Shown one piece after another: positions 1 to 64,000 of a stretch of 64,000 bases of DNA. The notes under the pieces are model-generated. The model had not been told where the DNA came from. It worked only from the letters and a program-made list of their open reading frames with translations, and did not search any database. Each line of letters opens with the position of its first letter. Position 1 is the stretch's first letter. The stretch is taken from positions 3,547,433-3,611,432 of the forward strand of contig NZ_JAHSTY010000001.1 of the NCBI RefSeq assembly GCF_019145355.1, written 5' to 3'. Origin of the DNA: Pseudomonas azadiae (lineage in GTDB: Bacteria > Pseudomonadota > Gammaproteobacteria > Pseudomonadales > Pseudomonadaceae). A program made the position numbers and the translations under genes.

Positions 1-447
1 GACACGCGCCAGGTGCTGAGCAGCATCCGTCGCGATGCCGATGGCCGTCTGTTGCTCGGCAGCCTGGGCAACGGTAACCAGAAACCGGCCTGGTTCCTCA
101 AGGCCTGGGCCGATCGGGTGCAACAGCATTACTTCCCGTACCTCAACTCGGTGCAGTGGGAATTCACCTGGACCGGCTGCATCGCCTTTACCCCGGATCA
201 CCTGATGCGGTTGTTCGAACCGGCGCCTGGCCTGGTGGCCGTAACGGGTTATAACGGGCGCGGCGTGACCACCGGCAGCGTGGTCGGCAAGGCGTTTGCC
301 GACTACTTATGTCACCAGGACCCACAGGCGTTGCCGATTCCTTTCGCGCCGATGCAACCGCTGGCGCGGGCGGGCTTGCGCAGCTGCCTTTATGAAGCCG
401 GTTTCTCGCTGTACCACGCAGGCCAATGCCTGAGGATCGTGATCTGA
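1..447 (+). CDS. FAD-dependent oxidoreductase, DAO family (C-terminal part, gene enters from the left edge)
   Basis: The frame is open from base 1 and ends at the TGA at 445-447, so only about the last 148 residues are present. They carry the C-terminal signature of D-amino-acid-oxidase-type flavoproteins: a Trp/Phe-rich substrate-side strand region, then GYNGRGVTTG around residues 80-90, where the FAD-binding domain is completed. Proteins of this family oxidise amines or amino acids with FAD. The substrate cannot be read from this fragment. The next gene on the same strand starts 375 bases later behind its own sigma-54 promoter, so it is probably a separate transcript. Confidence 0.8.
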   Translation, partial: DTRQVLSSIRRDADGRLLLGSLGNGNQKPAWFLKAWADRVQQHYFPYLNSVQWEFTWTGCIAFTPDHLMRLFEPAPGLVAVTGYNGRGVTTGSVVGKAFADYLCHQDPQALPIPFAPMQPLARAGLRSCLYEAGFSLYHAGQCLRIVI

Positions 448-523
448 TCGCCGAAATACCGCTCAGAAGCCCGTATTTTATTAGCAAGCTACTAATCTGT
501 ATTGGTGCAAGTCGTAGCAATCA

Positions 524-540
524 CGCACTGTAAATGTGCA
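524..540 (+). promoter_or_regulatory. NtrC-like enhancer dyad upstream of livK
   Basis: The 17-base element CGCAC-N7-GTGCA matches the NtrC dyad form TGCAC-N7-GTGCA in all but the first base. It lies about 200 bases upstream of the livK sigma-54 promoter, within the usual range for an enhancer acting by looping. That NtrC binds it is inferred from the motif and the nitrogen-related operon. Confidence 0.45.
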
Positions 541-736
541 GTTCCGTTACGCAGGCTGTTACAGCTGTAGGAACTGTCGTTTATTCGCTTGGTTGCCGGT
601 GCCACCTCTTGAGGTTGTACTGTTTTGGTCCGTCGGTTGCACCTTCGGGTGCCAGAGGGTTGCACGTCCTGGCGAGCTGAGCCGAAACGCCTGTAATAAC
701 AATGACACCGTGTCTTTTTGAAGAATAAAAACGTAA

Positions 737-752
737 TGGCACGCGCCTTGCT
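737..752 (+). promoter_or_regulatory. Sigma-54 (RpoN) promoter of the livKHMGF operon
   Basis: TGGCAC-N5-TTGCT is a perfect match to the -24/-12 consensus, with correctly spaced GG and GC dinucleotides. Transcription should start near 763, leaving a leader of about 60 bases before the livK ATG at 823. Sigma-54 dependence fits nitrogen- or amino-acid-responsive control of this transporter. Confidence 0.8.
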
Positions 753-822
753 CTGAGCTTTCGGTGAAAAGTTTGAACGCAAGTCGTCGTGCCAAAAATC
801 AAAAAATATCGGAGCACCACTC

Positions 823-1959
823 ATGTCCCAGACGTTTTACAAGAAAGGTTTTCTGGCCCTCGCCGTTGCTGCGGCGCTGGGTGTTTCTACGTTTGTTCAA
901 GCTGATGTGAAGATCGGCGTAGCGGGGCCGATGACCGGTGCCAACGCGTCGTTCGGCGAGCAGTACATGAAGGGTGCCCAGGCGGCGGCCGATTCGATCA
1001 ACAAGGCCGGCGGCATCAATGGCGAAAAAATCGTGCTGGTGGCCGGTGACGACGCTTGCGAACCCAAGCAGGCCGTGGCCGTGGCCAACCGCCTCGCGGA
1101 CCAGGACAAGGTGATCGGCGTGGTCGGGCACTTCTGCTCGTCCAACACCATCCCGGCCTCCGAGGTGTATGACGAAGCGGGCATCATCGCGATCACCCCA
1201 GGCTCCACCAACCCACAAGTGACCGAACGTGGCCTGGGCGCCATGTTCCGCATGTGCGGCCGTGACGACCAGCAAGGCATCGTGGCCGGCGACTACATCG
1301 TCGACGTGCTCAAGGGCAAGAAAGTCGCGGTCATCAACGATAAGGACACCTACGGTAAAGGCCTGGCCGACGCCACCGCTGCCCAGTTGACCAAGCGCGG
1401 CGTCAAGCCGGTGCTGGAAGAAGGCCTGACCCGTGGCGAGAAAGACTTCAGCGCCCTGGTCACCAAGATCCGCTCCACCGGCGCCGACGTGGTTTACTTC
1501 GGCGGGCTGCACCCGGAAGCCGGTCCCCTGGTTCGCCAGATCCGTGAAGCCGGCCTCAAGGACGTGAAGTTCATGTCCGATGACGGCATCGTGACCGACG
1601 AACTCGTGGCGACCGCCGGTGGCAAGCAATACGTCGACGGCGTGTACATGACCTTCGGCGCCGACCCGCGCCTGCTGCCGGACAGCAAGGCCGTGGTGGA
1701 CGAGTTCCGCAAAGCGGGCTACGAGCCGGAAGGCTACACCCTGTACGCCTACGCGTCGGTCCAGACCCTGGCGGCCGCCTTCAACGGTGCCAAGTCCAAC
1801 AAGGGCGAAGACGCCTCCAAGTGGCTCAAGGCGCACCCGGTCCAGACCGTGATGGGCAAGAAGGAATGGGACGGCAAGGGCGACCTGAAAATCTCCGACT
1901 ACGTGGTTTACCAGTGGGACAAGGACGGCAAATACCACCAGTTGGAAAAGCAGAAGTAA
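823..1959 (+). CDS. livK: Branched-chain amino-acid ABC transporter, periplasmic binding protein
   Basis: The product has 378 residues, the usual length for BraC/LivK. A signal peptide covers residues 1-27 (Lys-Lys n-region, Ala/Val core, cleavage after VQA before DVKIG). The mature protein begins with the family strand KIGVAGPMTGANA and has the type I periplasmic-binding fold, with ligand-contact segments around STNPQVT and DKDTYGKG. It captures leucine, isoleucine and valine in the periplasm and delivers them to LivHM. It is the first gene of livKHMGF, has a sigma-54 promoter 70 bases upstream, and is separated from livH by 234 bases containing a REP pair. Such an arrangement often lets the binding protein be made in excess over the membrane parts. 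Substrate range beyond branched-chain amino acids is not readable. Confidence 0.93.
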   Translation: MSQTFYKKGFLALAVAAALGVSTFVQADVKIGVAGPMTGANASFGEQYMKGAQAAADSINKAGGINGEKIVLVAGDDACEPKQAVAVANRLADQDKVIGVVGHFCSSNTIPASEVYDEAGIIAITPGSTNPQVTERGLGAMFRMCGRDDQQGIVAGDYIVDVLKGKKVAVINDKDTYGKGLADATAAQLTKRGVKPVLEEGLTRGEKDFSALVTKIRSTGADVVYFGGLHPEAGPLVRQIREAGLKDVKFMSDDGIVTDELVATAGGKQYVDGVYMTFGADPRLLPDSKAVVDEFRKAGYEPEGYTLYAYASVQTLAAAFNGAKSNKGEDASKWLKAHPVQTVMGKKEWDGKGDLKISDYVVYQWDKDGKYHQLEKQK

Positions 1960-1994
1960 GTCTTAACGCGGCCACGCAGACACCACAGATCCCA

Positions 1995-2085
1995 TGTGGG
2001 AGCCGGGCTTGCCCGCGATGACGGACTGACAGTCGACACCTGTGTTGAATGTGAAACCGCTATCGCAGGCAAGCCAGCTCCCACA
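1995..2085. repeat. REP pair between livK and livH
   Basis: Two oppositely oriented Pseudomonas REP units flank a spacer of about 45 bases: TGTGGGAGC.GGGCTTGC at the left and GCAAGCCAGCTCCCACA at the right. The transcript can fold into a long hairpin after livK. It lies inside the operon. Confidence 0.85.
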
Positions 2086-2149
2086 GGGGATCGCGGTTGC
2101 CAGCTGCATCGTGTCCAGCAACAAATCTGTCTTTTCCTCCAGAAGCGCC

Positions 2150-2167
2150 GCACACCCCCCGGTGTGC
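2150..2167 (+). promoter_or_regulatory. Small hairpin just before livH
   Basis: A perfect 7-base-pair stem GCACACC/GGTGTGC closes a CCCC loop, 26 bases before the livH ATG. There is no U run, so it is not a standard terminator. It may affect livH translation or stop mRNA decay. Confidence 0.5.
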
Positions 2168-2193
2168 AGGTGCTCACCGCGTGAGATTGCGTT

Positions 2194-3108
2194 ATGGATG
2201 GTATTTTCCTGCAGCAACTGGTCAACGGCCTGACCCTCGGGTCGGTCTATGGCCTGATCGCCATCGGCTACACAATGGTCTATGGCATCATTGGCATGAT
2301 CAACTTCGCCCACGGCGAGGTTTATATGATTTCCGCTTACCTCGCGGCGATCAGTCTGGCACTGCTGGCTTACTTCGGCATCGAATCCTTCCCGCTGCTC
2401 ATCCTCGGCACCCTGGTCTTCACCGTCGTCGTCACCGGCGTATACGGTTGGGTCATCGAGCGTGTCGCCTACAAACCGCTGCGCAACTCCACCCGCCTGG
2501 CACCGCTGATCAGCGCCATCGGTATCTCTCTGATCCTGCAGAACTACGCGCAGATCGCCCAGGGCGCCAAGCAACAAGGGATTCCAACCCTGCTGGCCGG
2601 GGCCTGGCGTGTCGACATCGGCACAGGGTTCGTGCAGCTCACGTACACCAAGGTGTTCATCCTCGTGGCGGCGTTTGCCGGCATGGCGTTGCTGACCTAC
2701 ATCATCAAGTACACCAAGCTCGGCCGCATGTGCCGCGCCACCCAGCAAGACCGCAAGATGGCCTCGATCCTCGGCATCAACACCGACCGGGTGATCTCCT
2801 ATGTGTTCGTCATCGGCGCCGCCATGGCTGCATTGGCCGGCGTGCTGATCACGCTCAACTACGGCACTTTCGACTTCTATGCCGGCTTCATCATCGGCAT
2901 CAAGGCGTTTACCGCAGCGGTACTCGGCGGCATCGGCTCCCTGCCTGGGGCGATGCTGGGCGGGATCATCCTCGGTATCTCCGAGTCGTTGTTCTCGGGG
3001 TTGATCAACTCTGACTACAAAGACGTGTTCAGTTTCTCCCTGCTGGTGGTGATTCTGATTTTCCGTCCCCAGGGCCTGCTTGGTCGCCCACTCGTGGCGA
3101 AGGTGTAA
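2194..3108 (+). CDS. livH: Branched-chain amino-acid ABC transporter, permease LivH
   Basis: The product has 304 residues, matching LivH/BraD. It is strongly hydrophobic with about eight membrane segments and begins with the family hallmark in which a Leu-Gly-Ser-Val-Tyr-Gly-Leu helix is followed by GMINFAHGE around residues 30-40. The cytoplasmic loop at about residues 175-195 (GRMCRATQQDRKMASILGI) is the EAA-type contact for the ATPase subunits. It forms the inner-membrane channel with LivM. livM starts 4 bases after the stop, so the two are translationally close. The ATG at 2194 is preceded by only a weak GA-rich ribosome site. Confidence 0.93.
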   Translation: MDGIFLQQLVNGLTLGSVYGLIAIGYTMVYGIIGMINFAHGEVYMISAYLAAISLALLAYFGIESFPLLILGTLVFTVVVTGVYGWVIERVAYKPLRNSTRLAPLISAIGISLILQNYAQIAQGAKQQGIPTLLAGAWRVDIGTGFVQLTYTKVFILVAAFAGMALLTYIIKYTKLGRMCRATQQDRKMASILGINTDRVISYVFVIGAAMAALAGVLITLNYGTFDFYAGFIIGIKAFTAAVLGGIGSLPGAMLGGIILGISESLFSGLINSDYKDVFSFSLLVVILIFRPQGLLGRPLVAKV

Positions 3109-3111
3109 AAC

Positions 3112-4404
3112 ATGTCTGCTGCCAAACCCATCGATATCAAGAAAAGTGTGGTCGATACGGTCCTTGCCGGGCTGATTTCGCTGATCGTGTTCGGTCCGAT
3201 CGTCGGCGTTGTACTCGACGGCTACAGCTTCAACCTGGAACCGGCCCGCGTGGGCCTGTTGGTCGCCATCGTGATGGTCGGCCGCTTTGCCATGAGTCTG
3301 TTCCTGCAAACCCCCAAGGGCGTGAAGATCCTGCAGGGCTTCGAGAGCAGTGGCTCCGGCGTGCACGTGCTGGCGCCGGACTACAAGTCGCGGCTGCGCT
3401 GGATCATCCCGGCGCTGATCGTGATCGCCATCGTGTTCCCGATCTTCGCCAACAAATACCTGCTCACCGTGGTCATCCTCGGCCTGATCTACGTACTGCT
3501 GGGCCTGGGCCTGAACATCGTGGTCGGCCTGGCCGGTTTGCTCGACCTGGGTTACGTAGCGTTCTACGCCATCGGCGCCTACGGGTTGGCGCTGGGTTAT
3601 CAATACCTCGGCCTGGGCTTCTGGACGGTGCTGCCACTGGCCGCCATCGCGGCGGCTCTAGCGGGGTGCATACTCGGGTTCCCGGTGCTGCGAATGCACG
3701 GTGACTACCTGGCCATTGTGACCCTGGGCTTTGGTGAAATCATCCGTTTGGTGCTCAACAACTGGCTGTCGTTCACTGGCGGGCCGAACGGCATGCCGGT
3801 GCCATCGCCGACCTTTCTCGGCCTGGAGTTCGGCAGGCGTGCGAAGGATGGCGGGATTCCGTTCCATGAGTTCTTCGGCATCGACTACAACCCCAATATC
3901 AAGTTTTTGTTTATCTACATCGTGCTGTTCCTGGTGGTACTGGCCGTGCTGTACATCAAACACCGCCTGACCCGCATGCCGGTCGGCCGCGCCTGGGAAG
4001 CCTTGCGCGAAGATGAGATCGCTTGCCGCTCGATGGGCCTGAACCACGTACTGGTCAAGCTCTCGGCGTTCACCATCGGGGCCTCCACCGCCGGTTTGGC
4101 CGGGGTGTTCTTTGCCAGCTACCAGGGCTTCGTCAACCCGTCGTCGTTTACCTTCTTCGAGTCGGCGCTGATCCTGGCCATTGTGGTATTGGGTGGCATG
4201 GGCTCGACGGTCGGCGTGGTGATCGCGGCGTTCGTATTGACCGTCGCACCGGAACTGCTGCGCAGCTTCTCCGAATACCGCGTGCTGCTGTTTGGCGTGT
4301 TGATGGTGGTGATGATGATCTGGCGACCGCGTGGCCTGATTCGGATCAGCCGTACCGGTGTGACGCCACGTAAAGGCGTCTTTGTGAAAGGAGAGACGCC
4401 ATGA
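3112..4404 (+). CDS. livM: Branched-chain amino-acid ABC transporter, permease LivM
   Basis: The product has 430 residues. The N-terminal part (about 1-110) is a Pseudomonas/Escherichia-type extension with two or three membrane helices. The conserved permease core follows, with VGLAGLLDLGYVAFYAIGAY around residues 138-157 and the ATPase-contact loop GRAWEALREDEIACRSMGL near residues 290-308. It pairs with LivH in the inner membrane. The last four bases overlap the start of livG (ATGA), which indicates translational coupling. Confidence 0.93.
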   Translation: MSAAKPIDIKKSVVDTVLAGLISLIVFGPIVGVVLDGYSFNLEPARVGLLVAIVMVGRFAMSLFLQTPKGVKILQGFESSGSGVHVLAPDYKSRLRWIIPALIVIAIVFPIFANKYLLTVVILGLIYVLLGLGLNIVVGLAGLLDLGYVAFYAIGAYGLALGYQYLGLGFWTVLPLAAIAAALAGCILGFPVLRMHGDYLAIVTLGFGEIIRLVLNNWLSFTGGPNGMPVPSPTFLGLEFGRRAKDGGIPFHEFFGIDYNPNIKFLFIYIVLFLVVLAVLYIKHRLTRMPVGRAWEALREDEIACRSMGLNHVLVKLSAFTIGASTAGLAGVFFASYQGFVNPSSFTFFESALILAIVVLGGMGSTVGVVIAAFVLTVAPELLRSFSEYRVLLFGVLMVVMMIWRPRGLIRISRTGVTPRKGVFVKGETP

Positions 4405-5276
4405 GCAAGGAAGTCGTGCTGTCCGTGGAACACCTGATGATGCACTTCGGCGGCATCAAGGCCTTGAGCGATGTGAGCCTCAAGGTCGAGCGCAACTCGA
4501 TCTTCGCCCTGATCGGCCCCAACGGCGCCGGCAAGACCACGGTGTTCAACTGCCTTACCGGCTTTTATAAAGCCAGTGGCGGCAAGATCCAGCTCAACGT
4601 GCGTGGCAAGCAGACTGACGTGATCCAACTGCTCGGCGAGCGTTTCAAGGCCGTCGACTTTGTGTCGCCAAAAAGTTTCTTCAGCCGCGTGTACTACAAA
4701 ATGTTCGGCGGTACCCACCTGGTCAACCGCGCGGGCCTGGCGCGCACGTTCCAGAACATTCGCCTGTTCAAGGAAATGTCGGTGCTGGAAAACCTGCTGG
4801 TGGCTCAGCACATGTGGGTCAACCGCAACATGCTCGCCGGCATCCTCAACACCAAGGGCTACCGCAAGGCCGAAAGCGACGCGCTCGATTGCGCGTTCTA
4901 CTGGCTTGAAGTGGTCGACCTGGTGGACTGCGCCAACCGCCTGGCCGGTGAGCTTTCCTACGGCCAGCAGCGGCGCCTGGAAATCGCCCGCGCCATGTGC
5001 ACCCGCCCGCAGATCATCTGCCTGGACGAACCGGCAGCCGGCCTCAACCCCCAGGAAACCGAAGCCCTCAGCGCGATGATTCGCCTGCTGCGCGACGAAC
5101 ACGACCTCACGGTGGTGCTGATCGAACACGACATGGGCATGGTAATGAGTATTTCCGACCACATCGTGGTGCTCGACCACGGCAACGTGATCGCCGAAGG
5201 CGGGCCGGACGCGATCCGCAACGACCCGAAAGTGATTGCCGCTTACCTGGGCGCCGACGAAGAGGAACTGGTATGA
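4401..5276 (+). CDS. livG: Branched-chain amino-acid ABC transporter, ATP-binding protein LivG
   Basis: The product has 291 residues. Walker A is GPNGAGKT at 39-46, the ABC signature LSYGQ is near residue 190, and Walker B with LDEP follows shortly after. It hydrolyses ATP to drive uptake by LivHM. It is longer than the usual 255 residues because of an extra segment of roughly 30-35 residues between Walker A and the Q-loop (about residues 65-100, Phe- and Lys-rich, ending before LARTFQNIRLF). It overlaps livM by 4 bases at its start and livF by 4 bases at its end. Confidence 0.93.
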   Translation: MSKEVVLSVEHLMMHFGGIKALSDVSLKVERNSIFALIGPNGAGKTTVFNCLTGFYKASGGKIQLNVRGKQTDVIQLLGERFKAVDFVSPKSFFSRVYYKMFGGTHLVNRAGLARTFQNIRLFKEMSVLENLLVAQHMWVNRNMLAGILNTKGYRKAESDALDCAFYWLEVVDLVDCANRLAGELSYGQQRRLEIARAMCTRPQIICLDEPAAGLNPQETEALSAMIRLLRDEHDLTVVLIEHDMGMVMSISDHIVVLDHGNVIAEGGPDAIRNDPKVIAAYLGADEEELV

Positions 5277-5989
5277 GCGGACCTATCCTCGAAATGAAAG
5301 ACCTGGACGTGTTCTACGGCCCGATCCAGGCCCTGAAGAAAGTCTCGCTGTACATCAACGAAGGCGAAACCGTCAGCCTGATCGGCTCCAACGGCGCGGG
5401 CAAATCCACGTTGCTGATGTCGATCTTCGGCCAACCACGGGCCGAGTCGGGGCAGATCCTCTACAACGGCGTCGACATTACCCACAAGTCCTCGCACTAC
5501 ATCGCCTCCAACGGCATTGCGCAGTCGCCGGAAGGGCGGCGGGTGTTCCCCGACATGACCGTCGAGGAAAACCTGCTGATGGGCACCATCCCCATTGGCG
5601 ACAAGTTCGCCAGCGAGGATATGCAGCGCATGTTCGAGCTGTTCCCACGGCTCAAGGAGCGCCGTAACCAGCGTGCCATGACCATGTCCGGCGGCGAGCA
5701 GCAGATGCTCGCCATCGCCCGCGCGCTGATGAGCCGGCCCAAGCTGTTGCTGCTGGACGAACCGAGCCTGGGCCTGGCACCGATTGTGGTGAAGCAGATT
5801 TTCTCGACCCTGCGCGAGTTGGCATCCACCGGCATGACCATCTTCCTGGTGGAGCAGAACGCCAACCATGCGCTGCGCTTGTCGGACCGGGCGTATGTGA
5901 TGGTCAACGGTGAGATTCGCCTGACGGGCACCGGTAAGGAATTGCTGGTGAATGAGGAAGTGCGCAACGCCTACCTGGGTGGGCACTGA
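5273..5989 (+). CDS. livF: Branched-chain amino-acid ABC transporter, ATP-binding protein LivF
   Basis: The product has 238 residues. It contains Walker A GSNGAGKST, the signature MSGGEQQ and Walker B LLLLDEPSLGLAP, a combination typical of LivF/BraG. The frame is open further upstream, but the ATG at 5273 overlaps the livG stop (GTATGA) and gives the family's usual N-terminus. With LivG it forms the ATPase pair. It is the last gene of the operon, and a REP cluster follows it. Confidence 0.93.
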   Translation: MSGPILEMKDLDVFYGPIQALKKVSLYINEGETVSLIGSNGAGKSTLLMSIFGQPRAESGQILYNGVDITHKSSHYIASNGIAQSPEGRRVFPDMTVEENLLMGTIPIGDKFASEDMQRMFELFPRLKERRNQRAMTMSGGEQQMLAIARALMSRPKLLLLDEPSLGLAPIVVKQIFSTLRELASTGMTIFLVEQNANHALRLSDRAYVMVNGEIRLTGTGKELLVNEEVRNAYLGGH

Positions 5990-6013
5990 CCTCACAGCTT
6001 GATGCATACCTTA

Positions 6014-6138
6014 TGTGGGAACCCGGCTCTTAATGTGGGAGCTGGCTTGCCTGCGATGGCATCCCCTCGGTCTACCTGACAGACCGAGGTGCTTGCATCG
6101 CAGGCAAGCCAGCTCCCACATAGAACTCGGTTCCCACA
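6014..6138. repeat. REP cluster after livF, pair within a pair
   Basis: A full inverted REP pair (6034-6120; TGTGGGAGCTGGCTTGCCTGCGAT and its complement) sits inside a second shorter inverted pair (TGTGGGAACC at 6014 and GGTTCCCACA ending at 6138). The inner spacer itself pairs (CCTCGGTCT with AGACCGAGG). The RNA form could be one long stem closing the liv transcript. Confidence 0.8.
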
Positions 6139-6764
6139 GTTGTTTTTGTGGCGCTTTCGATGCCCATCCCAAATTGTGGAAAACAAATCCAGCCTCCCTC
6201 CAAAGCGCGACATATAGCCGCCGCAAATCCCTGTTTTGTCACAGTTTTGACTTGTCCCCATCCACTGTGGAACCGGCTGTGGGTAACGTGGGAGTAGCTG
6301 GCTGGAAGCCTTTAAAACCGTGGCTTACAGCGTGACGGTTGTTTTTTGATCAGGCGCTTTTTTGTGACCTGTCGAGGGCTTTGTCAACCTGTTTAAAGAC
6401 ACAGGTATATGACCGGAATATGTCCTGCCAGCCTGTGGATAAGTCTGTGACTAAACTCTGGAAATACCTCCGCAGAGGCCGGAATGACTGGCCTGGAGCC
6501 ATCGTTCTGAATTCTTATGCTGCAAAGGGGCTACATACGCTCCGGCCAAGGTCAAGCAAAAAACTTTGCAGAAGCGCCTGTAGCCCTTGTTTATAAAGGC
6601 TTTTGGCTTTTAGCACTTGCCCCCAAAGACTGTGGGCGCAGTTGTGGATAACCTGCGCGTATATGCCTGCAAGCCGCGGGTTATAAGGCTTTGCGCGTAG
6701 TGGTTAAAAATTGATCAGGTTTGTATGCGGTCATGCGCTTAGCGGTTGCCGCAAACGCGGCGTA
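6139..6764. other. Long non-coding stretch with DnaA-box-like 9-mers
   Basis: About 630 bases carry no credible gene. Four 9-mers in one orientation resemble DnaA boxes: TGTGGAAAA at 6175, TGTGGGTAA at 6279, TGTGGATAA at 6434 and TGTGGATAA at 6644. The last two are exact complements of TTATCCACA. AT-rich blocks TTATAAAGG (6591) and TTATAAGGC (6681) lie in diverged direct repeats. One short open frame (6339-6596) has no ribosome site and no recognisable product. Confidence 0.5.
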
Positions 6765-6800
6765 AGGGCATCCTGCTGGCAACTTTTTTGCCGATGCCCT
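6765..6800 (+). promoter_or_regulatory. Leader hairpin next to the SDR ribosome binding site
   Basis: AGGGCATC (6765-6772) pairs with GATGCCCT (6793-6800), and an inner GGCAA/TTGCC pair extends the structure. The 3' arm abuts the Shine-Dalgarno AAGGAG at about 6803, so the hairpin could influence translation of the downstream gene. Confidence 0.5.
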
Positions 6801-6813
6801 CAAGGAGAACACC

Positions 6814-7581
6814 ATGTCCGACACGCTGTTTATTACTGGCGCAACCTCAGGTTTCGGCGAAGCCTGCGCGCGTCGTTTTGCCGAAGCCGGCTGGAAGCTG
6901 GTGCTCACCGGCCGTCGTGCCGAGCGCCTGGATGCATTGGTCCAAGAGCTTTCCAAGCAGACCGAAGTGCATGGCCTGGTCGTGGACGTGCGTGACCGCA
7001 AGGGCATGGAAGACGCCATCGCCAACCTGCCGCCATCGTTCGCCACACTGCGCGGGCTGATCAACAACGCCGGCCTGGCCGTGGGCACCGACCCGGCGCC
7101 CAAATGCAGCCTCGACGATTGGGAAACCATGGTCGACACCAACATCAAGGGCCTGCTGACCACCACCAGCCTGCTGCTGCCGCGCTTGATCGCCCACGGC
7201 CGTGGCGCCGGGATCATCAACCTGGGTTCCATCGCCGGCAGTTATCCGTACCCGGGCAGCCATGTGTATGGCGGCTCCAAGGCGTTCGTGAAACAGTTCT
7301 CGCTGAACCTGCGTTGCGACCTGCAAGGCACCGGTGTACGCGTGACCAACATCGAGCCGGGCCTGTGTGAAAGTGAGTTTTCGCTGGTGCGCTTTGGCGG
7401 TGACAAGGCACGCTACGACGCGACCTATGCCGGTGCCGAGCCGATCCAGCCGCAGGATATTGCCGACACGATTTTCTGGGTGATGAATACACCGGCGCAT
7501 GTGAATATCAATCGCCTGGAGTTGATGCCGGTGAGTCAGACTTGGGCTGGGTTTGCCATTGAGCGTGGGGCCAAGGGCTAA
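6814..7581 (+). CDS. SDR-family NADP-dependent oxidoreductase (YdfG-like)
   Basis: The product has 255 residues. It is a classical short-chain dehydrogenase: cofactor motif TGATSGFG at 8-15, NNAG near residue 88, Ser139 and the catalytic pair Tyr152/Lys156 (YGGSK). The GRR after the second strand (TGRRAERL) favours NADP(H). Overall form and length resemble YdfG-type 3-hydroxy acid (serine/threonine, malonic semialdehyde) dehydrogenases, but the substrate is inferred from family likeness only. The ATG at 6814 has a strong AAGGAG 8 bases upstream. It is a single gene with a REP-like element after it. Confidence 0.88.
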   Translation: MSDTLFITGATSGFGEACARRFAEAGWKLVLTGRRAERLDALVQELSKQTEVHGLVVDVRDRKGMEDAIANLPPSFATLRGLINNAGLAVGTDPAPKCSLDDWETMVDTNIKGLLTTTSLLLPRLIAHGRGAGIINLGSIAGSYPYPGSHVYGGSKAFVKQFSLNLRCDLQGTGVRVTNIEPGLCESEFSLVRFGGDKARYDATYAGAEPIQPQDIADTIFWVMNTPAHVNINRLELMPVSQTWAGFAIERGAKG

Positions 7582-7601
7582 GACCGCGTCAGGCATGGGC
7601 T

Positions 7602-7736
7602 TGTAGTGAGCGGGCTTGCCCCGCGCTGGGTGGCGAAGCCGCCCCAGTAAAGTCACTGCGGCACACCTGATTGACTCGAGTCGCCTGGTTTTGGGGCGGC
7701 TTCGCCACCCAGCGCGGGGCAAGCCCGCTCACTACA
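7602..7736. repeat. Long inverted repeat of the TGTAGTGAGCGGGCTTG type
   Basis: The left arm TGTAGTGAGCGGGCTTGCCC continues into CGCGCTGGGTGGCGAAG, and the right arm at 7690-7736 is its near-perfect complement. The arms are about 45 bases with a spacer of about 45. This is a second REP family, distinct from the GTGGGAGC type. It separates two convergent genes and may act as a bidirectional transcript end. Confidence 0.85.
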
Positions 7737-7756
7737 GGCCTCTCCTGCACCTTCAT

Positions 7757-8866
7757 TCAGCCGAGATAATTGGTCAATCCCTGATAGCACGTCGCCAAGT
7801 GATACGGCGTGGTCGACGGCATGTCCCGTCGGCTCACGCTGCTCTCGGCATCCAGGCATTCATGCCATCCCTTGTCGTGCAGGAAATGCGCTTGCAGTGC
7901 CTTCAATTGGCGCTGCAGCAACGCTTCACTGTGGGGCCGCAAGGTCAGTGCCCGCAGGTACTCGGCCTGGGCCCAGATGCGCTGGGTGGCGTCCCGTACG
8001 GTGCCGTCCAGGGCAAGCATGCCGTTGACCGCACCGCTCAACTTATCCACACCGTTTTGTTCGGCGTAGGCAAATGCCTGCGTCAGCGAGGCGTGTAGCG
8101 CAGTGCCACGCAGCACATCGGACGATTCCAGCAAAAAGAACCATTCGAACTGATGCCCCGGCTCAAACCAGTTATCCACAGCGCCCAGCGGCTTTTCCAT
8201 CATCACGCCATGCTGGCGGTCGATGAAGCGCCGCTGCATGGCCGTCGCCAATGCCAGCAGAGCCGCTTGCACCTTGGGGTCTTCACGCACCGCCAGGGTG
8301 GCTAGAAAACCTTCAGCCAAGTGCATCAAGGGGTTTTGCAACGGGCCAGCGTTGAGGGACGACCAGTTGCGCTCCAGCACCGCTTCATACAGGCCATCGC
8401 CGCTGGCAAAGCGTTGGGCGACCACTTCAAGGGCGCCATTGAGCACCGACTCCACCAGCGGCTCACGCACCTTCGCCCAGTAATGGGCGCAGGCGAAGAT
8501 GATGAACGCGTGGGTGTAGAGGTCTTTGCGCGTGTCCAGCGGTTGGCCGGCCGGGTCGATGCTGTAGAACCAGCCGCCGTGTTCGGCGTCGTGGAAGTGC
8601 CGTTGCAGTGAGCGGAACAGGGCGGCCGCGCGCTCCTCGGCGAAGGTGGCGCCGGGCTCGCCGATCAGGCTGGCGAACAGATACAGCTGCCGGGCGCAGG
8701 CCATGGCGCGGTAACGCTGTGGCGGCAAGGGACGGTGATCGGCGTCCAGCGCCTCATAGGGCAGCGCCAGCTCGGCATTCCAGCCCGGGCCTTGCCAGAG
8801 CGGCACGATCAGGCTGTGGAAGTGGGTGAGCACGGAGTTCAAGGCGGGTAGGGAAGCGCTGGGCAT
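7757..8866 (-). CDS. AGE-family epimerase/isomerase (N-acylglucosamine 2-epimerase superfamily)
   Basis: The product has 369 residues, a little shorter than the usual ~390-420. It has the repeated helical-hairpin composition of an (alpha/alpha)6 barrel and the conserved active-site segments of the superfamily: HDAEHGGWFYSID near residue 92, DLYTHAFIIFA near residue 115, and GHQFEWFFLL near residue 240, whose histidines act in proton transfer. Members interconvert aldoses and ketoses (for example mannose and fructose) or epimerise N-acyl amino sugars. Which sugar applies here is not readable. It stands alone and is convergent with the SDR gene. Confidence 0.85.
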   Translation of the reverse strand: MPSASLPALNSVLTHFHSLIVPLWQGPGWNAELALPYEALDADHRPLPPQRYRAMACARQLYLFASLIGEPGATFAEERAAALFRSLQRHFHDAEHGGWFYSIDPAGQPLDTRKDLYTHAFIIFACAHYWAKVREPLVESVLNGALEVVAQRFASGDGLYEAVLERNWSSLNAGPLQNPLMHLAEGFLATLAVREDPKVQAALLALATAMQRRFIDRQHGVMMEKPLGAVDNWFEPGHQFEWFFLLESSDVLRGTALHASLTQAFAYAEQNGVDKLSGAVNGMLALDGTVRDATQRIWAQAEYLRALTLRPHSEALLQRQLKALQAHFLHDKGWHECLDAESSVSRRDMPSTTPYHLATCYQGLTNYLG

Positions 8867-8938
8867 TGGCTGGCGTCGTCACGGCAGGGGTGTAGGCGCG
8901 CATGGTAGCAGGCTTGGGTTCTGTGGTGTTTTTGAGAC

Positions 8939-9025
8939 CGCTTTCGCGAGCAAGCCCGCTCCCACAGGTTGACCGAGTACATCCTTGGAATACGGTCCAA
9001 ATGTGGGAGCGGGCTTGCTCGCGAA
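8939..9025. repeat. REP pair between the isomerase and hupE genes
   Basis: The pair has arms CTTTCGCGAGCAAGCCCGCT and TGTGGGAGCGGGCTTGCTCG, oriented tail to tail, with about 45 bases between. It lies between two minus-strand genes. Confidence 0.85.
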
Positions 9026-9048
9026 GAGGCCCTCGATAGCGCTGCAAA

Positions 9049-9621
9049 TCAGCCCGCCAGCAACCAGACCCCCGTCGCCGCCGAAGCCGCCCCGGCAATC
9101 CGCACCAACGGCGCCGCCGCCGCCGGCAGGAAACGCACCAGCGCATAGCCCGCCGCGTGCAGCACAGCCGTCGCCCCCACAAACCCGGCGGCATACGCCC
9201 ATGGGCTGGACATGTCCGGCAGCTCCAAGCCATGCGCCACGCCGTGGAACAGCGCGAACAATGCTGTCGCGGCCACTGCCACGAACACCGGCGGACGCAC
9301 CGCCAGCGCCACCGCCAGGCCCAGGGCCAGCACCGACGCGGCAATCCCGCTTTCCAGCAGCGGCAACCCCAGGCCTTCAAATCCCAGCACGCCGCCAATC
9401 AGCAGGGTGCCGACAAAGGTGCATGGCAGCGCCCAGCGTGCCGCGCCTTTTTGTTGGGCGGCCCACAAGCCGACCGCCACCATGGCCAACAAGTGATCGA
9501 TGCCGCCCAGGGGATGGCTGATACCGGCCACCAGGCCATTATCGCCGTGGCCCGGATGAGCGAACGCCAGTGCAGGGGCCAGCAGCAGGGCGGCAGCGGT
9601 CAGGAGTTTTTTGAGGGTCAT
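9049..9621 (-). CDS. ureJ: HupE/UreJ-family membrane protein
   Basis: The product has 190 residues. After a signal-like N-terminus ending in ALAFAHPGHGD, it has about six membrane segments with the family histidines (SHPLGGIDHLLAMVAVGLWA and LFHGVAHGLELP). HupE/UreJ proteins are thought to carry nickel into the cell or assist nickel enzyme maturation. Its place directly after ureG, in the same orientation, supports a role in supplying nickel for urease. There is a 22-base gap to ureG. The symbol follows the urease context; hupE would be equally acceptable. Confidence 0.85.
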   Translation of the reverse strand: MTLKKLLTAAALLLAPALAFAHPGHGDNGLVAGISHPLGGIDHLLAMVAVGLWAAQQKGAARWALPCTFVGTLLIGGVLGFEGLGLPLLESGIAASVLALGLAVALAVRPPVFVAVAATALFALFHGVAHGLELPDMSSPWAYAAGFVGATAVLHAAGYALVRFLPAAAAPLVRIAGAASAATGVWLLAG

Positions 9622-9643
9622 GGACAGGTTCCTTAAGGGGTGA

Positions 9644-10258
9644 TCAGACAGCGGTCAGCAGGCCTTGGCGTTCGATGAAGGCGACGATCTCTTCCAGGCC
9701 GACACCGGTTTTCTGGTTGCTGAACACAAAGGGTTTACCGTTGCGCATGCGTTGGGTGTCGCTGTTCATCAGCTCCAGCGAAGCCCCGACCAGCGGCGCC
9801 AGGTCGATCTTGTTGATCACCAGCAGGTCGGATTTGCAGATACCCGGGCCACCCTTGCGCGGTAGCTTGTCGCCGGCCGATACGTCGATCACGTAGAGGG
9901 TCAGGTCGGACAGCTCCGGACTGAATGTGGCCGAAAGGTTGTCGCCGCCGGATTCCACCAGGATCAGGTCCAGGCCGGGGAAGCGGCGGTTGAGTTGGTC
10001 CACCGCTTCGAGGTTGATCGAGGCGTCTTCGCGGATCGCCGTGTGCGGGCAGCCACCGGTTTCCACGCCGATGATGCGCTCCGGCGCCAGGGCCTGGTTG
10101 CGCACCAGGAAGTCGGCGTCTTCGCGGGTGTAGATGTCGTTGGTGACCACCGCCAGGTTGTAGCGGTCGCGCAACGCGAGGCACAGGGCCAGGGTAAGCG
10201 CCGTCTTGCCGGAGCCCACCGGGCCACCGATGCCGACACGCAAGGGTTGTGTGTTCAT
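9644..10258 (-). CDS. ureG: Urease accessory GTPase UreG
   Basis: The product has 204 residues, typical of the family. It contains the P-loop GPVGSGKT at 12-19, the nickel-binding Cys70-Pro-His72 motif (GGCPHT), and NKIDLAP as the guanine-specificity motif. It delivers nickel to the apo-urease-UreDF complex using GTP. The frame is open further upstream, but the ATG at 10258 gives the canonical [12 protein letters not shown] start. ureF ends about 10 bases upstream, so the two are in one operon. Confidence 0.95.
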
Positions 10259-10268
10259 GTGTTGTCTC

Positions 10269-10943
10269 CTAGGAACGGAACAGGCGGCTGTACTGGCGCT
10301 CGTGGGCCATGCACGCCAGGGACAGGCCAAAGGCGGCGCTGCCGTAGTGATCGGGATGAAGGCAAGCGGCGTCCTGCTGGGCTTGTTGCAACAGCGGCAG
10401 CAATTGGCTGGTCAGACGTTGGGCGGCTTGTTGGCCCAACGGCAGGGTCTTCATCAGCACGGCCAATTGATTTTCCAGCCAGCTCCACAGCCAGGCGGCG
10501 AGGGCATCGGCGGGGCTGATGTTCCAGGCGCGGGCGGCGAGGGCCCAGCCCAGTGCGAGGTGCGGCTCGGCGCACTGTTGCAAAAAGGCGCGGGCGGCGG
10601 CGTCCAGTTCCGGCAGGCCATTGAGCAGTTGCTGCAGGGAGTAGCCCATTTGCCGGCTCTCCTGAAACAGCTCGCGGGTTTCGCGGCTGGCGCGATGCGC
10701 TTGGCACAGCTGCGCCAGGCGTGGCCAATCCTCAGCGAAAGCCGCCTGGCAATGGGCGAGCAGCAGGGGCGCTTCGAAGCGCGCGAGGTTGAGCAACAGT
10801 TGGTCGCTGATCCAGCGGCGCGCACTGGCGGCATCGTTGACACGGCCATTCTCCACGGCCATTTCCAGGCCCTGGGAATAGCTATAGCCGCCAATCGGCA
10901 ACTGCGGACTGGCCAGACGCAGCAGCGCCCAGGCTGGGTTCAT
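10269..10943 (-). CDS. ureF: Urease accessory protein UreF
   Basis: The product has 224 residues, all-helical in composition. It has the family N-terminus [21 protein letters not shown] and the conserved C-terminal tail with [11 protein letters not shown]. It bridges UreD and UreG and checks GTP-dependent nickel insertion. Its first bases overlap the end of ureE by 4, so ureE and ureF are translationally coupled. Confidence 0.95.
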
Positions 10944-11440
10944 AGACGCACGCCGAACTGGTGCAGCTTGGGCGGGTAGTTGAAGTCTTCATCGCCATGG
11001 CGCGAATGATGGTGGCCGCCGCCGTAGGCGCCGTGTTCCGGTTGGAAGGGCGCCTCGAGGGTTTGCGTCTGCGCGCCCAACTGTTCGAGCATGGCCTTGA
11101 GCACATAGTCATCGAGCAAGCGCAACCAGCCGTCGCCCACTTGCAACGCCACGTGGCGGTTGCCCAAGTGATACGCCGCGCGCGTCAGCTCAAACGCGCT
11201 GCTGCAGGTGACGTGCAGCAATTGCTCAGGCCGGGCGCACACGCGCACGACGCGGCCGTCTTCGGCCTGCAGGCATTCGCCGTCGTGCAGCGGCGGCTGG
11301 CCGCGCTCCAGGAAAAGGCCGACGTCTTCACCGTCGGCACTGAAACAGCGCAGGCGGCTTTTGCTGCGGGCTTCGAAATTCAGCAGCAGCTCAGCGGCCC
11401 ATTGGGCTTGGGGGGCGATTCTGCGGTGGATCACCAGCAT
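10940..11440 (-). CDS. ureE: Urease accessory nickel chaperone UreE
   Basis: The product has 166 residues. The N-terminal peptide-binding domain and C-terminal metal-binding domain are both present. The tail is histidine-rich (HHHSRHGDED with further His), as in UreE proteins that hand nickel to UreG. The ATG at 11440 is preferred over an upstream in-frame start at 11470 because it gives the family start MLVIHRRI. A sigma-54-like promoter ends about 38 bases upstream, so ureE is the first gene of ureEFG-ureJ. Confidence 0.93.
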   Translation of the reverse strand: MLVIHRRIAPQAQWAAELLLNFEARSKSRLRCFSADGEDVGLFLERGQPPLHDGECLQAEDGRVVRVCARPEQLLHVTCSSAFELTRAAYHLGNRHVALQVGDGWLRLLDDYVLKAMLEQLGAQTQTLEAPFQPEHGAYGGGHHHSRHGDEDFNYPPKLHQFGVRL

Positions 11441-11477
11441 CGGGAAGCTTCCAGCTATGAGCGATGACACAGCTAGA

Positions 11478-11492
11478 GCAAGGGGCTTGCCA
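11478..11492 (-). promoter_or_regulatory. Putative sigma-54 promoter of ureEFG
   Basis: Read on the minus strand the element is TGGCAA-N5-TTGC, one base from the TGGCAC-N5-TTGC consensus, with both invariant dinucleotides at correct spacing. It lies 38-52 bases upstream of the ureE ATG. Nitrogen control of urease accessory genes makes it plausible. Confidence 0.55.
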
Positions 11493-11570
11493 ACCTTGAT
11501 GGGAAGTGGGAATTGCCTGTAGGCAAAGGCGGTGTCGCCACTAAACAGGGCGAGAAATGATTTCGTGTGT

Positions 11571-11585
11571 GCGCCAAAGTGGTGC
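11571..11585. promoter_or_regulatory. NtrC-like dyad upstream of ureE
   Basis: GCGCC-N5-GGTGC matches the dyad core GCACC-N5-GGTGC with one mismatch. It lies about 80 bases upstream of the putative -24 element, a typical enhancer distance. Confidence 0.4.
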
Positions 11586-11716
11586 GCAAAGTTGCTGATT
11601 GCACGCTAGCTGAGCGTTTCGGATTTTCCCTACAGGGTATGCGGAATTGGCGTTCATTAACTTACCTGCGAGATCATTACGCTGTGCGCCGTGTTTAATT
11701 CACTGCGACGTTCATC

Positions 11717-12214
11717 ATGTTCAAGTCATTTTGTTATCTGTTTATAGTCGGTCTGTCCTTCGTGCTTTCATCGGCTTCGGCCAATCTGAGCGTCCCCCCT
11801 TCTTTCACCGCTTCACTGAAAGAAGCGTCTATCGCGGATGTGGTCGACCGCGCTCATGAGTTGCTGGGCACACCTTACAAATGGGGCGGCACCTCGGCGG
11901 AGCAGGGTTTCGATTGCAGCAGTTTCCTGGTGTATCTGTTCAAGACCGAAGCCAATATCCAGATACCGCGCACCACGGCCGCCATGCACCGCTCGACGGC
12001 CGCCACCATCAAGCGCAACGCGCTCAAGCCCGGTGACGCGGTGTTTTTCAAAGGAAACGGGCGCGGCCAGGTCAGCCATGTGGGCCTGTACATCGGCGAA
12101 GGCAAATTCATCCATTCGCCGCGCACCGGCAAGAACATCCGCATCGACTCTTTGAGCAACAGTTACTGGAACAAGCATTACACCACCGCCAAGCGCTTCC
12201 ACTCGGCGGGATGA
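11717..12214 (+). CDS. NlpC/P60-family cell-wall peptidase (C40)
   Basis: The product has 165 residues. A signal peptide (about 1-22, ending SASA) precedes an NlpC/P60 domain with the catalytic triad Cys67 (FDCSSF), His121 (SHVGLYIG) and His133 (FIHSPRTG). Such enzymes cut gamma-D-Glu-diaminopimelate bonds in peptidoglycan stem peptides. The residues after the signal contain no lipobox, so it is probably soluble in the periplasm. It is a single gene, convergent with desT. Confidence 0.9.
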   Translation: MFKSFCYLFIVGLSFVLSSASANLSVPPSFTASLKEASIADVVDRAHELLGTPYKWGGTSAEQGFDCSSFLVYLFKTEANIQIPRTTAAMHRSTAATIKRNALKPGDAVFFKGNGRGQVSHVGLYIGEGKFIHSPRTGKNIRIDSLSNSYWNKHYTTAKRFHSAG

Positions 12215-12219
12215 TTGCG

Positions 12220-12852
12220 TTATTCAGTGCTGCCCAGGCCTTGCCAGTGTTTCAAGCCGATAAAAATAAAGCGCAATTGCTGGGTGATTTTCGCCTGGGG
12301 CGTGAGGTGGGCGGGTAGGGCGTGGGCCGGCGGGTCGATGATGTCGGGAAGAGTGGCAAACACACTTTTGACGATCAGGTCGGCCATCACATGCAAGCCT
12401 TCGGCATCCAGGTGCTGCAGCTTGGGCATGAAGCTCAGGTCGGCCGCCAGGTCGCGGGTGATGTCTTCGCGCAACGCGGCAATGGCCTGGCGCACGGCCA
12501 GGCAGCCGCCGTACTGCTCGCGAGCCAGGAACAGGAACTGCGAACGGTTGGCCGAGACCACATCCAGGAAGATCCGCACGGAAGCATCAATAATGCCGCC
12601 CATCACGAATTCGTTGTGGCGCACCAGGCGGATCGTGGCGCGAAAGGTCTGGCCGACTTCACTCACCAACACCAGCCCAAGCTGGTCCATGTCGGCAAAA
12701 TGCCGATAGAACCCGGTGGGCACGATGCCGGCCGTTTTTGCCACTTCGCGCAGGCTCAGGCTGCCAAACCCACGGCCACAGTCCATCAGGTGGCGGGCTG
12801 CGTCCATCAGGGCAAGGCGGGTCTGTTGTTTCTGTTCGGCGCGGGGCAGCAT
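12220..12852 (-). CDS. desT: TetR-family fatty-acid desaturase regulator DesT
   Basis: The product has 210 residues. The N-terminal TetR helix-turn-helix (about 9-55; SLREVAKTAGIVPTGFYRHF) and the rest closely follow P. aeruginosa DesT, including the segment NRSQFLFLAREQYGG. DesT senses acyl-CoA saturation and represses the desCB acyl-CoA desaturase genes. I chose ATG 12852, which gives MLPRAEQKQQTR, over an upstream in-frame ATG. The desCB genes are not next to it here, unlike in P. aeruginosa, so its target genes lie elsewhere or have been lost. Confidence 0.85.
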   Translation of the reverse strand: MLPRAEQKQQTRLALMDAARHLMDCGRGFGSLSLREVAKTAGIVPTGFYRHFADMDQLGLVLVSEVGQTFRATIRLVRHNEFVMGGIIDASVRIFLDVVSANRSQFLFLAREQYGGCLAVRQAIAALREDITRDLAADLSFMPKLQHLDAEGLHVMADLIVKSVFATLPDIIDPPAHALPAHLTPQAKITQQLRFIFIGLKHWQGLGSTE

Positions 12853-12990
12853 TGGCGGCGGGCTTTGTTGGCAAGTACAGCGACGCACTCTAGCAAAACA
12901 GTTCTGTCGGCGTCGAACTTGGCCGGGATGCGCGGGGGGATCGCCGTGAAAAGGCGCGGTGGACAGCGGTAACAGGTTTTACAGAAAGTC

Positions 12991-13020
12991 AAAAGCCCGA
13001 TCATTGGATCGGGCTTTTTT
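12991..13020 (-). terminator. Rho-independent terminator after the small secreted protein gene
   Basis: A perfect stem AAAGCCCGATC/GATCGGGCTTT with a four-base loop is followed by T residues on both strands. It lies 17 bases beyond the end of the gene at 13037-13408 and could also stop transcripts on the other strand. Confidence 0.85.
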
Positions 13021-13036
13021 CTGGGCCACCACAGGC

Positions 13037-13408
13037 TCAGCTCTGTGCTTGATGCAGTTCTTGCAGACGGTCAGCACCGCCTTCAGCAACGCCTTCGGTG
13101 TAGGCACGTTTGTTGGCTCGTTCAGCACCGCCTTCAACCAGACCTTTCTCTTCCAGACGGTTGCGGCCGTTTTCGGTCAGGCCTTCGGTGTAAGCGCGTT
13201 TGTTGGCTTGTTCCGAACCGTTTTCAGCAACAGCGCCTTTGGCGTAGTCACGGTTTTCATCTTCTTGCGAACCGCTGCGAGCGACGGTCTGGCTGAAGTG
13301 AACGGCGTCGGTTTTGACTTGTGGGGTGACCTGTTCGGCGGCTGGCAGGGCAAAAGCGCTGGAAGCCAGGATGGATAACAGGACGGTAGCGAGTACTTGG
13401 CGTTTCAT
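13037..13408 (-). CDS. Small secreted repeat protein (annotated in pseudomonads as 'phage infection protein')
   Basis: The product has 123 residues. A signal peptide (1-20, MKRQVLATVLLSILASSAFA) leads to a charged, cysteine-free mature part. That part contains about four tandem units of 14-18 residues with a Glu-Gly-Gly/Glu-Asn-Gly turn; the pattern ANKRAYTEG occurs twice. The ATG at 13408 has a good GGAGCAACCC ribosome site and is chosen over an open frame extending 33 codons further. The common database name has no functional support that I can see. It is probably a periplasmic or secreted protein of unknown role. Confidence 0.75.
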   Translation of the reverse strand: MKRQVLATVLLSILASSAFALPAAEQVTPQVKTDAVHFSQTVARSGSQEDENRDYAKGAVAENGSEQANKRAYTEGLTENGRNRLEEKGLVEGGAERANKRAYTEGVAEGGADRLQELHQAQS

Positions 13409-13767
13409 GATGGGTTGCTCCTTGGGAGGGCGATAAATTGGGTACGGGGCTATTGTTACCCTCGATAAGTCGATATAAAAGTTCATAAACACAATGGTAA
13501 TAATCAACAGAATTGATTGTTCCCGCCGGAGGCTCTAGAACGCGTCTCTCAAGCACGCGGTTTTGCACTGGAGTGGGTATTTTCGACACGCGCGCGGGTA
13601 ACAATGGTGCGCCAACGTAGGGAGAATCTGTCGAAGGGGTCAGAAAATGAGGTTTTTCCAAGCAAATCTGGGGAGCAGTCAAACGCCGTGGCGGATTGCC
13701 AGTCGTAGTTCTGTAAGCTGTCCTCAAAGGCTGTCACCCAGCCAGTCGTATTCAGGAGTCCTGTGCA
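13409..13767. other. Divergent intergenic region with a spaced inverted repeat
   Basis: The 359 bases between the divergent secreted-protein and AsmA genes hold no credible gene. ATTGTTACCC at 13452-13461 and its exact complement GGGTAACAAT at 13596-13605 form a 10-base inverted repeat about 135 bases apart. They could be paired operator sites. Confidence 0.45.
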
Positions 13768-15837
13768 ATGACGCGCACGCGTAAAATCGTCGCTTGGAGC
13801 TGCGCCAGCTTCGTTGTGTTAATCGCCGTGGTGGTCGTGATCCTCGTGTTCTTTGACTGGAATCGCATCAAGCCGCCCCTCAATGCCAAGGTTTCCGAAG
13901 AGTTGCATCGCCCGTTTGCCATCAACGGCAACCTGGCGGTGGTGTGGGCGCGTGAGCCCGATGAAGGCGGTTGGCGCGCCTGGGTGCCGTGGCCCCATGT
14001 GATTGCCGAAGACCTGACGCTGGGCAACCCCGACTGGTCGAAAACCCCGCAAATGGTCACGCTCAAAAAAGTCGAATTGCGCATTTCGCTTCTCGGTTTG
14101 CTGGTGCAGCGCGTGGTGATCCCGCGTATCGACCTCACCGAGCCGAGCGCACAGTTGCAGCGCCTGGCCGACGGCCGCGCCAACTGGACATTCACGTTCG
14201 ACCCCAAGGACCCGAACGCCGAACCCTCCAATTGGGTGGTGGACATCGGCGCCATCGGTTTCGACAAGGGCCACGTGACCCTCGACGATCAAACTCTCAG
14301 GACCCAACTGGATGTGATCATCGATCCGTTGGGCAAACCCATTCCCTTCAGCGAGATCGTCGGCGACGCCGATGCCAAAAAAGCCCTGGAAAAAGGCTCC
14401 GCACCGCAGGACTACGCGTTCGCCCTCAAGGTCAAAGGCCAGTACCACGGCCAGAAACTCGACGGCAGCGGCAAGATCGGCGGCCTGCTGGCCCTGCAGG
14501 ACGCGGCCAAGCCGTTTCCGCTGCAGGCTCAGGTCAAGATTGCCGATACCCGCATCGCCCTGGCCGGCACCCTGACCGATCCGTTGAACCTCGGCGCCCT
14601 GGACCTGCGCCTCAAACTGGCAGGTTCCAGCCTGGGCAATCTCTACCCATTGACCGGCGTAACCCTGCCGGATTCGCCGGCGTACTCCACCGATGGTCAC
14701 CTGATCGCCAAGCTGCATGAAGCCGACGGCGCGTCATTTCGCTATGAGAACTTCAACGGCAAGATAGGCAACAGCGATATCCACGGCGACCTCGCCTACG
14801 TCGCCAGCCAGCCACGGCCCAAGCTCAGCGGTGCGCTGGTGTCCAACCAGTTGCTGATGGCCGACCTTGCGCCGCTGATCGGCGCCGACTCCAATGCCAA
14901 GCAGAAAGCCCGTGGCGGCGACAGCAAGCAGCCGGCCACAAAAGTGCTGCCGGTGGAGGAGTTCCGCACCGAGCGCTGGCGCGTCATGGATGCCGATGTG
15001 GAATTCACCGGCAAGCGCATCGTACACAGCGCGGATCTACCCTTTACCGACCTCTACACCCACCTGGTGCTCAATGACGGCGAATTGAGCCTGGAGCCCC
15101 TGCGTTTCGGCGTGGCCGGCGGCAAGCTGGATGCGCAGATCCGCCTGAACGGCCGCACCACGCCGATGGAAGGCCGCGCCAGGCTGACCGCGCGCAACTT
15201 CAAGCTCAAGCAGTTGTTCCCGACGTTTGAGCCGATGAAAACCAGCTTTGGCGAACTCAACGGCGATGCCGATATCTCCGGTCGCGGCAACTCCGTGGCG
15301 GCGCTGCTGGGTACCTCCAACGGTGACCTGAAGATGCTGATCAACGACGGTGCGATCAGCCGCGGCTTGATGGAAATCGCCGGGCTCAACGTGGGCAACT
15401 ACGTGGTGGGCCGCCTGTTTGGCGACAAGGAAGTGAAGATCAACTGCGCGGCGGCGGACTTCGGGATCAAGACCGGCTTGGCGACCACGCGGCTGTTTGT
15501 GTTCGATACCGAGAACGCCATCATCTACATCGATGGCACTGCGAACATGGCCACTGAGCAATTGGACCTGACCATCAACCCGGAATCGAAAGGCTTCCGC
15601 CTGTTCTCCCTGCGCTCGCCGTTGTACGTCAACGGGCCGTTCATCCGGCCCAATGCCGGTGTAAAAGCCATTCCGCTGGCACTGCGCGGCGCGGGCATGG
15701 TGGCGCTGGGTGTGATTGCGGGGCCGGCGGCCGGGTTGCTTGCGTTGGTCGCCCCAAGCGGCGGCGAGCCCAACGAATGCGCACCGTTGCTGCAACAGAT
15801 GAAGGAGGGCAAGGCACCCAAAACCGTGAAGGGCTAA
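13768..15837 (+). CDS. AsmA-family inner-membrane-anchored protein
   Basis: The product has 689 residues. One membrane helix (about 11-30) is followed by FFDWNRIKPPLNAKVSEELHRPFAINGNL, the AsmA N-terminal signature. A long beta-rich repeating-groove domain and a C-terminal AsmA-like part (GRTTPMEGRARLTARNF, NGDADISGRGNSVAALLG) complete it. AsmA-like proteins span the periplasm and are implicated in phospholipid traffic to the outer membrane. It is monocistronic, and a REP pair follows it. Confidence 0.9.
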   Translation: MTRTRKIVAWSCASFVVLIAVVVVILVFFDWNRIKPPLNAKVSEELHRPFAINGNLAVVWAREPDEGGWRAWVPWPHVIAEDLTLGNPDWSKTPQMVTLKKVELRISLLGLLVQRVVIPRIDLTEPSAQLQRLADGRANWTFTFDPKDPNAEPSNWVVDIGAIGFDKGHVTLDDQTLRTQLDVIIDPLGKPIPFSEIVGDADAKKALEKGSAPQDYAFALKVKGQYHGQKLDGSGKIGGLLALQDAAKPFPLQAQVKIADTRIALAGTLTDPLNLGALDLRLKLAGSSLGNLYPLTGVTLPDSPAYSTDGHLIAKLHEADGASFRYENFNGKIGNSDIHGDLAYVASQPRPKLSGALVSNQLLMADLAPLIGADSNAKQKARGGDSKQPATKVLPVEEFRTERWRVMDADVEFTGKRIVHSADLPFTDLYTHLVLNDGELSLEPLRFGVAGGKLDAQIRLNGRTTPMEGRARLTARNFKLKQLFPTFEPMKTSFGELNGDADISGRGNSVAALLGTSNGDLKMLINDGAISRGLMEIAGLNVGNYVVGRLFGDKEVKINCAAADFGIKTGLATTRLFVFDTENAIIYIDGTANMATEQLDLTINPESKGFRLFSLRSPLYVNGPFIRPNAGVKAIPLALRGAGMVALGVIAGPAAGLLALVAPSGGEPNECAPLLQQMKEGKAPKTVKG

Positions 15838-15857
15838 CTGGCAGGCTAAGGTCCAAA

Positions 15858-15946
15858 TGTGGGAGCGGGCTTGCTCGCGAAAGCGATGTGTCAATCAATG
15901 ATCTGTTGACTGACACTCCGCTTTCGCGAGCAAGCCCGCTCCCACA
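15858..15946. repeat. REP pair between convergent asmA-like and ferritin-like genes
   Basis: Inverted arms TGTGGGAGCGGGCTTGCTCG and CGAGCAAGCCCGCTCCCACA are separated by about 45 bases. They sit between two convergent genes. Confidence 0.85.
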
Positions 15947-15977
15947 ATGGTTGTGCTATTTCAGACTGGGTGCTGGA

Positions 15978-16508
15978 TTACAGGCTCTCGAGAATGTCCG
16001 CCATGTCATCGGCGTGCTCTTCTTCCTGGGCCAGGATTTCTTCGAAGATGCGCCGTGTGGTCGGGTCTTTGTCGCCGATGTACTGGATGATTTCGCGGTA
16101 GCTGTCCACGGCAATCCGTTCGGCGACCAGGTCTTCGTAGACCATTTCCTTCAGGCTGTTACCCGCCACGTATTGAGCGTGGGAGTTCTTCGACAGCAGG
16201 TCCGGGTTGAACTCCGGCTCGCCACCCAACTGCACGATGCGCTCAGCCAGTTTGTCGGCATGCTCGGCTTCCTGGTTGGCGTGTTCGAGGAATTCCGCTG
16301 CGGCCACGGCGGCTTTGACACCGCTGGCCATGAAGTAGTGGCGCTTGTAGCGCAACACGCAGACCAGTTCGGTGGCCAGCGACTCATTGAGCAGGCGAAT
16401 GATCTCTTCGCGGTCGGCGTCATAACCTTCGGTCACGGCACCGTTCTCCACGTTCTGGCGCGCGCGAATGCGCAGGGTCGCGACGTCGGTCAAGTTTGCT
16501 TCAGTCAT
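15978..16508 (-). CDS. Ferritin-like di-iron protein (bacterioferritin family)
   Basis: The product has 176 residues and folds as a four-helix bundle. Di-iron ligands are visible as Glu47, Glu80-x-x-His83, Glu130 and Glu162-x-x-His165. Relatives in pseudomonads are called bacterioferritin, and the protein should oxidise and store iron or protect DNA and cell from iron-driven oxidation. It is not BfrA/BfrB: its N-terminus is extended by about 30 residues and a haem-ligand Met is not obvious. It is a single gene, divergent from the lipase gene. Confidence 0.82.
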   Translation of the reverse strand: MTEANLTDVATLRIRARQNVENGAVTEGYDADREEIIRLLNESLATELVCVLRYKRHYFMASGVKAAVAAAEFLEHANQEAEHADKLAERIVQLGGEPEFNPDLLSKNSHAQYVAGNSLKEMVYEDLVAERIAVDSYREIIQYIGDKDPTTRRIFEEILAQEEEHADDMADILESL

Positions 16509-16684
16509 CTCAATCTCCTGGGGCTAATCCGGTTTTACGCCACGCTCTGCCGGCGTGATCGTTACAGGTTGTGAGTGTTGCCCGGAGCAAAAAGTTTTAT
16601 TGGATATGCAGGCGGCGTCATCTGCTGGACTTCAGCCTGGGCTAGGCTGCACGGCAGGTGTTCACTTTCGAGGATGTTCGCGAC

Positions 16685-17575
16685 ATGCCGCAGTCGTTAG
16701 CCACGCGTTATCCCCTGGTGCTGGTGCCCGGCATGCTCGGCTTCGTGCGCCTGGGGCTGTTCCCGTATTGGTACGGCATCGTCCCGGCGCTGCAAGCGGG
16801 CGGGGCGCAGGTGTTTGCCGTGCAGGTCGCGCCGCTCGATTCCAGCGAGGTGCGCGGCGAGCAATTGCTGGTGCAGATCGAGCGCATTCGCCGCGAAACC
16901 GGCGCCGACAAGGTCAACCTGATCGGTCACAGCCAGGGTTCACTCACCGCCCGCTATGCGGCGGCCAAGCGCCCGGAGTGGGTAGCGTCGGTGACGTCGG
17001 TGGCCGGGCCCAACCATGGCTCGGAACTGGCCGACCATATCCACCGCCATTACCCTATCGACGGTGTGAAGGGGCGGATCATGAGCGCGTTGTTTCATCT
17101 CGTCGCCTGGGTAATGGGCGTGCTGGAAACCGGCTATCGCGGGCCGCGTTTCAAGGCGGATCTGCGAGCGTCACACCTCTCCCTGACTAGCCAGGGCGTG
17201 GCGCTGTTCAATCAGCACTATCCACAGGGGCTGCCGCAGACATGGGGCGGGCAAGGCATGGAAGAGGTCAATGGCGTGCGCTATTACTCGTGGTCCGGCA
17301 TCTTGCAGCCGGGCATCACCGACCATGGCCGCAACCTGTTCGACGGCACGCACCGCAGCTGCCGTTTGTTCGCCCGCAGCTTTGTGCGCGAAAAGGGCCA
17401 GTGCGACGGGATGGTGGGGCGCTACAGTTCACACTTGGGGAGGGTCATCGGTGACGATTACGCGCTGGATCATTTTGATATCGTCAACCAGTCCCTGGGG
17501 CTGGTGGGCAAGGGCGCGGAGCCGATCCGCTTGTTCGTGGAGCATGCGCAGAGGCTGAAGGCCGCCGGGGTTTAG
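16685..17575 (+). CDS. Triacylglycerol lipase-like alpha/beta hydrolase
   Basis: The product has 296 residues from the ATG at 16685 (GAGG 8-11 bases upstream). An upstream in-frame GTG at 16658 is possible but less likely. It belongs to Pseudomonas family I lipases: YPLVLVPGMLGF near residue 10 supplies the oxyanion hole, and the nucleophile is Ser83 in GHSQG. An acidic residue and a His in DDYALDHFD near residue 260 complete the triad. Family I.1/I.2 lipases are usually secreted with help from a foldase, but no signal peptide or lif gene is seen here, so it may act inside the cell. Confidence 0.82.
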   Translation: MPQSLATRYPLVLVPGMLGFVRLGLFPYWYGIVPALQAGGAQVFAVQVAPLDSSEVRGEQLLVQIERIRRETGADKVNLIGHSQGSLTARYAAAKRPEWVASVTSVAGPNHGSELADHIHRHYPIDGVKGRIMSALFHLVAWVMGVLETGYRGPRFKADLRASHLSLTSQGVALFNQHYPQGLPQTWGGQGMEEVNGVRYYSWSGILQPGITDHGRNLFDGTHRSCRLFARSFVREKGQCDGMVGRYSSHLGRVIGDDYALDHFDIVNQSLGLVGKGAEPIRLFVEHAQRLKAAGV

Positions 17576-17618
17576 CAGGCATACCGCGTTATCGTTCATC
17601 GCAGCGATGCGGCGATCC

Positions 17619-17696
17619 GACAAGCCAGCTCCCACAGTCGACCGTGTTCATCCTTTGGAATGGGATCAAATGTGGGAGCCGGGCTTGCCCGCGATA
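17619..17696. repeat. REP pair between convergent lipase and DMT transporter genes
   Basis: Arms CAAGCCAGCTCCCACA and TGTGGGAGCCGGGCTTG are separated by about 35 bases and placed tail to tail. Confidence 0.8.
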
Positions 17697-17704
17697 GCGA
17701 TCGA

Positions 17705-18592
17705 TCAGACAACACTGACCTTCCTGCGCACCGGCGTCGTCCAACGCTCCGACAAAACCACCCCACCCAACGTCAGCAAGCCGCCCACCAGGTGATACAG
17801 CGCCAGCGCTTCCTTCAACACCACCGCGGCAATCAGCGCGGTGAGCAACGGCAGCAGATTGAAAAACAGCGTAGTGCGGCTCGGCCCCAGGGTCTTCACC
17901 GAATGCATCCACGCCAGTGGCGCGAGCATCGAGGCCAGCAGGCACGCGTACAGCACCAGCGGGATATTCGCCCAGCCCAGGCCTGCCTTGGCCGAGAACA
18001 GGAACAGCGGAAACAGTACCACCACCGCCACCAGCACCTGCAGGTACAGCAACACCAGGGGCGGCAGGCGCAGCTGCCATTTTTTCAGCAGGGTGCTGTA
18101 GACCGCATAGGCCAGGGTCGCGATCAGCATCATGCCGTCGCCCAGGTTGACGCCATGCTGCAACAGCGCGCCGAGGCTGCCGGCCGACACCACCACGACC
18201 ACGCCTGAGAATGACAGCACCGCACCGGTCAACGCGCCGTAGGTCAGGCGTTGGCCGAGGCTGATGATCGCCGCCGTCAGGGCCATCAACGGCATCAGCG
18301 ACAGGATAATGCCCATGTTGGTGGCCGTGGTCAGCGTGGCGGCGTAATACGCCAGGCTCTGGTACACCGCCATGCCCAGCACGCCGAGGATGAATATCTT
18401 GCCAAGATTCGGGCGGATCAGCGCCCACTGGGCGATCACCGGTTTGATCATGAACGGCGTAAACAGCAGCGCCGCCAGCAGCCAGCGGTAAAAACCGATC
18501 TCGGCGGGGAAGATCGAACCCACGGCCAGCTTGTTGATGACGGTGTTGCCGGCCCAGATAAAAATGGCCAGCAGAGGATAAGCGTATGGCAT
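17705..18592 (-). CDS. DMT-superfamily (EamA) transporter
   Basis: The product has 295 residues with about ten membrane segments arranged as two EamA repeats. The N-terminal motif FIWAGNTVINKLAVGSI and the second-repeat AWMHSVKTLGPSRTTLFFNL are typical of RhaT/YdcZ-like exporters. The family exports metabolites and amino acids across the inner membrane. The cargo here is unknown. It is a single gene. Confidence 0.85.
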   Translation of the reverse strand: MPYAYPLLAIFIWAGNTVINKLAVGSIFPAEIGFYRWLLAALLFTPFMIKPVIAQWALIRPNLGKIFILGVLGMAVYQSLAYYAATLTTATNMGIILSLMPLMALTAAIISLGQRLTYGALTGAVLSFSGVVVVVSAGSLGALLQHGVNLGDGMMLIATLAYAVYSTLLKKWQLRLPPLVLLYLQVLVAVVVLFPLFLFSAKAGLGWANIPLVLYACLLASMLAPLAWMHSVKTLGPSRTTLFFNLLPLLTALIAAVVLKEALALYHLVGGLLTLGGVVLSERWTTPVRRKVSVV

Positions 18593-18714
18593 GGAAATCG
18601 CCGAGCAGCGTAACGGACGGGGATTATCCCCTGTCTGCGCAGGAAGGTGTAACAGGGTTTGACTACACTCTCGAAAGACCGTGCCTCTCGGCCCGGTAAC
18701 AGGGAGAAAACGCC

Positions 18715-19017
18715 ATGAAGATGCTGCGAACCGCGCTGTTTATGATGGGCCTGCTGCTGTGTTCCCAAGGCTTTGCCGCCACCGCCCAGCAAAACAAAAT
18801 GACCACCTGCAACGCCGAGGCCACCACCAAGACGCTCAAGGGTGACGAACGCAAGGCCTTCATGAAGACCTGCCTGTCGGCCCCGGCGGCCAACGACGCC
18901 AAGACCCTGACTCCGCAGCAGCAGAAGATGAAGGATTGCAATGCCGAGGCCAAGACCAAGGCGCTGGCCGGTGATGCGCGTAAAACCTTTATGAGTACGT
19001 GCCTCAAAGGTAGCTGA
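18715..19017 (+). CDS. psiF: PsiF-family periplasmic protein
   Basis: The product has 100 residues. A signal peptide (1-22, ending GFAA) is followed by two tandem PsiF repeats of about 35 residues, each with the pattern M-x-x-C-N-A-E-A...K-x-L-x-G-D-x-R-K-x-F-M-x-x-C-L, giving paired cysteines. E. coli psiF is phosphate-starvation-inducible, but its biochemical role is unknown. A GGGAG ribosome site precedes the ATG at 18715. A REP pair follows. Confidence 0.85.
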   Translation: MKMLRTALFMMGLLLCSQGFAATAQQNKMTTCNAEATTKTLKGDERKAFMKTCLSAPAANDAKTLTPQQQKMKDCNAEAKTKALAGDARKTFMSTCLKGS

Positions 19018-19031
19018 CACCGCGAATTCCC

Positions 19032-19120
19032 TGTGGGAGCGGGCTTGCTCGCGAAAGCGGTGTGTCATTCAACACAACGGTGTCTGAACAACCGCTTTCG
19101 CGAGCAAGCCCGCTCCCACA
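19032..19120. repeat. REP pair after psiF
   Basis: Inverted arms TGTGGGAGCGGGCTTGCTCG and CGAGCAAGCCCGCTCCCACA have a spacer of about 45 bases. Confidence 0.85.
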
Positions 19121-19211
19121 TTGACGGTGTTGGCAACATGAAGACCACTCGCTTGATTCGCTCAACGCTGGCAGACTGCCCATCCTTTAACGCCGCTCGT
19201 TTTGAGGCTGT

Positions 19212-20225
19212 ATGCCAACGTTTTCTCAGCGTCATGTGTTGTTGCTGGCCAGCTACATCATCATTTTCGGCGGATTGCTGCTGGTACTGCCGCTCAAATT
19301 GTTGCCCAGCCTCTTGGCCGGCCTGCTGGTGTATGAGTTGGTCAACATGCTCACCCCGCAACTGCAACGGCTGATCGAGGGGCGCCGCGCGCGCTGGCTG
19401 GCGGTGGCCTTGCTCGGCACCCTGATCGTCAGCGTGCTGGCCTTGATCTTCGCCGGCGCCATCAGCTTCCTGCTCCACGAAGCGGAAAATCCCGGGGCTT
19501 CCCTCGACAAATTCATGGGCGTGGTCGACCGCGCACGCGGCCAGTTGCCGCCGTTCCTTGATGCCTACCTGCCCGCCAGCGCCGCTGAATTCCGTGTGGC
19601 CATCGGCGACTGGCTGAGCAAGCACCTGAGCGAACTGCAACTGGTCGGCAAAGACGCCGCGCACATGTTCGTCACCCTGCTGATCGGCATGGTGCTCGGC
19701 GCCATCATCGCCCTGCAACGTGTGCCCGACCTGACCAAGCGCAAACCCCTGGCCGCCGCGTTGTTCGACCGCCTGCACCTGCTGGTCCAGGCGTTTCGCA
19801 ACATCGTCTTCGCCCAAATCAAAATCGCCGCGCTCAACACCGCCTTCACCGCCGTGTTCCTCGCCGTGGTACTGCCGCTGTGCGGGATCCACCTGCCGCT
19901 GACCAAAACCCTGATCGTCCTCACCTTCCTCCTGGGCCTGCTGCCGGTGATCGGCAACCTGATGTCCAACACCCTGATCACCATCGTCGCGCTGTCGCTG
20001 TCGATCTGGGTGGCGGTGGCGGCGTTGGGGTATCTGATCGTGATCCACAAGGTTGAATACTTCCTCAACGCACGGATCGTGGGCGGGCAAATCAGCGCCA
20101 AGTCGTGGGAATTGTTGTTGGCGATGCTGGTGTTTGAAGCGGCATTTGGATTGCCGGGGGTGGTGGCGGGGCCGATTTATTATGCGTATCTCAAGAGCGA
20201 GTTGAAGCTTGGCGGGATGGTGTGA
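19212..20225 (+). CDS. AI-2E-family transporter
   Basis: The product has 337 residues. Its hydrophobic profile fits eight membrane segments, and the C-terminal half carries the family pattern LIVLTFLLGLLPVIGNLMSNTLI and the late KVEYFLNARIVGGQI motif. Family members include TqsA-like exporters and Na+/H+ antiporters, so autoinducer-2 transport cannot be assumed. It starts at ATG 19212, shortly after the REP pair. The next plus-strand gene lies 58 bases downstream and may be co-transcribed. Confidence 0.85.
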   Translation: MPTFSQRHVLLLASYIIIFGGLLLVLPLKLLPSLLAGLLVYELVNMLTPQLQRLIEGRRARWLAVALLGTLIVSVLALIFAGAISFLLHEAENPGASLDKFMGVVDRARGQLPPFLDAYLPASAAEFRVAIGDWLSKHLSELQLVGKDAAHMFVTLLIGMVLGAIIALQRVPDLTKRKPLAAALFDRLHLLVQAFRNIVFAQIKIAALNTAFTAVFLAVVLPLCGIHLPLTKTLIVLTFLLGLLPVIGNLMSNTLITIVALSLSIWVAVAALGYLIVIHKVEYFLNARIVGGQISAKSWELLLAMLVFEAAFGLPGVVAGPIYYAYLKSELKLGGMV

Positions 20226-20283
20226 TGCTGACTGAAGCGCTTTCGCTTCGTGGACTTTAAAGGGAATTAGAGGGAAGTAAGCG

Positions 20284-20862
20284 GTGACCGACGATCTCTA
20301 CGCTCCGCCGACGGCGGAGTTGACCGACGTGCTAAGGACATCGTCCGAGTTCTATGTGATTTCCAAAAGGAAGCTGCTGATCCTCGGCCTGCTCAGTTTT
20401 GGGCTGTATACCTATGTTTGGGCGTATAAAAACTGGAGTTTGTACAAGAAAATTAATCAGGTAGATATCTGGCCTTTGGCGCGCGCCTTTTTCTTCATTT
20501 TCTTTATGCATCAGCTGTACCGCCGTGCAGATGATCGCGTTGCCCGCAGCGGTCGAAAGTTCGATTTTGACTTCGAGCAGTGGGCAACGGTTTTCGTCGT
20601 GGTGACCGTAGGCGCGAATCTTTTCGACGCCGCCGCTGGGCGGATCGATAGTTTGCATGCCTACAAAAATTTGTCGCTGCTGGGGACACCGGTGTGCGCT
20701 TACATCCTTTCGCAATGCCAGGGCATGATCAACTTCGCAGCGGGAGATCCCGAGGGGCAAAGCAATGATCGCTTCACTCCGTGGAATTACTTGGTAATCG
20801 TGCCGGGTGTCGTCTTGTGGTGCCTGACGTTTCTGGGACTCTGGGCGATTTATCACGGTTAA
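20284..20862 (+). CDS. Small polytopic membrane protein of unknown function
   Basis: The product has 192 residues from a GTG start at 20284 with a GGGAAG-type ribosome site. About four membrane segments are visible, the first in KLLILGLLSFGLYTYVWAYKNW. This aromatic N-terminal pattern resembles DUF4234-type membrane proteins, but the likeness is weak. Its GC content is lower than that of its neighbours, which may mean lateral origin. No catalytic motif is seen. Confidence 0.65.
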   Translation: MTDDLYAPPTAELTDVLRTSSEFYVISKRKLLILGLLSFGLYTYVWAYKNWSLYKKINQVDIWPLARAFFFIFFMHQLYRRADDRVARSGRKFDFDFEQWATVFVVVTVGANLFDAAAGRIDSLHAYKNLSLLGTPVCAYILSQCQGMINFAAGDPEGQSNDRFTPWNYLVIVPGVVLWCLTFLGLWAIYHG

Positions 20863-20874
20863 TCAGCCTTGCGG

Positions 20875-20898
20875 CAGGGCGACTGAAAAGCCGCCCTG
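20875..20898. terminator. Hairpin between convergent genes
   Basis: CAGGGCG and CGCCCTG form a strong stem with a 10-base loop between the ends of two convergent genes. There is no T run, so rho-independent termination is uncertain. Confidence 0.4.
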
Positions 20899-20905
20899 TC
20901 CCCGC

Positions 20906-21175
20906 TTAGGCCGCTTGCGGACTTAGCCTGCGGCCAATCACATCCATCAAATCGCACCCATCCCGCAACGGGATGGCCAGCAGTTGTGCGAAGTCGTGGA
21001 GTACGACGGCGTCGCTGCTGAGTTCTTCTCGAAAGGCGATGTTTTCCAGTAACTGAGTCACCGCGCGAATGCGGTAGGCAGCGGCGTCGAGAAGGACGTC
21101 GAGTGGGGCTTGGGTATCGATGGTTAAAGCGGGGATGGTGCAGTCGTGGCCGGTTAGGGGCATGTAGCGATTCAT
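20906..21175 (-). CDS. Small DUF3077/DUF6124-like protein with structured leader
   Basis: The product has 89 residues and no signal or membrane segment. It resembles the small helical proteins that occur in many copies in pseudomonads: a hydrophobic N-terminal strand (PALTID), then LDVLLDAAAYRIRAVTQLLENI and a C-terminal helix with VVLHDFAQLLAIPL. The function is unknown. The ATG at 21175 has its Shine-Dalgarno (CGGAG) in a small hairpin. The preceding 130 bases form a leader shared with the paralogue at 45428. Confidence 0.72.
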   Translation of the reverse strand: MNRYMPLTGHDCTIPALTIDTQAPLDVLLDAAAYRIRAVTQLLENIAFREELSSDAVVLHDFAQLLAIPLRDGCDLMDVIGRRLSPQAA

Positions 21176-21312
21176 AAGTGAAACTCCGTAGTTCAAAAGG
21201 AGCTCCCACTCGATTGTCGCCAAACAATAGGGTGGCAGCTGTACGCAGGTTGGCGAACCGGAACCACGGAACCGGCAGACCCGAAGGTCTCCCGCGCACA
21301 GCTACCATAGAC
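21176..21312 (-). promoter_or_regulatory. Structured 5' leader (copy A) of a DUF3077/DUF6124-like gene
   Basis: Read on the minus strand, the leader has: stem P1 CTGTGCGC (21301-21294) with GCGTACAG (21246-21239); hairpin P2 AGACC-UUCG-GGTCT (21290-21277); a CCGG/CCGG element (21275-21258); stem P4 AGCTGCCAC/GTGGGAGCT (21240-21232 and 21209-21201) enclosing hairpin ATTGT/ACAAT (21228-21213); and hairpin P5 AACT/AGTT (21193-21182) that holds the Shine-Dalgarno. The same order and spacing recur at 45287-45427 with compensatory changes. This is a likely cis-acting RNA of unknown ligand. Confidence 0.7.
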
Positions 21313-21328
21313 GCAGCTTTGCGGGTAC

Positions 21329-21359
21329 AAAAATGCCTGCCAACGAAGCAGACATTTTT
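21329..21359. terminator. Terminator-like hairpin upstream of leader A
   Basis: AAAAATG-C-CTGC (21329-21340) pairs with GCAG-A-CATTTTT (21348-21359) around a 7-base loop, with T runs on both strands. It lies just 5' of leader A and could insulate it, or it may be a REP-like relic. Confidence 0.5.
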
Positions 21360-21495
21360 GAATGTGGTTTCAGGTCGCCAAACCTGATCGCCATGAGGGC
21401 GACGGCCGGACTATAAGCTTCATCATGGAAATCGTGCAAGGAGCAGGGCGGCTTGGTTACAACATTCCACCGCAGGTTTTGTGCAGGCAGGTTTT

Positions 21496-21540
21496 GGGGC
21501 TGCTGCGCAGCCCAACGGGAGCAAGCTCCCTCGCCACAAG
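21496..21540. repeat. REP element of a third type
   Basis: Two adjacent palindromes, GGGGCTGctgcgCAGCCC and GGGAGCaaGCTCCC, end in CTCGCCACAAGG. This is a common P. fluorescens intergenic element, different from the two REP families elsewhere in the window. Confidence 0.6.
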
Positions 21541-21583
21541 GGGGGCGGTGGCGACTCGGGATTGGGGGTACACAGGTCAAAAA

Positions 21584-21672
21584 TGTGGGAGCTGGCTTGC
21601 CTGCGAATGCGGTGGATCAGTCAGAGCAATATTGACTGACACTCCGCGTTCGCAGGCAAGCCAGCTCCCACA
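21584..21672. repeat. REP pair upstream of the end of the Hsp70-like gene
   Basis: Inverted arms TGTGGGAGCTGGCTTGCCTG and CAGGCAAGCCAGCTCCCACA have a spacer of about 45 bases. Confidence 0.85.
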
Positions 21673-21693
21673 TTGATTTATGGTGTCTGGAAG

Positions 21694-22962
21694 TCAGCAG
21701 CCGTACCGCTTGCTCGCCTCAATCGCCAAGCCACTGCCAATGCTGCCAAAAATATTCCCTTCCACATGCCGCGCATTCGGCAGCATCGCCGAGATGCTGT
21801 GGCGCAGCGCCGGGATGCCGCTGGAGCCGCCGGTAAAGAACACGGTGTCCACTTGCGCGACGCTCACCGAAGCGTCAGTGAGCAACTGCGTAACACTGCC
21901 GCGCACGCGCTCCAGCAGGTTTTCGATGGACGACTCGAACAGTGCCCGCGTGAGGTCAACGCTCAGGCCCGGTTCCACGCGGTCGAGCGGCACATGGCGG
22001 CTGTCGGCGTGGGTCAGTTGGATTTTGGTCTCTTCCACTTCCATCGCCAGCCAGTGACCGGCGCGCTGTTCGATCAGCTTGAACAGGCGGTCGATGCCGC
22101 CGGTGTCTTCGATGTCGTAGCGCATGCTGCCCAGGGCCAGCTGGGATTTCTGTGAGTACACCGAGTTGATCGTATGCCAGGTGGCGAGGTTCATGTGGTG
22201 GCTGGTGGGCATGTAGGCGCCGCTTTTCATGCGGCTGCCATAGCCGAACAACGGCATCATGCCAGCGAGGGAAAGCTGTTTGTCGAAGTCGGTACCGCCG
22301 ATGTGCACGCCGCCAGTGGCGAGGATGTCGTCCTGGCGGTTGTCGTTGTGGCGACGATCCGGCGACAGGCGCACCAGCGAGAAGTCGGAGGTACCCCCGC
22401 CGATGTCGACGATCAGTACCAGCTCTTCCTTGGCGATGGTGGACTCGTAGTCGAAGGCTGCGGCAATCGGCTCGTACTGGAATGAGATGTCCTTGAAGCC
22501 GATCTTGCGCGCCACATCCACCAGGGTGTTTTCGGCTTCCTGGTCGGCCATCGGGTCGTCATCGACGAAAAACACCGGACGGCCCAGCACCACTTCTTCG
22601 AATTCACGGCCGGCGGTGGCTTCGGCGCGGCTCTTGAGCTGGCCGATAAACAGCGCCAGCAAGTCGGTGAACGGCATCGCGGTGCCGAGCACGCTGGTGT
22701 CATGCTTGATCAGCTTGGAACCCAACAGGCTCTTGAGCGAGCGCATCAAGCGGCCTTCGTAGTTCTCCAGGTACTCGTGCAGCGCCAGGCGGCCGTACAC
22801 CGGGCGGCGCTCTTCGAAGTTGAAGAACACCACCGACGGCAGGGTGATTTTGTCGTCCTCCAGCGCAATAAGCGTTTCCATGCCGGGACGGATCCAGCCG
22901 ACGGTGGAGTTGGACGTGCCGAAGTCGATACCGCAGGCACGGGCTGGGGATGGGTTTTCCAT
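21694..22962 (-). CDS. Hsp70-family chaperone (YegD-like)
   Basis: The product has 422 residues from ATG 22962, so it has the actin-like ATPase domain but lacks the full DnaK substrate-binding domain. Phosphate-1 (GIDFGTSNSTVGW) lies at about 11-23, phosphate-2 (DIGGGTSDFS) near residue 200, and the adenosine motif (FFTGGSSGIPALR) near residue 380. YegD-type proteins are DnaK relatives of unclear clientage. It is divergent from cbpA, a J-domain gene only 238 bases away, which could supply its co-chaperone. An in-frame ATG 24 codons upstream gives a basic tail absent from relatives. Confidence 0.88.
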   Translation of the reverse strand: MENPSPARACGIDFGTSNSTVGWIRPGMETLIALEDDKITLPSVVFFNFEERRPVYGRLALHEYLENYEGRLMRSLKSLLGSKLIKHDTSVLGTAMPFTDLLALFIGQLKSRAEATAGREFEEVVLGRPVFFVDDDPMADQEAENTLVDVARKIGFKDISFQYEPIAAAFDYESTIAKEELVLIVDIGGGTSDFSLVRLSPDRRHNDNRQDDILATGGVHIGGTDFDKQLSLAGMMPLFGYGSRMKSGAYMPTSHHMNLATWHTINSVYSQKSQLALGSMRYDIEDTGGIDRLFKLIEQRAGHWLAMEVEETKIQLTHADSRHVPLDRVEPGLSVDLTRALFESSIENLLERVRGSVTQLLTDASVSVAQVDTVFFTGGSSGIPALRHSISAMLPNARHVEGNIFGSIGSGLAIEASKRYGC

Positions 22963-23200
22963 GACAATCAGGTTCCGGTTGAAAAACGGCCGCGCAGTGT
23001 ATGTCAGTCGAAGGCGGATGCGTAGGCCGACCATCCGTTAAATCATGCTTGAATCCTGGGGATTTGCCCCCACATCTGCTGCATACGGCAAGTGCCGATC
23101 ACACTTTGACGCCCCCCGGCCCCAAGACTCGACACGTGCAGACCAGCGCACCTTGGGCCCGCGAGCGGTGCGATCTCGATTAAAGGATGGTGAAACCCCG

Positions 23201-24139
23201 ATGGATTTCAAAGACTACTACAAGATACTTGGCGTCGAGCCTTCGGCTGACGACAAGGAAATCAAGGCGGCCTACCGCAAGCTGGCGCGCAAGTACCACC
23301 CGGACGTCAGCAAGGAAAAAGACGCCGAAGCCAAGTTCAAGGACGCGTCCGAAGCCTATGAGGCGCTCAAGAGCGCCGACAAGCGCGCCGAATACGACGA
23401 GCTGCGCAAATACGGCCAGCATGGCCAGCCGTTCCAGGGGCCACCGGGCTGGCAGAGCCGTGGCGGCTTTGGCGGCGGCGCGGGCACCGAGGACTTCTCG
23501 GACTTTTTCAGCTCGATCTTCGGCAACCGCAGCGATGCCTTTGGCGGCGGCCAGCGCCGTCCTGCCGGGCGCAAGGGCCAGGACGTGGAGATGCAACTGA
23601 CCGTGTCCCTGGAAGAGACGCTGTCCACCGAGTCCAAGCAGATCAGCTTCCAGGTGCCGCAATACGACCCCTCGGGCCGGCACGTGAGCAACACCACCAA
23701 GAGCCTGAACGTGAAGATCCCCGCCGGCGTGGCCGACGGCGAGCGCATTCGCCTCAAGGCGCAGGGCGCGCCGGGTATCGGCGGCGGGGCCAATGGCGAC
23801 CTCTACCTGATCATCAAGTTTGCCCCGCACCCTAAATTTGAAGTGGACGGTGAAAACCTGATCATCAACCTGCCCCTGGCGCCGTGGGAATTGGCGTTGG
23901 GCACGGAAGTGGCGGTGCCGACCCTCACCGGCAGGATCAACCTCAAGGTGCCGGCCGGCAGCCAGAACGGTCAGCGTATGCGCGCCAAGGGCCACGGGTT
24001 GCTGAACAAGGCCGGGCAGCGCGGCTTCCTGTACATCCAGCTCAAGGCCGTGATGCCCAAGCAGGCCGACGATGAAACGCTCGCGCTGTGGCAGGAACTG
24101 GCAAAAAAGGCCGCGTTCAACCCGCGCGAAAATTTCTGA
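23201..24139 (+). CDS. cbpA: J-domain co-chaperone CbpA (DnaJ class)
   Basis: The product has 312 residues. The J-domain (1-65) holds His33-Pro-Asp35, needed to stimulate Hsp70 ATPase. A Gly/Phe-rich linker follows (about 78-125), then two C-terminal beta domains without the DnaJ zinc finger, which is the CbpA architecture. Pseudomonas and E. coli CbpA also bind curved DNA. Start 23201 is chosen because it gives [12 protein letters not shown]; the frame stays open upstream. No cbpM gene follows. Confidence 0.93.
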
Positions 24140-24143
24140 ACCA

Positions 24144-24180
24144 GGCGTTTGCCGGCGGAAAGCGGCGTACCCACAAACGC
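24144..24180. terminator. Hairpin between convergent cbpA and ureC
   Basis: GGCGTTTG and CAAACGCC form an 8-base-pair stem with a GC-rich loop between the two gene ends. No T run is present, so termination is uncertain. Confidence 0.35.
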
Positions 24181-24186
24181 CGCGGC

Positions 24187-25887
24187 TTAGAACAGAAAAT
24201 AGCGCTGCGCCATCGGTAGTACATCCGCCGGCTCACACCACAGCAGCACGCCGTCGGCCTTGACCTGATAGGTTTGTGGGTCGACTTCAATGTCCGGCAG
24301 GTAGTCGTTGTGGATCAAGTCGGTTTTCTGCACGTCGCGGCAACCCTTGACCACGGCGATCTGCTTTTTCAAGCCCAGGGCCTCGGGCAGGCCGGCGTCC
24401 TGGGCGGCCTGGCTGATAAAGGTCAGGCTGGTGGCGTGCAGCGAGCTGCCGAAGCTGGCGAACATGGGGCGGTAGTGCACCGGTTGCGGGGTGGGAATCG
24501 ACGCGTTGGCGTCGCCCATCAGGCTTGAAGCAATCGCGCCGCCCTTGAGGATCAACGTAGGTTTGACGCCGAAGAAGGCCGGGCGCCACAGCACCAGGTC
24601 GGCCCATTTGCCGACTTCGATGGAGCCGACGATATGGCTGACGCCGTGGGTGATCGCCGGGTTAATGGTGTACTTGGCGATGTAGCGCTTGATGCGGAAA
24701 TTGTCGTTGCCCGCGCCGTCGCCGGGCAGGGCGCCGCGCTGGCGTTTCATCTTGTCGGCGGTTTGCCAGGTGCGCGTGATCACCTCGCCGACGCGGCCCA
24801 TGGCCTGGCTGTCGGAGCTGATCATCGAGAACGCGCCAAGGTCATGCAGGATGTCTTCGGCGGCGATGGTCTCGCGGCGGATACGGCTTTCAGCGAAGGC
24901 CACGTCTTCGGCGATGCTCGGGTCCAAATGGTGACAGACCATCAACATGTCGAGGTGTTCGTCGATGGTGTTGCGGGTGAACGGCCGCGTCGGGTTGGTC
25001 GAGCTGGGCAGCACATTGGGCAAGCCACAGGCCTTGATGATGTCCGGCGCATGGCCGCCACCGGCGCCTTCGGTGTGGTAGGTGTGAATGGTGCGGCCCT
25101 TGAGCGCGGCGAGGGTGGTTTCGACGAAGCCGGATTCGTTGAGGGTGTCGCTGTGGATCGCCACCTGCACGTCATATTCATCGGCAACGCTCAGGCAATT
25201 GTCGATGCTGGCCGGTGTGGTGCCCCAGTCCTCGTGCAGCTTCAAACCGATGGCGCCGGCCTTGACCTGTTCGATCAACGGCTCGGGCAAACTGGCGTTG
25301 CCCTTGCCAGTGAAACCGATGTTCATCGGGAACGAATCGCTGGCCTGGAGCATGCGCGCCAGGTGCCACGGGCCCGAGGTGCAGGTGGTGGCGTTGGTGC
25401 CGGTCGCCGGGCCGGTGCCACCGCCGATCATGGTGGTGACGCCGCTGGTCAGCGCTTCTTCGATCTGTTGCGGGCAGATGAAATGCACGTGGCTGTCGAT
25501 GCCGCCGGCGGTGAGGATCATGCCTTCGCCGGCGATCACTTCGGTGCTGGCGCCGATGGCCATGGTCACGCCGGGCTGGATGTCCGGGTTGCCGGCCTTG
25601 CCGATGGCGTGGATGCGGCCGTTCTTGAGGCCGACGTCGGCCTTGACGATGCCCCAATGGTCGATGATCAGCGCGTTGGTGATCAGGGTGTCGACCACTT
25701 CATGGGCGAGCAGTTGGCTCTGGCCCTGACCATCGCGGATGACCTTGCCGCCGCCGAACTTGACCTCTTCGCCATAGACGGTGAAGTCCTGTTCGACTTC
25801 CAGGAACAGCTCGGTGTCGGCCAGGCGGACCTTGTCACCGACGGTGGGGCCGTACATGTCGGCGTAGGCTTGGCGGCTGATTTTCAT
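24187..25887 (-). CDS. ureC: Urease alpha subunit
   Basis: The product has 566 residues, the normal length. Nickel ligands HVHF (near 134), the carbamylated lysine Lys216 (GLKLHEDWG) and the flap region [22 protein letters not shown] (near 317-338), with the catalytic His, are all present. It hydrolyses urea to ammonia and carbamate in the cytoplasm as (UreABC)3. It is the last gene of the urt-ure series and is split from ureB by a REP pair. Confidence 0.97.
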
Positions 25888-25928
25888 GTCTGTGAGCTCT
25901 GAGAAATTGTGTTGAATGTGAGATCGCT

Positions 25929-26000
25929 ATCGCAGGCAAGCCAGCTCCCACATTTTGAGCTGCGAATACAGTCAAAATGTGGGAGCTGGCTTGCCTGCGA
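25929..26000. repeat. REP pair between ureB and ureC
   Basis: Arms ATCGCAGGCAAGCCAGCTCCC and GGGAGCTGGCTTGCCTGCGA are separated by about 20 bases, tail to tail. They lie inside the urease operon. Confidence 0.85.
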
Positions 26001-26007
26001 AGAGGCC

Positions 26008-27361
<1,354 letters not shown>

Positions 27362-27370
27362 GGCGGCGCC

Positions 27371-27673
27371 TCAGGCGATGGGCTGGTGAACGGTGACCAG
27401 TTTGGTGCCGTCGGGGAACGTGGCTTCCACCTGGATATCCGGGATCATTTCCGGGATGCCTTCCATGACCTGTTCGCGGCTGAGCAACGTGGTGCCGTAG
27501 TGCATCAGGTCGGCCACGGTGCGGCCATCGCGGGCGCCTTCCATCAAGGCCGCCGAAATGTAGGCGATGGTTTCCGGGTAGTTGAGCTTCACACCGCGTG
27601 CGAGGCGGCGTTCGGCGACTAAACCGGCGGTGAAGATCAGCAGTTTGTCTTTTTCCCGTGGGGTCAGGTCCAT
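27371..27673 (-). CDS. ureA: Urease gamma subunit
   Basis: The product has 100 residues beginning [23 protein letters not shown], the invariant UreA start. It is the smallest structural subunit of urease. It lies 9 bases before the acetyltransferase gene downstream and 84 bases after ureD, with a partial REP in that gap. Confidence 0.97.
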
Positions 27674-27719
27674 GGTTCAAGGTCCTTTAAATGCATTCTT
27701 AAATACACCGCAGATTCAA

Positions 27720-27747
27720 TGTGTGAGCTGGCAAGCCAGCTCCCACA
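27720..27747. repeat. Compact REP palindrome between ureD and ureA
   Basis: TGTGTGAGCTGGC and GCCAGCTCCCACA abut with only a few bases of loop. It looks like a REP pair whose spacer has been deleted. Confidence 0.7.
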
Positions 27748-27757
27748 GTTTTGATCT

Positions 27758-28597
27758 TCATGTGCTCCAGATTCTCGGTGATACCGCTTCCCGGCCCAAT
27801 ACGGCAGGGCGCAACAGCCGCCATAAATCAATCAACCAGGCCCGCGCCAGCAGCGCTTCACTGGCCAGGCAGCGCGCCACCAGCAAGCCGGGCAGTTGGG
27901 TCAAATCCCCGCGCACGGCATTGGGCAGGGCGCGGCATTGTTCAAGCAAGTCACTGTCGATTTCGCCGGTAAGCAACAGCGTGGCAAACACCGGTTGCCC
28001 GTCCAAGCCGATGGGCGAGTCGAGCAAGCCGTCGGCGCCGACGATGCGCTGGCGCTCATGCCAAAGCAACTGGCCGTCACGGCGGATATCCAGGTGCGAT
28101 TGAAAATGGCCCAGGTCGAAACGCTCGCCGCTGGCCGGGCGGCCGAGGGCGACTACGTCCCAGTAGAACAGGCGCGCATCGCCGTGCAGCTCGATGCGCG
28201 TGGTGAGTTCGGCCTGGGCGGCGCTGAAGACGATGGTTTCCTGGGGCAGCCATTCCAGCGTGGCGCCGGCTTCCACGGTCAGGTCCAACTGCTGGAACGC
28301 AGGGCCCTGGGCGCGATACCATTTGGCCGCGCCAGGGCTGGTCAATTGCGCCCAGGCGCCCGCGCCGACATGGGCGCTGATGTCCAGGCGGTCGCCACCG
28401 GCAATCCCGCCGGGCGGGTGCACGATGATGTGCTGGCACACCTCGGGGCCTTCGGCGTACAGGTGTTTTTGCACGCGCAACGGGCCGAGGTGGCGGCGCA
28501 TCACCGGCCGCGTGGTCTCGCCGAAACGCGCGTAGCCGAGTTCCAGCGCGGCGTGCCAGCTGGGGGTGAACAGGGCAGGGGAAACGGGCAGGTTCAT
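27758..28597 (-). CDS. ureD: Urease accessory protein UreD
   Basis: The product has 279 residues, typical for UreD/UreH. Conserved segments include [28 protein letters not shown] near the N-terminus, [10 protein letters not shown], and SPGAAKWYR. It binds apo-urease and passes nickel from UreG through a tunnel. It follows urtE by 30 bases, linking the urea transporter and urease genes in one series. Its partners ureEFG are in a separate operon at 9049-11440. Confidence 0.95.
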
Positions 28598-28627
28598 GGT
28601 GTGTGCTTATTGTCGGGACGCCACAGA

Positions 28628-29326
28628 TTAGATGGTTACAAGACCACGTACACCTTCGGTTTGCATATTTTCCCCGCGGCCCTGCTGCACGATTTCGCCA
28701 CGGGACATCACCAGGTACTGGTCGGCCAGTTCGGCGGCAAAATCATAGAACTGCTCGACCAGCAGGATCGCCATATCGCCGCGCTCGGCGAGCTTCTTGA
28801 TCACCGCGCCGATCTCCTTGATCACCGACGGCTGGATGCCTTCGGTGGGCTCATCAAGGATCAGCAAGCGCGGACGGCTGGCCAGGGCACGGCCAATCGC
28901 CAACTGTTGCTGCTGGCCACCGGACAGGTCGCCGCCGCGCCGATGTTTCATCTGCAGCAACACCGGGAACAGTTCGTAGATAAACGCCGGGACTTCCTTG
29001 GCCTCGGAACCGGGAAAGCGCGACAGGCCCATCAGCAGGTTTTCTTCCACCGTCAGTCGCCCGAAAATTTCCCGACCCTGGGGCACGTAGGCGATCCCCG
29101 CATGCACGCGCTGGTGCGGCTTGAAGCCGGTGATGGCACGGCCTTCCCAATTCACCGTGCCTTCCTTGGCCGGCAGCAAACCCATCAGGCACTTGAGCAG
29201 AGTGGTCTTGCCCACGCCGTTACGGCCGAGCAGGCAGGTGACTTCGCCGATCTTCACGTCAAACGACAGCCCGCGCAGGATGTGGCTACCGCCGTAGTAC
29301 TGGTGCAGCTTGTCGACTTGCAACAT
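28628..29326 (-). CDS. urtE: Urea ABC transporter, ATP-binding protein UrtE
   Basis: The product has 232 residues starting MLQVDKLHQYYGGSH. It carries Walker A GRNGVGKT, the signature LSGGQQQQLA and Walker B LLILDEPTEGIQP, which is diagnostic for UrtE. It is the second ATPase of the urea importer, LivF-like. The urtD-urtE gap is about 340 bases and holds nested palindromes, so the downstream ureD and urtE may be set apart in expression from urtABCD. Confidence 0.95.
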   Translation of the reverse strand: MLQVDKLHQYYGGSHILRGLSFDVKIGEVTCLLGRNGVGKTTLLKCLMGLLPAKEGTVNWEGRAITGFKPHQRVHAGIAYVPQGREIFGRLTVEENLLMGLSRFPGSEAKEVPAFIYELFPVLLQMKHRRGGDLSGGQQQQLAIGRALASRPRLLILDEPTEGIQPSVIKEIGAVIKKLAERGDMAILLVEQFYDFAAELADQYLVMSRGEIVQQGRGENMQTEGVRGLVTI

Positions 29327-29368
29327 TCTCAAAACCTCCTCGACTCCCCCTGAGGGAACCGAATCAAC

Positions 29369-29643
29369 TGTGGGAGCTGGCTTGCCTGCGATAGCGGTGG
29401 CGAATACAACACCGTTATCTCAGCATAGGTATCTACACATTTTTGTAGTGAGCGGGCTTGTCCCGCGCTGGGCTGAAGCGGCCCCAAACCAGGCGAATTG
29501 GGTTTTTCTGAAACTGAGCGGTGTCTTTATTAGGGCGGCTTCGCAGCCCAGCGCGGGACAAGCCCGCTCACTACAAGGAGATTTGTCAGCCTTTGAACAT
29601 TGTGTAGATACCTATGGTTATCGCAGGCAAGCCAGCTCCCACA
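29369..29643. repeat. Triply nested palindrome between urtD and urtE
   Basis: The outer arms are a GTGGGAGC-type REP pair (29369 and 29643). Inside them is an exact 16-base inverted repeat CATAGGTATCTACACA (29424-29439) and its complement (29601-29616). Inside that lies a TGTAGTGAGCGGGCTTG-type long inverted repeat (29444-29575). The 275 bases are thus three palindromes around one centre, inside an operon. Confidence 0.85.
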
Positions 29644-29664
29644 TAAAGCAAGTTTGCGGCCGGG

Positions 29665-30486
29665 TCAGCGGCCGAGGTACACCTCGATCACGCGCTCATC
29701 GGCCTGCACCTGCTCCAGCGAGCCTTCGGCCAATACGCTGCCCTGGTGCAACACCGTCACATGGTCGGCAATCGAGCCGACAAACCCCATGTCGTGTTCC
29801 ACCACCATCAGCGAGTGCTTGCCCGCCAGGCGCTTGAACAGTTCGGCGGTGAACTCGGTTTCGGCGTCGGTCATGCCCGCCACCGGTTCATCCAGCAATA
29901 ACAGTTGCGGGTCTTGCATCAGCAGCATGCCGATTTCGAGGAACTGCTTCTGGCCGTGGGACAGCAAGCCGGCCTGGCGATGCAGCGAGGCCGTGAGGCG
30001 AATGGTGTCGAGCACTTCACCGATGCGGTCCTTTTGCTCGCCGCTCAGGCGCGCGCGCAGGCTGGCCCATACCGACTTGTCGGTCTTCTGCGCCAGCTCC
30101 AGGTTTTCGAACACGCTGAGGGCTTCGAACACCGTGGGTTTCTGGAACTTGCGGCCGATGCCGGCCTGGGCGATTTGCACTTCGCTCAGGCGGGTCAAGT
30201 CGAGGTTCTCGCCAAACCAGGCGGTGCCGTGGCTGGGGCGGGTCTTGCCGGTGATCACGTCCATCAGCGTGGTCTTGCCTGCGCCGTTGGGGCCGATGAT
30301 GCAGCGCAATTCGCCGACGCCGATGTACAGGTTCAGGTCGTTGAGCGCCTTGAAACCGTCAAAGCTGACGCTGATGTCTTCCAGGCTCAAAATGGTGCCG
30401 TGGCGGGTGTCGAGGCCCTTGCCCGCGGCCTGGCCAAGGCCGATCGCATCGCGGCCGCTGCCCGCATCGAAAATAGGTTCAAGCAT
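29665..30486 (-). CDS. urtD: Urea ABC transporter, ATP-binding protein UrtD
   Basis: The product has 273 residues from ATG 30486, with GAGGA 6 bases upstream. An ATG at 30498 overlapping the urtC stop is an alternative. Walker A is GPNGAGKT, the signature is LLSHGQKQFLE, and Walker B is LLLLDEPVAGMTD, the LivG-like half of the urea importer. The N-terminal 30 residues are an extra leader of unclear use. The frame remains open far upstream, which is accidental overlap with urtC. Confidence 0.95.
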   Translation of the reverse strand: MLEPIFDAGSGRDAIGLGQAAGKGLDTRHGTILSLEDISVSFDGFKALNDLNLYIGVGELRCIIGPNGAGKTTLMDVITGKTRPSHGTAWFGENLDLTRLSEVQIAQAGIGRKFQKPTVFEALSVFENLELAQKTDKSVWASLRARLSGEQKDRIGEVLDTIRLTASLHRQAGLLSHGQKQFLEIGMLLMQDPQLLLLDEPVAGMTDAETEFTAELFKRLAGKHSLMVVEHDMGFVGSIADHVTVLHQGSVLAEGSLEQVQADERVIEVYLGR

Positions 30487-30494
30487 GACGTTCC

Positions 30495-31562
30495 TCATTT
30501 CTTCAGCAGGCCGATGACGCCCTTCGGCACATACAGGGTGACGATGATGAACAGCGCTCCCAGGAAGAACAGCCAGTATTCCGGGAAGGCCACGGTGAAC
30601 CAGCTCTTCATGCCATTGACCACGCCGGCGCCGAGCAACGGCCCGATCAGCGTGCCGCGCCCACCCAGGGCCACCCACACGGCGGCTTCGATGGAGTTGG
30701 TCGGCGACATTTCGCTGGGGTTGATGATGCCCACCTGCGGCACATACAACGCGCCCGCCAAACCGCACAGCACCGCGCTCAACACCCACACGAACAGCTT
30801 GAAACCACGCGGGTCGTAGCCGCAGAACATCAGGCGGTTCTCGGCGTCGCGCAAGGCGGTCAATACCCGGCCGAACTTGCTGCGTGCCAGGCGCCAGCCG
30901 ATGAACAGGCTCGTGACCAGCAGCAGCACCGTGGCGACAAACAACACCGCGCGCGTGCCCGGTTCGGTGATGCCGAAGCCGAGGATGCTGCGGAAATTGG
31001 TGAAGCCGTTGTTTCCGCCGAAGCCGGTCTCGTTGCGAAAAAACAGCAGCATCCCGGCAAAGGTCAGGGCCTGGGTCATGATCGAGAAATACACGCCCTT
31101 GATCCGCGAACGGAAGGCGAAGAACCCGAATACCAGCGCCAGCACGCCTGGCGCCAGCACCACCAGGCACAAGGCCCAGAGGAAGTGCTGGGTGCCGACC
31201 CAGTACCAGGGCAATTCGGTCCACGACAGGAACGTCATGAACGCCGGCAACTCATCGCCGGACGCCTGGCGCATCAGGTACATGCCCATCGCGTAGCCGC
31301 CCAGGGCAAAGAACAAACCGTGGCCGAGGGACAACATCCCGGCGTAGCCCCACACCAGGTCCAACGCCAGGGCGACAATGGCGTAACACAGGATCTTGCC
31401 CACCAACGTCAGCGTATAGGCCGACACGTGCAGCGGGTTTTCCGGCGACAGCAGGGAGCACAACGGCAAGGCCAGCAGCAGGATCAGGATGATCGCACCG
31501 GCGGCAATCGTCACCTTGGGACCGGCCTTTTGCGTGGCCGTAAGCATCAGTGGCTGGTTCAT
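30495..31562 (-). CDS. urtC: Urea ABC transporter, permease UrtC
   Basis: The product has 355 residues with about nine or ten membrane segments. The LivM-type motif DLVWGYAGMLSLGHGLFFALGGY is near residue 67, and the ATPase contact RVLTALRDAENRLMFCGYD is near residue 235. It forms the membrane channel with UrtB. The ATG at 31562 overlaps the urtB stop by one base (TGATG). Confidence 0.95.
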   Translation of the reverse strand: MNQPLMLTATQKAGPKVTIAAGAIILILLLALPLCSLLSPENPLHVSAYTLTLVGKILCYAIVALALDLVWGYAGMLSLGHGLFFALGGYAMGMYLMRQASGDELPAFMTFLSWTELPWYWVGTQHFLWALCLVVLAPGVLALVFGFFAFRSRIKGVYFSIMTQALTFAGMLLFFRNETGFGGNNGFTNFRSILGFGITEPGTRAVLFVATVLLLVTSLFIGWRLARSKFGRVLTALRDAENRLMFCGYDPRGFKLFVWVLSAVLCGLAGALYVPQVGIINPSEMSPTNSIEAAVWVALGGRGTLIGPLLGAGVVNGMKSWFTVAFPEYWLFFLGALFIIVTLYVPKGVIGLLKK

Positions 31563-33064
31563 CAGTCGATCACCCGTCCTTTCAGTGCGAAGAGTCCCTG
31601 CGGGCGTTTCTGGATAAACAGAATGATCAGCGCGAGGATCAGGATCTTGCCGAGCACGGCGCCGATCTGCGGCTCCAGGATTTTGTTGGCGATGCCCAGG
31701 CCGAAGGCCGCCAGCACGCTGCCGGCCAACTGGCCCACGCCACCGAGTACCACGACGAGAAACGAGTCGATGATGTAGCTCTGGCCGAGGTCGGGGCCGA
31801 CGTTGCCGATCTGGCTCAGCGCCACGCCGCCCAAGCCTGCAATGCCCGAACCCAGGCCAAACGCGAGCATGTCCACGCGCCCGGTGGGCACGCCGCAGCA
31901 GGCGGCCATGTTGCGGTTCTGGGTGACGGCGCGCACGTTGAGGCCCAGGCGCGTCTTGTTCAGCAGCAGCCAGGTCAGCAGCACCACGCACAGCGCGAAT
32001 GCGATGATCACGATGCGGTTGTAGGGCAGCACCAGGTTGGGCAGCACTTGAATGCCACCGGACAACCACGCGGGGTTGGACACTTCGACGTTCTGTGCAC
32101 CGAACACCAGGCGCACCAGCTGGATCAGCATCAGGCTGATGCCCCAGGTGGCGAGCAGGGTTTCCAGCGGGCGCCCATAGAGGTGACGAATCACCGTGCG
32201 TTCCAGGGCCATGCCGATGGCGGCCGTGACAAAAAACGCCACCGGCAGCGCGATCAACGGGTAGAACTCGATGGCTTGCGGCACATAGCGCTGCATCATC
32301 AGTTGCACCACGTAGGTGGAATACGCGCCGAGCATCAGCATCTCGCCGTGGGCCATATTGATCACGCCGAGCAGGCCGAAGGTGATCGCCAGGCCCAGGG
32401 CGGCCAACAGCAGTATGGAACCCAGGGACATGCCGCTGAAGGCCTGCCCGAGGATCTCGCCCATCATCAGTTTGCGTTTGACTTGGGCCAGGCTGGTTTC
32501 GGCGGCAGTGTGCACGGCGGCGTCGGTTTCGACGCCCGGCGCCAGCAGCGCTTCGAGGCGTGTGCGGGCCAGCGGGTCGCCAGTGTTGCCGAGCAAGCGC
32601 ACGGCGGCGAGGCGCACCGCCGGGTCAGGGTCCACCAGTTGCAGGTTGGCCAGGGCCAGGCTGAGGGCGGTGTGCACGTCCTCGTCGGTTTCGGCGGCGA
32701 CTCGCTGGTCGAGGAATTTGAGTTGCGCCGGTTGCGCGCTTTTTTGCAGGGTTTGCGCGGCCGCCAGGCGTACCTTGGGGTCGGCGGCGAGCAGTTGCTG
32801 GCTGGCCCTTACGTTGTCGATCAGGCCGCGCAGGCGGTTATTCAGGCGTACGGTTTTTACTTCGCCGTTGAGTGTGAGTTGGCCTTGCTGCAGGGCATCC
32901 ACCAGCTCGATGCGCGCCGGGTCGGGCTGGGCGGCCCAGTCCTGGAGGAGTTTGGCTTGTTGCGCCGGGTTGGCGGACAGGAAGTCTTCGGCGTCGCCGG
33001 CGTGTGCGCCTAAAGGCAGCAATAGCAAGGCGGCGAGAATGAGGCGATAAAGGGCAGTGGGCAT
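31562..33064 (-). CDS. urtB: Urea ABC transporter, permease UrtB, with long N-terminal periplasmic-type extension
   Basis: The product has 500 residues. The C-terminal ~290 are a LivH-like permease (LLGVINMAHGEMLMLGAYSTY near 250). The N-terminal ~200 begin with a signal-like segment ending PLGAHAGDAED and contain HEAT-like repeats with the pattern D-P-A-V-R-L-A-A-V-R-L-L-G. Such an extension is common in proteobacterial UrtB and is likely periplasmic. It starts at ATG 33064, upstream of a REP pair that separates it from urtA. Confidence 0.94.
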   Translation of the reverse strand: MPTALYRLILAALLLLPLGAHAGDAEDFLSANPAQQAKLLQDWAAQPDPARIELVDALQQGQLTLNGEVKTVRLNNRLRGLIDNVRASQQLLAADPKVRLAAAQTLQKSAQPAQLKFLDQRVAAETDEDVHTALSLALANLQLVDPDPAVRLAAVRLLGNTGDPLARTRLEALLAPGVETDAAVHTAAETSLAQVKRKLMMGEILGQAFSGMSLGSILLLAALGLAITFGLLGVINMAHGEMLMLGAYSTYVVQLMMQRYVPQAIEFYPLIALPVAFFVTAAIGMALERTVIRHLYGRPLETLLATWGISLMLIQLVRLVFGAQNVEVSNPAWLSGGIQVLPNLVLPYNRIVIIAFALCVVLLTWLLLNKTRLGLNVRAVTQNRNMAACCGVPTGRVDMLAFGLGSGIAGLGGVALSQIGNVGPDLGQSYIIDSFLVVVLGGVGQLAGSVLAAFGLGIANKILEPQIGAVLGKILILALIILFIQKRPQGLFALKGRVID

Positions 33065-33088
33065 AGTCTTGAGCCTTGCTCGAACAAA

Positions 33089-33167
33089 TGTGGGAGCTGG
33101 CTTGCCTGCGATAGCGCAGCGCCAGGCACACCGAGTTGCCTTCATCGCAGGCAAGCCAGCTCCCACA
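33089..33167. repeat. REP pair between urtA and urtB
   Basis: Inverted arms TGTGGGAGCTGGCTTGCCTG and CAGGCAAGCCAGCTCCCACA have a short spacer. They follow the binding-protein gene urtA, as the liv REP pair follows livK. Confidence 0.85.
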
Positions 33168-33215
33168 GGGTTTGTGTTGGCTTCAGGTGTTCAGCCTGGG
33201 CCAACACCCCTTGGC

Positions 33216-34481
33216 TTAGTTGCTTTTCACGGCATGGTCCGGCTTCTTGTCATTGCCAGGAATGTACGGGCTCCACGGCTGTGCGCGGATCGGCTCCTGG
33301 GTCTGCCACACCACCGAAAACTGCCCATCGGCCTGGATCTCGCCGATCATCACGGGTTTGTGCAGGTGGTGGTTGGTCTTGTCCATGGTCAGGGTGAAAC
33401 CCGACGGCGCGTCGAAGGTTTGTCCGGCCAAGGCTTCACGCACTTTGTCGACGTCGGTGGATTTGGCTTTCTCGGCCGCCTGCGCCCACATATGGATGCC
33501 CACATAGGTGGCTTCCATCGGGTCGTTGGTCACGGCTTTGTCCGCGCCCGGCAGGTTGTGTTTTTTGGCGTAGGCCTTCCAGTCGGCGACGAATTTCTGG
33601 TTCACCGGGTTTTCCACCGACTGGAAGTAGTTCCAGGCCGCGAGGTTGCCCACCAGCGGCTTGGTGTCGATGCCGCGCAGTTCTTCTTCACCCACGGAGA
33701 AGGCCACCACCGGTACGTCGGTCGCTTTCAAGCCCTGGTTGGCCAGCTCTTTGTAGAACGGCACGTTGGAGTCGCCGTTCACGGTGGAGATCACCGCCGT
33801 CTTGCCGCCGGCCGAGAATTTCTTGATGTTGGCGACGATGGTCTGGTAGTCGGCATGCCCGAACGGGGTGTAGACCTCTTCGATGTCTTTATCCGCCACA
33901 CCTTTGGAATGCAGGAAGGCGCGCAGGATCTTGTTGGTGGTGCGCGGGTACACATAGTCGGTGCCCAGCAGGAAGAAACGCTTGGCGCTGCCGCCTTCTT
34001 CGCTCATCAGGTATTCCACCGCCGGGATCGCCTGCTGGTTCGGCGCTGCACCGGTATAGAACACGTTCGGCGACATCTCTTCGCCTTCGTATTGCACCGG
34101 GTAGAACAGCAGGCCGTTGAGTTCTTCGAACACCGGCAGCACCGATTTACGCGACACCGAGGTCCAGCAACCGAACACCACGGCGACCTTGTCCTGGGTC
34201 AGCAGCTGGCGGCCTTTTTCAGCGAACAGCGGCCAGTTCGACGCCGGGTCGACCACCACTGGTTCGAGCATCTTGCCGTTCACCCCGCCCTTGGCGTTGA
34301 TCTCGTCGATGGTCATCAGCGCCATGTCTTTGAGCGACGTTTCGGAGATGGCCATGGTCCCGGACAACGAGTGCAGGATGCCGACCTTGATGGTCTCGGC
34401 GGCCTGCACGGTCCAGGTCAGGCCCATGGCAACGATGGATGCCGAAAGAGTGAAAGCCTTGATCAAGCTGCGACGCTGCAT
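33216..34481 (-). CDS. urtA: Urea ABC transporter, periplasmic urea-binding protein UrtA
   Basis: The product has 421 residues. The N-terminus has a twin-arginine-like signal (RRSLIKAF at 3-10, hydrophobic core, cleavage near VQA-A, residue 27). The mature part begins with ETIKVGILHSLSGTMAISE, the UrtA hallmark, and holds the conserved GCWTSVSRKSVLPVFE segment. It binds urea and feeds UrtBC. It is the first gene of the urt-ure series, with a sigma-54-like promoter upstream. Confidence 0.96.
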   Translation of the reverse strand: MQRRSLIKAFTLSASIVAMGLTWTVQAAETIKVGILHSLSGTMAISETSLKDMALMTIDEINAKGGVNGKMLEPVVVDPASNWPLFAEKGRQLLTQDKVAVVFGCWTSVSRKSVLPVFEELNGLLFYPVQYEGEEMSPNVFYTGAAPNQQAIPAVEYLMSEEGGSAKRFFLLGTDYVYPRTTNKILRAFLHSKGVADKDIEEVYTPFGHADYQTIVANIKKFSAGGKTAVISTVNGDSNVPFYKELANQGLKATDVPVVAFSVGEEELRGIDTKPLVGNLAAWNYFQSVENPVNQKFVADWKAYAKKHNLPGADKAVTNDPMEATYVGIHMWAQAAEKAKSTDVDKVREALAGQTFDAPSGFTLTMDKTNHHLHKPVMIGEIQADGQFSVVWQTQEPIRAQPWSPYIPGNDKKPDHAVKSN

Positions 34482-34542
34482 GGTGCGATCTCCGTGATCG
34501 ATTGTTTTTGGACGGCAGGTAGGAGGCGTTGCAGAGTAGATA

Positions 34543-34557
34543 GCAAGGGCTGTGCCT
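34543..34557 (-). promoter_or_regulatory. Putative sigma-54 promoter of urtABCDE-ureDABC
   Basis: On the minus strand the element reads AGGCAC-N5-TTGC, one mismatch from the consensus, with the invariant GG and GC correctly spaced. It is 62-76 bases upstream of the urtA ATG. Confidence 0.6.
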
Positions 34558-34611
34558 AAGTCGCAAAACCGTGCACGCCGGGGCTGGCGAAGACCGCGGC
34601 TGTTGTGTGAC

Positions 34612-34626
34612 GCACCATTGTGGCGC
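34612..34626. promoter_or_regulatory. NtrC-like dyad upstream of urtA
   Basis: GCACC-N5-GGCGC differs from the dyad core GCACC-N5-GGTGC at one base. It lies 55 bases beyond the putative -24 element, a usual enhancer distance. Confidence 0.45.
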
Positions 34627-34784
34627 TCGCCAGGAGGGTGCGGGCACGTCTGTGTGCTGTTGTGGTGCCGGTTTTTATCTATGTAGCGCCCTTGAGGAGG
34701 GGCTCGCTTTCAAGATGTGAGCACATTCAGCGCCTGCCCTTGGGGTCGGCCTGTTTCATCGACTTATGTTTTGAGGTGGACCCA

Positions 34785-37700
34785 TTGGAAGAACCGTCAA
34801 ACCGCGACAAACGCGCCGCCGCGCAGCGCGGCCATGCCAAGTTAGGTAAGCTCACGCCGGCCTTTGCCAGCGCCGATGATGTGGCTCGCTATATTCATGG
34901 GCGCGTGGGGCTCAACCTGCAAGTCGAATACGGCAGCGTTATCATGCGGCGCCTGGGCGATGGCAAGTTTCTCGGCACTGAACCCATACCGGACCGCGCC
35001 ACCGTGTTTGGCTTTGACCTGCTGCTCGACCACAACCCACGTACCGGTGCGTACCTGAGTCCCGAGGGCTACGAGGTCGTCGCCAGTTGGCATGTGCATC
35101 CCAATACGACCGCGAACGTCACACGCCTGAACCCCAAATGGACCGCGCACCAGATCACGGCGTTCCAGGATTTCTATTCCACGCCGGACATCATCTTTAA
35201 CCATCAACATCGTCACGAGTTCAGAACCGCCTATTTGTCGGGGCCGCAGGGCACGCTGCTCAAATTCCAATTTAATGAATCTCCCGGCGCGTCCGACTAT
35301 GTGCGCTGGCTCCAGACCGAAGGTAGTTTCGATTCTCTCGATGCCCATGACGGCACGTTGGAAGGCTTCTACAAAAAACTGGCTTCGGTTGGGCAACTAG
35401 TGTTTTTACACTCCAGCCCTTACTGGGGCGGTTCGCTGGGAGCGGTGCCAGCCAATTGGAAACCTTACCAGCCCTGGCCAGTCTTCAAGGAGGTGGACGG
35501 CGCGGTGGCGCTGGCCTGGTCACGAATCCAGCGCAAGCCCACGGTTCGCCAACGCGTGCTGATCCTGCAGGCGGATACACTGGACAATTACGTTGCCACT
35601 GAGCCCGAGCAGGTCGAGGGTGCGGCGCAGGCTTTGCCGGTGTTGCCGGTTGGGTACCACTTGTACGCTATCTACGTGCATTCGCGGCCCCTGCCGGGCA
35701 ATTACCCGGAATACGAAGCCTGGCTGTACAAAAACTTCATCAGCCCGCTGGAACTGGCGCAGCACATCGCACAGTTTCGTCAGTACAGCCTGGGACCGCA
35801 GTCGACCCTTGGCGTCTCGCTGTATATCCGCATGCGTGACGAAGCGGTCCTGCGCTACCGTTTTTCCGGTTCGGCGCTGGAGTCTCAGTTGTTTATCGAA
35901 GACGAAGACGGCGTAGTGCGTGACAACGGCATCCAGGCCACGCTGCAAGACGGTTCGCTATTGACGCGCGGCTTTGTCGCCCTGGTGGCCGCCGCCGGTG
36001 AGTTGAGCGTGGAAAAGACCAGCGCGTTGTGGGACCTGCCCGGTGTGGTCGATGAGCATTGGGTGCCCTATTCGACGGTGCCCTTGCTCACGTTGAGCCC
36101 GGCGTTTTTATCGGCCGACGATGCGGCCCGTTATGCACACACGCGGATCGGCACGCTGCGCGAGCAGGAGATGGGTGGGCTGATCCTGCAGCGCCGCGAC
36201 GGTCGTTTCGCGATTACCGAGCCGGCGCCAACGGGCGTGCGGCCCTTCACGTTTGCCGGGCGGTGCCCGTTGGATCGCCAGAACAAACCGATCATCCTCA
36301 ACCCAAACCATCGCCTGCACGGGCGCTACGGGTCGCGGCTGGCGCTGTCGCTTACCGAGCCCAGCTACGCCGCGAAGTATAAATGGACCCGCGAAGGCAC
36401 CGAACTCTACGGCCAGATGTTCCATCCCCAGGACGTCGCCGACCTGCTGGCCGCGGAGTGTGTGGGTTATCTTTCCGGCACCGAAGACAGCCTGATTGCG
36501 CTGGCGCCGGCCACCACCACGGCGGCGTGGCGGCAAGTGTGGCAAGCCGGTTCGACGGGAGGCGACAGCGCCATCGCCAAGAGCCTCGCCGATGGCACCC
36601 GAACCAGCGCCGATGTGGTCAGGACACTGGCCGAATGCGGCACGCTGCGTGTGGTGATCGGCAATGCGCTGTGGGGGCCGGCGGGTTTTGTCGAAATGGA
36701 TTGGGTGCCAAGTGAACGGGTACTGCGGTTCCAGCGACCCGAGACGGTCAGCCACGGGCCGATTTTCGCCAGCGCCGATTTGGCCGCCAGCGATGTGCTG
36801 CGCAGCGACCCCCTCGACCACGGCGAGCGTTATGTCGGCCGCTATTTCGGTTTTATCCTCAAGCATCGCCTGCGCGAAGAATACGTTGCCAGCGAGCTGA
36901 TTCCGGTCACCACTAAGTCGCCGCTGCTGTCCCTCACCAGTCTGTATGGAACGCGCCTGCCGGAAGGCTTCGCGTGCCACGCGCTGTATTACGCCTGCCC
37001 TTTGGCGAGGAGTGGTTCGGCGTATTGGTTGCAACGTTTTTTCATTGAACTACGCGACTTGAGCGAAGCCATCACCCAGGCGCGTGCCAACGCAACCCTG
37101 CCGCCACTGGGTGCGCCGGTGTATATCGCACCGCCCGCCGGCGCATTACTGTGTTACCAATCGCCGACGGTGAAGGCGATATTCGAAGCGCTGAGCGAAG
37201 CAGACGATGCGGTGACCCTGCAAGGCATGCTGGACGTGGGCACGTTGACGCCGGAGCAGGTGGTACGACGGGTCGCGGCCTCGGGCCATCTGCAGGTGAT
37301 CCAGACGAGCCATTGTTGGGATCGCCGTGGCACCGTGCCGGCGCTGTGGCAGGCTTTTGAACACCTGCCACGGCGGCGGCTGAGTCCGGCATTTTTAACC
37401 ATGGACGACGCCGCGCGTTATGCCCGGCGGCGCGTACTGCCGACGCTGAAGGACGCCTACGGTGGGGTTATCCTGCGGCGCGATGACGGTTGGTTTGTCG
37501 TCACCGAACCGGTGCGGGTGCTCGATGACGTGTTCGATATCAAGTGGATTTTCCCCGATGAGTTGGTGAACCGCGGCCTCTACCCACCGCGCACGGCGGT
37601 GGTTGCCAGTTACCACTCAAGACCGCGCCGGCAATGGCCGTTTGTGCTTTCGCCGGCGGAGTCGACGGTGTACGGCAATATGTTTTCCACGCGTCTGCTC

Positions 37701-39329
37701 GCCCAGGCCTTGTCGGCGGATCAAGCGCGGCACTATCACTACCTGCTGGCGCCGGACGGTGCGGTGATCCGCTTGCGACCGCGTCCCGAATTGAAGTACC
37801 CGCTCATTACACAGGCTGCCCTGATCATGCGTCCGCGCAATCATCATGATTGGCTGCATGGCACGCTTGAGGTGCAGATTCGCAGTGGGCAATTGACGCC
37901 CGGCGAATACGTCAACCGCGTGGCGCGCACGTTCGAGTTGCAGGTGGTAGAGGGCAGCGCAATGTGGGGTGAGCCCGGTCCGGTCAACGGCTGGAGCGCA
38001 TTTCCCAGCGCGCGGCCCGGCACCGGCACGTACCTGCAGGCGCGGATAGACCCGGCGTGCAGCCCCGTGCACGCTCACGCCGATGACGCGGCGCGTTATG
38101 CCCATGAGCTGGCTGGCGCGCAGCGCACATTGCAGTTCGGTTATGTATTGCAGGCGATCGGTAACGGTCATTTCGTGGCCACCCTGCCCGTTACCGACGA
38201 TGGCTCGGACCTGGCCCATCGCCGGGTCTTTTCGGATGCGGGCTACCCCTATCGCTATGAGCTCTGTGGCGTGTACCTGTGCGGGCCGCACAACGATGAG
38301 CTGCGGCCCGCCGGCCGAGTGGCCGATGGCGATGATATCTACCGGGGGCTGATTTCGCCCGTCGCCCTTCAAGCGGCGATCCGTCAGGCGCATGCGACGA
38401 CCAAACGTGCGGCGTTGCCGATCTATTTGTCGTGTGCGGATGGCGCCTTGCTGAAGTTCACCGTGCGCAACGGGATCGTTTTTGAGCAGAACGACCTGGT
38501 CAAACTGCAGACCCGGGGGCTCACCCCACGCGCGTATATCCGGCGCATTGCGGCCGCCGGCGAGCTGCGCATCCTGTTGCCGAGCGCCAATTGGCCAGGC
38601 ACTGGCGTGGTGGATGCCCAGTGGCAGCCGGGGCGCTCGCGGGGCGTGGTGCCGGCTGGCGAAAACACCTGGGCGCAGGGACCGATCCATGCGCATCGGG
38701 ATGATGCTGCGGAGTTTACCCATCGGCACGCCGGCCGCTTCATTGGCCAGCAGGCGATCGCCGCGTTGCTGGAAAAAACCGGCACTGCCGACAGCCATGT
38801 TCCGGTACTGGCAGTAGCGGACGAGGGGTTTCCTTCCACCGTGGCGGCGCGCCTGTTCCCGGCCGCCAGCGTCAGCAGCCTGCCACAGTGGCCGACCGGT
38901 TACCGCATCAGCGCGGCGCATCTGTTGTATCACGCCGGGTTGGATCAACCGCAGTTGGGAAGTGAAGCGTCCTACCGCGAATACTTCGTGTCGTGGCGCG
39001 AACTGGAGTTCTACCTGCACACCCTGAAAAAGCAAGGGCTGCCAATCAGCGGTTTCTACCTGACGGCTCGCGACGGCGCCTTGCTCAGCTATGTCCCCAG
39101 CTTCAGTCAGGACGAATACAACTTGCTGGGGAGCACCGGTAAATGGACGGCTGAAGGCGGCTACACGGCGTTCGCCCCCAGCCCCTCCCAGGTTATCTCG
39201 GAGCTGGCGCGTATCGGTGAGCTACGCGTGGTGCGCAGCGGCGATTTCTGGACGGCGCGCGGCCGCCTGAGCGCCGCTCTGAAACTGCCGGATAGGCCGG
39301 CCGGCATCCGCGCGCGCGATGAGCTTTAA
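34785..39329 (+). CDS. Giant seven-module protein, DUF4329/JAB-like modules, function unknown
   Basis: The product has about 1,514 residues from a probable TTG start at 34785 (GAGGTGG 5 bases upstream); other in-frame starts reach back to 34620. It consists of seven tandem modules of about 215 residues. Five modules open with a sequence like SPAF-x-x-x-DDAARYAH. All seven contain a G-A-L-L-K-F-like strand (GTLLKF, EAVLRY, DSLIAL, GALLCY, GAVIRL, GALLKF, GALLSY). All seven end in a G-E-L-R-V-x...W-x-x-x-G-x-V strand. Module 1 has His103-x-His105-Pro and Ser132-x-x-Asp135, like the zinc site of JAB/MPN metalloproteases but with a longer spacer; the others keep only remnants (YVHSRP, YHSRP). There is no signal or membrane segment. 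DUF4329 membership is my recollection of the family and is unconfirmed. Confidence 0.7.
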   Translation: MEEPSNRDKRAAAQRGHAKLGKLTPAFASADDVARYIHGRVGLNLQVEYGSVIMRRLGDGKFLGTEPIPDRATVFGFDLLLDHNPRTGAYLSPEGYEVVASWHVHPNTTANVTRLNPKWTAHQITAFQDFYSTPDIIFNHQHRHEFRTAYLSGPQGTLLKFQFNESPGASDYVRWLQTEGSFDSLDAHDGTLEGFYKKLASVGQLVFLHSSPYWGGSLGAVPANWKPYQPWPVFKEVDGAVALAWSRIQRKPTVRQRVLILQADTLDNYVATEPEQVEGAAQALPVLPVGYHLYAIYVHSRPLPGNYPEYEAWLYKNFISPLELAQHIAQFRQYSLGPQSTLGVSLYIRMRDEAVLRYRFSGSALESQLFIEDEDGVVRDNGIQATLQDGSLLTRGFVALVAAAGELSVEKTSALWDLPGVVDEHWVPYSTVPLLTLSPAFLSADDAARYAHTRIGTLREQEMGGLILQRRDGRFAITEPAPTGVRPFTFAGRCPLDRQNKPIILNPNHRLHGRYGSRLALSLTEPSYAAKYKWTREGTELYGQMFHPQDVADLLAAECVGYLSGTEDSLIALAPATTTAAWRQVWQAGSTGGDSAIAKSLADGTRTSADVVRTLAECGTLRVVIGNALWGPAGFVEMDWVPSERVLRFQRPETVSHGPIFASADLAASDVLRSDPLDHGERYVGRYFGFILKHRLREEYVASELIPVTTKSPLLSLTSLYGTRLPEGFACHALYYACPLARSGSAYWLQRFFIELRDLSEAITQARANATLPPLGAPVYIAPPAGALLCYQSPTVKAIFEALSEADDAVTLQGMLDVGTLTPEQVVRRVAASGHLQVIQTSHCWDRRGTVPALWQAFEHLPRRRLSPAFLTMDDAARYARRRVLPTLKDAYGGVILRRDDGWFVVTEPVRVLDDVFDIKWIFPDELVNRGLYPPRTAVVASYHSRPRRQWPFVLSPAESTVYGNMFSTRLLAQALSADQARHYHYLLAPDGAVIRLRPRPELKYPLITQAALIMRPRNHHDWLHGTLEVQIRSGQLTPGEYVNRVARTFELQVVEGSAMWGEPGPVNGWSAFPSARPGTGTYLQARIDPACSPVHAHADDAARYAHELAGAQRTLQFGYVLQAIGNGHFVATLPVTDDGSDLAHRRVFSDAGYPYRYELCGVYLCGPHNDELRPAGRVADGDDIYRGLISPVALQAAIRQAHATTKRAALPIYLSCADGALLKFTVRNGIVFEQNDLVKLQTRGLTPRAYIRRIAAAGELRILLPSANWPGTGVVDAQWQPGRSRGVVPAGENTWAQGPIHAHRDDAAEFTHRHAGRFIGQQAIAALLEKTGTADSHVPVLAVADEGFPSTVAARLFPAASVSSLPQWPTGYRISAAHLLYHAGLDQPQLGSEASYREYFVSWRELEFYLHTLKKQGLPISGFYLTARDGALLSYVPSFSQDEYNLLGSTGKWTAEGGYTAFAPSPSQVISELARIGELRVVRSGDFWTARGRLSAALKLPDRPAGIRARDEL

Positions 39330-40675
39330 TGCCGTGACAGCATCAGGCGGTCCAGGGCCCATACGGCGATCAACGACGCCCCTACCAAGGGGAAAATAAT
39401 CGCCAGCCCCAGCATGATGACTATCGCGGTTTTCCACTTGGGCAGGTCATGGCGCAGCGGCGGCGCGCCAAGGCCGCCCACAGGCCTGCGCTTCCACCAG
39501 ATCACCACGCCACTGACGGCGCTGAGCAGGATCATCAGGCAGATCAGCAGCACGATCAGTTGGTTGACCCAGCCGAACATCTTGCCCTCGTGCAGCATCA
39601 CGCCGGTCTCGGTGGCGCGCGCCACGGTGTTGTAGTGTTCCCAGCGCACATCGGCAAGCACTTTGCCGCTGTACTGGTCCACATGCAGGGTGGCGTCGTT
39701 GCGCGGGTCGTTGGCGAACACTGCGACCGTGAACACGCCTTCGGCGGTGGTGGGGAACGTGATGCTGTAGCCGGGTTCGACGTTGCGCGCGGTGGCCAGG
39801 TCGACCACTTTTTGCAGGCTTATCGTGGGCGCGGCGGGGGCTGAATGCAGGGCGCCGTGGTTCATGTGCTCGGCATGGTCGCCGGACATCGGCATCGGCG
39901 TGTTTTCCATGGCCCAGGGCACGGTCTGTTGGCTGGCGGTGTTCAGGCTGCGCGCCTGCTGGTCGGACTGCGGCACGTTGTTCCACATCGCTGCCGGAAA
40001 GGTGTTCCACAGGTCGGCGTATTGCTTGCCCCAGAAGCCGGTCCAGGTCATGCCGCTGAGCAGCATCACCAGCAACAGCGACGCCCCCCAGAAGCCGGTG
40101 ACCGCGTGCATATCGCGCCAGAACACTCGGCCACGGCTGTTGAAGCGCGGCCACAGTACGCCCGCCGAGGACTTGCCGCGCGGCCACCACAGGTACAGGC
40201 CCGAGACCACCAGCACCACGCCCCAGCCGGCTGCGAGTTCCACCAGGCGATCGCCGACGGTGCCGATCATCAGTTCGCCGTGCAATGCGCGGGCGATGGC
40301 TTGCAGGTTGTATTGGGCGTCCTGTTCACCGAGTACGGTGCCGCGATAGGGGTCCACGAACACGGTGACTTCGCGACCGCCGTTGTGCATCACCAATTGC
40401 GCGCTGCTGCTGGCGTCAGCGGGGGGCAGGTATTTGCTGATCGCGCCGTGGGGGTAGGCGGCCTGGGCGCGTTGCAGTTGCTCATCGGCGCTCAAGGCGT
40501 GCTCGGCGGCGGGCACGGTGAGCAGGTCACCGTACATGAGCGGGTCGAGCTGGGGTTTGAACAGGTAGATGATGCCGGTCAGGGCCAGCAACACCATGAA
40601 AGGGGCGACGAAGAGGCCGGCGTAGAAATGCCAGCGCCAGGCCAGGTTGTAGAAAGAGATTTTTTGGGTGCTCAT
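39326..40675 (-). CDS. PepSY-domain membrane protein (PiuB-like)
   Basis: The product has 449 residues from ATG 40675. It starts with WRWHFYAGLFVAPFMVLLALTGIIYLF, the PepSY-TM signature, has four membrane helices and two PepSY-like periplasmic parts, and a His/Met-rich loop (MSGDHAEHMNHG near 255). Relatives act with TonB-dependent receptors in metal or siderophore uptake, possibly reducing the metal. It lies 114 bases after oprC, with a REP pair between, and its end overlaps the convergent seven-module gene by 4 bases. Confidence 0.87.
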   Translation of the reverse strand: MSTQKISFYNLAWRWHFYAGLFVAPFMVLLALTGIIYLFKPQLDPLMYGDLLTVPAAEHALSADEQLQRAQAAYPHGAISKYLPPADASSSAQLVMHNGGREVTVFVDPYRGTVLGEQDAQYNLQAIARALHGELMIGTVGDRLVELAAGWGVVLVVSGLYLWWPRGKSSAGVLWPRFNSRGRVFWRDMHAVTGFWGASLLLVMLLSGMTWTGFWGKQYADLWNTFPAAMWNNVPQSDQQARSLNTASQQTVPWAMENTPMPMSGDHAEHMNHGALHSAPAAPTISLQKVVDLATARNVEPGYSITFPTTAEGVFTVAVFANDPRNDATLHVDQYSGKVLADVRWEHYNTVARATETGVMLHEGKMFGWVNQLIVLLICLMILLSAVSGVVIWWKRRPVGGLGAPPLRHDLPKWKTAIVIMLGLAIIFPLVGASLIAVWALDRLMLSRH

Positions 40676-40720
40676 TTGGGGCTCCGCAAGGCTTTGATTT
40701 TTTGTGTTCGTTACACCGCT

Positions 40721-40785
40721 ATCGCAGGCAAGCCAGCTCCCACAGTTGGAATGCATTTGCGTGTGGGGGCTGGCTTGCCTGCGAT
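40721..40785. repeat. REP pair between oprC and the PepSY gene
   Basis: Arms ATCGCAGGCAAGCCAGCTCCC and the complementary GGGGCTGGCTTGCCTGCGAT are separated by about 20 bases. Confidence 0.85.
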
Positions 40786-40789
40786 GCTC

Positions 40790-42823
40790 TTAGAAGCTCA
40801 TGTCCACTTTGGTCCAGAGGGTTCGCCCCGGCTCCTTGATCGCTTGCGGGTCACTGGCCGGATAGCCGAACCCCGCGTTGCCGGCCAGGTTCAAGTGCTC
40901 GGCATAGGCCTTGCCGAACAGGTTGTCGACACCGGTACTGACCTTGAAGTTTTTATTGATTCGATACGCCGCGTTCAGCGAGAACACGCCAAAGCCTGCG
41001 CTCTTGTCGTAGTCCTTGCCGACTACGTTGCCTCTGTTCGGGTCGATGCGGTTCTGTGCGGCAACCACGCGCCACAGGGCACCGGCGCTCCAGTCATCCT
41101 CGCTGTAGCTGAGCCCCAGGCGCGCGTCCAGCGGCGGCATTTGCGGCAGGGCCTTGCCGTCGCTGCTGTTCTTGCCCCAGGCGTAGGCGAGGGTGGCGTC
41201 GGCTTTCCAGTGGCGTGTCAGCTTGTACGCCGCGCCCAGTTCGCCGCCCATGATGCGGGCGTCGACGTTGCGGGCCTGGGAAGTGGTGCCCATCATGCCG
41301 GCCCGGTAGTCGAACAGGATAAAGTCGCGTACCTGGCCGACGTAACCCGAGGCCCAGGCTTCAAGGTCTTCGGCCTCGTATTGCGCGCCGATGTCGAGCT
41401 GGGTGGTTTTCTCCGGCTTGACGCCGTCGAACGCGTTCACCGAGCCGAGCGCCCCGGTGTTGGGCGAAAACAGTTCCCAGTAATCCGGGAAACGTTCGGA
41501 ATGGCCCAGGCCGGCATAGACCGTGGTGGGGCTGTCGGCCAGGTCGTGCTCGTAGCGCATAAAGCCCGAGGGCAGGGTATCGGCGCGAGTGTCGCCGACG
41601 GTTGCGCTGGTCTGCCGATAGTCCTTGGCCGAGGCGCGGTCCAGGCGCGCGCCGCTGATCAGGCGGTCGCGCTCGGCGGCGTACCAGGTGAGTTCGCCGA
41701 AGACGCCGTAGTTATGGAAGTCGGCGTCCTTGGTACGCGGCAGAGCCTTGTAGGTGTCGATGCCCATGCTGCTGCGGGCGCGGTGCTCGTTGGTCTGCGC
41801 ATCCAGGCCGCCGATCAGCTGCACATCGGCCCAGCGCCAGGTGGCCTTGATCCGCGCGCCGAGGGTGCGGCGGTCGACGTTGGAGGCCATCGGCCCCGCC
41901 ATCATGCCGGTGCCCGAGGGCGTGCGCAGGCTGTAGTTGTCCATCACATGGTCGGCGTAGTTGTAGTAGACCTGGGCCTCGACCTTGTCCAGTACCTCAC
42001 CGAGGTTGGATTTTTCAAAGCGCAGCCCCAGGCTTTCGCGCAGGAACTGCGAGCCGTCCATGCCGCGCCCGGCGTAACGCGCTTCGCCGTCGCCACGGCC
42101 GGCGGTGAGTTCCAGCAGGGTGTCGGGGTCGGGGGTGAAACCCACGGCCACGTCGCCATTCCACTTGTCATAGCGCGAGGCGACGGTGTCGTTATTGCCG
42201 TCCTTGTAATCGTCTGCATGCGCCTGGTTACCGATCACTCGCACGTAGCCCAGCGGCCCGCCGGCGGCGGCATCGATGACCTTGTCGAAGCGCCCGTTGG
42301 AACCGGCCAGCACACTGGCGTTGAGCCGCGTGCCCAGCTCACCGAAGTGTTCCGGCTCGCGCTCGAACAGGACGGTGCCGGCCGAAGCGCCAGGGCCCCA
42401 GAGCACGGTTTGCGGGCCCTTGATCACGGTGAGCTGGTCGTAGGTTTCCGGGGAGATATACGAGGTGGGCGCATCCATCCGACCGGGGCAGGCGCCGAGC
42501 ATCATGCTGCCGTTGGTGAGGATATTCAGGCGCGAGCCGAACATGCCACGCAGCACCGGGTCGCCATTGGTGCCGCCATTGCGCACCAGGGCAAAGCCGG
42601 GGATGGTCTTGAGGTAGTCGCCGCCATCGCTGGCGGGCACCGGCTGGCGCGGGTCCTTGGGGTTGGTGACCACGGTCAGCGGTGAGCTGGGGGCGATCGC
42701 GGTGATCACGGTGGGGCTCAGCTCTTGCGCGTCGGCCCTGGCCTGTGGCGCCAGGAGTGCGCCGCATAAAGCGACGAGCACAGGGGTACATCCCAAACGG
42801 GTGTCAGCAGAAAACCTGGACAT
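40790..42823 (-). CDS. oprC: TonB-dependent copper receptor OprC
   Basis: The product has 677 residues from ATG 42823 (GGAAG upstream; an ATG 4 codons earlier lacks a ribosome site). A signal peptide (1-30, ending ARA) is followed by a plug domain and a 22-strand-type barrel ending in Phe. The copper-binding residues described for P. aeruginosa OprC, a CxxxM on the plug and HxM on an outer loop, are present as Cys112/Met116 (CPGRM) and His292/Met294 (HVM). It takes up copper through the outer membrane. Neighbouring genes are also copper-related. Confidence 0.92.
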   Translation of the reverse strand: MSRFSADTRLGCTPVLVALCGALLAPQARADAQELSPTVITAIAPSSPLTVVTNPKDPRQPVPASDGGDYLKTIPGFALVRNGGTNGDPVLRGMFGSRLNILTNGSMMLGACPGRMDAPTSYISPETYDQLTVIKGPQTVLWGPGASAGTVLFEREPEHFGELGTRLNASVLAGSNGRFDKVIDAAAGGPLGYVRVIGNQAHADDYKDGNNDTVASRYDKWNGDVAVGFTPDPDTLLELTAGRGDGEARYAGRGMDGSQFLRESLGLRFEKSNLGEVLDKVEAQVYYNYADHVMDNYSLRTPSGTGMMAGPMASNVDRRTLGARIKATWRWADVQLIGGLDAQTNEHRARSSMGIDTYKALPRTKDADFHNYGVFGELTWYAAERDRLISGARLDRASAKDYRQTSATVGDTRADTLPSGFMRYEHDLADSPTTVYAGLGHSERFPDYWELFSPNTGALGSVNAFDGVKPEKTTQLDIGAQYEAEDLEAWASGYVGQVRDFILFDYRAGMMGTTSQARNVDARIMGGELGAAYKLTRHWKADATLAYAWGKNSSDGKALPQMPPLDARLGLSYSEDDWSAGALWRVVAAQNRIDPNRGNVVGKDYDKSAGFGVFSLNAAYRINKNFKVSTGVDNLFGKAYAEHLNLAGNAGFGYPASDPQAIKEPGRTLWTKVDMSF

Positions 42824-42915
42824 GACAACTTCCATCTATCAATCGTAAACAACACGGCCAGCAGCCTGCGGCTGTCTGTCTAAAGTCGGCCGGGGTGAAG
42901 TAACGGTGTCAGGGC

Positions 42916-43305
42916 TTACGAGGCGATGGGCGGCGCGCGGCTGCGGGCGCCCGGGAAGATGCTCTGCCGGGCATGGCCCAGGCGGGTGGCGGGCTTTAGG
43001 GCGTTAACCGGTGGCGGGCTGCTCAGGGTGAGCGTTGGAATACCGCCAGGCAGGGCAGGGCAGCTGTAAAGCAGATCGCAATAGCCGCACTTGGACCAGA
43101 GGGCGTGGTGTTCGTCAGGCGCTTTTTGGTGATGAGCATCGCCGTGGTCCATCGGCATGCTCATCGACATACCGACGTGATGGTCCATCGGCATCGCCTG
43201 GGAAATCAGCGGACCGATAAAGATCATCAGCATGGCGAACAGGCTGATCCAACTGCCGCGTCTCACGCGCGAGTGTGGAGAGAACCTGGCGCGTGGGGCG
43301 CCCAT
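42916..43305 (-). CDS. DUF2946-family protein, His/Met-rich
   Basis: The product has 129 residues. A signal/anchor segment (about 18-38, SLFAMLMIFIGPLISQAMPM) is followed by a His- and Met-rich stretch with MSMSMPMDHGDAHH and a C-G-Y-C motif (KCGYCDLLYSC). Small DUF2946 proteins are often linked to copper genes. The Met/His clusters and cysteine pair suggest periplasmic copper binding, which is inference. It lies between the PCu(A)C gene and oprC. Confidence 0.75.
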   Translation of the reverse strand: MGAPRARFSPHSRVRRGSWISLFAMLMIFIGPLISQAMPMDHHVGMSMSMPMDHGDAHHQKAPDEHHALWSKCGYCDLLYSCPALPGGIPTLTLSSPPPVNALKPATRLGHARQSIFPGARSRAPPIAS

Positions 43306-43316
43306 CGAGTAACCGC

Positions 43317-43799
43317 CTACTGGGCGTGCTTATGCGCGTGGGCGGCCATCGGCGGTACCTTTTGTACCGACACTTGCACCTCGACCTTGCCGGCTTTTTC
43401 AAAGGTCAGGGTCAGCGGGAATTGCTTGCCGTCGGCCAACAGGCTGCGGTCTTTGAGGCCTAGCAGCATCACGTGGTAAGCCATCGGCGCGAAGGTCAGT
43501 TCACCCTTGGCCGGGACCGCGACACTGGGCACTTGCTGCATCTTCATCAGGTCGCCTTGCATCACGTGCTCATGCAGCTGCGCTTTTTCCGCCAGCGGCG
43601 TGTCGGCGCTGAGCAGGCGGTCCGGGGTGGCACCGGTGTTATGAATCACGAAATACGCCGCGACGGTGGGCGCGTTGGGCGGCAACTCCTGGGACCAGGG
43701 ATCGCTGACCAGCAAGTCGCCGGCCTTGTAGTCTTCTGCATTGGCGGCACTGAACACCGGCAGCAGCAACGCCGCCAGAAGCAGGGAAGATTTGAGCAT
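43317..43799 (-). CDS. PCu(A)C-family periplasmic copper chaperone
   Basis: The product has 160 residues from ATG 43799. A signal peptide (1-21, ending ANA) precedes a cupredoxin-like domain with the copper site H-x(n)-M-x(21)-H-x-M: LHEHVMQGDLMKM near 95 and YHVM near 127. The tail is His-rich (AHAHKHAQ). PCu(A)C proteins carry Cu(I) to cytochrome oxidase or help copper balance in the periplasm. It is 11 bases before the downstream DUF2946 gene. Confidence 0.9.
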   Translation of the reverse strand: MLKSSLLLAALLLPVFSAANAEDYKAGDLLVSDPWSQELPPNAPTVAAYFVIHNTGATPDRLLSADTPLAEKAQLHEHVMQGDLMKMQQVPSVAVPAKGELTFAPMAYHVMLLGLKDRSLLADGKQFPLTLTFEKAGKVEVQVSVQKVPPMAAHAHKHAQ

Positions 43800-43845
43800 G
43801 GCAGTTCTCCAGAACGGTTCTAAACGCAGTTCACTTGCGAAGAAA

Positions 43846-44238
43846 TCAGACCGTCGGAGAGGCGCGGGGGTTGAGGCTCGGCCATTGCTGGCGCGGGGTT
43901 GGGTTTTGCCGTCGGGTTGGCGGCAGGCTCTGCACCGCCGCGAACCGTGTGACATACAACTGCGGCACATGCCCCGGCAACGCCACCAGCGACGCTGAGC
44001 CGGAGCAACACCAGCAATGCTGCATGGCGGAGTGATCATCCTGCGACGCCGGAATCTCCAGCTTACCCAGGGCCATCGCCTTGAGGCTGGCGCCGTTGGA
44101 GGAACAGAAACTGCCCCACAGCAAGCGCTTGACCGGGTCATCGGCCTGCTGCATCGCACCGGCCAGCGGCATGGCAAAGGCGTTGAACAACACTGCAAGG
44201 CAGGCGATCCAGGCGATTGCGAAGCGTTGACGGGCCAT
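43846..44238 (-). CDS. DUF2946-family protein
   Basis: The product has 130 residues from ATG 44238. A membrane segment (about 7-25, AIAWIACLAVLFNAFAMPL) is followed by HCWCCSGS, a cysteine/histidine cluster typical of DUF2946. The C-terminal 25 residues are Pro/Arg-rich and poorly conserved-looking. It heads the copper cluster and may bind copper, by context. Start codons TTG (44247) and ATG (44238) are both possible. Confidence 0.72.
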   Translation of the reverse strand: MARQRFAIAWIACLAVLFNAFAMPLAGAMQQADDPVKRLLWGSFCSSNGASLKAMALGKLEIPASQDDHSAMQHCWCCSGSASLVALPGHVPQLYVTRFAAVQSLPPTRRQNPTPRQQWPSLNPRASPTV

Positions 44239-44261
44239 GGCGGACAATCCGTAGGGTTAAA

Positions 44262-44288
44262 CGATCAGGCGGGTATTTAGCCTGATCG
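44262..44288. promoter_or_regulatory. Perfect 9-base-pair hairpin upstream of the copper cluster
   Basis: CGATCAGGC and GCCTGATCG flank GGGTATTTA, 24 bases before the DUF2946 start. On the minus strand it is followed by TTTAA, so it may end the toxin-antitoxin transcript. It could also be an operator for the copper genes. Confidence 0.45.
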
Positions 44289-44334
44289 GGGGGGATAAGT
44301 AAAAAAGGGCGGTGTGGTTTGGTGTCGCAGTGAG

Positions 44335-44622
44335 TCAGACCGCCGTGGCGTGAAGCTTGAGGCCCAGAGCTTTCATGACTTTCATGATAGTCGCGAATTC
44401 GGGATTGCCAGTGCTGGAGAGGGCTTTGTACAGACTTTCTCGTCCGAGGCCGGCGTCGCGGGCTATTTGGGTCATGCCTTGGGCGCGGGCGATATTGTTG
44501 AGCGCTGAGCGAATCAGCAATCCGTCACCGGAGTCTTCTTCGAAAGAAGCTTCGAGATACTCCGCCATGTCCTCAGGGGTCGTCAGATGCTCGGCTATGT
44601 CGAAATCTTTAAATTGAGTCAT
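44335..44622 (-). CDS. HigA-like antitoxin (addiction-module antidote)
   Basis: The product has 95 residues. After an N-terminal start with FDIAEHLTTPEDMAEYL, typical of COG3636 antidotes, the C-terminal half is a Xre-like helix-turn-helix (IARDAGLGRESLYKAL, with ALGLKLHA at the end). It should neutralise the toxin and repress the pair. It follows the toxin gene by 3 bases, which is the reversed order of higBA systems. Confidence 0.88.
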   Translation of the reverse strand: MTQFKDFDIAEHLTTPEDMAEYLEASFEEDSGDGLLIRSALNNIARAQGMTQIARDAGLGRESLYKALSSTGNPEFATIMKVMKALGLKLHATAV

Positions 44623-44625
44623 GGG

Positions 44626-44928
44626 TCACTCCTTTTTTTCAAATTCATCGGCAATTTCTTTAGCGCGCTCGATGTCGCGTTTTTGCGTTGATTTATCGCC
44701 ACCTATCAACAGTAGGTAAACCACTTCACCTATACGCTTGAAGTACACCCGGTATCCAGGGCCATAGTGGATGCGCATTTCGGATACGCCATTTCCGACG
44801 TTTTCGCAGTCTCCAAAATTGCCCATTCCTGCGTTATCCAATCTTGTCAGCACGCGTCCATGGGCGGGTTTACTGCGTAGCGAATAAAGCCATTCCTGAA
44901 ACTCATCAGATCTCTTGAAGTGAATCAT
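44626..44928 (-). CDS. RelE/ParE-superfamily toxin (HigB/Gp49-like)
   Basis: The product has 100 residues from ATG 44928. It contains the RelE-fold patterns FQEWLYSLR, RVLTRLDNAGMGNFGDCE, SEMRIHYGPGYRVYFKR and LLLIGGDKSTQKRDIERA. Such toxins are mRNA interferases or related. An in-frame ATG 17 codons upstream has no ribosome site. The quasi-palindrome at 44937-44952 covers the ribosome binding site, which suggests self-repression. Confidence 0.88.
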   Translation of the reverse strand: MIHFKRSDEFQEWLYSLRSKPAHGRVLTRLDNAGMGNFGDCENVGNGVSEMRIHYGPGYRVYFKRIGEVVYLLLIGGDKSTQKRDIERAKEIADEFEKKE

Positions 44929-44936
44929 CTCGGATC

Positions 44937-44952
44937 GTATTCCTTGGGATAC
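44937..44952. promoter_or_regulatory. Quasi-palindrome over the toxin ribosome site, possible operator
   Basis: GTATTCCTTGGGATAC has symmetric arms (12 of 16 positions) and contains the Shine-Dalgarno AAGGA on the minus strand. Toxin-antitoxin pairs usually bind such sites for self-control. Confidence 0.45.
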
Positions 44953-45286
44953 ATATTGGCAAGTTGTGACGCGCTGCAAAAGCAGCGCATCCCCATCGCG
45001 TGCGCCGGAGCAAAACCGCGAGAGGGGAGGTTAGGGCGGGGGCTTTTGGCTGAGCCAGCCAGCTTGTTCGGAAGTGTTTGTAGGGGGATTCGGCTTTCGG
45101 TGGTGAAGCCTGATAGGACTGGTTATCCGTATAAATAGAAATTTCCGACAAGTCTTTGAGGTTGTCCCTAGGACACTCAATCTCTAGTCTCCGTACACCG
45201 CTGCAAACTCAGCGGTCGGGCGTCGCGGCTCGTATTGATTAAGTACTGCCTCCTTTCAGTTGACGCTTTTTTATCGTCTACTGTGG
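44953..45286. other. Non-coding stretch before leader B
   Basis: About 330 bases between the divergent toxin gene and leader B hold no credible gene. Visible are a stem ACCGCTG/CAGCGGT at 45198-45217, a small quasi-palindrome near 45160-45172, and TTGACG at 45260-45265 as a possible -35 element for the leader. Confidence 0.45.
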
Positions 45287-45427
45287 GCGCTATGGTGGCT
45301 GTGCGCGGGATACCTTCGGGTATGCCGGCTTCCTTAATCTCCGGTCCGCGAACCTGCGCACAGCTGCCACCCCTCATCGCATCGCGGCGATTAGTTGGCA
45401 GCTCCACTTAGATTAAGGAAATCTACA
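45287..45427 (+). promoter_or_regulatory. Structured 5' leader (copy B) of a DUF3077/DUF6124-like gene
   Basis: The elements match copy A in order: P1 CTGTGCGC/GCGCACAG (45299-45306, 45356-45363); P2 ATACC-UUCG-GGTAT (45310-45323); CCGG/CCGG (45325-45344); P4 AGCTGCCA/TGGCAGCT (45362-45369, 45396-45403) around hairpin ATCGC/GCGAT (45376-45391); and P5 AGATT-AAGGA-AATCT (45410-45424), whose loop is the Shine-Dalgarno. The last base is next to the ATG at 45428. Paired positions differ from copy A by compensatory changes in P2, the inner hairpin of P4 and P5. Confidence 0.72.
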
Positions 45428-45679
45428 ATGATTAAACCCACCCCCAATCCCCCCATCCGGCTATTCACCGTAGCCGACGGATTCAGCACCGAAGACCTGC
45501 TGGTCAACCTCAGCGAAACACTCGCCTCGGCCAATGCGCTGAGTTGCGACCTGGCGTTTGATTTGGAAGGCCCGAAACGAGAGGAATTGCTCGGCGTTGC
45601 GCAGTTGATAGAGCTGGCGCAGTTGCTGGCTGATCGTGTGCAAGATGGCGTAGGACAGGCGACAGCAACAGCTGGATGA
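45428..45679 (+). CDS. Small DUF3077/DUF6124-like protein with structured leader
   Basis: The product has 83 residues with no signal or membrane segment. It has the family layout of a short strand (LFTVADGFSTEDLLVNL) followed by an amphipathic helix (SETLASANALSCDLAFDL) and a second helix (LLGVAQLIELAQLLADRV). The function is unknown; paralogues are numerous in pseudomonads. The Shine-Dalgarno AAGGA sits in the loop of a 5-base-pair stem ending 3 bases before the ATG. A REP pair follows the stop. Confidence 0.75.
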   Translation: MIKPTPNPPIRLFTVADGFSTEDLLVNLSETLASANALSCDLAFDLEGPKREELLGVAQLIELAQLLADRVQDGVGQATATAG

Positions 45680-45692
45680 CGCCGCTCTAAAA

Positions 45693-45780
45693 TGTGGGAG
45701 CGGGCTTGCTCGCGAATACGGTGTGTCAGGCGCCGGATATATAACTGATCCACCGCCTTCGCGAGCAAGCCCGCACACAT
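45693..45780. repeat. REP pair with one shortened arm
   Basis: The left arm is TGTGGGAGCGGGCTTGCTCG; the right arm CGAGCAAGCCCGCACACA lacks the usual TCC. It lies between two convergent genes. Confidence 0.75.
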
Positions 45781-45784
45781 GGAG

Positions 45785-46516
45785 TCAGTGGTGTCTAGAG
45801 AGAGCGGTGATTGCCTGTAGCACCGCAGCTACGGTGGTGAATTCTCGATCTACCGCAGCCAACACCGGCCGCTTCAACACCAACACCGGCACGCCTCGCT
45901 CCCTTGCCACTTCCAGCTTCGGCTCCGTCGCCGTGCTGCCGCTGTTTTTGCTGATCAACACATCAATCTGCCGGCGCTCAAACAACGCTCGCTCGTCCTC
46001 GATCAGAAACGGCCCACGCGCGCCGATTACTTCACAGCGCTCGTTCCCGGGATAAACATCCAGCGCCCGCAACGTCCAGAATTGGTTGGCGGGGATTTCA
46101 TCGAGGTGCTGCAACGGCTCGCGGCCCAAGGTGAAGAGGGGGCGCTTGAAGGGTTTCAATGCTTCAATCAGCGAGGCCCAATCACCGACTTCACGCCAAT
46201 CATCCCCCGCCTGGGGCTGCCACGCGGCGCGGCGCAACGCCCAGCACGGCACGCCGCATAGCTGCGCCGCCTGGGCCGCGTTCTGGCTGATCTGCGCCGC
46301 ATACGGATGGGTCGCGTCGAGGATCAAACTGATCCGCTCATCGCGAACATACTGCGCCAATCCTTCAGCGCCACCATAACCGCCGACACGTACCTGGCAG
46401 GTGAGATCGGTAGGCACGCGGCCCACCCCCGCCAAACTGTAGACGTGCTCCGGCCCCAAGGTCCGCGCAATGGCCAGCGCTTCAGTTACGCCACCCAGCA
46501 GCAGGATTCTTTTCAT
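45785..46516 (-). CDS. cobK: Precorrin-6A reductase
   Basis: The product has 243 residues. It begins with [17 protein letters not shown], a nucleotide-binding start, and has [14 protein letters not shown] near 68 and [13 protein letters not shown] near 190, which are typical of CobK/CbiJ. It reduces precorrin-6A with NADPH in B12 synthesis. It overlaps the end of cobL by 4 bases and is the second gene of the minus-strand arm. Confidence 0.92.
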
Positions 46517-47718
46517 AGCGGCTTGACCACTTCCAGCAGCGTGATCGGCAGCGCCTGGCGCCAGGTATCAAACTCCCCCAATGGCTGCGCCTGGGCCACA
46601 TGGATGCGGGTCAGTTCGCCGCCATGCTGCGCGCGCCAGTTCATCAGGGTCATTTCGCTTTGCAGGGTCACGGCGTTGGCGACCAGTCGGCCGCCGGGGC
46701 GCAGGTGCTGCCAGCAGGTGTCGAGCACGCCGTCGCGAGTGACGCCGCCGCCGATGAAGACGGCGTCCGGCGCCTCCAGGCCGTGCAACGCGTCGGGGGC
46801 TTTGCCGCGAATCAGTTGCAGGCCGGGCACGCCGAGGGCGTCGCGGTTGTGTTCGATCAGGCCCTGGCGGCCTGCGTCGGCTTCAATCGCCATGGCGCGG
46901 CAGCTCGGATGCGCACGCATCCACTCGATACCGATGGAACCGCTGCCCGCGCCCACGTCCCACAGCAGCTCGCCGGGCATCGGCGCGAGGCGGGCGAGGG
47001 TCATGGCGCGCACATCGCGTTTGGTCAGTTGGCCATCGTGCTTGAACGCCGAGTCCGGCAGGCCGGCCAGGCGCGACAGAGGCTGGGTGTCGATAGACGC
47101 CAGGCAATCGATGGCCACCAGATTCAGGTCGGCGACCCGAGCGTGCTGCCAATCCGCAGCCAGACCGTCGATACGCCGCTCATGCGCGCCGCCCAGATGT
47201 TCAAACACCGTCAACCGGCTGGGCCCGAACCCAGACTCAGCCAGCAGCGAGGCAATCGACGCAGGACTGCTGCCGTCATTGCTCAACACCAGCAAGCGCA
47301 CGCCGCTGGCCAGGTGCGCATTGAGCGCCGCCAACGGCCGTGCCACCACGGACAGCGTCACCGCGTCCTGCAACGGCCAGCCCAACCGCGCCGCCGCCAA
47401 TGACACCGATGACGGCGCCGGCAGGATCAGCAACTCATCGGCGGCGACCTGACGCGCCAGACTGGCCCCGACGCCATAGAACATCGGGTCGCCGCTGGCC
47501 AGCACACACACCGGCGTACCGCGCCTTGCCAGCAGCGGCGCCAGTGAAAACGGACTCGGCCACAGCTCACGCTCGCCCCGAATACACGCCGGCAACAAGT
47601 CCAACTGGCGCTGAGCACCTATAATCCGCGTGGCGCGCAACAGGGCGTGCCGGGCATTCCTGCCCAGCCCCTTGAAGCCGTCTTCACCGATGCCTACAAC
47701 CGTCAGCCAGGGCGACAT
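46513..47718 (-). CDS. cobL: Precorrin-6B C5,15-methyltransferase (decarboxylating)
   Basis: The product has 401 residues from ATG 47718. The N-terminal CbiE-like methyltransferase part begins [15 protein letters not shown]. The C-terminal CbiT-like part carries the SAM motif [16 protein letters not shown] near 240. The fused enzyme methylates C5 and C15 and removes the acetate side chain at C12. It is divergent from cobG with a 95-base gap. Confidence 0.93.
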
Positions 47719-47813
47719 AACCATTCCTTGAACGACATCCGACGGGCAGGCTTTTCATGCCGCCGGACAAAGCAGGCATAATACCGCGCCTTTACCCGTC
47801 AACCGGTAGCCCT

Positions 47814-49103
47814 GTGAACCAGACGCCCGCTGTGAATACCTTGCGCCCCTCGGCTTGTCCGGGGTTGCTGCGTATTGTCCAGGCGTTGGACGGCGGGATT
47901 TGCCGGATCAAATTGGCCGGTGGCTCGATCAGCGCCGCCCAGGCCCACGTGGTGGCGGATGCGGCCCAGGCCTATGCCGGCGGGGTGATCGAGGCAACCA
48001 ACCGCGCCAATCTGCAGATCCGCGGGATAGGCGCCGAAGAAGACGCATTGATCGCCCTGCTGCTGGCCGCAGGCCTGGGCCCGAGCAACGCCGCCGGTGA
48101 TGACGTGCGCAACTTGATGCTCAGCCCTAGCGCCGGGATCGACGAGCAGATGCTGTTCGACACGCGCCCGCTGGCCGGACAGATCCTTGCCACGCTGGAA
48201 AATAACCCGCGCTTTCATGAGCTGTCGGCCAAGTTCGCCGTGCAACTGGACGGCGGTGAAGCCCTGGCAATGCTCGAACATCACCATGACCTGTGGCTGT
48301 CGGCATTCGTGCGCAATGGCGACACGCTGCTCGCGTTCGGCCTGGCGGGTTGCCCGGGCCTGGATGCGCCGTTGGGCGCCGTTCGATTGGAGCAGGGCCA
48401 TGCGCTGGTAACTGCGGTGCTGGAAGCCTTTCTCGACGTGGCTACGCCGGAACAAACACGCATGCGCCACCTGGTTGTGGATAAAGTGCTGAGCCGCCTG
48501 AGCCTGTCGCTGCTGTCCGCGAATGGCTTCAAACGTCCTGCCAGTGGCGCTTCGCTGCACATGGGCACTTATCCACAGCCGCAAAAGAATCAGTTCTATG
48601 TCGCGGCCGTTGCGCCCCTGGGCCGCCTGGATTCGACGATGCTCAAGGGCGCCGCGCAGCTCGCCGACGACTATGGCGACGGCACCTTGCGCTTCACCCC
48701 TTGGCAAGGCGTGCTGCTGCCCAATGTTGAAAAAACTGGCGTCGTGACCGAACGCCTGACGCAACTGGGCTTTCTCTGCTCCGCCGACCAGCCCCTGGCG
48801 CGCATGACCGCCTGCACCGGTTCCAGCGGCTGCGCCAAAGGCCTGGCCGACACCAAGGCCGATGCGGCGCAACTCGCCGCTCTGCATACCGACCACGACG
48901 TTCACCTGTCCGGCTGCCCGCGCTCCTGTGCCGCCGCGCACACCGCGCCGGTCACTTTGCTGGCGGTGAGCCCCGGCCACTACGACCTCTATTTTCGCGA
49001 GGCAGCCCAGCCAGGTTTCGGCCGGCTGCACGCGCGCAACCTTTCTATTGAAGCGGCGGGCGCCCTGCTGCGCGCTCGCCCACGGAGCAACACCGATGAT
49101 TGA
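47814..49103 (+). CDS. cobG: Precorrin-3B synthase
   Basis: The product has 429 residues from GTG 47814; an in-frame ATG at 47757 lies upstream of a promoter-like TAATAC and is less likely. It is related to sulfite/nitrite reductases and keeps the iron-sulfur/sirohaem cysteines CTGSSGC near 334 and CPRSC near 372. CobG uses oxygen to make precorrin-3B, so this is the aerobic B12 route. Its end overlaps cobH by 8 bases. Confidence 0.9.
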   Translation: MNQTPAVNTLRPSACPGLLRIVQALDGGICRIKLAGGSISAAQAHVVADAAQAYAGGVIEATNRANLQIRGIGAEEDALIALLLAAGLGPSNAAGDDVRNLMLSPSAGIDEQMLFDTRPLAGQILATLENNPRFHELSAKFAVQLDGGEALAMLEHHHDLWLSAFVRNGDTLLAFGLAGCPGLDAPLGAVRLEQGHALVTAVLEAFLDVATPEQTRMRHLVVDKVLSRLSLSLLSANGFKRPASGASLHMGTYPQPQKNQFYVAAVAPLGRLDSTMLKGAAQLADDYGDGTLRFTPWQGVLLPNVEKTGVVTERLTQLGFLCSADQPLARMTACTGSSGCAKGLADTKADAAQLAALHTDHDVHLSGCPRSCAAAHTAPVTLLAVSPGHYDLYFREAAQPGFGRLHARNLSIEAAGALLRARPRSNTDD

Positions 49104-49722
49104 TTACATCCGCGACGGTCAGGAGATCTATCGCAACTCCTTCGCCATTATTCGCGCGGAAGCCAGGTTGGAGCGTATCCCGGCCGACCTGGAAAAACTC
49201 GCGGTGCGGGTGATTCACGCCTGCGGCATGGTCGATGCCATCGACGGCCTGCAATTTTCCGCAGGCGCCGGCAAGGCCGGCCGCGATGCCCTGGCCGCTG
49301 GCGCGCCGATCCTGTGCGATGCGCGGATGGTCTCCGAAGGCGTGACCCGTGCGCGCCTGCCGGCCAATAACCCGGTGATCTGCACCTTGCGCGACGACAG
49401 CGTGCCCGAGCTGGCGCGGCAACTGGGTAACACCCGTTCCGCCGCCGCGCTGGAGCTGTGGCGCCCGCACCTGGAAGGCAGCGTAGTGGTGATCGGCAAC
49501 GCGCCGACTGCGTTGTTTTACCTGCTCGAAATGCTGGATGCCGGCGCGCCGAAACCGGCGTTGATCCTTGGCTTCCCGGTGGGGTTCGTGGGGGCCGCCG
49601 AATCCAAGGCGATGCTGGCGGCCGACAGTCGTGGCGTGCCGTTCGTGATCATGCAGGGCCGCCTGGGCGGCAGCGCGATGGCCGCCGCCGCGGTGAATGC
49701 CCTGGCCACGGAGGTCGAATGA
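49096..49722 (+). CDS. cobH: Precorrin-8X methylmutase
   Basis: The product has 208 residues from ATG 49096. The pattern [17 protein letters not shown] at the start and the catalytic His in [12 protein letters not shown] are those of CobH/CbiC. It moves a methyl group from C11 to C12, giving hydrogenobyrinic acid. It overlaps cobG by 8 bases and cobI by 4, so all are coupled. Confidence 0.94.
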
Positions 49723-50453
49723 TGCACGCACGCGGACGTTTGATCGGCCTCGGCGTGGGCCCCGGCGACCCCGAACTGATCACCCTCAAGGCCCTGCGCT
49801 TGCTGCGTGAGTCGCCGGTGGTGGCGTACTTCGTGGCCAAGGGCAAGAAGGGCAATGCCTTTGGCATCATCGAAGACCACTTGGTGGCGCAACAAACCCT
49901 GATGCCGCTGGTGTACCCGGTGACCACCGAGGCATTGCCTGCACCGCTGTCCTACGAACAGGTGATCAGCGATTTCTACGACACCGCCAGCGTCGATGTG
50001 GCCGCACATCTGGATGCGGGCCGCGATGTGGCGGTGATCTGCGAAGGCGACCCGTTCTTCTACGGTTCCTACATGTACCTGCATGACCGTCTGGCCGAAC
50101 GGTACGAAGCCCAGGTGATCCCCGGCGTGTGCTCGATGCTCGGCGGTGCCTCGGTGCTGGGCGCGCCGCTGGTGTATCGCAACCAGAGCCTGTCGGTGCT
50201 CTCCGGCGTATTGCCCCATGAAGACCTCAAGCGCCGTTTGGCGGACGCCGACGCGGCGGTGATCATGAAGCTGGGGCGCAATTTCCCGAAGGTGCGCCAG
50301 GTCCTTGAAGAACTTGGCCTCGCCGAGCGCGCGCTGTACGTGGAGCGCGCGACCATGGCCAACCAGAAAATCGTGCCGCTGGACCAGGTGGAGCCGATGT
50401 CGTCGCCGTACTTCTCGCTGATCATCGTGCCCGGCGTTCGGTGGCAAGGTTGA
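49719..50453 (+). CDS. cobI: Precorrin-2 C20-methyltransferase
   Basis: The product has 244 residues from tandem ATGs at 49719/49722. It shows the tetrapyrrole methylase motifs [16 protein letters not shown] and [15 protein letters not shown]. It methylates C20 of precorrin-2 with SAM. It overlaps cobH by 4 bases, and cobJ starts in its stop (TGATG). Confidence 0.94.
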
Positions 50454-52090
50454 TGCGCCCGGCGATTGTCATCCTCGGCCAGGGCAGCCTGGCCACTGCG
50501 CGCAAGATCCGGCAGCTGTACCCCGGTGCTGCGATCCACGGTTTGGCCGCACGGGTCGAAGGCGCTGACCACGCCTACATCGAATTCGGCGCCACACTGC
50601 GTCAGCTCTACCAGCAAGGCACACCGCTGATTGCGCTGTGTGCCGCCGGCATTGTGATCCGCACGCTGGCGCCGCTGCTGCTGGAAAAGGGCGAAGAGCC
50701 CGCTGTGCTCGCCGTGGCCGAAGACGGCAGCGCCGTGGTGCCGCTGCTCGGCGGCCTGGGCGGCGTGAATGTGATGGCGCGTGAAATTGCCGCTGCGCTG
50801 GGCGTGGCGGCTGCCATTACCACCAGCGGCGAGTTGCGTTTCGGCACCTGCCTGCTCAACCCGCCCGCGGGTTACGCGTTGGCAGATCTGGAGTTGGGCA
50901 AGCGCTTTGTCTCGGACTTGCTGGCCGGCGAGAGCGTGCGCATCGAAGGCGTGGCGCCGTGGCTGGAGCAAGCCAACCTGCCGCAGGATCAACAGGCGCG
51001 CCTGGCCATTCATGTGGGCAGTGCCAAGCGGGTACCTGCGGCCGACGAATTGCTGATCTATCCGAAGACGGTGTGCGTGGCGTGCAAGCCTGGCGCGCAC
51101 TTGGCGGAGCGTGTGCGGGCTGCGTTGCATGACGCGGGTATCGCCGTGCAATCCCTGGCCTGCCTGCTGGCCAGTGACACGCAGATGGCCGAAGCGTCGT
51201 TGCATGAAGCCGCGTTGGAACTGGGCGTGCCGCTGCGTTTCAGTGATCTCGCTCAGGACGCCGATATCGTCGTCAGCGTCGCCGAGCAGCCCTTGGACCT
51301 GTCGCAAGTCGGTCGCGCCCGTGGCCGCCTCGCTGTGATCGGCCTGGGCCCGGGCGCCGCCGAGTTGATGGTGCCGGCGGTCAAGGTCGAACTGGCGCGC
51401 TGCACCGATGTGCTGGGCTACGAAACCTATGTGCGCATGGCCGGGCCGTTTCGCGACGATCAGGTGCAGCACTGCACCGACAACCGCGAAGAAATGCAGC
51501 GTGCGCGCCATGCTTTCGAACTGGCCGCGCAAGGCCGTTCGGTGGTGGTGGTGTCGTCCGGCGACCCCGGCGTATTCGCCATGGCTGCGGCGGTGCTCGA
51601 GGCCTTGCATGAGTCCAGCGACCCGGCCTGGCATCAGGTTGACCTGCAAATCCTGCCCGGCGTCTCGGCCTCCCTGGCCACGGCCGCCCAGGCCGGCGCT
51701 CCGCTGGGCCATGACTTCTGCGTGATGTCGCTGTCGGACAACCTCAAGCCCTGGTCGATCATCGAAAAGCGCCTGGACCTGGCGTCCCAGGCCGACCTGG
51801 CGCTGGCGTTCTACAACCCGATCTCCCGTTCGCGGCCGTGGCAACTGGGAAGGGCGCTGGAAATAGTCGCAGTGCATCGCACGCCGCAGACGCCGGTCGT
51901 GTTGGGCCGCGATGTCGGCCGCCCGGGGCAGACCCTGCGTGTCACCACGCTCGGGCAACTGACGCCGGAGCAGGTGGACATGCGCACCATGGTGCTGATC
52001 GGCTCGTCCACCACCTGCACATTCCCCCGCGCCGGTGGCGGTGAGTGGGTGTACACGCCGCGCTGGTACGGCGAGAAGCCCGCCGGCTGA
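50453..52090 (+). CDS. cobJ: CbiG-CobJ fusion, precorrin-3B C17-methyltransferase
   Basis: The product has 545 residues. The N-terminal ~290 are CbiG-like (CAAGIVIRTLAPLL near 66, PLLGGLGGVNVMAREIA near 100). The C-terminal ~250 are a CobJ/CbiH methylase (AVIGLGPGAAELMVPAV, VVSSGDPGVFAMAAAVLE). This fusion is usual in pseudomonads. The CobJ part methylates C17 with ring contraction. It is the last gene of the plus arm, and a terminator follows. Confidence 0.92.
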   Translation: MRPAIVILGQGSLATARKIRQLYPGAAIHGLAARVEGADHAYIEFGATLRQLYQQGTPLIALCAAGIVIRTLAPLLLEKGEEPAVLAVAEDGSAVVPLLGGLGGVNVMAREIAAALGVAAAITTSGELRFGTCLLNPPAGYALADLELGKRFVSDLLAGESVRIEGVAPWLEQANLPQDQQARLAIHVGSAKRVPAADELLIYPKTVCVACKPGAHLAERVRAALHDAGIAVQSLACLLASDTQMAEASLHEAALELGVPLRFSDLAQDADIVVSVAEQPLDLSQVGRARGRLAVIGLGPGAAELMVPAVKVELARCTDVLGYETYVRMAGPFRDDQVQHCTDNREEMQRARHAFELAAQGRSVVVVSSGDPGVFAMAAAVLEALHESSDPAWHQVDLQILPGVSASLATAAQAGAPLGHDFCVMSLSDNLKPWSIIEKRLDLASQADLALAFYNPISRSRPWQLGRALEIVAVHRTPQTPVVLGRDVGRPGQTLRVTTLGQLTPEQVDMRTMVLIGSSTTCTFPRAGGGEWVYTPRWYGEKPAG

Positions 52091-52125
52091 AACCGGCCCG
52101 CCAGGCGCCGGAAAGCTCCGAACGA

Positions 52126-52169
52126 CCCGGGGAATTTCCTGGCGTTGTCCGGGGCTTTTTCTTTTTTTT
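52126..52169 (+). terminator. Probable rho-independent terminator of the cobGHIJ arm
   Basis: CCCGG (52126-52130) can pair with CCGGG (52149-52153), followed by a T-rich run to 52169. The stem is short, but the T run is long. Confidence 0.5.
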
Positions 52170-52327
52170 GCGAAGACTTCTGCACGCTTGCCAGCGACCC
52201 CGCGTGATCGCTGGGCACTGCGGTTTGACGTGCTGCCTTAAGGCATGTTTGTGGTCTGGCAAGCTCGTCGGCGGGTGGACTAGGGTGAACACAAGCCCCG
52301 AATGCGGGGTGCTTGTGGAGAATCAAA

Positions 52328-53107
52328 ATGGAGCGACATCATAGAAGGATCAACACGACCAAAAGGCGCAAGTTGATTGCCGCCTACAAGTTGCCCGGAG
52401 CGCCCGGATTGCTTAAGGCTTCAGCGTCGGACACCGAAGACGACTTCAACGCGGCGGTGGTCAACAACGGCGTGATCTCGTTTGCCGAGGGCCTGTCGGG
52501 TCGAAACCGCGAATACATCCGCAAAAGCTATCTGCTGGCCAGCAGCTACGTCAGCGATGTGTTGAACATCCAGCGCGGCACCGAGGGGTGGTACGAAGAG
52601 TTCATCAAGGTGATGACCGGGTTGGGTTGGCTGCCGGTGCGCAGCCGCTTCGAGCGGGTGTCACGTTCAGGCAAGGGGCTGACCGTGCAGTCGCAGGTGC
52701 TGGGCATCATCGCCGCCCTGCTGGCGTCGACGTCCTTGTCTGTGCCGTTGCTTGCGGCCCTGCCGAAGTTGGCGGCTGATGCCTTGGAGGCGTTGAAGCA
52801 GACGCCGGCGACGTTCGAACTGTTCAAGCGCAACAGCACGGTGCACCAGGGCGGCGATTTCGGCCTGGCGTCTTGTGCCGAACTGGAGGGCGAATTGATG
52901 ATGGTGCTGGTGACCTACAGCACACACAGCGTGAGCAAGCAGGTCGGGCTGCCATTTCTGGAGTGGGACAGCTCTTCGTTCGAAGCTTTCAGTGGGCAGA
53001 CGTGCCTGGTCCTGAACACTTCGCTGATCAACGATAAAACCCTGCAACTGATGCGCGAGAGCGCAGGTGACAAAGTGCAACTGGCCATCGCCAAGTACCG
53101 GATCTAG
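52328..53107 (+). CDS. Protein of unknown function
   Basis: The product has 259 residues from ATG 52328 (GGAGA 7 bases upstream). The N-terminus is very basic (RHHRRINTTKRRK). A central part has aromatic pairs (WYEEFIKVMTGLGWLPVRSRF), and an Ala/Leu-rich segment (about 125-155, IIAALLASTSLSVPLLAALPKLAA) could be one amphipathic or membrane helix. The C-terminal part is beta-rich. I do not recognise a family. It is a single gene, convergent with marC with no gap. Confidence 0.72.
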   Translation: MERHHRRINTTKRRKLIAAYKLPGAPGLLKASASDTEDDFNAAVVNNGVISFAEGLSGRNREYIRKSYLLASSYVSDVLNIQRGTEGWYEEFIKVMTGLGWLPVRSRFERVSRSGKGLTVQSQVLGIIAALLASTSLSVPLLAALPKLAADALEALKQTPATFELFKRNSTVHQGGDFGLASCAELEGELMMVLVTYSTHSVSKQVGLPFLEWDSSSFEAFSGQTCLVLNTSLINDKTLQLMRESAGDKVQLAIAKYRI

Positions 53108-53700
53108 GGCACCAGGTAGCCACGTACGCCGGTAAAGATGATTTGCGCGGCCAAGGCGCACACGAACAACCCCATCAACCGACTGACAATCTGCAAGCCT
53201 TGGTCGCCGAGAATACGCTCGATACGGTTGGACAGGTACAGCACCACGCCGACCGTGAGGCTGGCCAGGGCGATGCTGAGGATGGCGGTGAGCTTGTCGT
53301 CCCAGTGTGGCTGGCTTACACCCATCACCAACAGTGCCCCGATGGTGCCGGGGCCGACGGTGAGGGGAATGGTCAGCGGCACGATGGTCACGTCCTGCTG
53401 CACGTTGTCGGTCTGCACGGCCGACTTGCCCTGCGCCATCCCCAGGGCGGAGATAAACAGCACACTGCCGGCGCCGATGCGAAAGGCGTCCACGGTGATG
53501 CCGAACACACTGAAAATCACCCGGCCGAAGAGGTAGAGCAAAACGCTCGAGACCAAGGTTGCCAGCGCTACCTTCCAGGCCAGGCGCCGCCGCTCTTTGC
53601 TGGAGTAGCCACGGGTGAGGCTGATAAAGCAGGACAGCACGAAGAACGGGCTGTAGAGCACGAGCATTTTCAGGTAGACGCTGAATAACACGTGGAGCAT
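53104..53700 (-). CDS. MarC-family inner-membrane protein
   Basis: The product has 198 residues with six membrane segments. It has the family patterns FFVLSCFISLTRGYS near 20 and PLTIPLTVGPGTIGALLVMG near 110. MarC/NAAT proteins are of uncertain function; the former multidrug link is not supported. It overlaps the convergent unknown gene by 4 bases. Confidence 0.87.
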   Translation of the reverse strand: MLHVLFSVYLKMLVLYSPFFVLSCFISLTRGYSSKERRRLAWKVALATLVSSVLLYLFGRVIFSVFGITVDAFRIGAGSVLFISALGMAQGKSAVQTDNVQQDVTIVPLTIPLTVGPGTIGALLVMGVSQPHWDDKLTAILSIALASLTVGVVLYLSNRIERILGDQGLQIVSRLMGLFVCALAAQIIFTGVRGYLVP

Positions 53701-53756
53701 GGAGGTGGCTCGCGGCAGGGGAGATGGGTCGAGTCTATCAGGCGAAACCGGTCAAA

Positions 53757-53952
53757 TGTGGGAGCTGGCTTGCTCGCGAATGCGGTGTGTAGTGAGCGGG
53801 CTTGCCCCGCGCTGGGTGGCGAAGCGGCCCCAATAAAGACACCTCCGACCTCCAGGTAGAACCGAGTCGCCTGGTTTGGGGCGGCTTCGCCACCCAGCGC
53901 GGGGCAAGCCCGCTCACTACACACCGCTATCGCAGGCAAGCCAGCTCCCACA
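53757..53952. repeat. Nested REP palindrome between marC and retS
   Basis: A GTGGGAGC-type REP pair (outer, 53757 and 53952) encloses a TGTAGTGAGCGGGCTTG-type inverted repeat (53788-53921). The flanks GCGGTGTG and CACACCGC also pair, so the symmetry runs nearly through the whole element. Confidence 0.85.
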
Positions 53953-53969
53953 GGAGATCGTATTTCAAG

Positions 53970-56741
53970 TCAGGAAGGGGCGTGTTCCAGCTTCTGCTGA
54001 CGCTGCGCCACCCAGAATTCCACCAGTTCACGCAGCTGCGACAACTCCACCGGCTTGGCCATGTGCCCGTCCATCCCGGCTTGTCGTGCCCGCTCCTTGT
54101 GTTCCGACAGGATATGCGCCGTCAGCGCCACCACCGGCGTGCGGATGCGCTGGTGGCTGACTTCCCAGGCGCGCAGTTGTTGCGTGGCCGAGAAGCCATC
54201 GAGGATCGGCATTTCGCAGTCCATCAACACCAGGTCATAGCGCTGGGCCTTCATTGCTTCCAACGCTTCTTCGCCATTGCTGGCGGTGTCCGGGTCGAGG
54301 TTGAGTTTGCCGAGCATGCCGCGGATCACTTTGGTGGAAATGCTGTTGTCTTCGGCCACCAGGATGCGGAAATCGCTGGGTACGGTGACGGCTGTCGGTG
54401 CGCCGGGCACCGCGCGAGGCGTTACGTTGCCCTTGCTGCGCTGGGTCAGTTCGTCGGCCAGGGTGGTCTTGAGCGTGTACCCGGCCACGGGTTTGGCGAG
54501 GATGCGCTTGATCCCGCAGTTGCGCGCGATGATCTTGCTGGGGGCATTGCTGATGCCGGTGAGCATGATCAGCAGGATATCGTGGTTCAGGCTCGGGTCT
54601 TCTTTGATCTTCGCCGCCAGCTGCATGCCGGTCATCCCGGGCATGTTCTGGTCCAGCAGCACCACGTCGAAGTAATCACGCAAGTGCGCCTTGGTGCGCA
54701 GCAGCGCCAGGGCTTCCTTGCCGGACGGCACGGCGCTGACGTTAAGGCCCCAGGCCGAGCATTGCTGCACCAGGACTTTGCGGCAGGTGTCGTTGTCGTC
54801 CACCACCAGCACCCGAGCGCCTTTGAGCGGGCCGTCGAGGTCGGAGGTCGGGTGCTCCAGGCGTTCCGGGTCCAGCGGCAGGGTCAGCCACAGGGTGCTG
54901 CCCTGATGGCTGCCGCTCTTGATCCCGAATTCGCCGTTCATCAACAGGATCAACTGGCGGGCGATGACCAGACCCAGGTGGCCGTTCAAGCGGGTGGCCG
55001 AGAAGAAATTCTTACTGTGCAGTTCGCTGTGCAGCAGGGCGTCGCGTTCGGCCGCTTCCATCGGCACGCCGCTGTCTTGTACGGCAATGCGCAGGCGTGG
55101 CTGGGTGCTGCGATCGTCCAGGGCGACCACGATCAGCACTTCGCCTTCATCGGTTTTTTGCAGAGCGTTCTCCAGCAGGCTCAACATGGCCTGGCGCAGG
55201 CGCGTCGGGTCGCCGCTGATCACGCGCGGCACCTGGGGCTGGATAAAGCTGATCAGTTCGACGTTCTGCTGTTCGGCCTTGGCGCGGAAGATACTCAGGC
55301 AGTCCTCGATCAGCGCATTGAGGTCGAACTGCACGTCATCCAACTCGATCTGGCCGGATTCCAGCTTGGAGATATCGAGGATTTCGTTGATCAGGGTAAG
55401 CAACTCATTACCCGCGCTGTGGATGGTCTGCACGTAGTCGCGCTGTTTCACTGACAGCGGGGTGCCCAGCAGCAGCTCGGTCATGCCCAGCACACCATTC
55501 ATGGGCGTGCGGATCTCGTGGCTGATCTTGGCCAGGAACTCGGCCTTGGCGGCGATCTCGGCATTGCTCGCCGCCAGGTCGCGGCTGAGGCTGAAACGCG
55601 CCTCGACCAGCGCCCGTTGGCGCTCGCCCAGCGCCAGGCTCATCAACAGGCCGCTGAGGCAGATAAACGCCAGCAGCGTGACGATCAGGCCCTGGGGCGA
55701 CACCATTGTCAGGCCCAGCAACGCCGGCAGGATGATCAGCGTACCGATGTTGAACACCACCATCGCCGCCACGAACAGACGGGCCGGGCGGTAGCCCTGC
55801 TGCCAGTGATAGGCCGAGACAAACAGCATGCTCAAGCCGGCCAGGGCCACCAGGACGTAGGTGATGATGTTCAGGGGCAGGGTATTGACGAACAACAGCA
55901 GCAAGCCGCACAACACGATGAACAGGATGTCGGCCATCAACAGCTTGTTCAGGGGATGCGGCCCCAGGGGCATGAAGAAGCGGTAGGCAAACATCAGCCC
56001 GCACGGCGCGGTCAGCAGCAGCGCCAGGTAGGCGCCCGGGGTCTGGACCGCGTGCCAGTTCGGCAGCCACGGGCCCACCAGGTTCAGCAGCAGCGCCAGG
56101 CTGAGCATCAACAACACTTCGCAGGCCGCCAACCACAGGCTGCTGCGCGAACGGTGATAGGCGAAGCGGGTGAGGTTGTGCAGGATCAGCATCAGCAGGC
56201 AACCGAACAGCAGCCCGTAGATCAGCGTCTGGGTCTGGTCGGCCGCGGCGAGCACGGCCGGTTCCAGGGTGATGTAAGGGCGCAGTTCGTGTTCCGAGAC
56301 CAGGCGCAGGTAGACGTCGAGTGGCTTCTGGCTCTGGGGCATCGGCAGCATGAAGTCGCTGCTGGGCAGTGGTCGTTCAGCCTGCGGTTGGCGTGTGCCG
56401 GTGCTCTGTTGTTCCACCAGGGTATCGCCGTCCAGTACATAGAGGCTCAGGTGCGACAGATCCGGGGCGAATATCCGCAGCACTTGCTCGTGCTTGCCGG
56501 GTTGAAGCTTGAAACGTACCCACAACGCGCCATCCGGCGTCGCTGCGGTAATGCGGTCCAGTTCGGTGGGGCTGAATTGATTGGTGTAGCGCGAGGAGCG
56601 GATGTCGCTCAGTTGCAGGTCAGCCTGTTCATCGAGCAATACTGCCCAGCCACTGCCTTGCGCCGCGGCCTGGGCCGGGAGCAAACAGAGCAGTGTCAGC
56701 AGGCTGACAGTAAAACCTATGGCGATCCTGAGCCAGCGCAC
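53970..56741 (-). CDS. retS: Hybrid sensor kinase RetS
   Basis: The product has 923 residues. After a signal-like start it has a periplasmic 7TMR-DISMED2 domain (about 30-175), seven membrane helices (180-385), a HisKA domain with His408 (ISHEIRTP), a HATPase domain, and two receiver domains with Asp697 (LLDQNMPG) and Asp841 (LMDCEMPI). This layout and the neighbouring purD match P. aeruginosa retS. RetS binds GacS and lowers GacA-driven rsmY/rsmZ expression, favouring acute-type behaviour over biofilm and type VI secretion. The kinase N-box (LLENALQKT) and DxG (QDSGVPM) are present. Confidence 0.9.
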   Translation of the reverse strand: MRWLRIAIGFTVSLLTLLCLLPAQAAAQGSGWAVLLDEQADLQLSDIRSSRYTNQFSPTELDRITAATPDGALWVRFKLQPGKHEQVLRIFAPDLSHLSLYVLDGDTLVEQQSTGTRQPQAERPLPSSDFMLPMPQSQKPLDVYLRLVSEHELRPYITLEPAVLAAADQTQTLIYGLLFGCLLMLILHNLTRFAYHRSRSSLWLAACEVLLMLSLALLLNLVGPWLPNWHAVQTPGAYLALLLTAPCGLMFAYRFFMPLGPHPLNKLLMADILFIVLCGLLLLFVNTLPLNIITYVLVALAGLSMLFVSAYHWQQGYRPARLFVAAMVVFNIGTLIILPALLGLTMVSPQGLIVTLLAFICLSGLLMSLALGERQRALVEARFSLSRDLAASNAEIAAKAEFLAKISHEIRTPMNGVLGMTELLLGTPLSVKQRDYVQTIHSAGNELLTLINEILDISKLESGQIELDDVQFDLNALIEDCLSIFRAKAEQQNVELISFIQPQVPRVISGDPTRLRQAMLSLLENALQKTDEGEVLIVVALDDRSTQPRLRIAVQDSGVPMEAAERDALLHSELHSKNFFSATRLNGHLGLVIARQLILLMNGEFGIKSGSHQGSTLWLTLPLDPERLEHPTSDLDGPLKGARVLVVDDNDTCRKVLVQQCSAWGLNVSAVPSGKEALALLRTKAHLRDYFDVVLLDQNMPGMTGMQLAAKIKEDPSLNHDILLIMLTGISNAPSKIIARNCGIKRILAKPVAGYTLKTTLADELTQRSKGNVTPRAVPGAPTAVTVPSDFRILVAEDNSISTKVIRGMLGKLNLDPDTASNGEEALEAMKAQRYDLVLMDCEMPILDGFSATQQLRAWEVSHQRIRTPVVALTAHILSEHKERARQAGMDGHMAKPVELSQLRELVEFWVAQRQQKLEHAPS

Positions 56742-56854
56742 GGCGAAATCCCTTCGTAGGTTGATGCACGCGTTAACTATGCGCGGGGAGGCCTGTATAC
56801 GGCAAGGGCCATGGGCCCCTGCCTGGCCGAACGGATAGCACTGACGTCGGCGGA

Positions 56855-58147
56855 TCAGCTGTTTTCGCCACGCTCACGGGCAATGGCCCGATAGCCGATG
56901 TCCTTGCGGTAGAAGCAGCCCTGCCAATCGATCTTCGAGGCCAGTTCGTACGCCTGTTGCTGCGCGGCGTCGACACTGGCACCCATGGCGGTGGCGCACA
57001 ACACACGGCCACCGGCGGTCACGACCTGGCCATCCTCGAGCGCGGTGCCCGCGTGGAACACCTTGCCTTCCAGCTTGGCGGCGGCGTCGAGGCCTTCAAT
57101 GACGTCACCCTTGGCGTAGTCGGCAGGGTAGCCACCGGCGGCCAGCACAATGCCGACGCTCGGACGTGGATCCCACTGCGCTTCAACCTTGTCCAGGGCC
57201 TGGGCCAGCGCGGCTTCCACCAACAGCACCAGGCTCGATTGCAGGCGCAGCATCACCGGTTGGGTTTCCGGGTCGCCGAAGCGGCAGTTGAACTCGATTA
57301 CCTTAGGGTTACCGGCTTTGTCGATCATCAGGCCAGCGTACAGGAAACCGGTGTACACATTGCCTTCATCGGCCATGCCACGCACGGTCGGCCAGATCAC
57401 CAGGTCCATCACGCGCTGGTGCACCTCGCTGGTGACCACCGGGGCCGGGGAGTAGGCACCCATGCCGCCGGTATTGGGGCCGGTGTCGCCGTCGCCGACG
57501 CGTTTGTGGTCCTGGCTGGTGGCCATCGGCAAGACGTTCTTGCCGTCGACCATCACGATAAAGCTGGCTTCTTCGCCGTCGAGGAATTCCTCGATCACCA
57601 CGCGCGAACCGGCGTCACCAAATGCGTTGCCGGCGAGCATGTCGCGCACGGCATCTTCGGCTTCCTGCAGGGTCATCGCCACGATCACGCCTTTGCCGGC
57701 GGCCAGGCCGTCGGCCTTGATCACGATCGGCGCGCCTTTTTCACGCAGGTAAGCCAGGGCCGGCTCGATCTCGGTGAAGTTCTGGTAGTCGGCGGTCGGG
57801 ATCTTGTGGCGCGCCAGGAAATCCTTGGTAAATGCCTTGGAGCCTTCCAGCTGAGCAGCACCGGCGGTGGGGCCGAAGCAGTCCAGGCCACGGCTGCGGA
57901 ACAGGTCGACCACACCGGCAACCAACGGGACTTCCGGACCGACGATGGTCAGGGAGACATTCTTTTCGGCGAAATCGGCCAACTGCTTGAGCGCCAGTAC
58001 GTCGATGGCAACGTTCTCGCACTTGGCTTCAGTGGCGGTACCGGCGTTGCCGGGGGCGACGAAGACTTTCTGGACGCGCGGGTCCTGGGCAACTTTCCAG
58101 GCCAGAGCGTGTTCACGGCCACCGCTGCCAATGATCAAAACATTCAT
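56855..58147 (-). CDS. purD: Phosphoribosylamine-glycine ligase
   Basis: The product has 430 residues from ATG 58147. It starts MNVLIIGSGGREHALAWK and has the ATP-grasp patterns IVIKADGLAAGKGVIVA near 140 and EFNCRFGDPETQPVM near 290. It makes GAR from phosphoribosylamine, glycine and ATP. It follows purH by 168 bases with a REP pair in between. Confidence 0.97.
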   Translation of the reverse strand: MNVLIIGSGGREHALAWKVAQDPRVQKVFVAPGNAGTATEAKCENVAIDVLALKQLADFAEKNVSLTIVGPEVPLVAGVVDLFRSRGLDCFGPTAGAAQLEGSKAFTKDFLARHKIPTADYQNFTEIEPALAYLREKGAPIVIKADGLAAGKGVIVAMTLQEAEDAVRDMLAGNAFGDAGSRVVIEEFLDGEEASFIVMVDGKNVLPMATSQDHKRVGDGDTGPNTGGMGAYSPAPVVTSEVHQRVMDLVIWPTVRGMADEGNVYTGFLYAGLMIDKAGNPKVIEFNCRFGDPETQPVMLRLQSSLVLLVEAALAQALDKVEAQWDPRPSVGIVLAAGGYPADYAKGDVIEGLDAAAKLEGKVFHAGTALEDGQVVTAGGRVLCATAMGASVDAAQQQAYELASKIDWQGCFYRKDIGYRAIARERGENS

Positions 58148-58198
58148 TTCAAAAACCTCGGATGACGCAATTCTTGGAAACACTGCAGGCTGCTTTTT

Positions 58199-58285
58199 TG
58201 TGGGAGCTGGCTTGCCTGCGATGCTGGCGCCTCGGTGTATCTGGTGCACCGAGGTGATGCTATCGCAGGCAAGCCAGCTCCCACA
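58199..58285. repeat. REP pair between purH and purD
   Basis: Inverted arms TGTGGGAGCTGGCTTGCCTG and CAGGCAAGCCAGCTCCCACA surround an inner stem CCTCGGTG/CACCGAGG. Confidence 0.85.
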
Positions 58286-58315
58286 TAAAGCCAGCGCCCA
58301 TCAGGCCATGTTGGA

Positions 58316-59923
58316 TCAGTGGCGGAAGTGGCGCATGCCGGTAAAGACCATGGCGATGCCAGCTTCATCGGCGGCGGCGATGACTTCAGCATCACGCATC
58401 GAACCACCCGGCTGGATCACGGCGGTCACGCCAGCTTTCGCGGCGTTGTCCAGGCCATCGCGGAACGGGAAGAACGCATCGGATGCCATCACCGAACCCA
58501 CCACCTGCAAGCCGGCGTGTTCAGCCTTGATCGCGGCGATACGCGCCGAGTTCACGCGGCTCATCTGGCCGGCGCCGACGCCGATGGTCTGGCGGTTCTT
58601 GGCGTAGACGATGGCATTGGATTTGACGTACTTGGCCACTTTCCAGGCGAAGATCAGGTCGTTGATCTCTTGCTCGGTCGGGGCGCGCTGGGTCACGACT
58701 TTCAGGTCATCGCTGCCGATCATGCCGGTGTCGCGGCTCTGTACCAGCAAGCCGCCGTTGACGCGCTTGTAGTCCCAGGCAGCCGCACGGTCGGCCGACC
58801 ACTCGCCGCAGGCCAGCAGGCGCACATTGGCTTTGGCGGCGACGATGGCACGCGCCTCTTCGCTGACGCTTGGCGCGATGATCACTTCGACGAACTGACG
58901 CTCGACGATCGCCTTGGCGGTCTCGGCATCCAGTTCACGGTTGAAGGCGATGATGCCGCCAAAGGCCGATTCGGTATCGGTCGCGTAGGCCAATTCGTAC
59001 GCCTGGCGGATACCGCCTTCTGCGTCCGGGCTCACGGCCACGCCGCATGGGTTGGCGTGCTTGACGATAACGCAGGCCGGCTTGACGAAGCTCTTCACGC
59101 ATTCCAGCGCGGCGTCGGTGTCGGCCACGTTGTTGTAGGACAGTTCTTTGCCTTGCAGTTGGGTCGCGGTGGCGATGCCGACTTCGGCCGGTTTTGCCTC
59201 AACGTAGAACGCCGCGCTCTGGTGCGGGTTCTCGCCGTAGCGCATTTCCTGGGCCTTGATGAACTGGCTGTTGAAGGTGCGCGGGAACTGGCTGCGGCCT
59301 TCGGTGGAGAGGGTTTCGGCGGCCTGGTTCACGGTGCCCAGGTAGTTGGCGATCATGCCGTCGTAGGCGGCGGTGTGTTCGAACGCCTTGAGCATCAGGT
59401 CGAAACGCTGGGCGTAGGTCAAACCACCGGCTTTCAGGCTTTCGAGCACTTGGGCGTAATCACTGGCGTTGACCACGATGGCCACGTCCTTATGATTCTT
59501 GGCGGCCGAGCGAACCATGGTCGGGCCGCCGATATCAATGTTTTCGATCGCGGTCGGCAGGTCGCAGCCTGGCTTGTTGATGGTGGCTTCAAACGGGTAG
59601 AGGTTGACCGCCACCAGGTCGATCGGCTTGATGCCGTGCTCGGTCATGATCGCGTCGTCGATACCGCGACGGCCGAGGATGCCGCCGTGGATTTTCGGGT
59701 GCAGGGTCTTGACCCGACCGTCCATCATTTCTGCGAAACCGGTGTAGTCCGCCACTTCCACTGCGGCCACGCCGTTGTCCTGCAGCAGTTTGAAGGTCCC
59801 GCCCGTGGAGAGGATTTCCACGCCCAGGGCTTCCAGCTCCCGGGCGAATTCGAGGATCCCGGTCTTGTCGGAAACACTGATCAAGGCGCGGCGGATCGGC
59901 AGGCGGGTAGTCTGGTCGGTCAT
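58316..59923 (-). CDS. purH: Bifunctional AICAR formyltransferase/IMP cyclohydrolase
   Basis: The product has 535 residues from ATG 59923. The N-terminal IMP cyclohydrolase domain begins [16 protein letters not shown]. The C-terminal transformylase has [11 protein letters not shown] near 268 and [10 protein letters not shown] near the end. It catalyses the last two steps to IMP. A terminator lies just upstream of its leader. Confidence 0.97.
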
Positions 59924-59954
59924 TTCAATTTCCATCAAAAGCTAAGGAGTCAGC

Positions 59955-59987
59955 AAAAAAGGCGACCGTTTTTACGCGGGCGCCTTT
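59955..59987 (-). terminator. Rho-independent terminator after fis
   Basis: AAAGGCG and CGCCTTT form the stem, and on the minus strand the T run follows. It ends dusB-fis and precedes purH by about 32 bases, so purH has its own promoter. Confidence 0.85.
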
Positions 59988-60004
59988 CTGGTTTGATTGA
60001 ATGC

Positions 60005-60325
60005 TTACAGCAAATCGTATTGCTTGAGCTTTTTGCGCAAGGTGCCACGGTTGAGGCCCAGCAGCTCACTGGCTTTGGTCTGGTTGCCCTTGACGTAGTT
60101 CATCACGCTTTCGAGCAAGGGCGCCTCGACTTCGGAGAGCACCAGGTTGTACACGTCCGTGACGGAAGCGCCCTCGAGGTGGGCGAAATAATTGTGCAGC
60201 GCCTTCTCGACACTCCCGCGAAGGGTCTGGCCTTCTTCGCTCGGCGTGTTGAGGTGCTGTTTCAAATTGACGTTGTCGCTCACGGGCGTCGTTCCACTCA
60301 CTAAAGTCTCGGTCATCATCGTCAT
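60005..60325 (-). CDS. fis: DNA-binding protein Fis
   Basis: The product has 106 residues. The C-terminal helix-turn-helix (about 80-100; [24 protein letters not shown]) is invariant in Fis. Two nearby starts (60325, 60319) are possible; 60325 overlaps the dusB stop. Fis bends DNA and boosts rRNA and other growth-linked promoters. It is the second gene after dusB, the conserved enterobacterial and pseudomonad arrangement. Confidence 0.96.
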
Positions 60326-61335
60326 GCGGCCACCCCTTTTCCGTCCCCTGGTCCCAGGCTCTTGTCTCGTTCGGCAAAGAACTCACGAACGGCGGTGACC
60401 TGTGCTTGCGTTTCATCCAAACGATTGAACCCGGCGCGAAACTCCCTGGCGCCCGGCAGCGTTGCCAGATACCAACCCACATGCTTGCGAGCAATGCGCA
60501 CGCCCATCACCTCTCCATAGAAGGTGTGCAGCGCAGCCAGATGCTCTAGCAGAATACGTTCCACCTCGACCAGCTCCGGCGCAGGCAACACTTGGCCAGT
60601 ACGCAGGAAATGCTCGATCTCACGAAAAATCCACGGTCGCCCTTGAGCGGCCCGGCCAATCAACAAGCCATCTGCACCGGTTGCTTCCAGCACACGCCGG
60701 GCTTTCTGGGCTGAATCGATGTCGCCATTGGCAAAGACCGGCATCGACACTGCCTGCTTGATGGCGGCAATGGTGTCGTACTCGGCCTCGCCGGTGTAAA
60801 GATCGGCGCGGGTGCGGCCGTGCACCGCAAGCGCTGTAATACCTGCCTGTTCGGCGATCTTCGCCACCGTCAGGCCGTTCTTGTTGTCCCGGTCCCATCC
60901 GGTACGAATCTTCAGGGTGACCGGCACATCCACAGCGGCGACAACGGCCTGCAGGATCTCGGCAACCAACTGCTCATCTTTCAACAGCGCGGAACCGGCG
61001 GCCTTATTGCAGACCTTCTTGGCCGGGCAGCCCATGTTGATGTCGATGATCTGCGCCCCCAACTCCACGTTGGCCCGGGCCGCCTCCGCCAGCATTTGCG
61101 CATCTCCACCGGCGATCTGTACCGAGCGAGGCTCGGGATCACCTTCGTGGATCATGCGCATCCGCGATTTGCGGGTGTTCCACAAGCTCATGTCGCTGGT
61201 GACCATTTCCGAGACTACAAGACCCGCGCCCAAACGTTTGCACAGCTGACGAAAGGGCTGGTCGGTGACCCCCGCCATCGGGGCGAGGATCAAGCCATTG
61301 TGCAATGTGTATGGGCCGATGCGTACCGCCGACAT
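60322..61335 (-). CDS. dusB: tRNA-dihydrouridine synthase DusB
   Basis: The product has 337 residues. It begins [24 protein letters not shown] (FMN-barrel start) and carries the catalytic-Cys segment [19 protein letters not shown] near 98. DusB reduces uridine at tRNA position 17 using FMN and NADPH. It overlaps fis by 4 bases. Confidence 0.95.
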
Positions 61336-61519
61336 AGGACTTCCCTGTTGTGGGGCCGGATCATTAGAGTTCGAAAAAGGGTTGGCATGATACCCGCTCT
61401 CGATGACTGGATAAAGGCTGAATTGGATAAAATCTGAACAGTTATTTCTTTATCGCCAGCGGTTTGGTTGCGCAGGGCAAGTCAATAACCTGCCGTCAAA
61501 CCTCAGTGCATCAAGCGCT
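61336..61519. promoter_or_regulatory. Promoter region of dusB-fis
   Basis: About 184 bases separate dusB from the zinc-ribbon gene. On the minus strand, TATCAT preceded by GGG and by TTTATC at about 17 bases is a plausible -10/-35 pair some 55 bases upstream of dusB. No terminator for the zinc-ribbon gene was recognised. Confidence 0.4.
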
Positions 61520-62734
61520 TCACTCGGGTGAGTGGAAGCTCAGGCTGTAATTCACAGCTTTGTTGCCTGGGTCGAGGATATCCAGGGAAATATGGATCGG
61601 TACCTGCGATGGCATTTCGCTTACGCCGGCCAGTTCGCCGCTGAGGTATTCGCCGGGTTTGAAGCGGCGACTGGCGATCAGGCCGCCGTTCAGGTCGGCA
61701 AAGCGCAGCTCCAGCAGCGGGAAGGGCTGGGAGAAGGTCGCGCGGTTATAGAGGATCGCGTCCACCACCAGCGCCCCGGCGAAATCCGGATGGCTGCGCA
61801 CCACCAGGTTGCTGCTCTTGATATGGGCGATATCGACCCGCGACGGCACGGTGCAGCCCAGCGTAGGGCACAATTGCTGGAACCATGGGCGATACGCGTC
61901 CTGGCGGGCCAGGTCGTCGAATTGATAGGCGATGTACTGGGCGGCGAGGCCGGCGGCGGCAATCAGTACCAGCAACAGCCAGACCAGGCGACGGCCAAGG
62001 CCGGCCGGACGCTTTTGCGTATAGAGGTGCAGCGGATCGTCTTCGAGGTCTTGCAGCAAGTCGTCGTGCACGCCCGCTTCGGCGCGCGGGCGCTTGCGAC
62101 GGGGCTTGGGGCGTTCTTCGGGCTCGACGTCATCCGCTGATTGGGTCAGCGGCGTGAACGGCGGATCGATGTCGTCATCTTCTGGTGTTGAGCGCAAGGG
62201 CGGCTCATCATCGATATCGTCGGTGTGCAGCGACATGGACGGCTCAGTGCGTTGCCGGGTCGCAGCGACGCTCGTCGGTTCGGGCTCGTCTTGAGGGGCC
62301 TGGACGCGCTCTCCAGGCGGTTCGCTGAACAGGCTGGCGGCCCATTTTTCTTCTTCGGCCTTAACCGTGTCGCGGCTGGCGCTGAAGGATTCGTCCTGAT
62401 GGCGACGTTCTGCGCCGGCGGGCACCGTGTGCGGGATCTCGCGGCGTTCCAGCTTGGCGAGCTCTTCGTCCAGGTCCAGGTTGTCCAGGTCCAGTTCTTC
62501 GGCGGTCCACTGCTTCTGGCTGATTGCGCGCACCGGCTCAGGCGCCGCCTCGACCGGCACGCCCGGTTCGGGCGCAGGCGCTTGGCCGCGTTGCTGCAGC
62601 AACTGGCGCGCCGCATTGAACACTTGCAGGCACGAGCCGCAGCGAACCACGCCGCGAGCCACGCTCAATTGAGCGTGGTTGACGCGAAAGCGTGCTTGGC
62701 AATGCGGGCACTGGGTGACGAAACTGTCGGTCAT
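61520..62734 (-). CDS. Zinc-ribbon and DUF3426 domain membrane protein
   Basis: The product has 404 residues from ATG 62734. It starts with an MJ0042-type zinc ribbon (CPHCQARF at 8 and CGSC near 34), has a long acidic Pro/Glu-rich linker (about 60-235), one membrane helix (LLVLIAAAGLAAQYIAYQF near 245) and a DUF3426 C-terminal domain. The role is unknown. The same gene lies next to prmA and dusB in other pseudomonads. It may regulate or assemble membrane components. Confidence 0.87.
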   Translation of the reverse strand: MTDSFVTQCPHCQARFRVNHAQLSVARGVVRCGSCLQVFNAARQLLQQRGQAPAPEPGVPVEAAPEPVRAISQKQWTAEELDLDNLDLDEELAKLERREIPHTVPAGAERRHQDESFSASRDTVKAEEEKWAASLFSEPPGERVQAPQDEPEPTSVAATRQRTEPSMSLHTDDIDDEPPLRSTPEDDDIDPPFTPLTQSADDVEPEERPKPRRKRPRAEAGVHDDLLQDLEDDPLHLYTQKRPAGLGRRLVWLLLVLIAAAGLAAQYIAYQFDDLARQDAYRPWFQQLCPTLGCTVPSRVDIAHIKSSNLVVRSHPDFAGALVVDAILYNRATFSQPFPLLELRFADLNGGLIASRRFKPGEYLSGELAGVSEMPSQVPIHISLDILDPGNKAVNYSLSFHSPE

Positions 62735-62764
62735 GCGGCCATCCGATTCAGGCAAGCGCTCATT

Positions 62765-63643
62765 CTAGCGCCGACGACCGCTGATGCGTACCCAGCCATC
62801 ACGGTTGGCGATCGGGTCCAGCTCGAAATCCTGCGAATAGGCTGCGGCGACGTCTTCGCCCTGCTCGGCGAGGATGCCCGACAGCGCCAGGCGGCCGCCC
62901 GGCTTGACCAGGCTCGACAGTTGCGGCGCCAGGGACACGAGCGGACCGGCGAGGATATTGGCGACCAGGACGTCGGCCTGTACCTGAGGCAGCTGCTCGG
63001 GCAGGTAGAGTGGGAATTTGCTTTCAGGGATGTGGTTGCGCCCGGCATTATCGCGGGAAGCTTCCAGCGCCTGCACATCGATATCGGTGCCGACGGCTTC
63101 CTTGGCGCCCAGCAGCAGGGCGGCGATCGCCAGGATCCCCGAGCCGCAGCCGAAGTCCAGCACGTGGCTGTCGGTCAGGTCCTGGCCGTCCAGCCATTCC
63201 AGGCACAGTGCGGTGGTGGGGTGCGTGCCGGTGCCGAACGCCAGGCCCGGGTCCAGCAGCAGGTTGACGGCGTCAGGCTCCGGCGCCGCGTGCCAGCTGG
63301 GTACGATCCACAGGCGCTGGCCAAAACGCATCGGCTGGAAGTTGTCCATCCAGCTGCGTTCCCAGTCCTGATCTTCGATGACTTCGCTGTGATGCTCCGG
63401 CAGCGGGCCGCCGGTCAGCAATTGCATATGGGCCAGCACGGCGGCAGCATCGGTGCCGTCTTCGAACAGGGCCAGCAAATGGGTGTGGGACCACAGCGGC
63501 GTGGTGTTGAGTTCCGGCTCGAAGATCGGTTGGTCTTCGGCGTCCATGAAGGTAACCGAGACAGCGCCCACTTCGAGGAAAGCGTCTTCATAGGTTTCGG
63601 CTTGTTCTGGGCTGATGGCGAGACGGACTTGCAGCCAAGGCAT
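62765..63643 (-). CDS. prmA: Ribosomal protein L11 methyltransferase
   Basis: The product has 292 residues from ATG 63643, giving [11 protein letters not shown]. The SAM motif [21 protein letters not shown] is near 160-180, and [16 protein letters not shown] is near 135, as in PrmA. It trimethylates L11 in the ribosome. It lies 30 bases before the DUF3426 gene and is likely co-transcribed. Confidence 0.96.
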
Positions 63644-64000
63644 GGCGGGCACCTTTGAAAAAATGAATGTGCGGCCCGTTGGGTCGCGAAAACGCGCAAG
63701 TTTACGCCAGCGGCGGGCAGAAGACGACACTACTGACTGTACTCGGTCCGAATGTGGGAGCTGGCTTGCCTGCGATGGCCATAGGTCTCTACACAATTTT
63801 TAGCGATCTGTGGAGAGACGGCGTTCGTGGCGGCCTTCGGGCCGACCAGGCTGTTGTTGTTGACCGTGTACATATCCGTTCTTTATGTAACGGCGGCTGG
63901 CGGTTCCGCTCTTACAGCGGGTCACTTTTTGAAGGACCGGAATGCCGGCCCAGCAAAAAGTAACCAAAAAGTCCTCGCCCCACCACTCGGTGCCTCGCCC
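63644..64000. repeat. Half REP followed by a long interspersed Pseudomonas repeat
   Basis: A single REP arm (63755-63779) runs into CATAGGTCTCTACACA, one base different from the 16-base palindrome arm at 29424. From about 63840 the sequence (GTGTACATATCCGTT..., TTCCGCTCTTACAGCGGGTC, AAAAAGTAACCAAAAAG, CCACCACTCGGTGCC) looks like an intergenic repeat I have seen in many pseudomonads. It runs off the right edge. No gene is seen. Confidence 0.6.

Follow-up and report, generated by a model that had tools for sequence, protein, structure and literature searches.

Antisense RNAs of the C4 family are cut from a longer transcript by RNase P to a length of about 77 bases and repress translation of a downstream gene. 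In phages P1 and P7 (immI operon, c4-icd-ant), C4 has the fold described below for Pseudomonas and the elements stand in the same order, a1-b1-C4-a2-b2-small gene; the annotated phage P1 record gives a1, b1, c4, a2, b2, icd, ant. C4 has been reported from Proteobacteria and phages (PMC2864571), with Pseudomonadales named among its hosts (PMC5320573). The latter source also describes the Group 1 sRNAs of Acinetobacter baumannii, a C4-like family that is likewise chromosomal and present in many copies, and in which the loop that specifies the target varies; the 21 members are reported there as sRNAs, and the passages on them give no adjoining target sites or cargo genes (PMC5320573). The IsrK/orf45-anrP system of the Salmonella prophage Gifsy-1 (RF01394) likewise has a terminated leader RNA and a read-through mRNA with a small ORF whose translation is controlled by base pairing, as we propose below, although the short IsrK acts there as an activator (PMC4825925). 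The CI RNA of phage P4, as cited in PMC4825925, is also processed from the transcript that it controls and has complementary sites up- and downstream, but it acts by transcription termination, and its likeness to C4 is one of description.

We analysed a 64,000-nucleotide stretch of Pseudomonas azadiae DNA (the window) that contains two leaders of this type, one in front of a gene for an 89-aa protein at 20906..21175 on the minus strand (the 21-kb unit) and the other in front of a gene for an 83-aa protein at 45428..45679 on the plus strand (the 45-kb unit). A sequence-only reading of the window had placed two leaders with the same elements in the same order at these positions, and all the elements that it named are present: the P2 arms are AGACC-UUCG-GGUCU at 21277-21290 (minus strand) and AUACC-UUCG-GGUAU at 45310-45323 (plus strand), and what it called the inner hairpin, located at 21213-21228 (minus strand) and 45376-45391 (plus strand), is the a2 target hairpin. 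That reading knew of no described element of this form. In the Rfam comparison, however, both leaders match C4 antisense RNA (RF01695), at 21228-21312 on the minus strand with 82.5 bits and at 45288-45374 on the plus strand with 82.7 bits, against a cut-off of 45, and the 45-kb copy also exceeds the cut-off of the c4-a1b1 family. The reading had named a match to a described RNA family as grounds for giving up its claim of novelty, and because of the RF01695 match a new RNA family is ruled out. Phage P1's own C4 scores 68.8 bits with RF01695, and its pairing with the sites annotated in P1 follows the same pattern. Both units score below the cut-off of 50 with IsrK (RF01394; 26 and 36.1 bits). 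Besides the score, both leaders have the P1-P2-P3 fold with covariation, and both have a1 and b1 upstream and a2 and b2 downstream of C4 in the phage P1 order, with b2 at the ribosome-binding site. The icd-ant operon is absent: in contrast to phage P1, the slot of icd behind C4 holds a small gene and there is no antirepressor among the neighbours tested. That operon, however, belongs to the P1/P7 system and does not define the C4 RNA family.

Each unit is laid out as follows, the site letters being those of the phage P1 record (a, the hairpin-side site; b, the site near the ribosome-binding site). The sequence-only reading had bounded the 21-kb element at 21176-21312, an extent that takes in C4 and its downstream sites, but the unit continues upstream, where a terminator-like hairpin, another hairpin with a target site and a -10-like box follow. 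By eye, this box is TATAGT at 21410..21415 (minus strand), with a possible -35 box TTGCAC at 21434-21439, and the promoter-like sequence of the 45-kb unit is TTGTCC-17 bases-TAGTCT at 45162..45190 (plus strand; -10-like box at 45185-45190); in each leader the -10-like box stands at the start of the c4-a1b1 (RF03163) region. This target region sits about 50 bases upstream of C4 in both units, at 45184-45236 (plus strand; 48.6 bits, over the cut-off of 46.7) and 21367-21416 (minus strand; 39.8 bits, below it). It includes the a1 hairpin of the 21-kb unit (21371..21386, minus strand), whose loop is complementary to the a' segment of C4; b1 of this unit, AACCAC at 21364..21369 (minus strand, placed by eye), is complementary to GUGGUU of the b' loop. 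In the 45-kb unit the two sites occupy 45184..45243 (plus strand; a1 hairpin 45217-45232, b1 45237-45243). A terminator-like hairpin with a U run lies between b1 and C4 in the 21-kb unit (21329..21356, minus strand); by a crude test such a hairpin precedes C4 in 19 of the 36 units of this genome, and the same test finds none in the 45-kb copy. Within C4 of the 21-kb unit (21228..21312, minus strand), P2 is followed by the b' loop of P3 at 21262-21271 and by a' at 21250-21256; in the 45-kb C4 (45288..45374, plus strand) the b' loop is at 45329-45340 and a' at 45346-45351. Downstream of C4, the loop UUUGGCGA of the a2 hairpin at 21213..21228 (minus strand) is complementary to a', and b2 at 21184..21193 (minus strand), at the ribosome-binding site, is complementary to the b' loop. 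The equivalents in the 45-kb unit are the a2 hairpin at 45376..45391 and b2 at 45410..45421, again at the ribosome-binding site and complementary to b' (both plus strand). This leader had earlier been labelled a cis-acting RNA; by its family, the RNA would act through antisense pairing with the sites on both of its sides and not only in cis, a mode of action that we ascribe to these copies by analogy.

The 6.1-Mb genome from which the window comes has 36 C4 matches, all over the RF01695 cut-off, of which the sequence-only reading had seen two; further copies in front of such genes, the check that it had proposed, turned out to be many. Its case for a structured RNA with compensatory changes before small unknown genes is borne out over the 36 copies: 608 of 612 cells are paired in P1, where the best of 1,000 shuffles reaches 603, and 168 of 170 in P2, where the best shuffle reaches 143. 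The P2 count covers 34 copies, as two C4s shorter than 85 bases were left out. In a second species (G005), which has 42 C4 matches, 39 of them over the cut-off, the corresponding counts for 30 copies are 504 of 510 for P1 (best shuffle, 499) and 147 of 150 for P2 (best shuffle, 119). In most units the a2 site is displayed, by eye, in the loop of a small hairpin whose stem changes. Within the genus, C4 was found in 138 of 149 sampled genomes, the window's own included (over the cut-off in 137), and was absent from 11; the per-genome counts in this sample are lower bounds, since no more than 27 candidates were scored in any genome, and 34 genomes reach that number in the table as we read it. In a sample of 145 genomes of the order, 20 have C4, namely the window's own and 19 of the 144 from outside the genus, with 1-6 copies each, and 14 control genomes gave no match. 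Judging by these samples, it is the genus that seems to be marked by a high number of copies. In G005, three units stand in a row about 850 bases apart (L064, L065 and G005:C1:3630531-3630617), which suggests spread by local duplication in that genome.

The genes behind these C4s are mostly members of two families of small proteins. There are 33 distinct DUF6124/DUF3077 genes in the genome (26 and 10 matches, three of them shared by both), and C4 precedes 29 of these, as judged by comparing coordinates by eye; one of the others (L039) has neither C4 nor target hairpin. The remaining seven of the 36 C4 units stand before four members of the family of the 21-kb gene (L002, L006, L011 and L015), before a second small family without a Pfam match (L014, the member tested, and L016) and before a Bro-N protein (L019). 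Both small genes had been described as DUF3077/DUF6124-like. This is correct for the gene at 45428, which matches DUF6124 (PF19619) with 85.6 bits against a cut-off of 27 and has a listed homologue, PFLU_0601, in P. fluorescens SBW25. For the gene at 20906-21175, by contrast, the searches found neither a Pfam family (E<=0.001) nor an NCBIfam model (E<=1), and the idea that the 89-aa protein is a distant DUF6124 was rejected by profile comparison (hhalign probability 0.9%, E 0.058). Relatives of the 89-aa protein are confined to Pseudomonas among the named matches listed, and a genome scan found 388, the best 80 of which are all Pseudomonas by title. When a covariance model built from the 36 C4s was applied to these best 80 of 388 relatives, 64 of the genes proved to be preceded by a C4 in the same orientation, at about 230 bases in one (L212) and within about 70 bases in the rest. 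The predicted structure of DUF6124 is a two-helix hairpin (pLDDT 84), for which Foldseek gave no match at E<=0.001 in the PDB and viral libraries; the top PDB matches (E 0.6 to 3), which include by name the immunity protein PA2703/Tsi2, we take to be at chance level for a helical hairpin. A sequence search of the PDB had a best E of 0.18. The structure predicted for the 89-aa protein is poor (pLDDT 63). Our guess is that the small proteins may be small helical regulators or adaptors.

Phage regulators follow C4 at some other loci. Among 20 non-genus C4 loci taken from a longer list, a Bro-N protein lies behind C4 in four (L080, the Bro-N match of which is just below the Pfam cut-off, L082, L085 and L090), 14 have another ORF of 53 to 220 aa and in two no ORF was found; in the P. 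aeruginosa phage vB_Pae_CF55b, C4 is followed by an 88-aa ORF and then a Phage_pRha protein. The presence of Bro-N/Rha-type phage regulators behind C4 fits an origin in phage antirepressor control, and the direction of change would have been from such control to small-gene units.

A phage P1 genome has one C4, whereas the window's genome has dozens of chromosomal copies, and their pairing codes have diverged. We compared the arms of each C4 with its own sites and with those of the other units, in the 36 units of the window's genome and in 30 of the 42 G005 matches. Because long loops bind everything by raw duplex energy, specificity was also scored by the longest-scoring complementary stretch without gaps. 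At a1, b1, a2 and b2 alike, in both genomes, own scores exceeded cross scores in comparison with every permutation (0 of 10,000 each), with z of 12.2 to 16.7 in the 36 units and 11.0 to 15.7 in the 30 G005 units. When the four sites were summed, the own partner was best or tied in both directions in 31 of 36 units and 26 of 30 (G005); for a2+b2 alone this was so in 28/36 and 26/30 and for a1+b1 alone in 20/36 and 17/30. Duplex energies likewise separated own from cross pairs (z -10.2 to -13.8 in the 36 units, -8.8 to -14.0 in the 30 G005 units) and ranked the own target first in 25/36 and 26/30 for a2+b2 and in 18/36 and 19/30 for a1+b1, but by raw duplex energy the own C4 was the best binder of its a2+b2 in only 13/36 and 21/30. 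Of eight control tests with reversed arms, four gave a z no further than 1.2 from zero and the other four gave -2.3, -2.7, -2.9 and -4.1, so that a small composition effect exists, well below the signal. Within a single genome there are 36 different b' loops and 20 different a' segments. In the family of the 21-kb gene, 20 of 23 loop groups, each represented by its first member, have UCGCCAA as a', and the 23 distinct b' loops match their own b1 (z 10.4) and own b2 (z 12.9; 0 of 10,000 permutations each), the own b site being best or tied in 14 to 16 of the 23. This covariation of b' loops with their sites inside one gene family separates code change from gene-family identity. A single step of the kind can be seen between unit L002 (=L112) and its relative L093 in genome G004, in which a b' base and the facing b1 base differ together.

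In our judgement each unit is probably a self-contained, phage-derived C4-type antisense lock of the temperate-phage immunity kind, insulated from the other units. Points that weigh against this reading are the patchy occurrence of the terminator-like hairpin, the ranking of C4s by raw duplex energy, the reversed-arm controls that departed from zero, the 11 genomes of the genus without C4 and the target hairpins that have no C4. For transcription, processing and silencing we infer the course of events from P1/P7 (PMC5320573), the notes in the P1 record and IsrK (PMC4825925). One transcript would start shortly before a1 and would either end at the terminator-like hairpin or continue through C4 into the small gene. 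C4 would be excised from this transcript and fold as P1, P2 and P3; its a' would pair with the loop of the a2 hairpin and its b' loop with the ribosome-binding-site element b2, which would keep the small gene from being translated, and pairing with a1 and b1 in the leader may feed back on the transcript. In Pseudomonas, the cassette would have been multiplied to dozens of copies, with the phage antirepressor mostly lost and a small gene standing in the place of icd; arms and sites would have diverged together, so that the units would not silence each other.

Roughly 10-24 bases after C4 there is a further strand, M, which is complementary to the 3' strand of P1, the closing helix of C4 (21201..21209 on the minus strand, with one internal mismatch, and 45396..45403 on the plus strand) and of which, to our knowledge, there is no description. 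In three sets, none of 200 shuffles reached the mean M score (19.1 vs a maximum of 14.7 in the 36 units, 17.8 vs 14.7 in the 30 G005 units and 20.2 vs 15.6 in the 20 non-genus loci), and M co-varies with P1-3' in the first and third of these (z 4.4 and 6.4, 0 of 5,000 permutations); phage P1 has a weaker match (score 16.5). Strand M suggests that the leader may have an alternative fold. It could even be that the leader is mainly a bistable mRNA switch in cis, in which P1-3' pairs either with its 5' partner (C4, off) or with M (on) and a short leader RNA or some other signal tips the balance, as reported for IsrK of Gifsy-1, which in its short form activates its own read-through mRNA (PMC4825925). 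We regard this as unlikely. The M fold is favoured by 4.4 kcal/mol in the 45-kb copy, but the C4 fold is favoured in most units, by 8.9 kcal/mol in the 21-kb copy: its median advantage is 5.5 kcal/mol in the 36 units, 7.0 in the 30 G005 units and 4.8 in the 20 non-genus loci, with the M fold winning in 6/36, 2/30 and 2/20, respectively. Moreover, own and cross scores for M are no different in the G005 set (z 1.2, 598 of 5,000 permutations), and a cis switch alone would leave the matched a and b codes unexplained.

Some target sites stand without a C4 of their own. By eye, 12 of the 16 C4-less relatives of the 21-kb gene (among the best 80 of 388) still have an a-type hairpin immediately ahead of the start codon, remnants of a unit are seen in L139, which lies at a contig end, and in L144, and L189 and L193 have neither hairpin nor remnant. 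The window's genome has four such C4-less target genes, namely L038 and L040, with RF03163 scores over the cut-off (62.2 and 51.7), L122, with a score below it (41.9), and L037, judged by eye. L122 has the same a code as the 21-kb unit, and so do two of three phage units read by eye. These retained hairpins and shared codes would be expected if C4 acted mainly in trans, on solo-target genes, on units with a common code or on incoming phages with matching sites; but the codes are unit-specific, and the b code of the solo targets has no clear match to a C4 that also fits their a code, which makes such a main role improbable in our view, beside that of the self-contained lock.

C4 being a phage element, and some units looking worn (no ORF was found for L003 and L025, and L029 has no clear a2 hairpin), the units might also be decaying phage remnants without present function. 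We give this very little credence: the helices have kept their pairing as the bases changed, the arms still fit their sites, none of the 36 DUF6124/DUF3077 matches of the genome has a stop codon inside it, and the neighbours tested are not phage genes. A prophage location was rejected on the same grounds, as none of ten neighbouring ORFs belongs to a phage family; two are without a Pfam family and eight have one (HSP70, DnaJ, AI-2E transporter, PCuAC, CbiJ and others), although a weak match to phage-derived Gp49 adjoins the 45-kb unit. A tblastn search with the 45-kb DUF6124 protein found no match in 72,556 plasmid records that would point to spread by plasmids and, among 50,697 phage records, a single one with 58.9% identity (E 2e-16), in a record that has prtR and hol. 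Ten DUF6124 loci were found in viral contigs, each with a C4 that exceeds the cut-off, but they may be host flanks because several of the genes lie near a contig end, and we do not count them as evidence of phage carriage. C4-like DNA occurs in 27 of the 50,697 phage records, 26 of which are Pseudomonas phages; the three units read by eye are L218, L219 and L220. In a P. fluorescens phage record (L091, EU982300.1), a DUF6124-like Orf1 lies at the end, next to prtR, with C4-like DNA adjoining.

The antisense-lock reading suggests that a phage immunity module has been multiplied into a chromosomal regulatory system. What is new here is the scale of C4 and its private codes, the C4 element itself and a multi-copy family in A. 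baumannii being already known; in titles and abstracts, with subscription journals mostly outside the search, we found no treatment of multi-copy C4 units or of DUF6124/DUF3077 control in Pseudomonas. For large small-protein families on which the literature searched has next to nothing (no paper on DUF6124 and one on DUF3077), the units suggest a form of control that can be tested directly. Tens of natural antisense-target pairs in one cytoplasm provide data on how RNA specificity diverges after duplication, and natural C4-target pairs are a possible source of orthogonal riboregulators. A bolder extension, which we put forward only tentatively and consider rather doubtful as a whole, would have dozens of insulated RNA locks genome-wide, one per small gene and derived from a phage immunity cassette, as possibly the largest natural orthogonal antisense set in one cell, with the solo targets as a trans layer and M flipping each mRNA between a locked and an open state. 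As C4 units are carried by Pseudomonas phages, and two of three that were read have the a code of the 21-kb unit, the set might also serve to detect or counter invading phages.

Several other features of the window were recorded. By eye, REP-like inverted repeats adjoin both units, at 21580-21676 and at about 45692-45780, the former with chance-level miRNA matches in the Rfam comparison. Beside the 45-kb unit, at 44335-44979 (minus strand), lies a putative toxin-antitoxin pair, consisting of a PF21716 antidote and a weak match, below the cut-off, to phage-derived Gp49. Finally, 5_ureB_sRNA (RF02514) matches at 25455-25741 (plus strand) with 109 bits, antisense inside the urease alpha gene at 24187-25887 (minus strand), where it may simply reflect conserved coding sequence.
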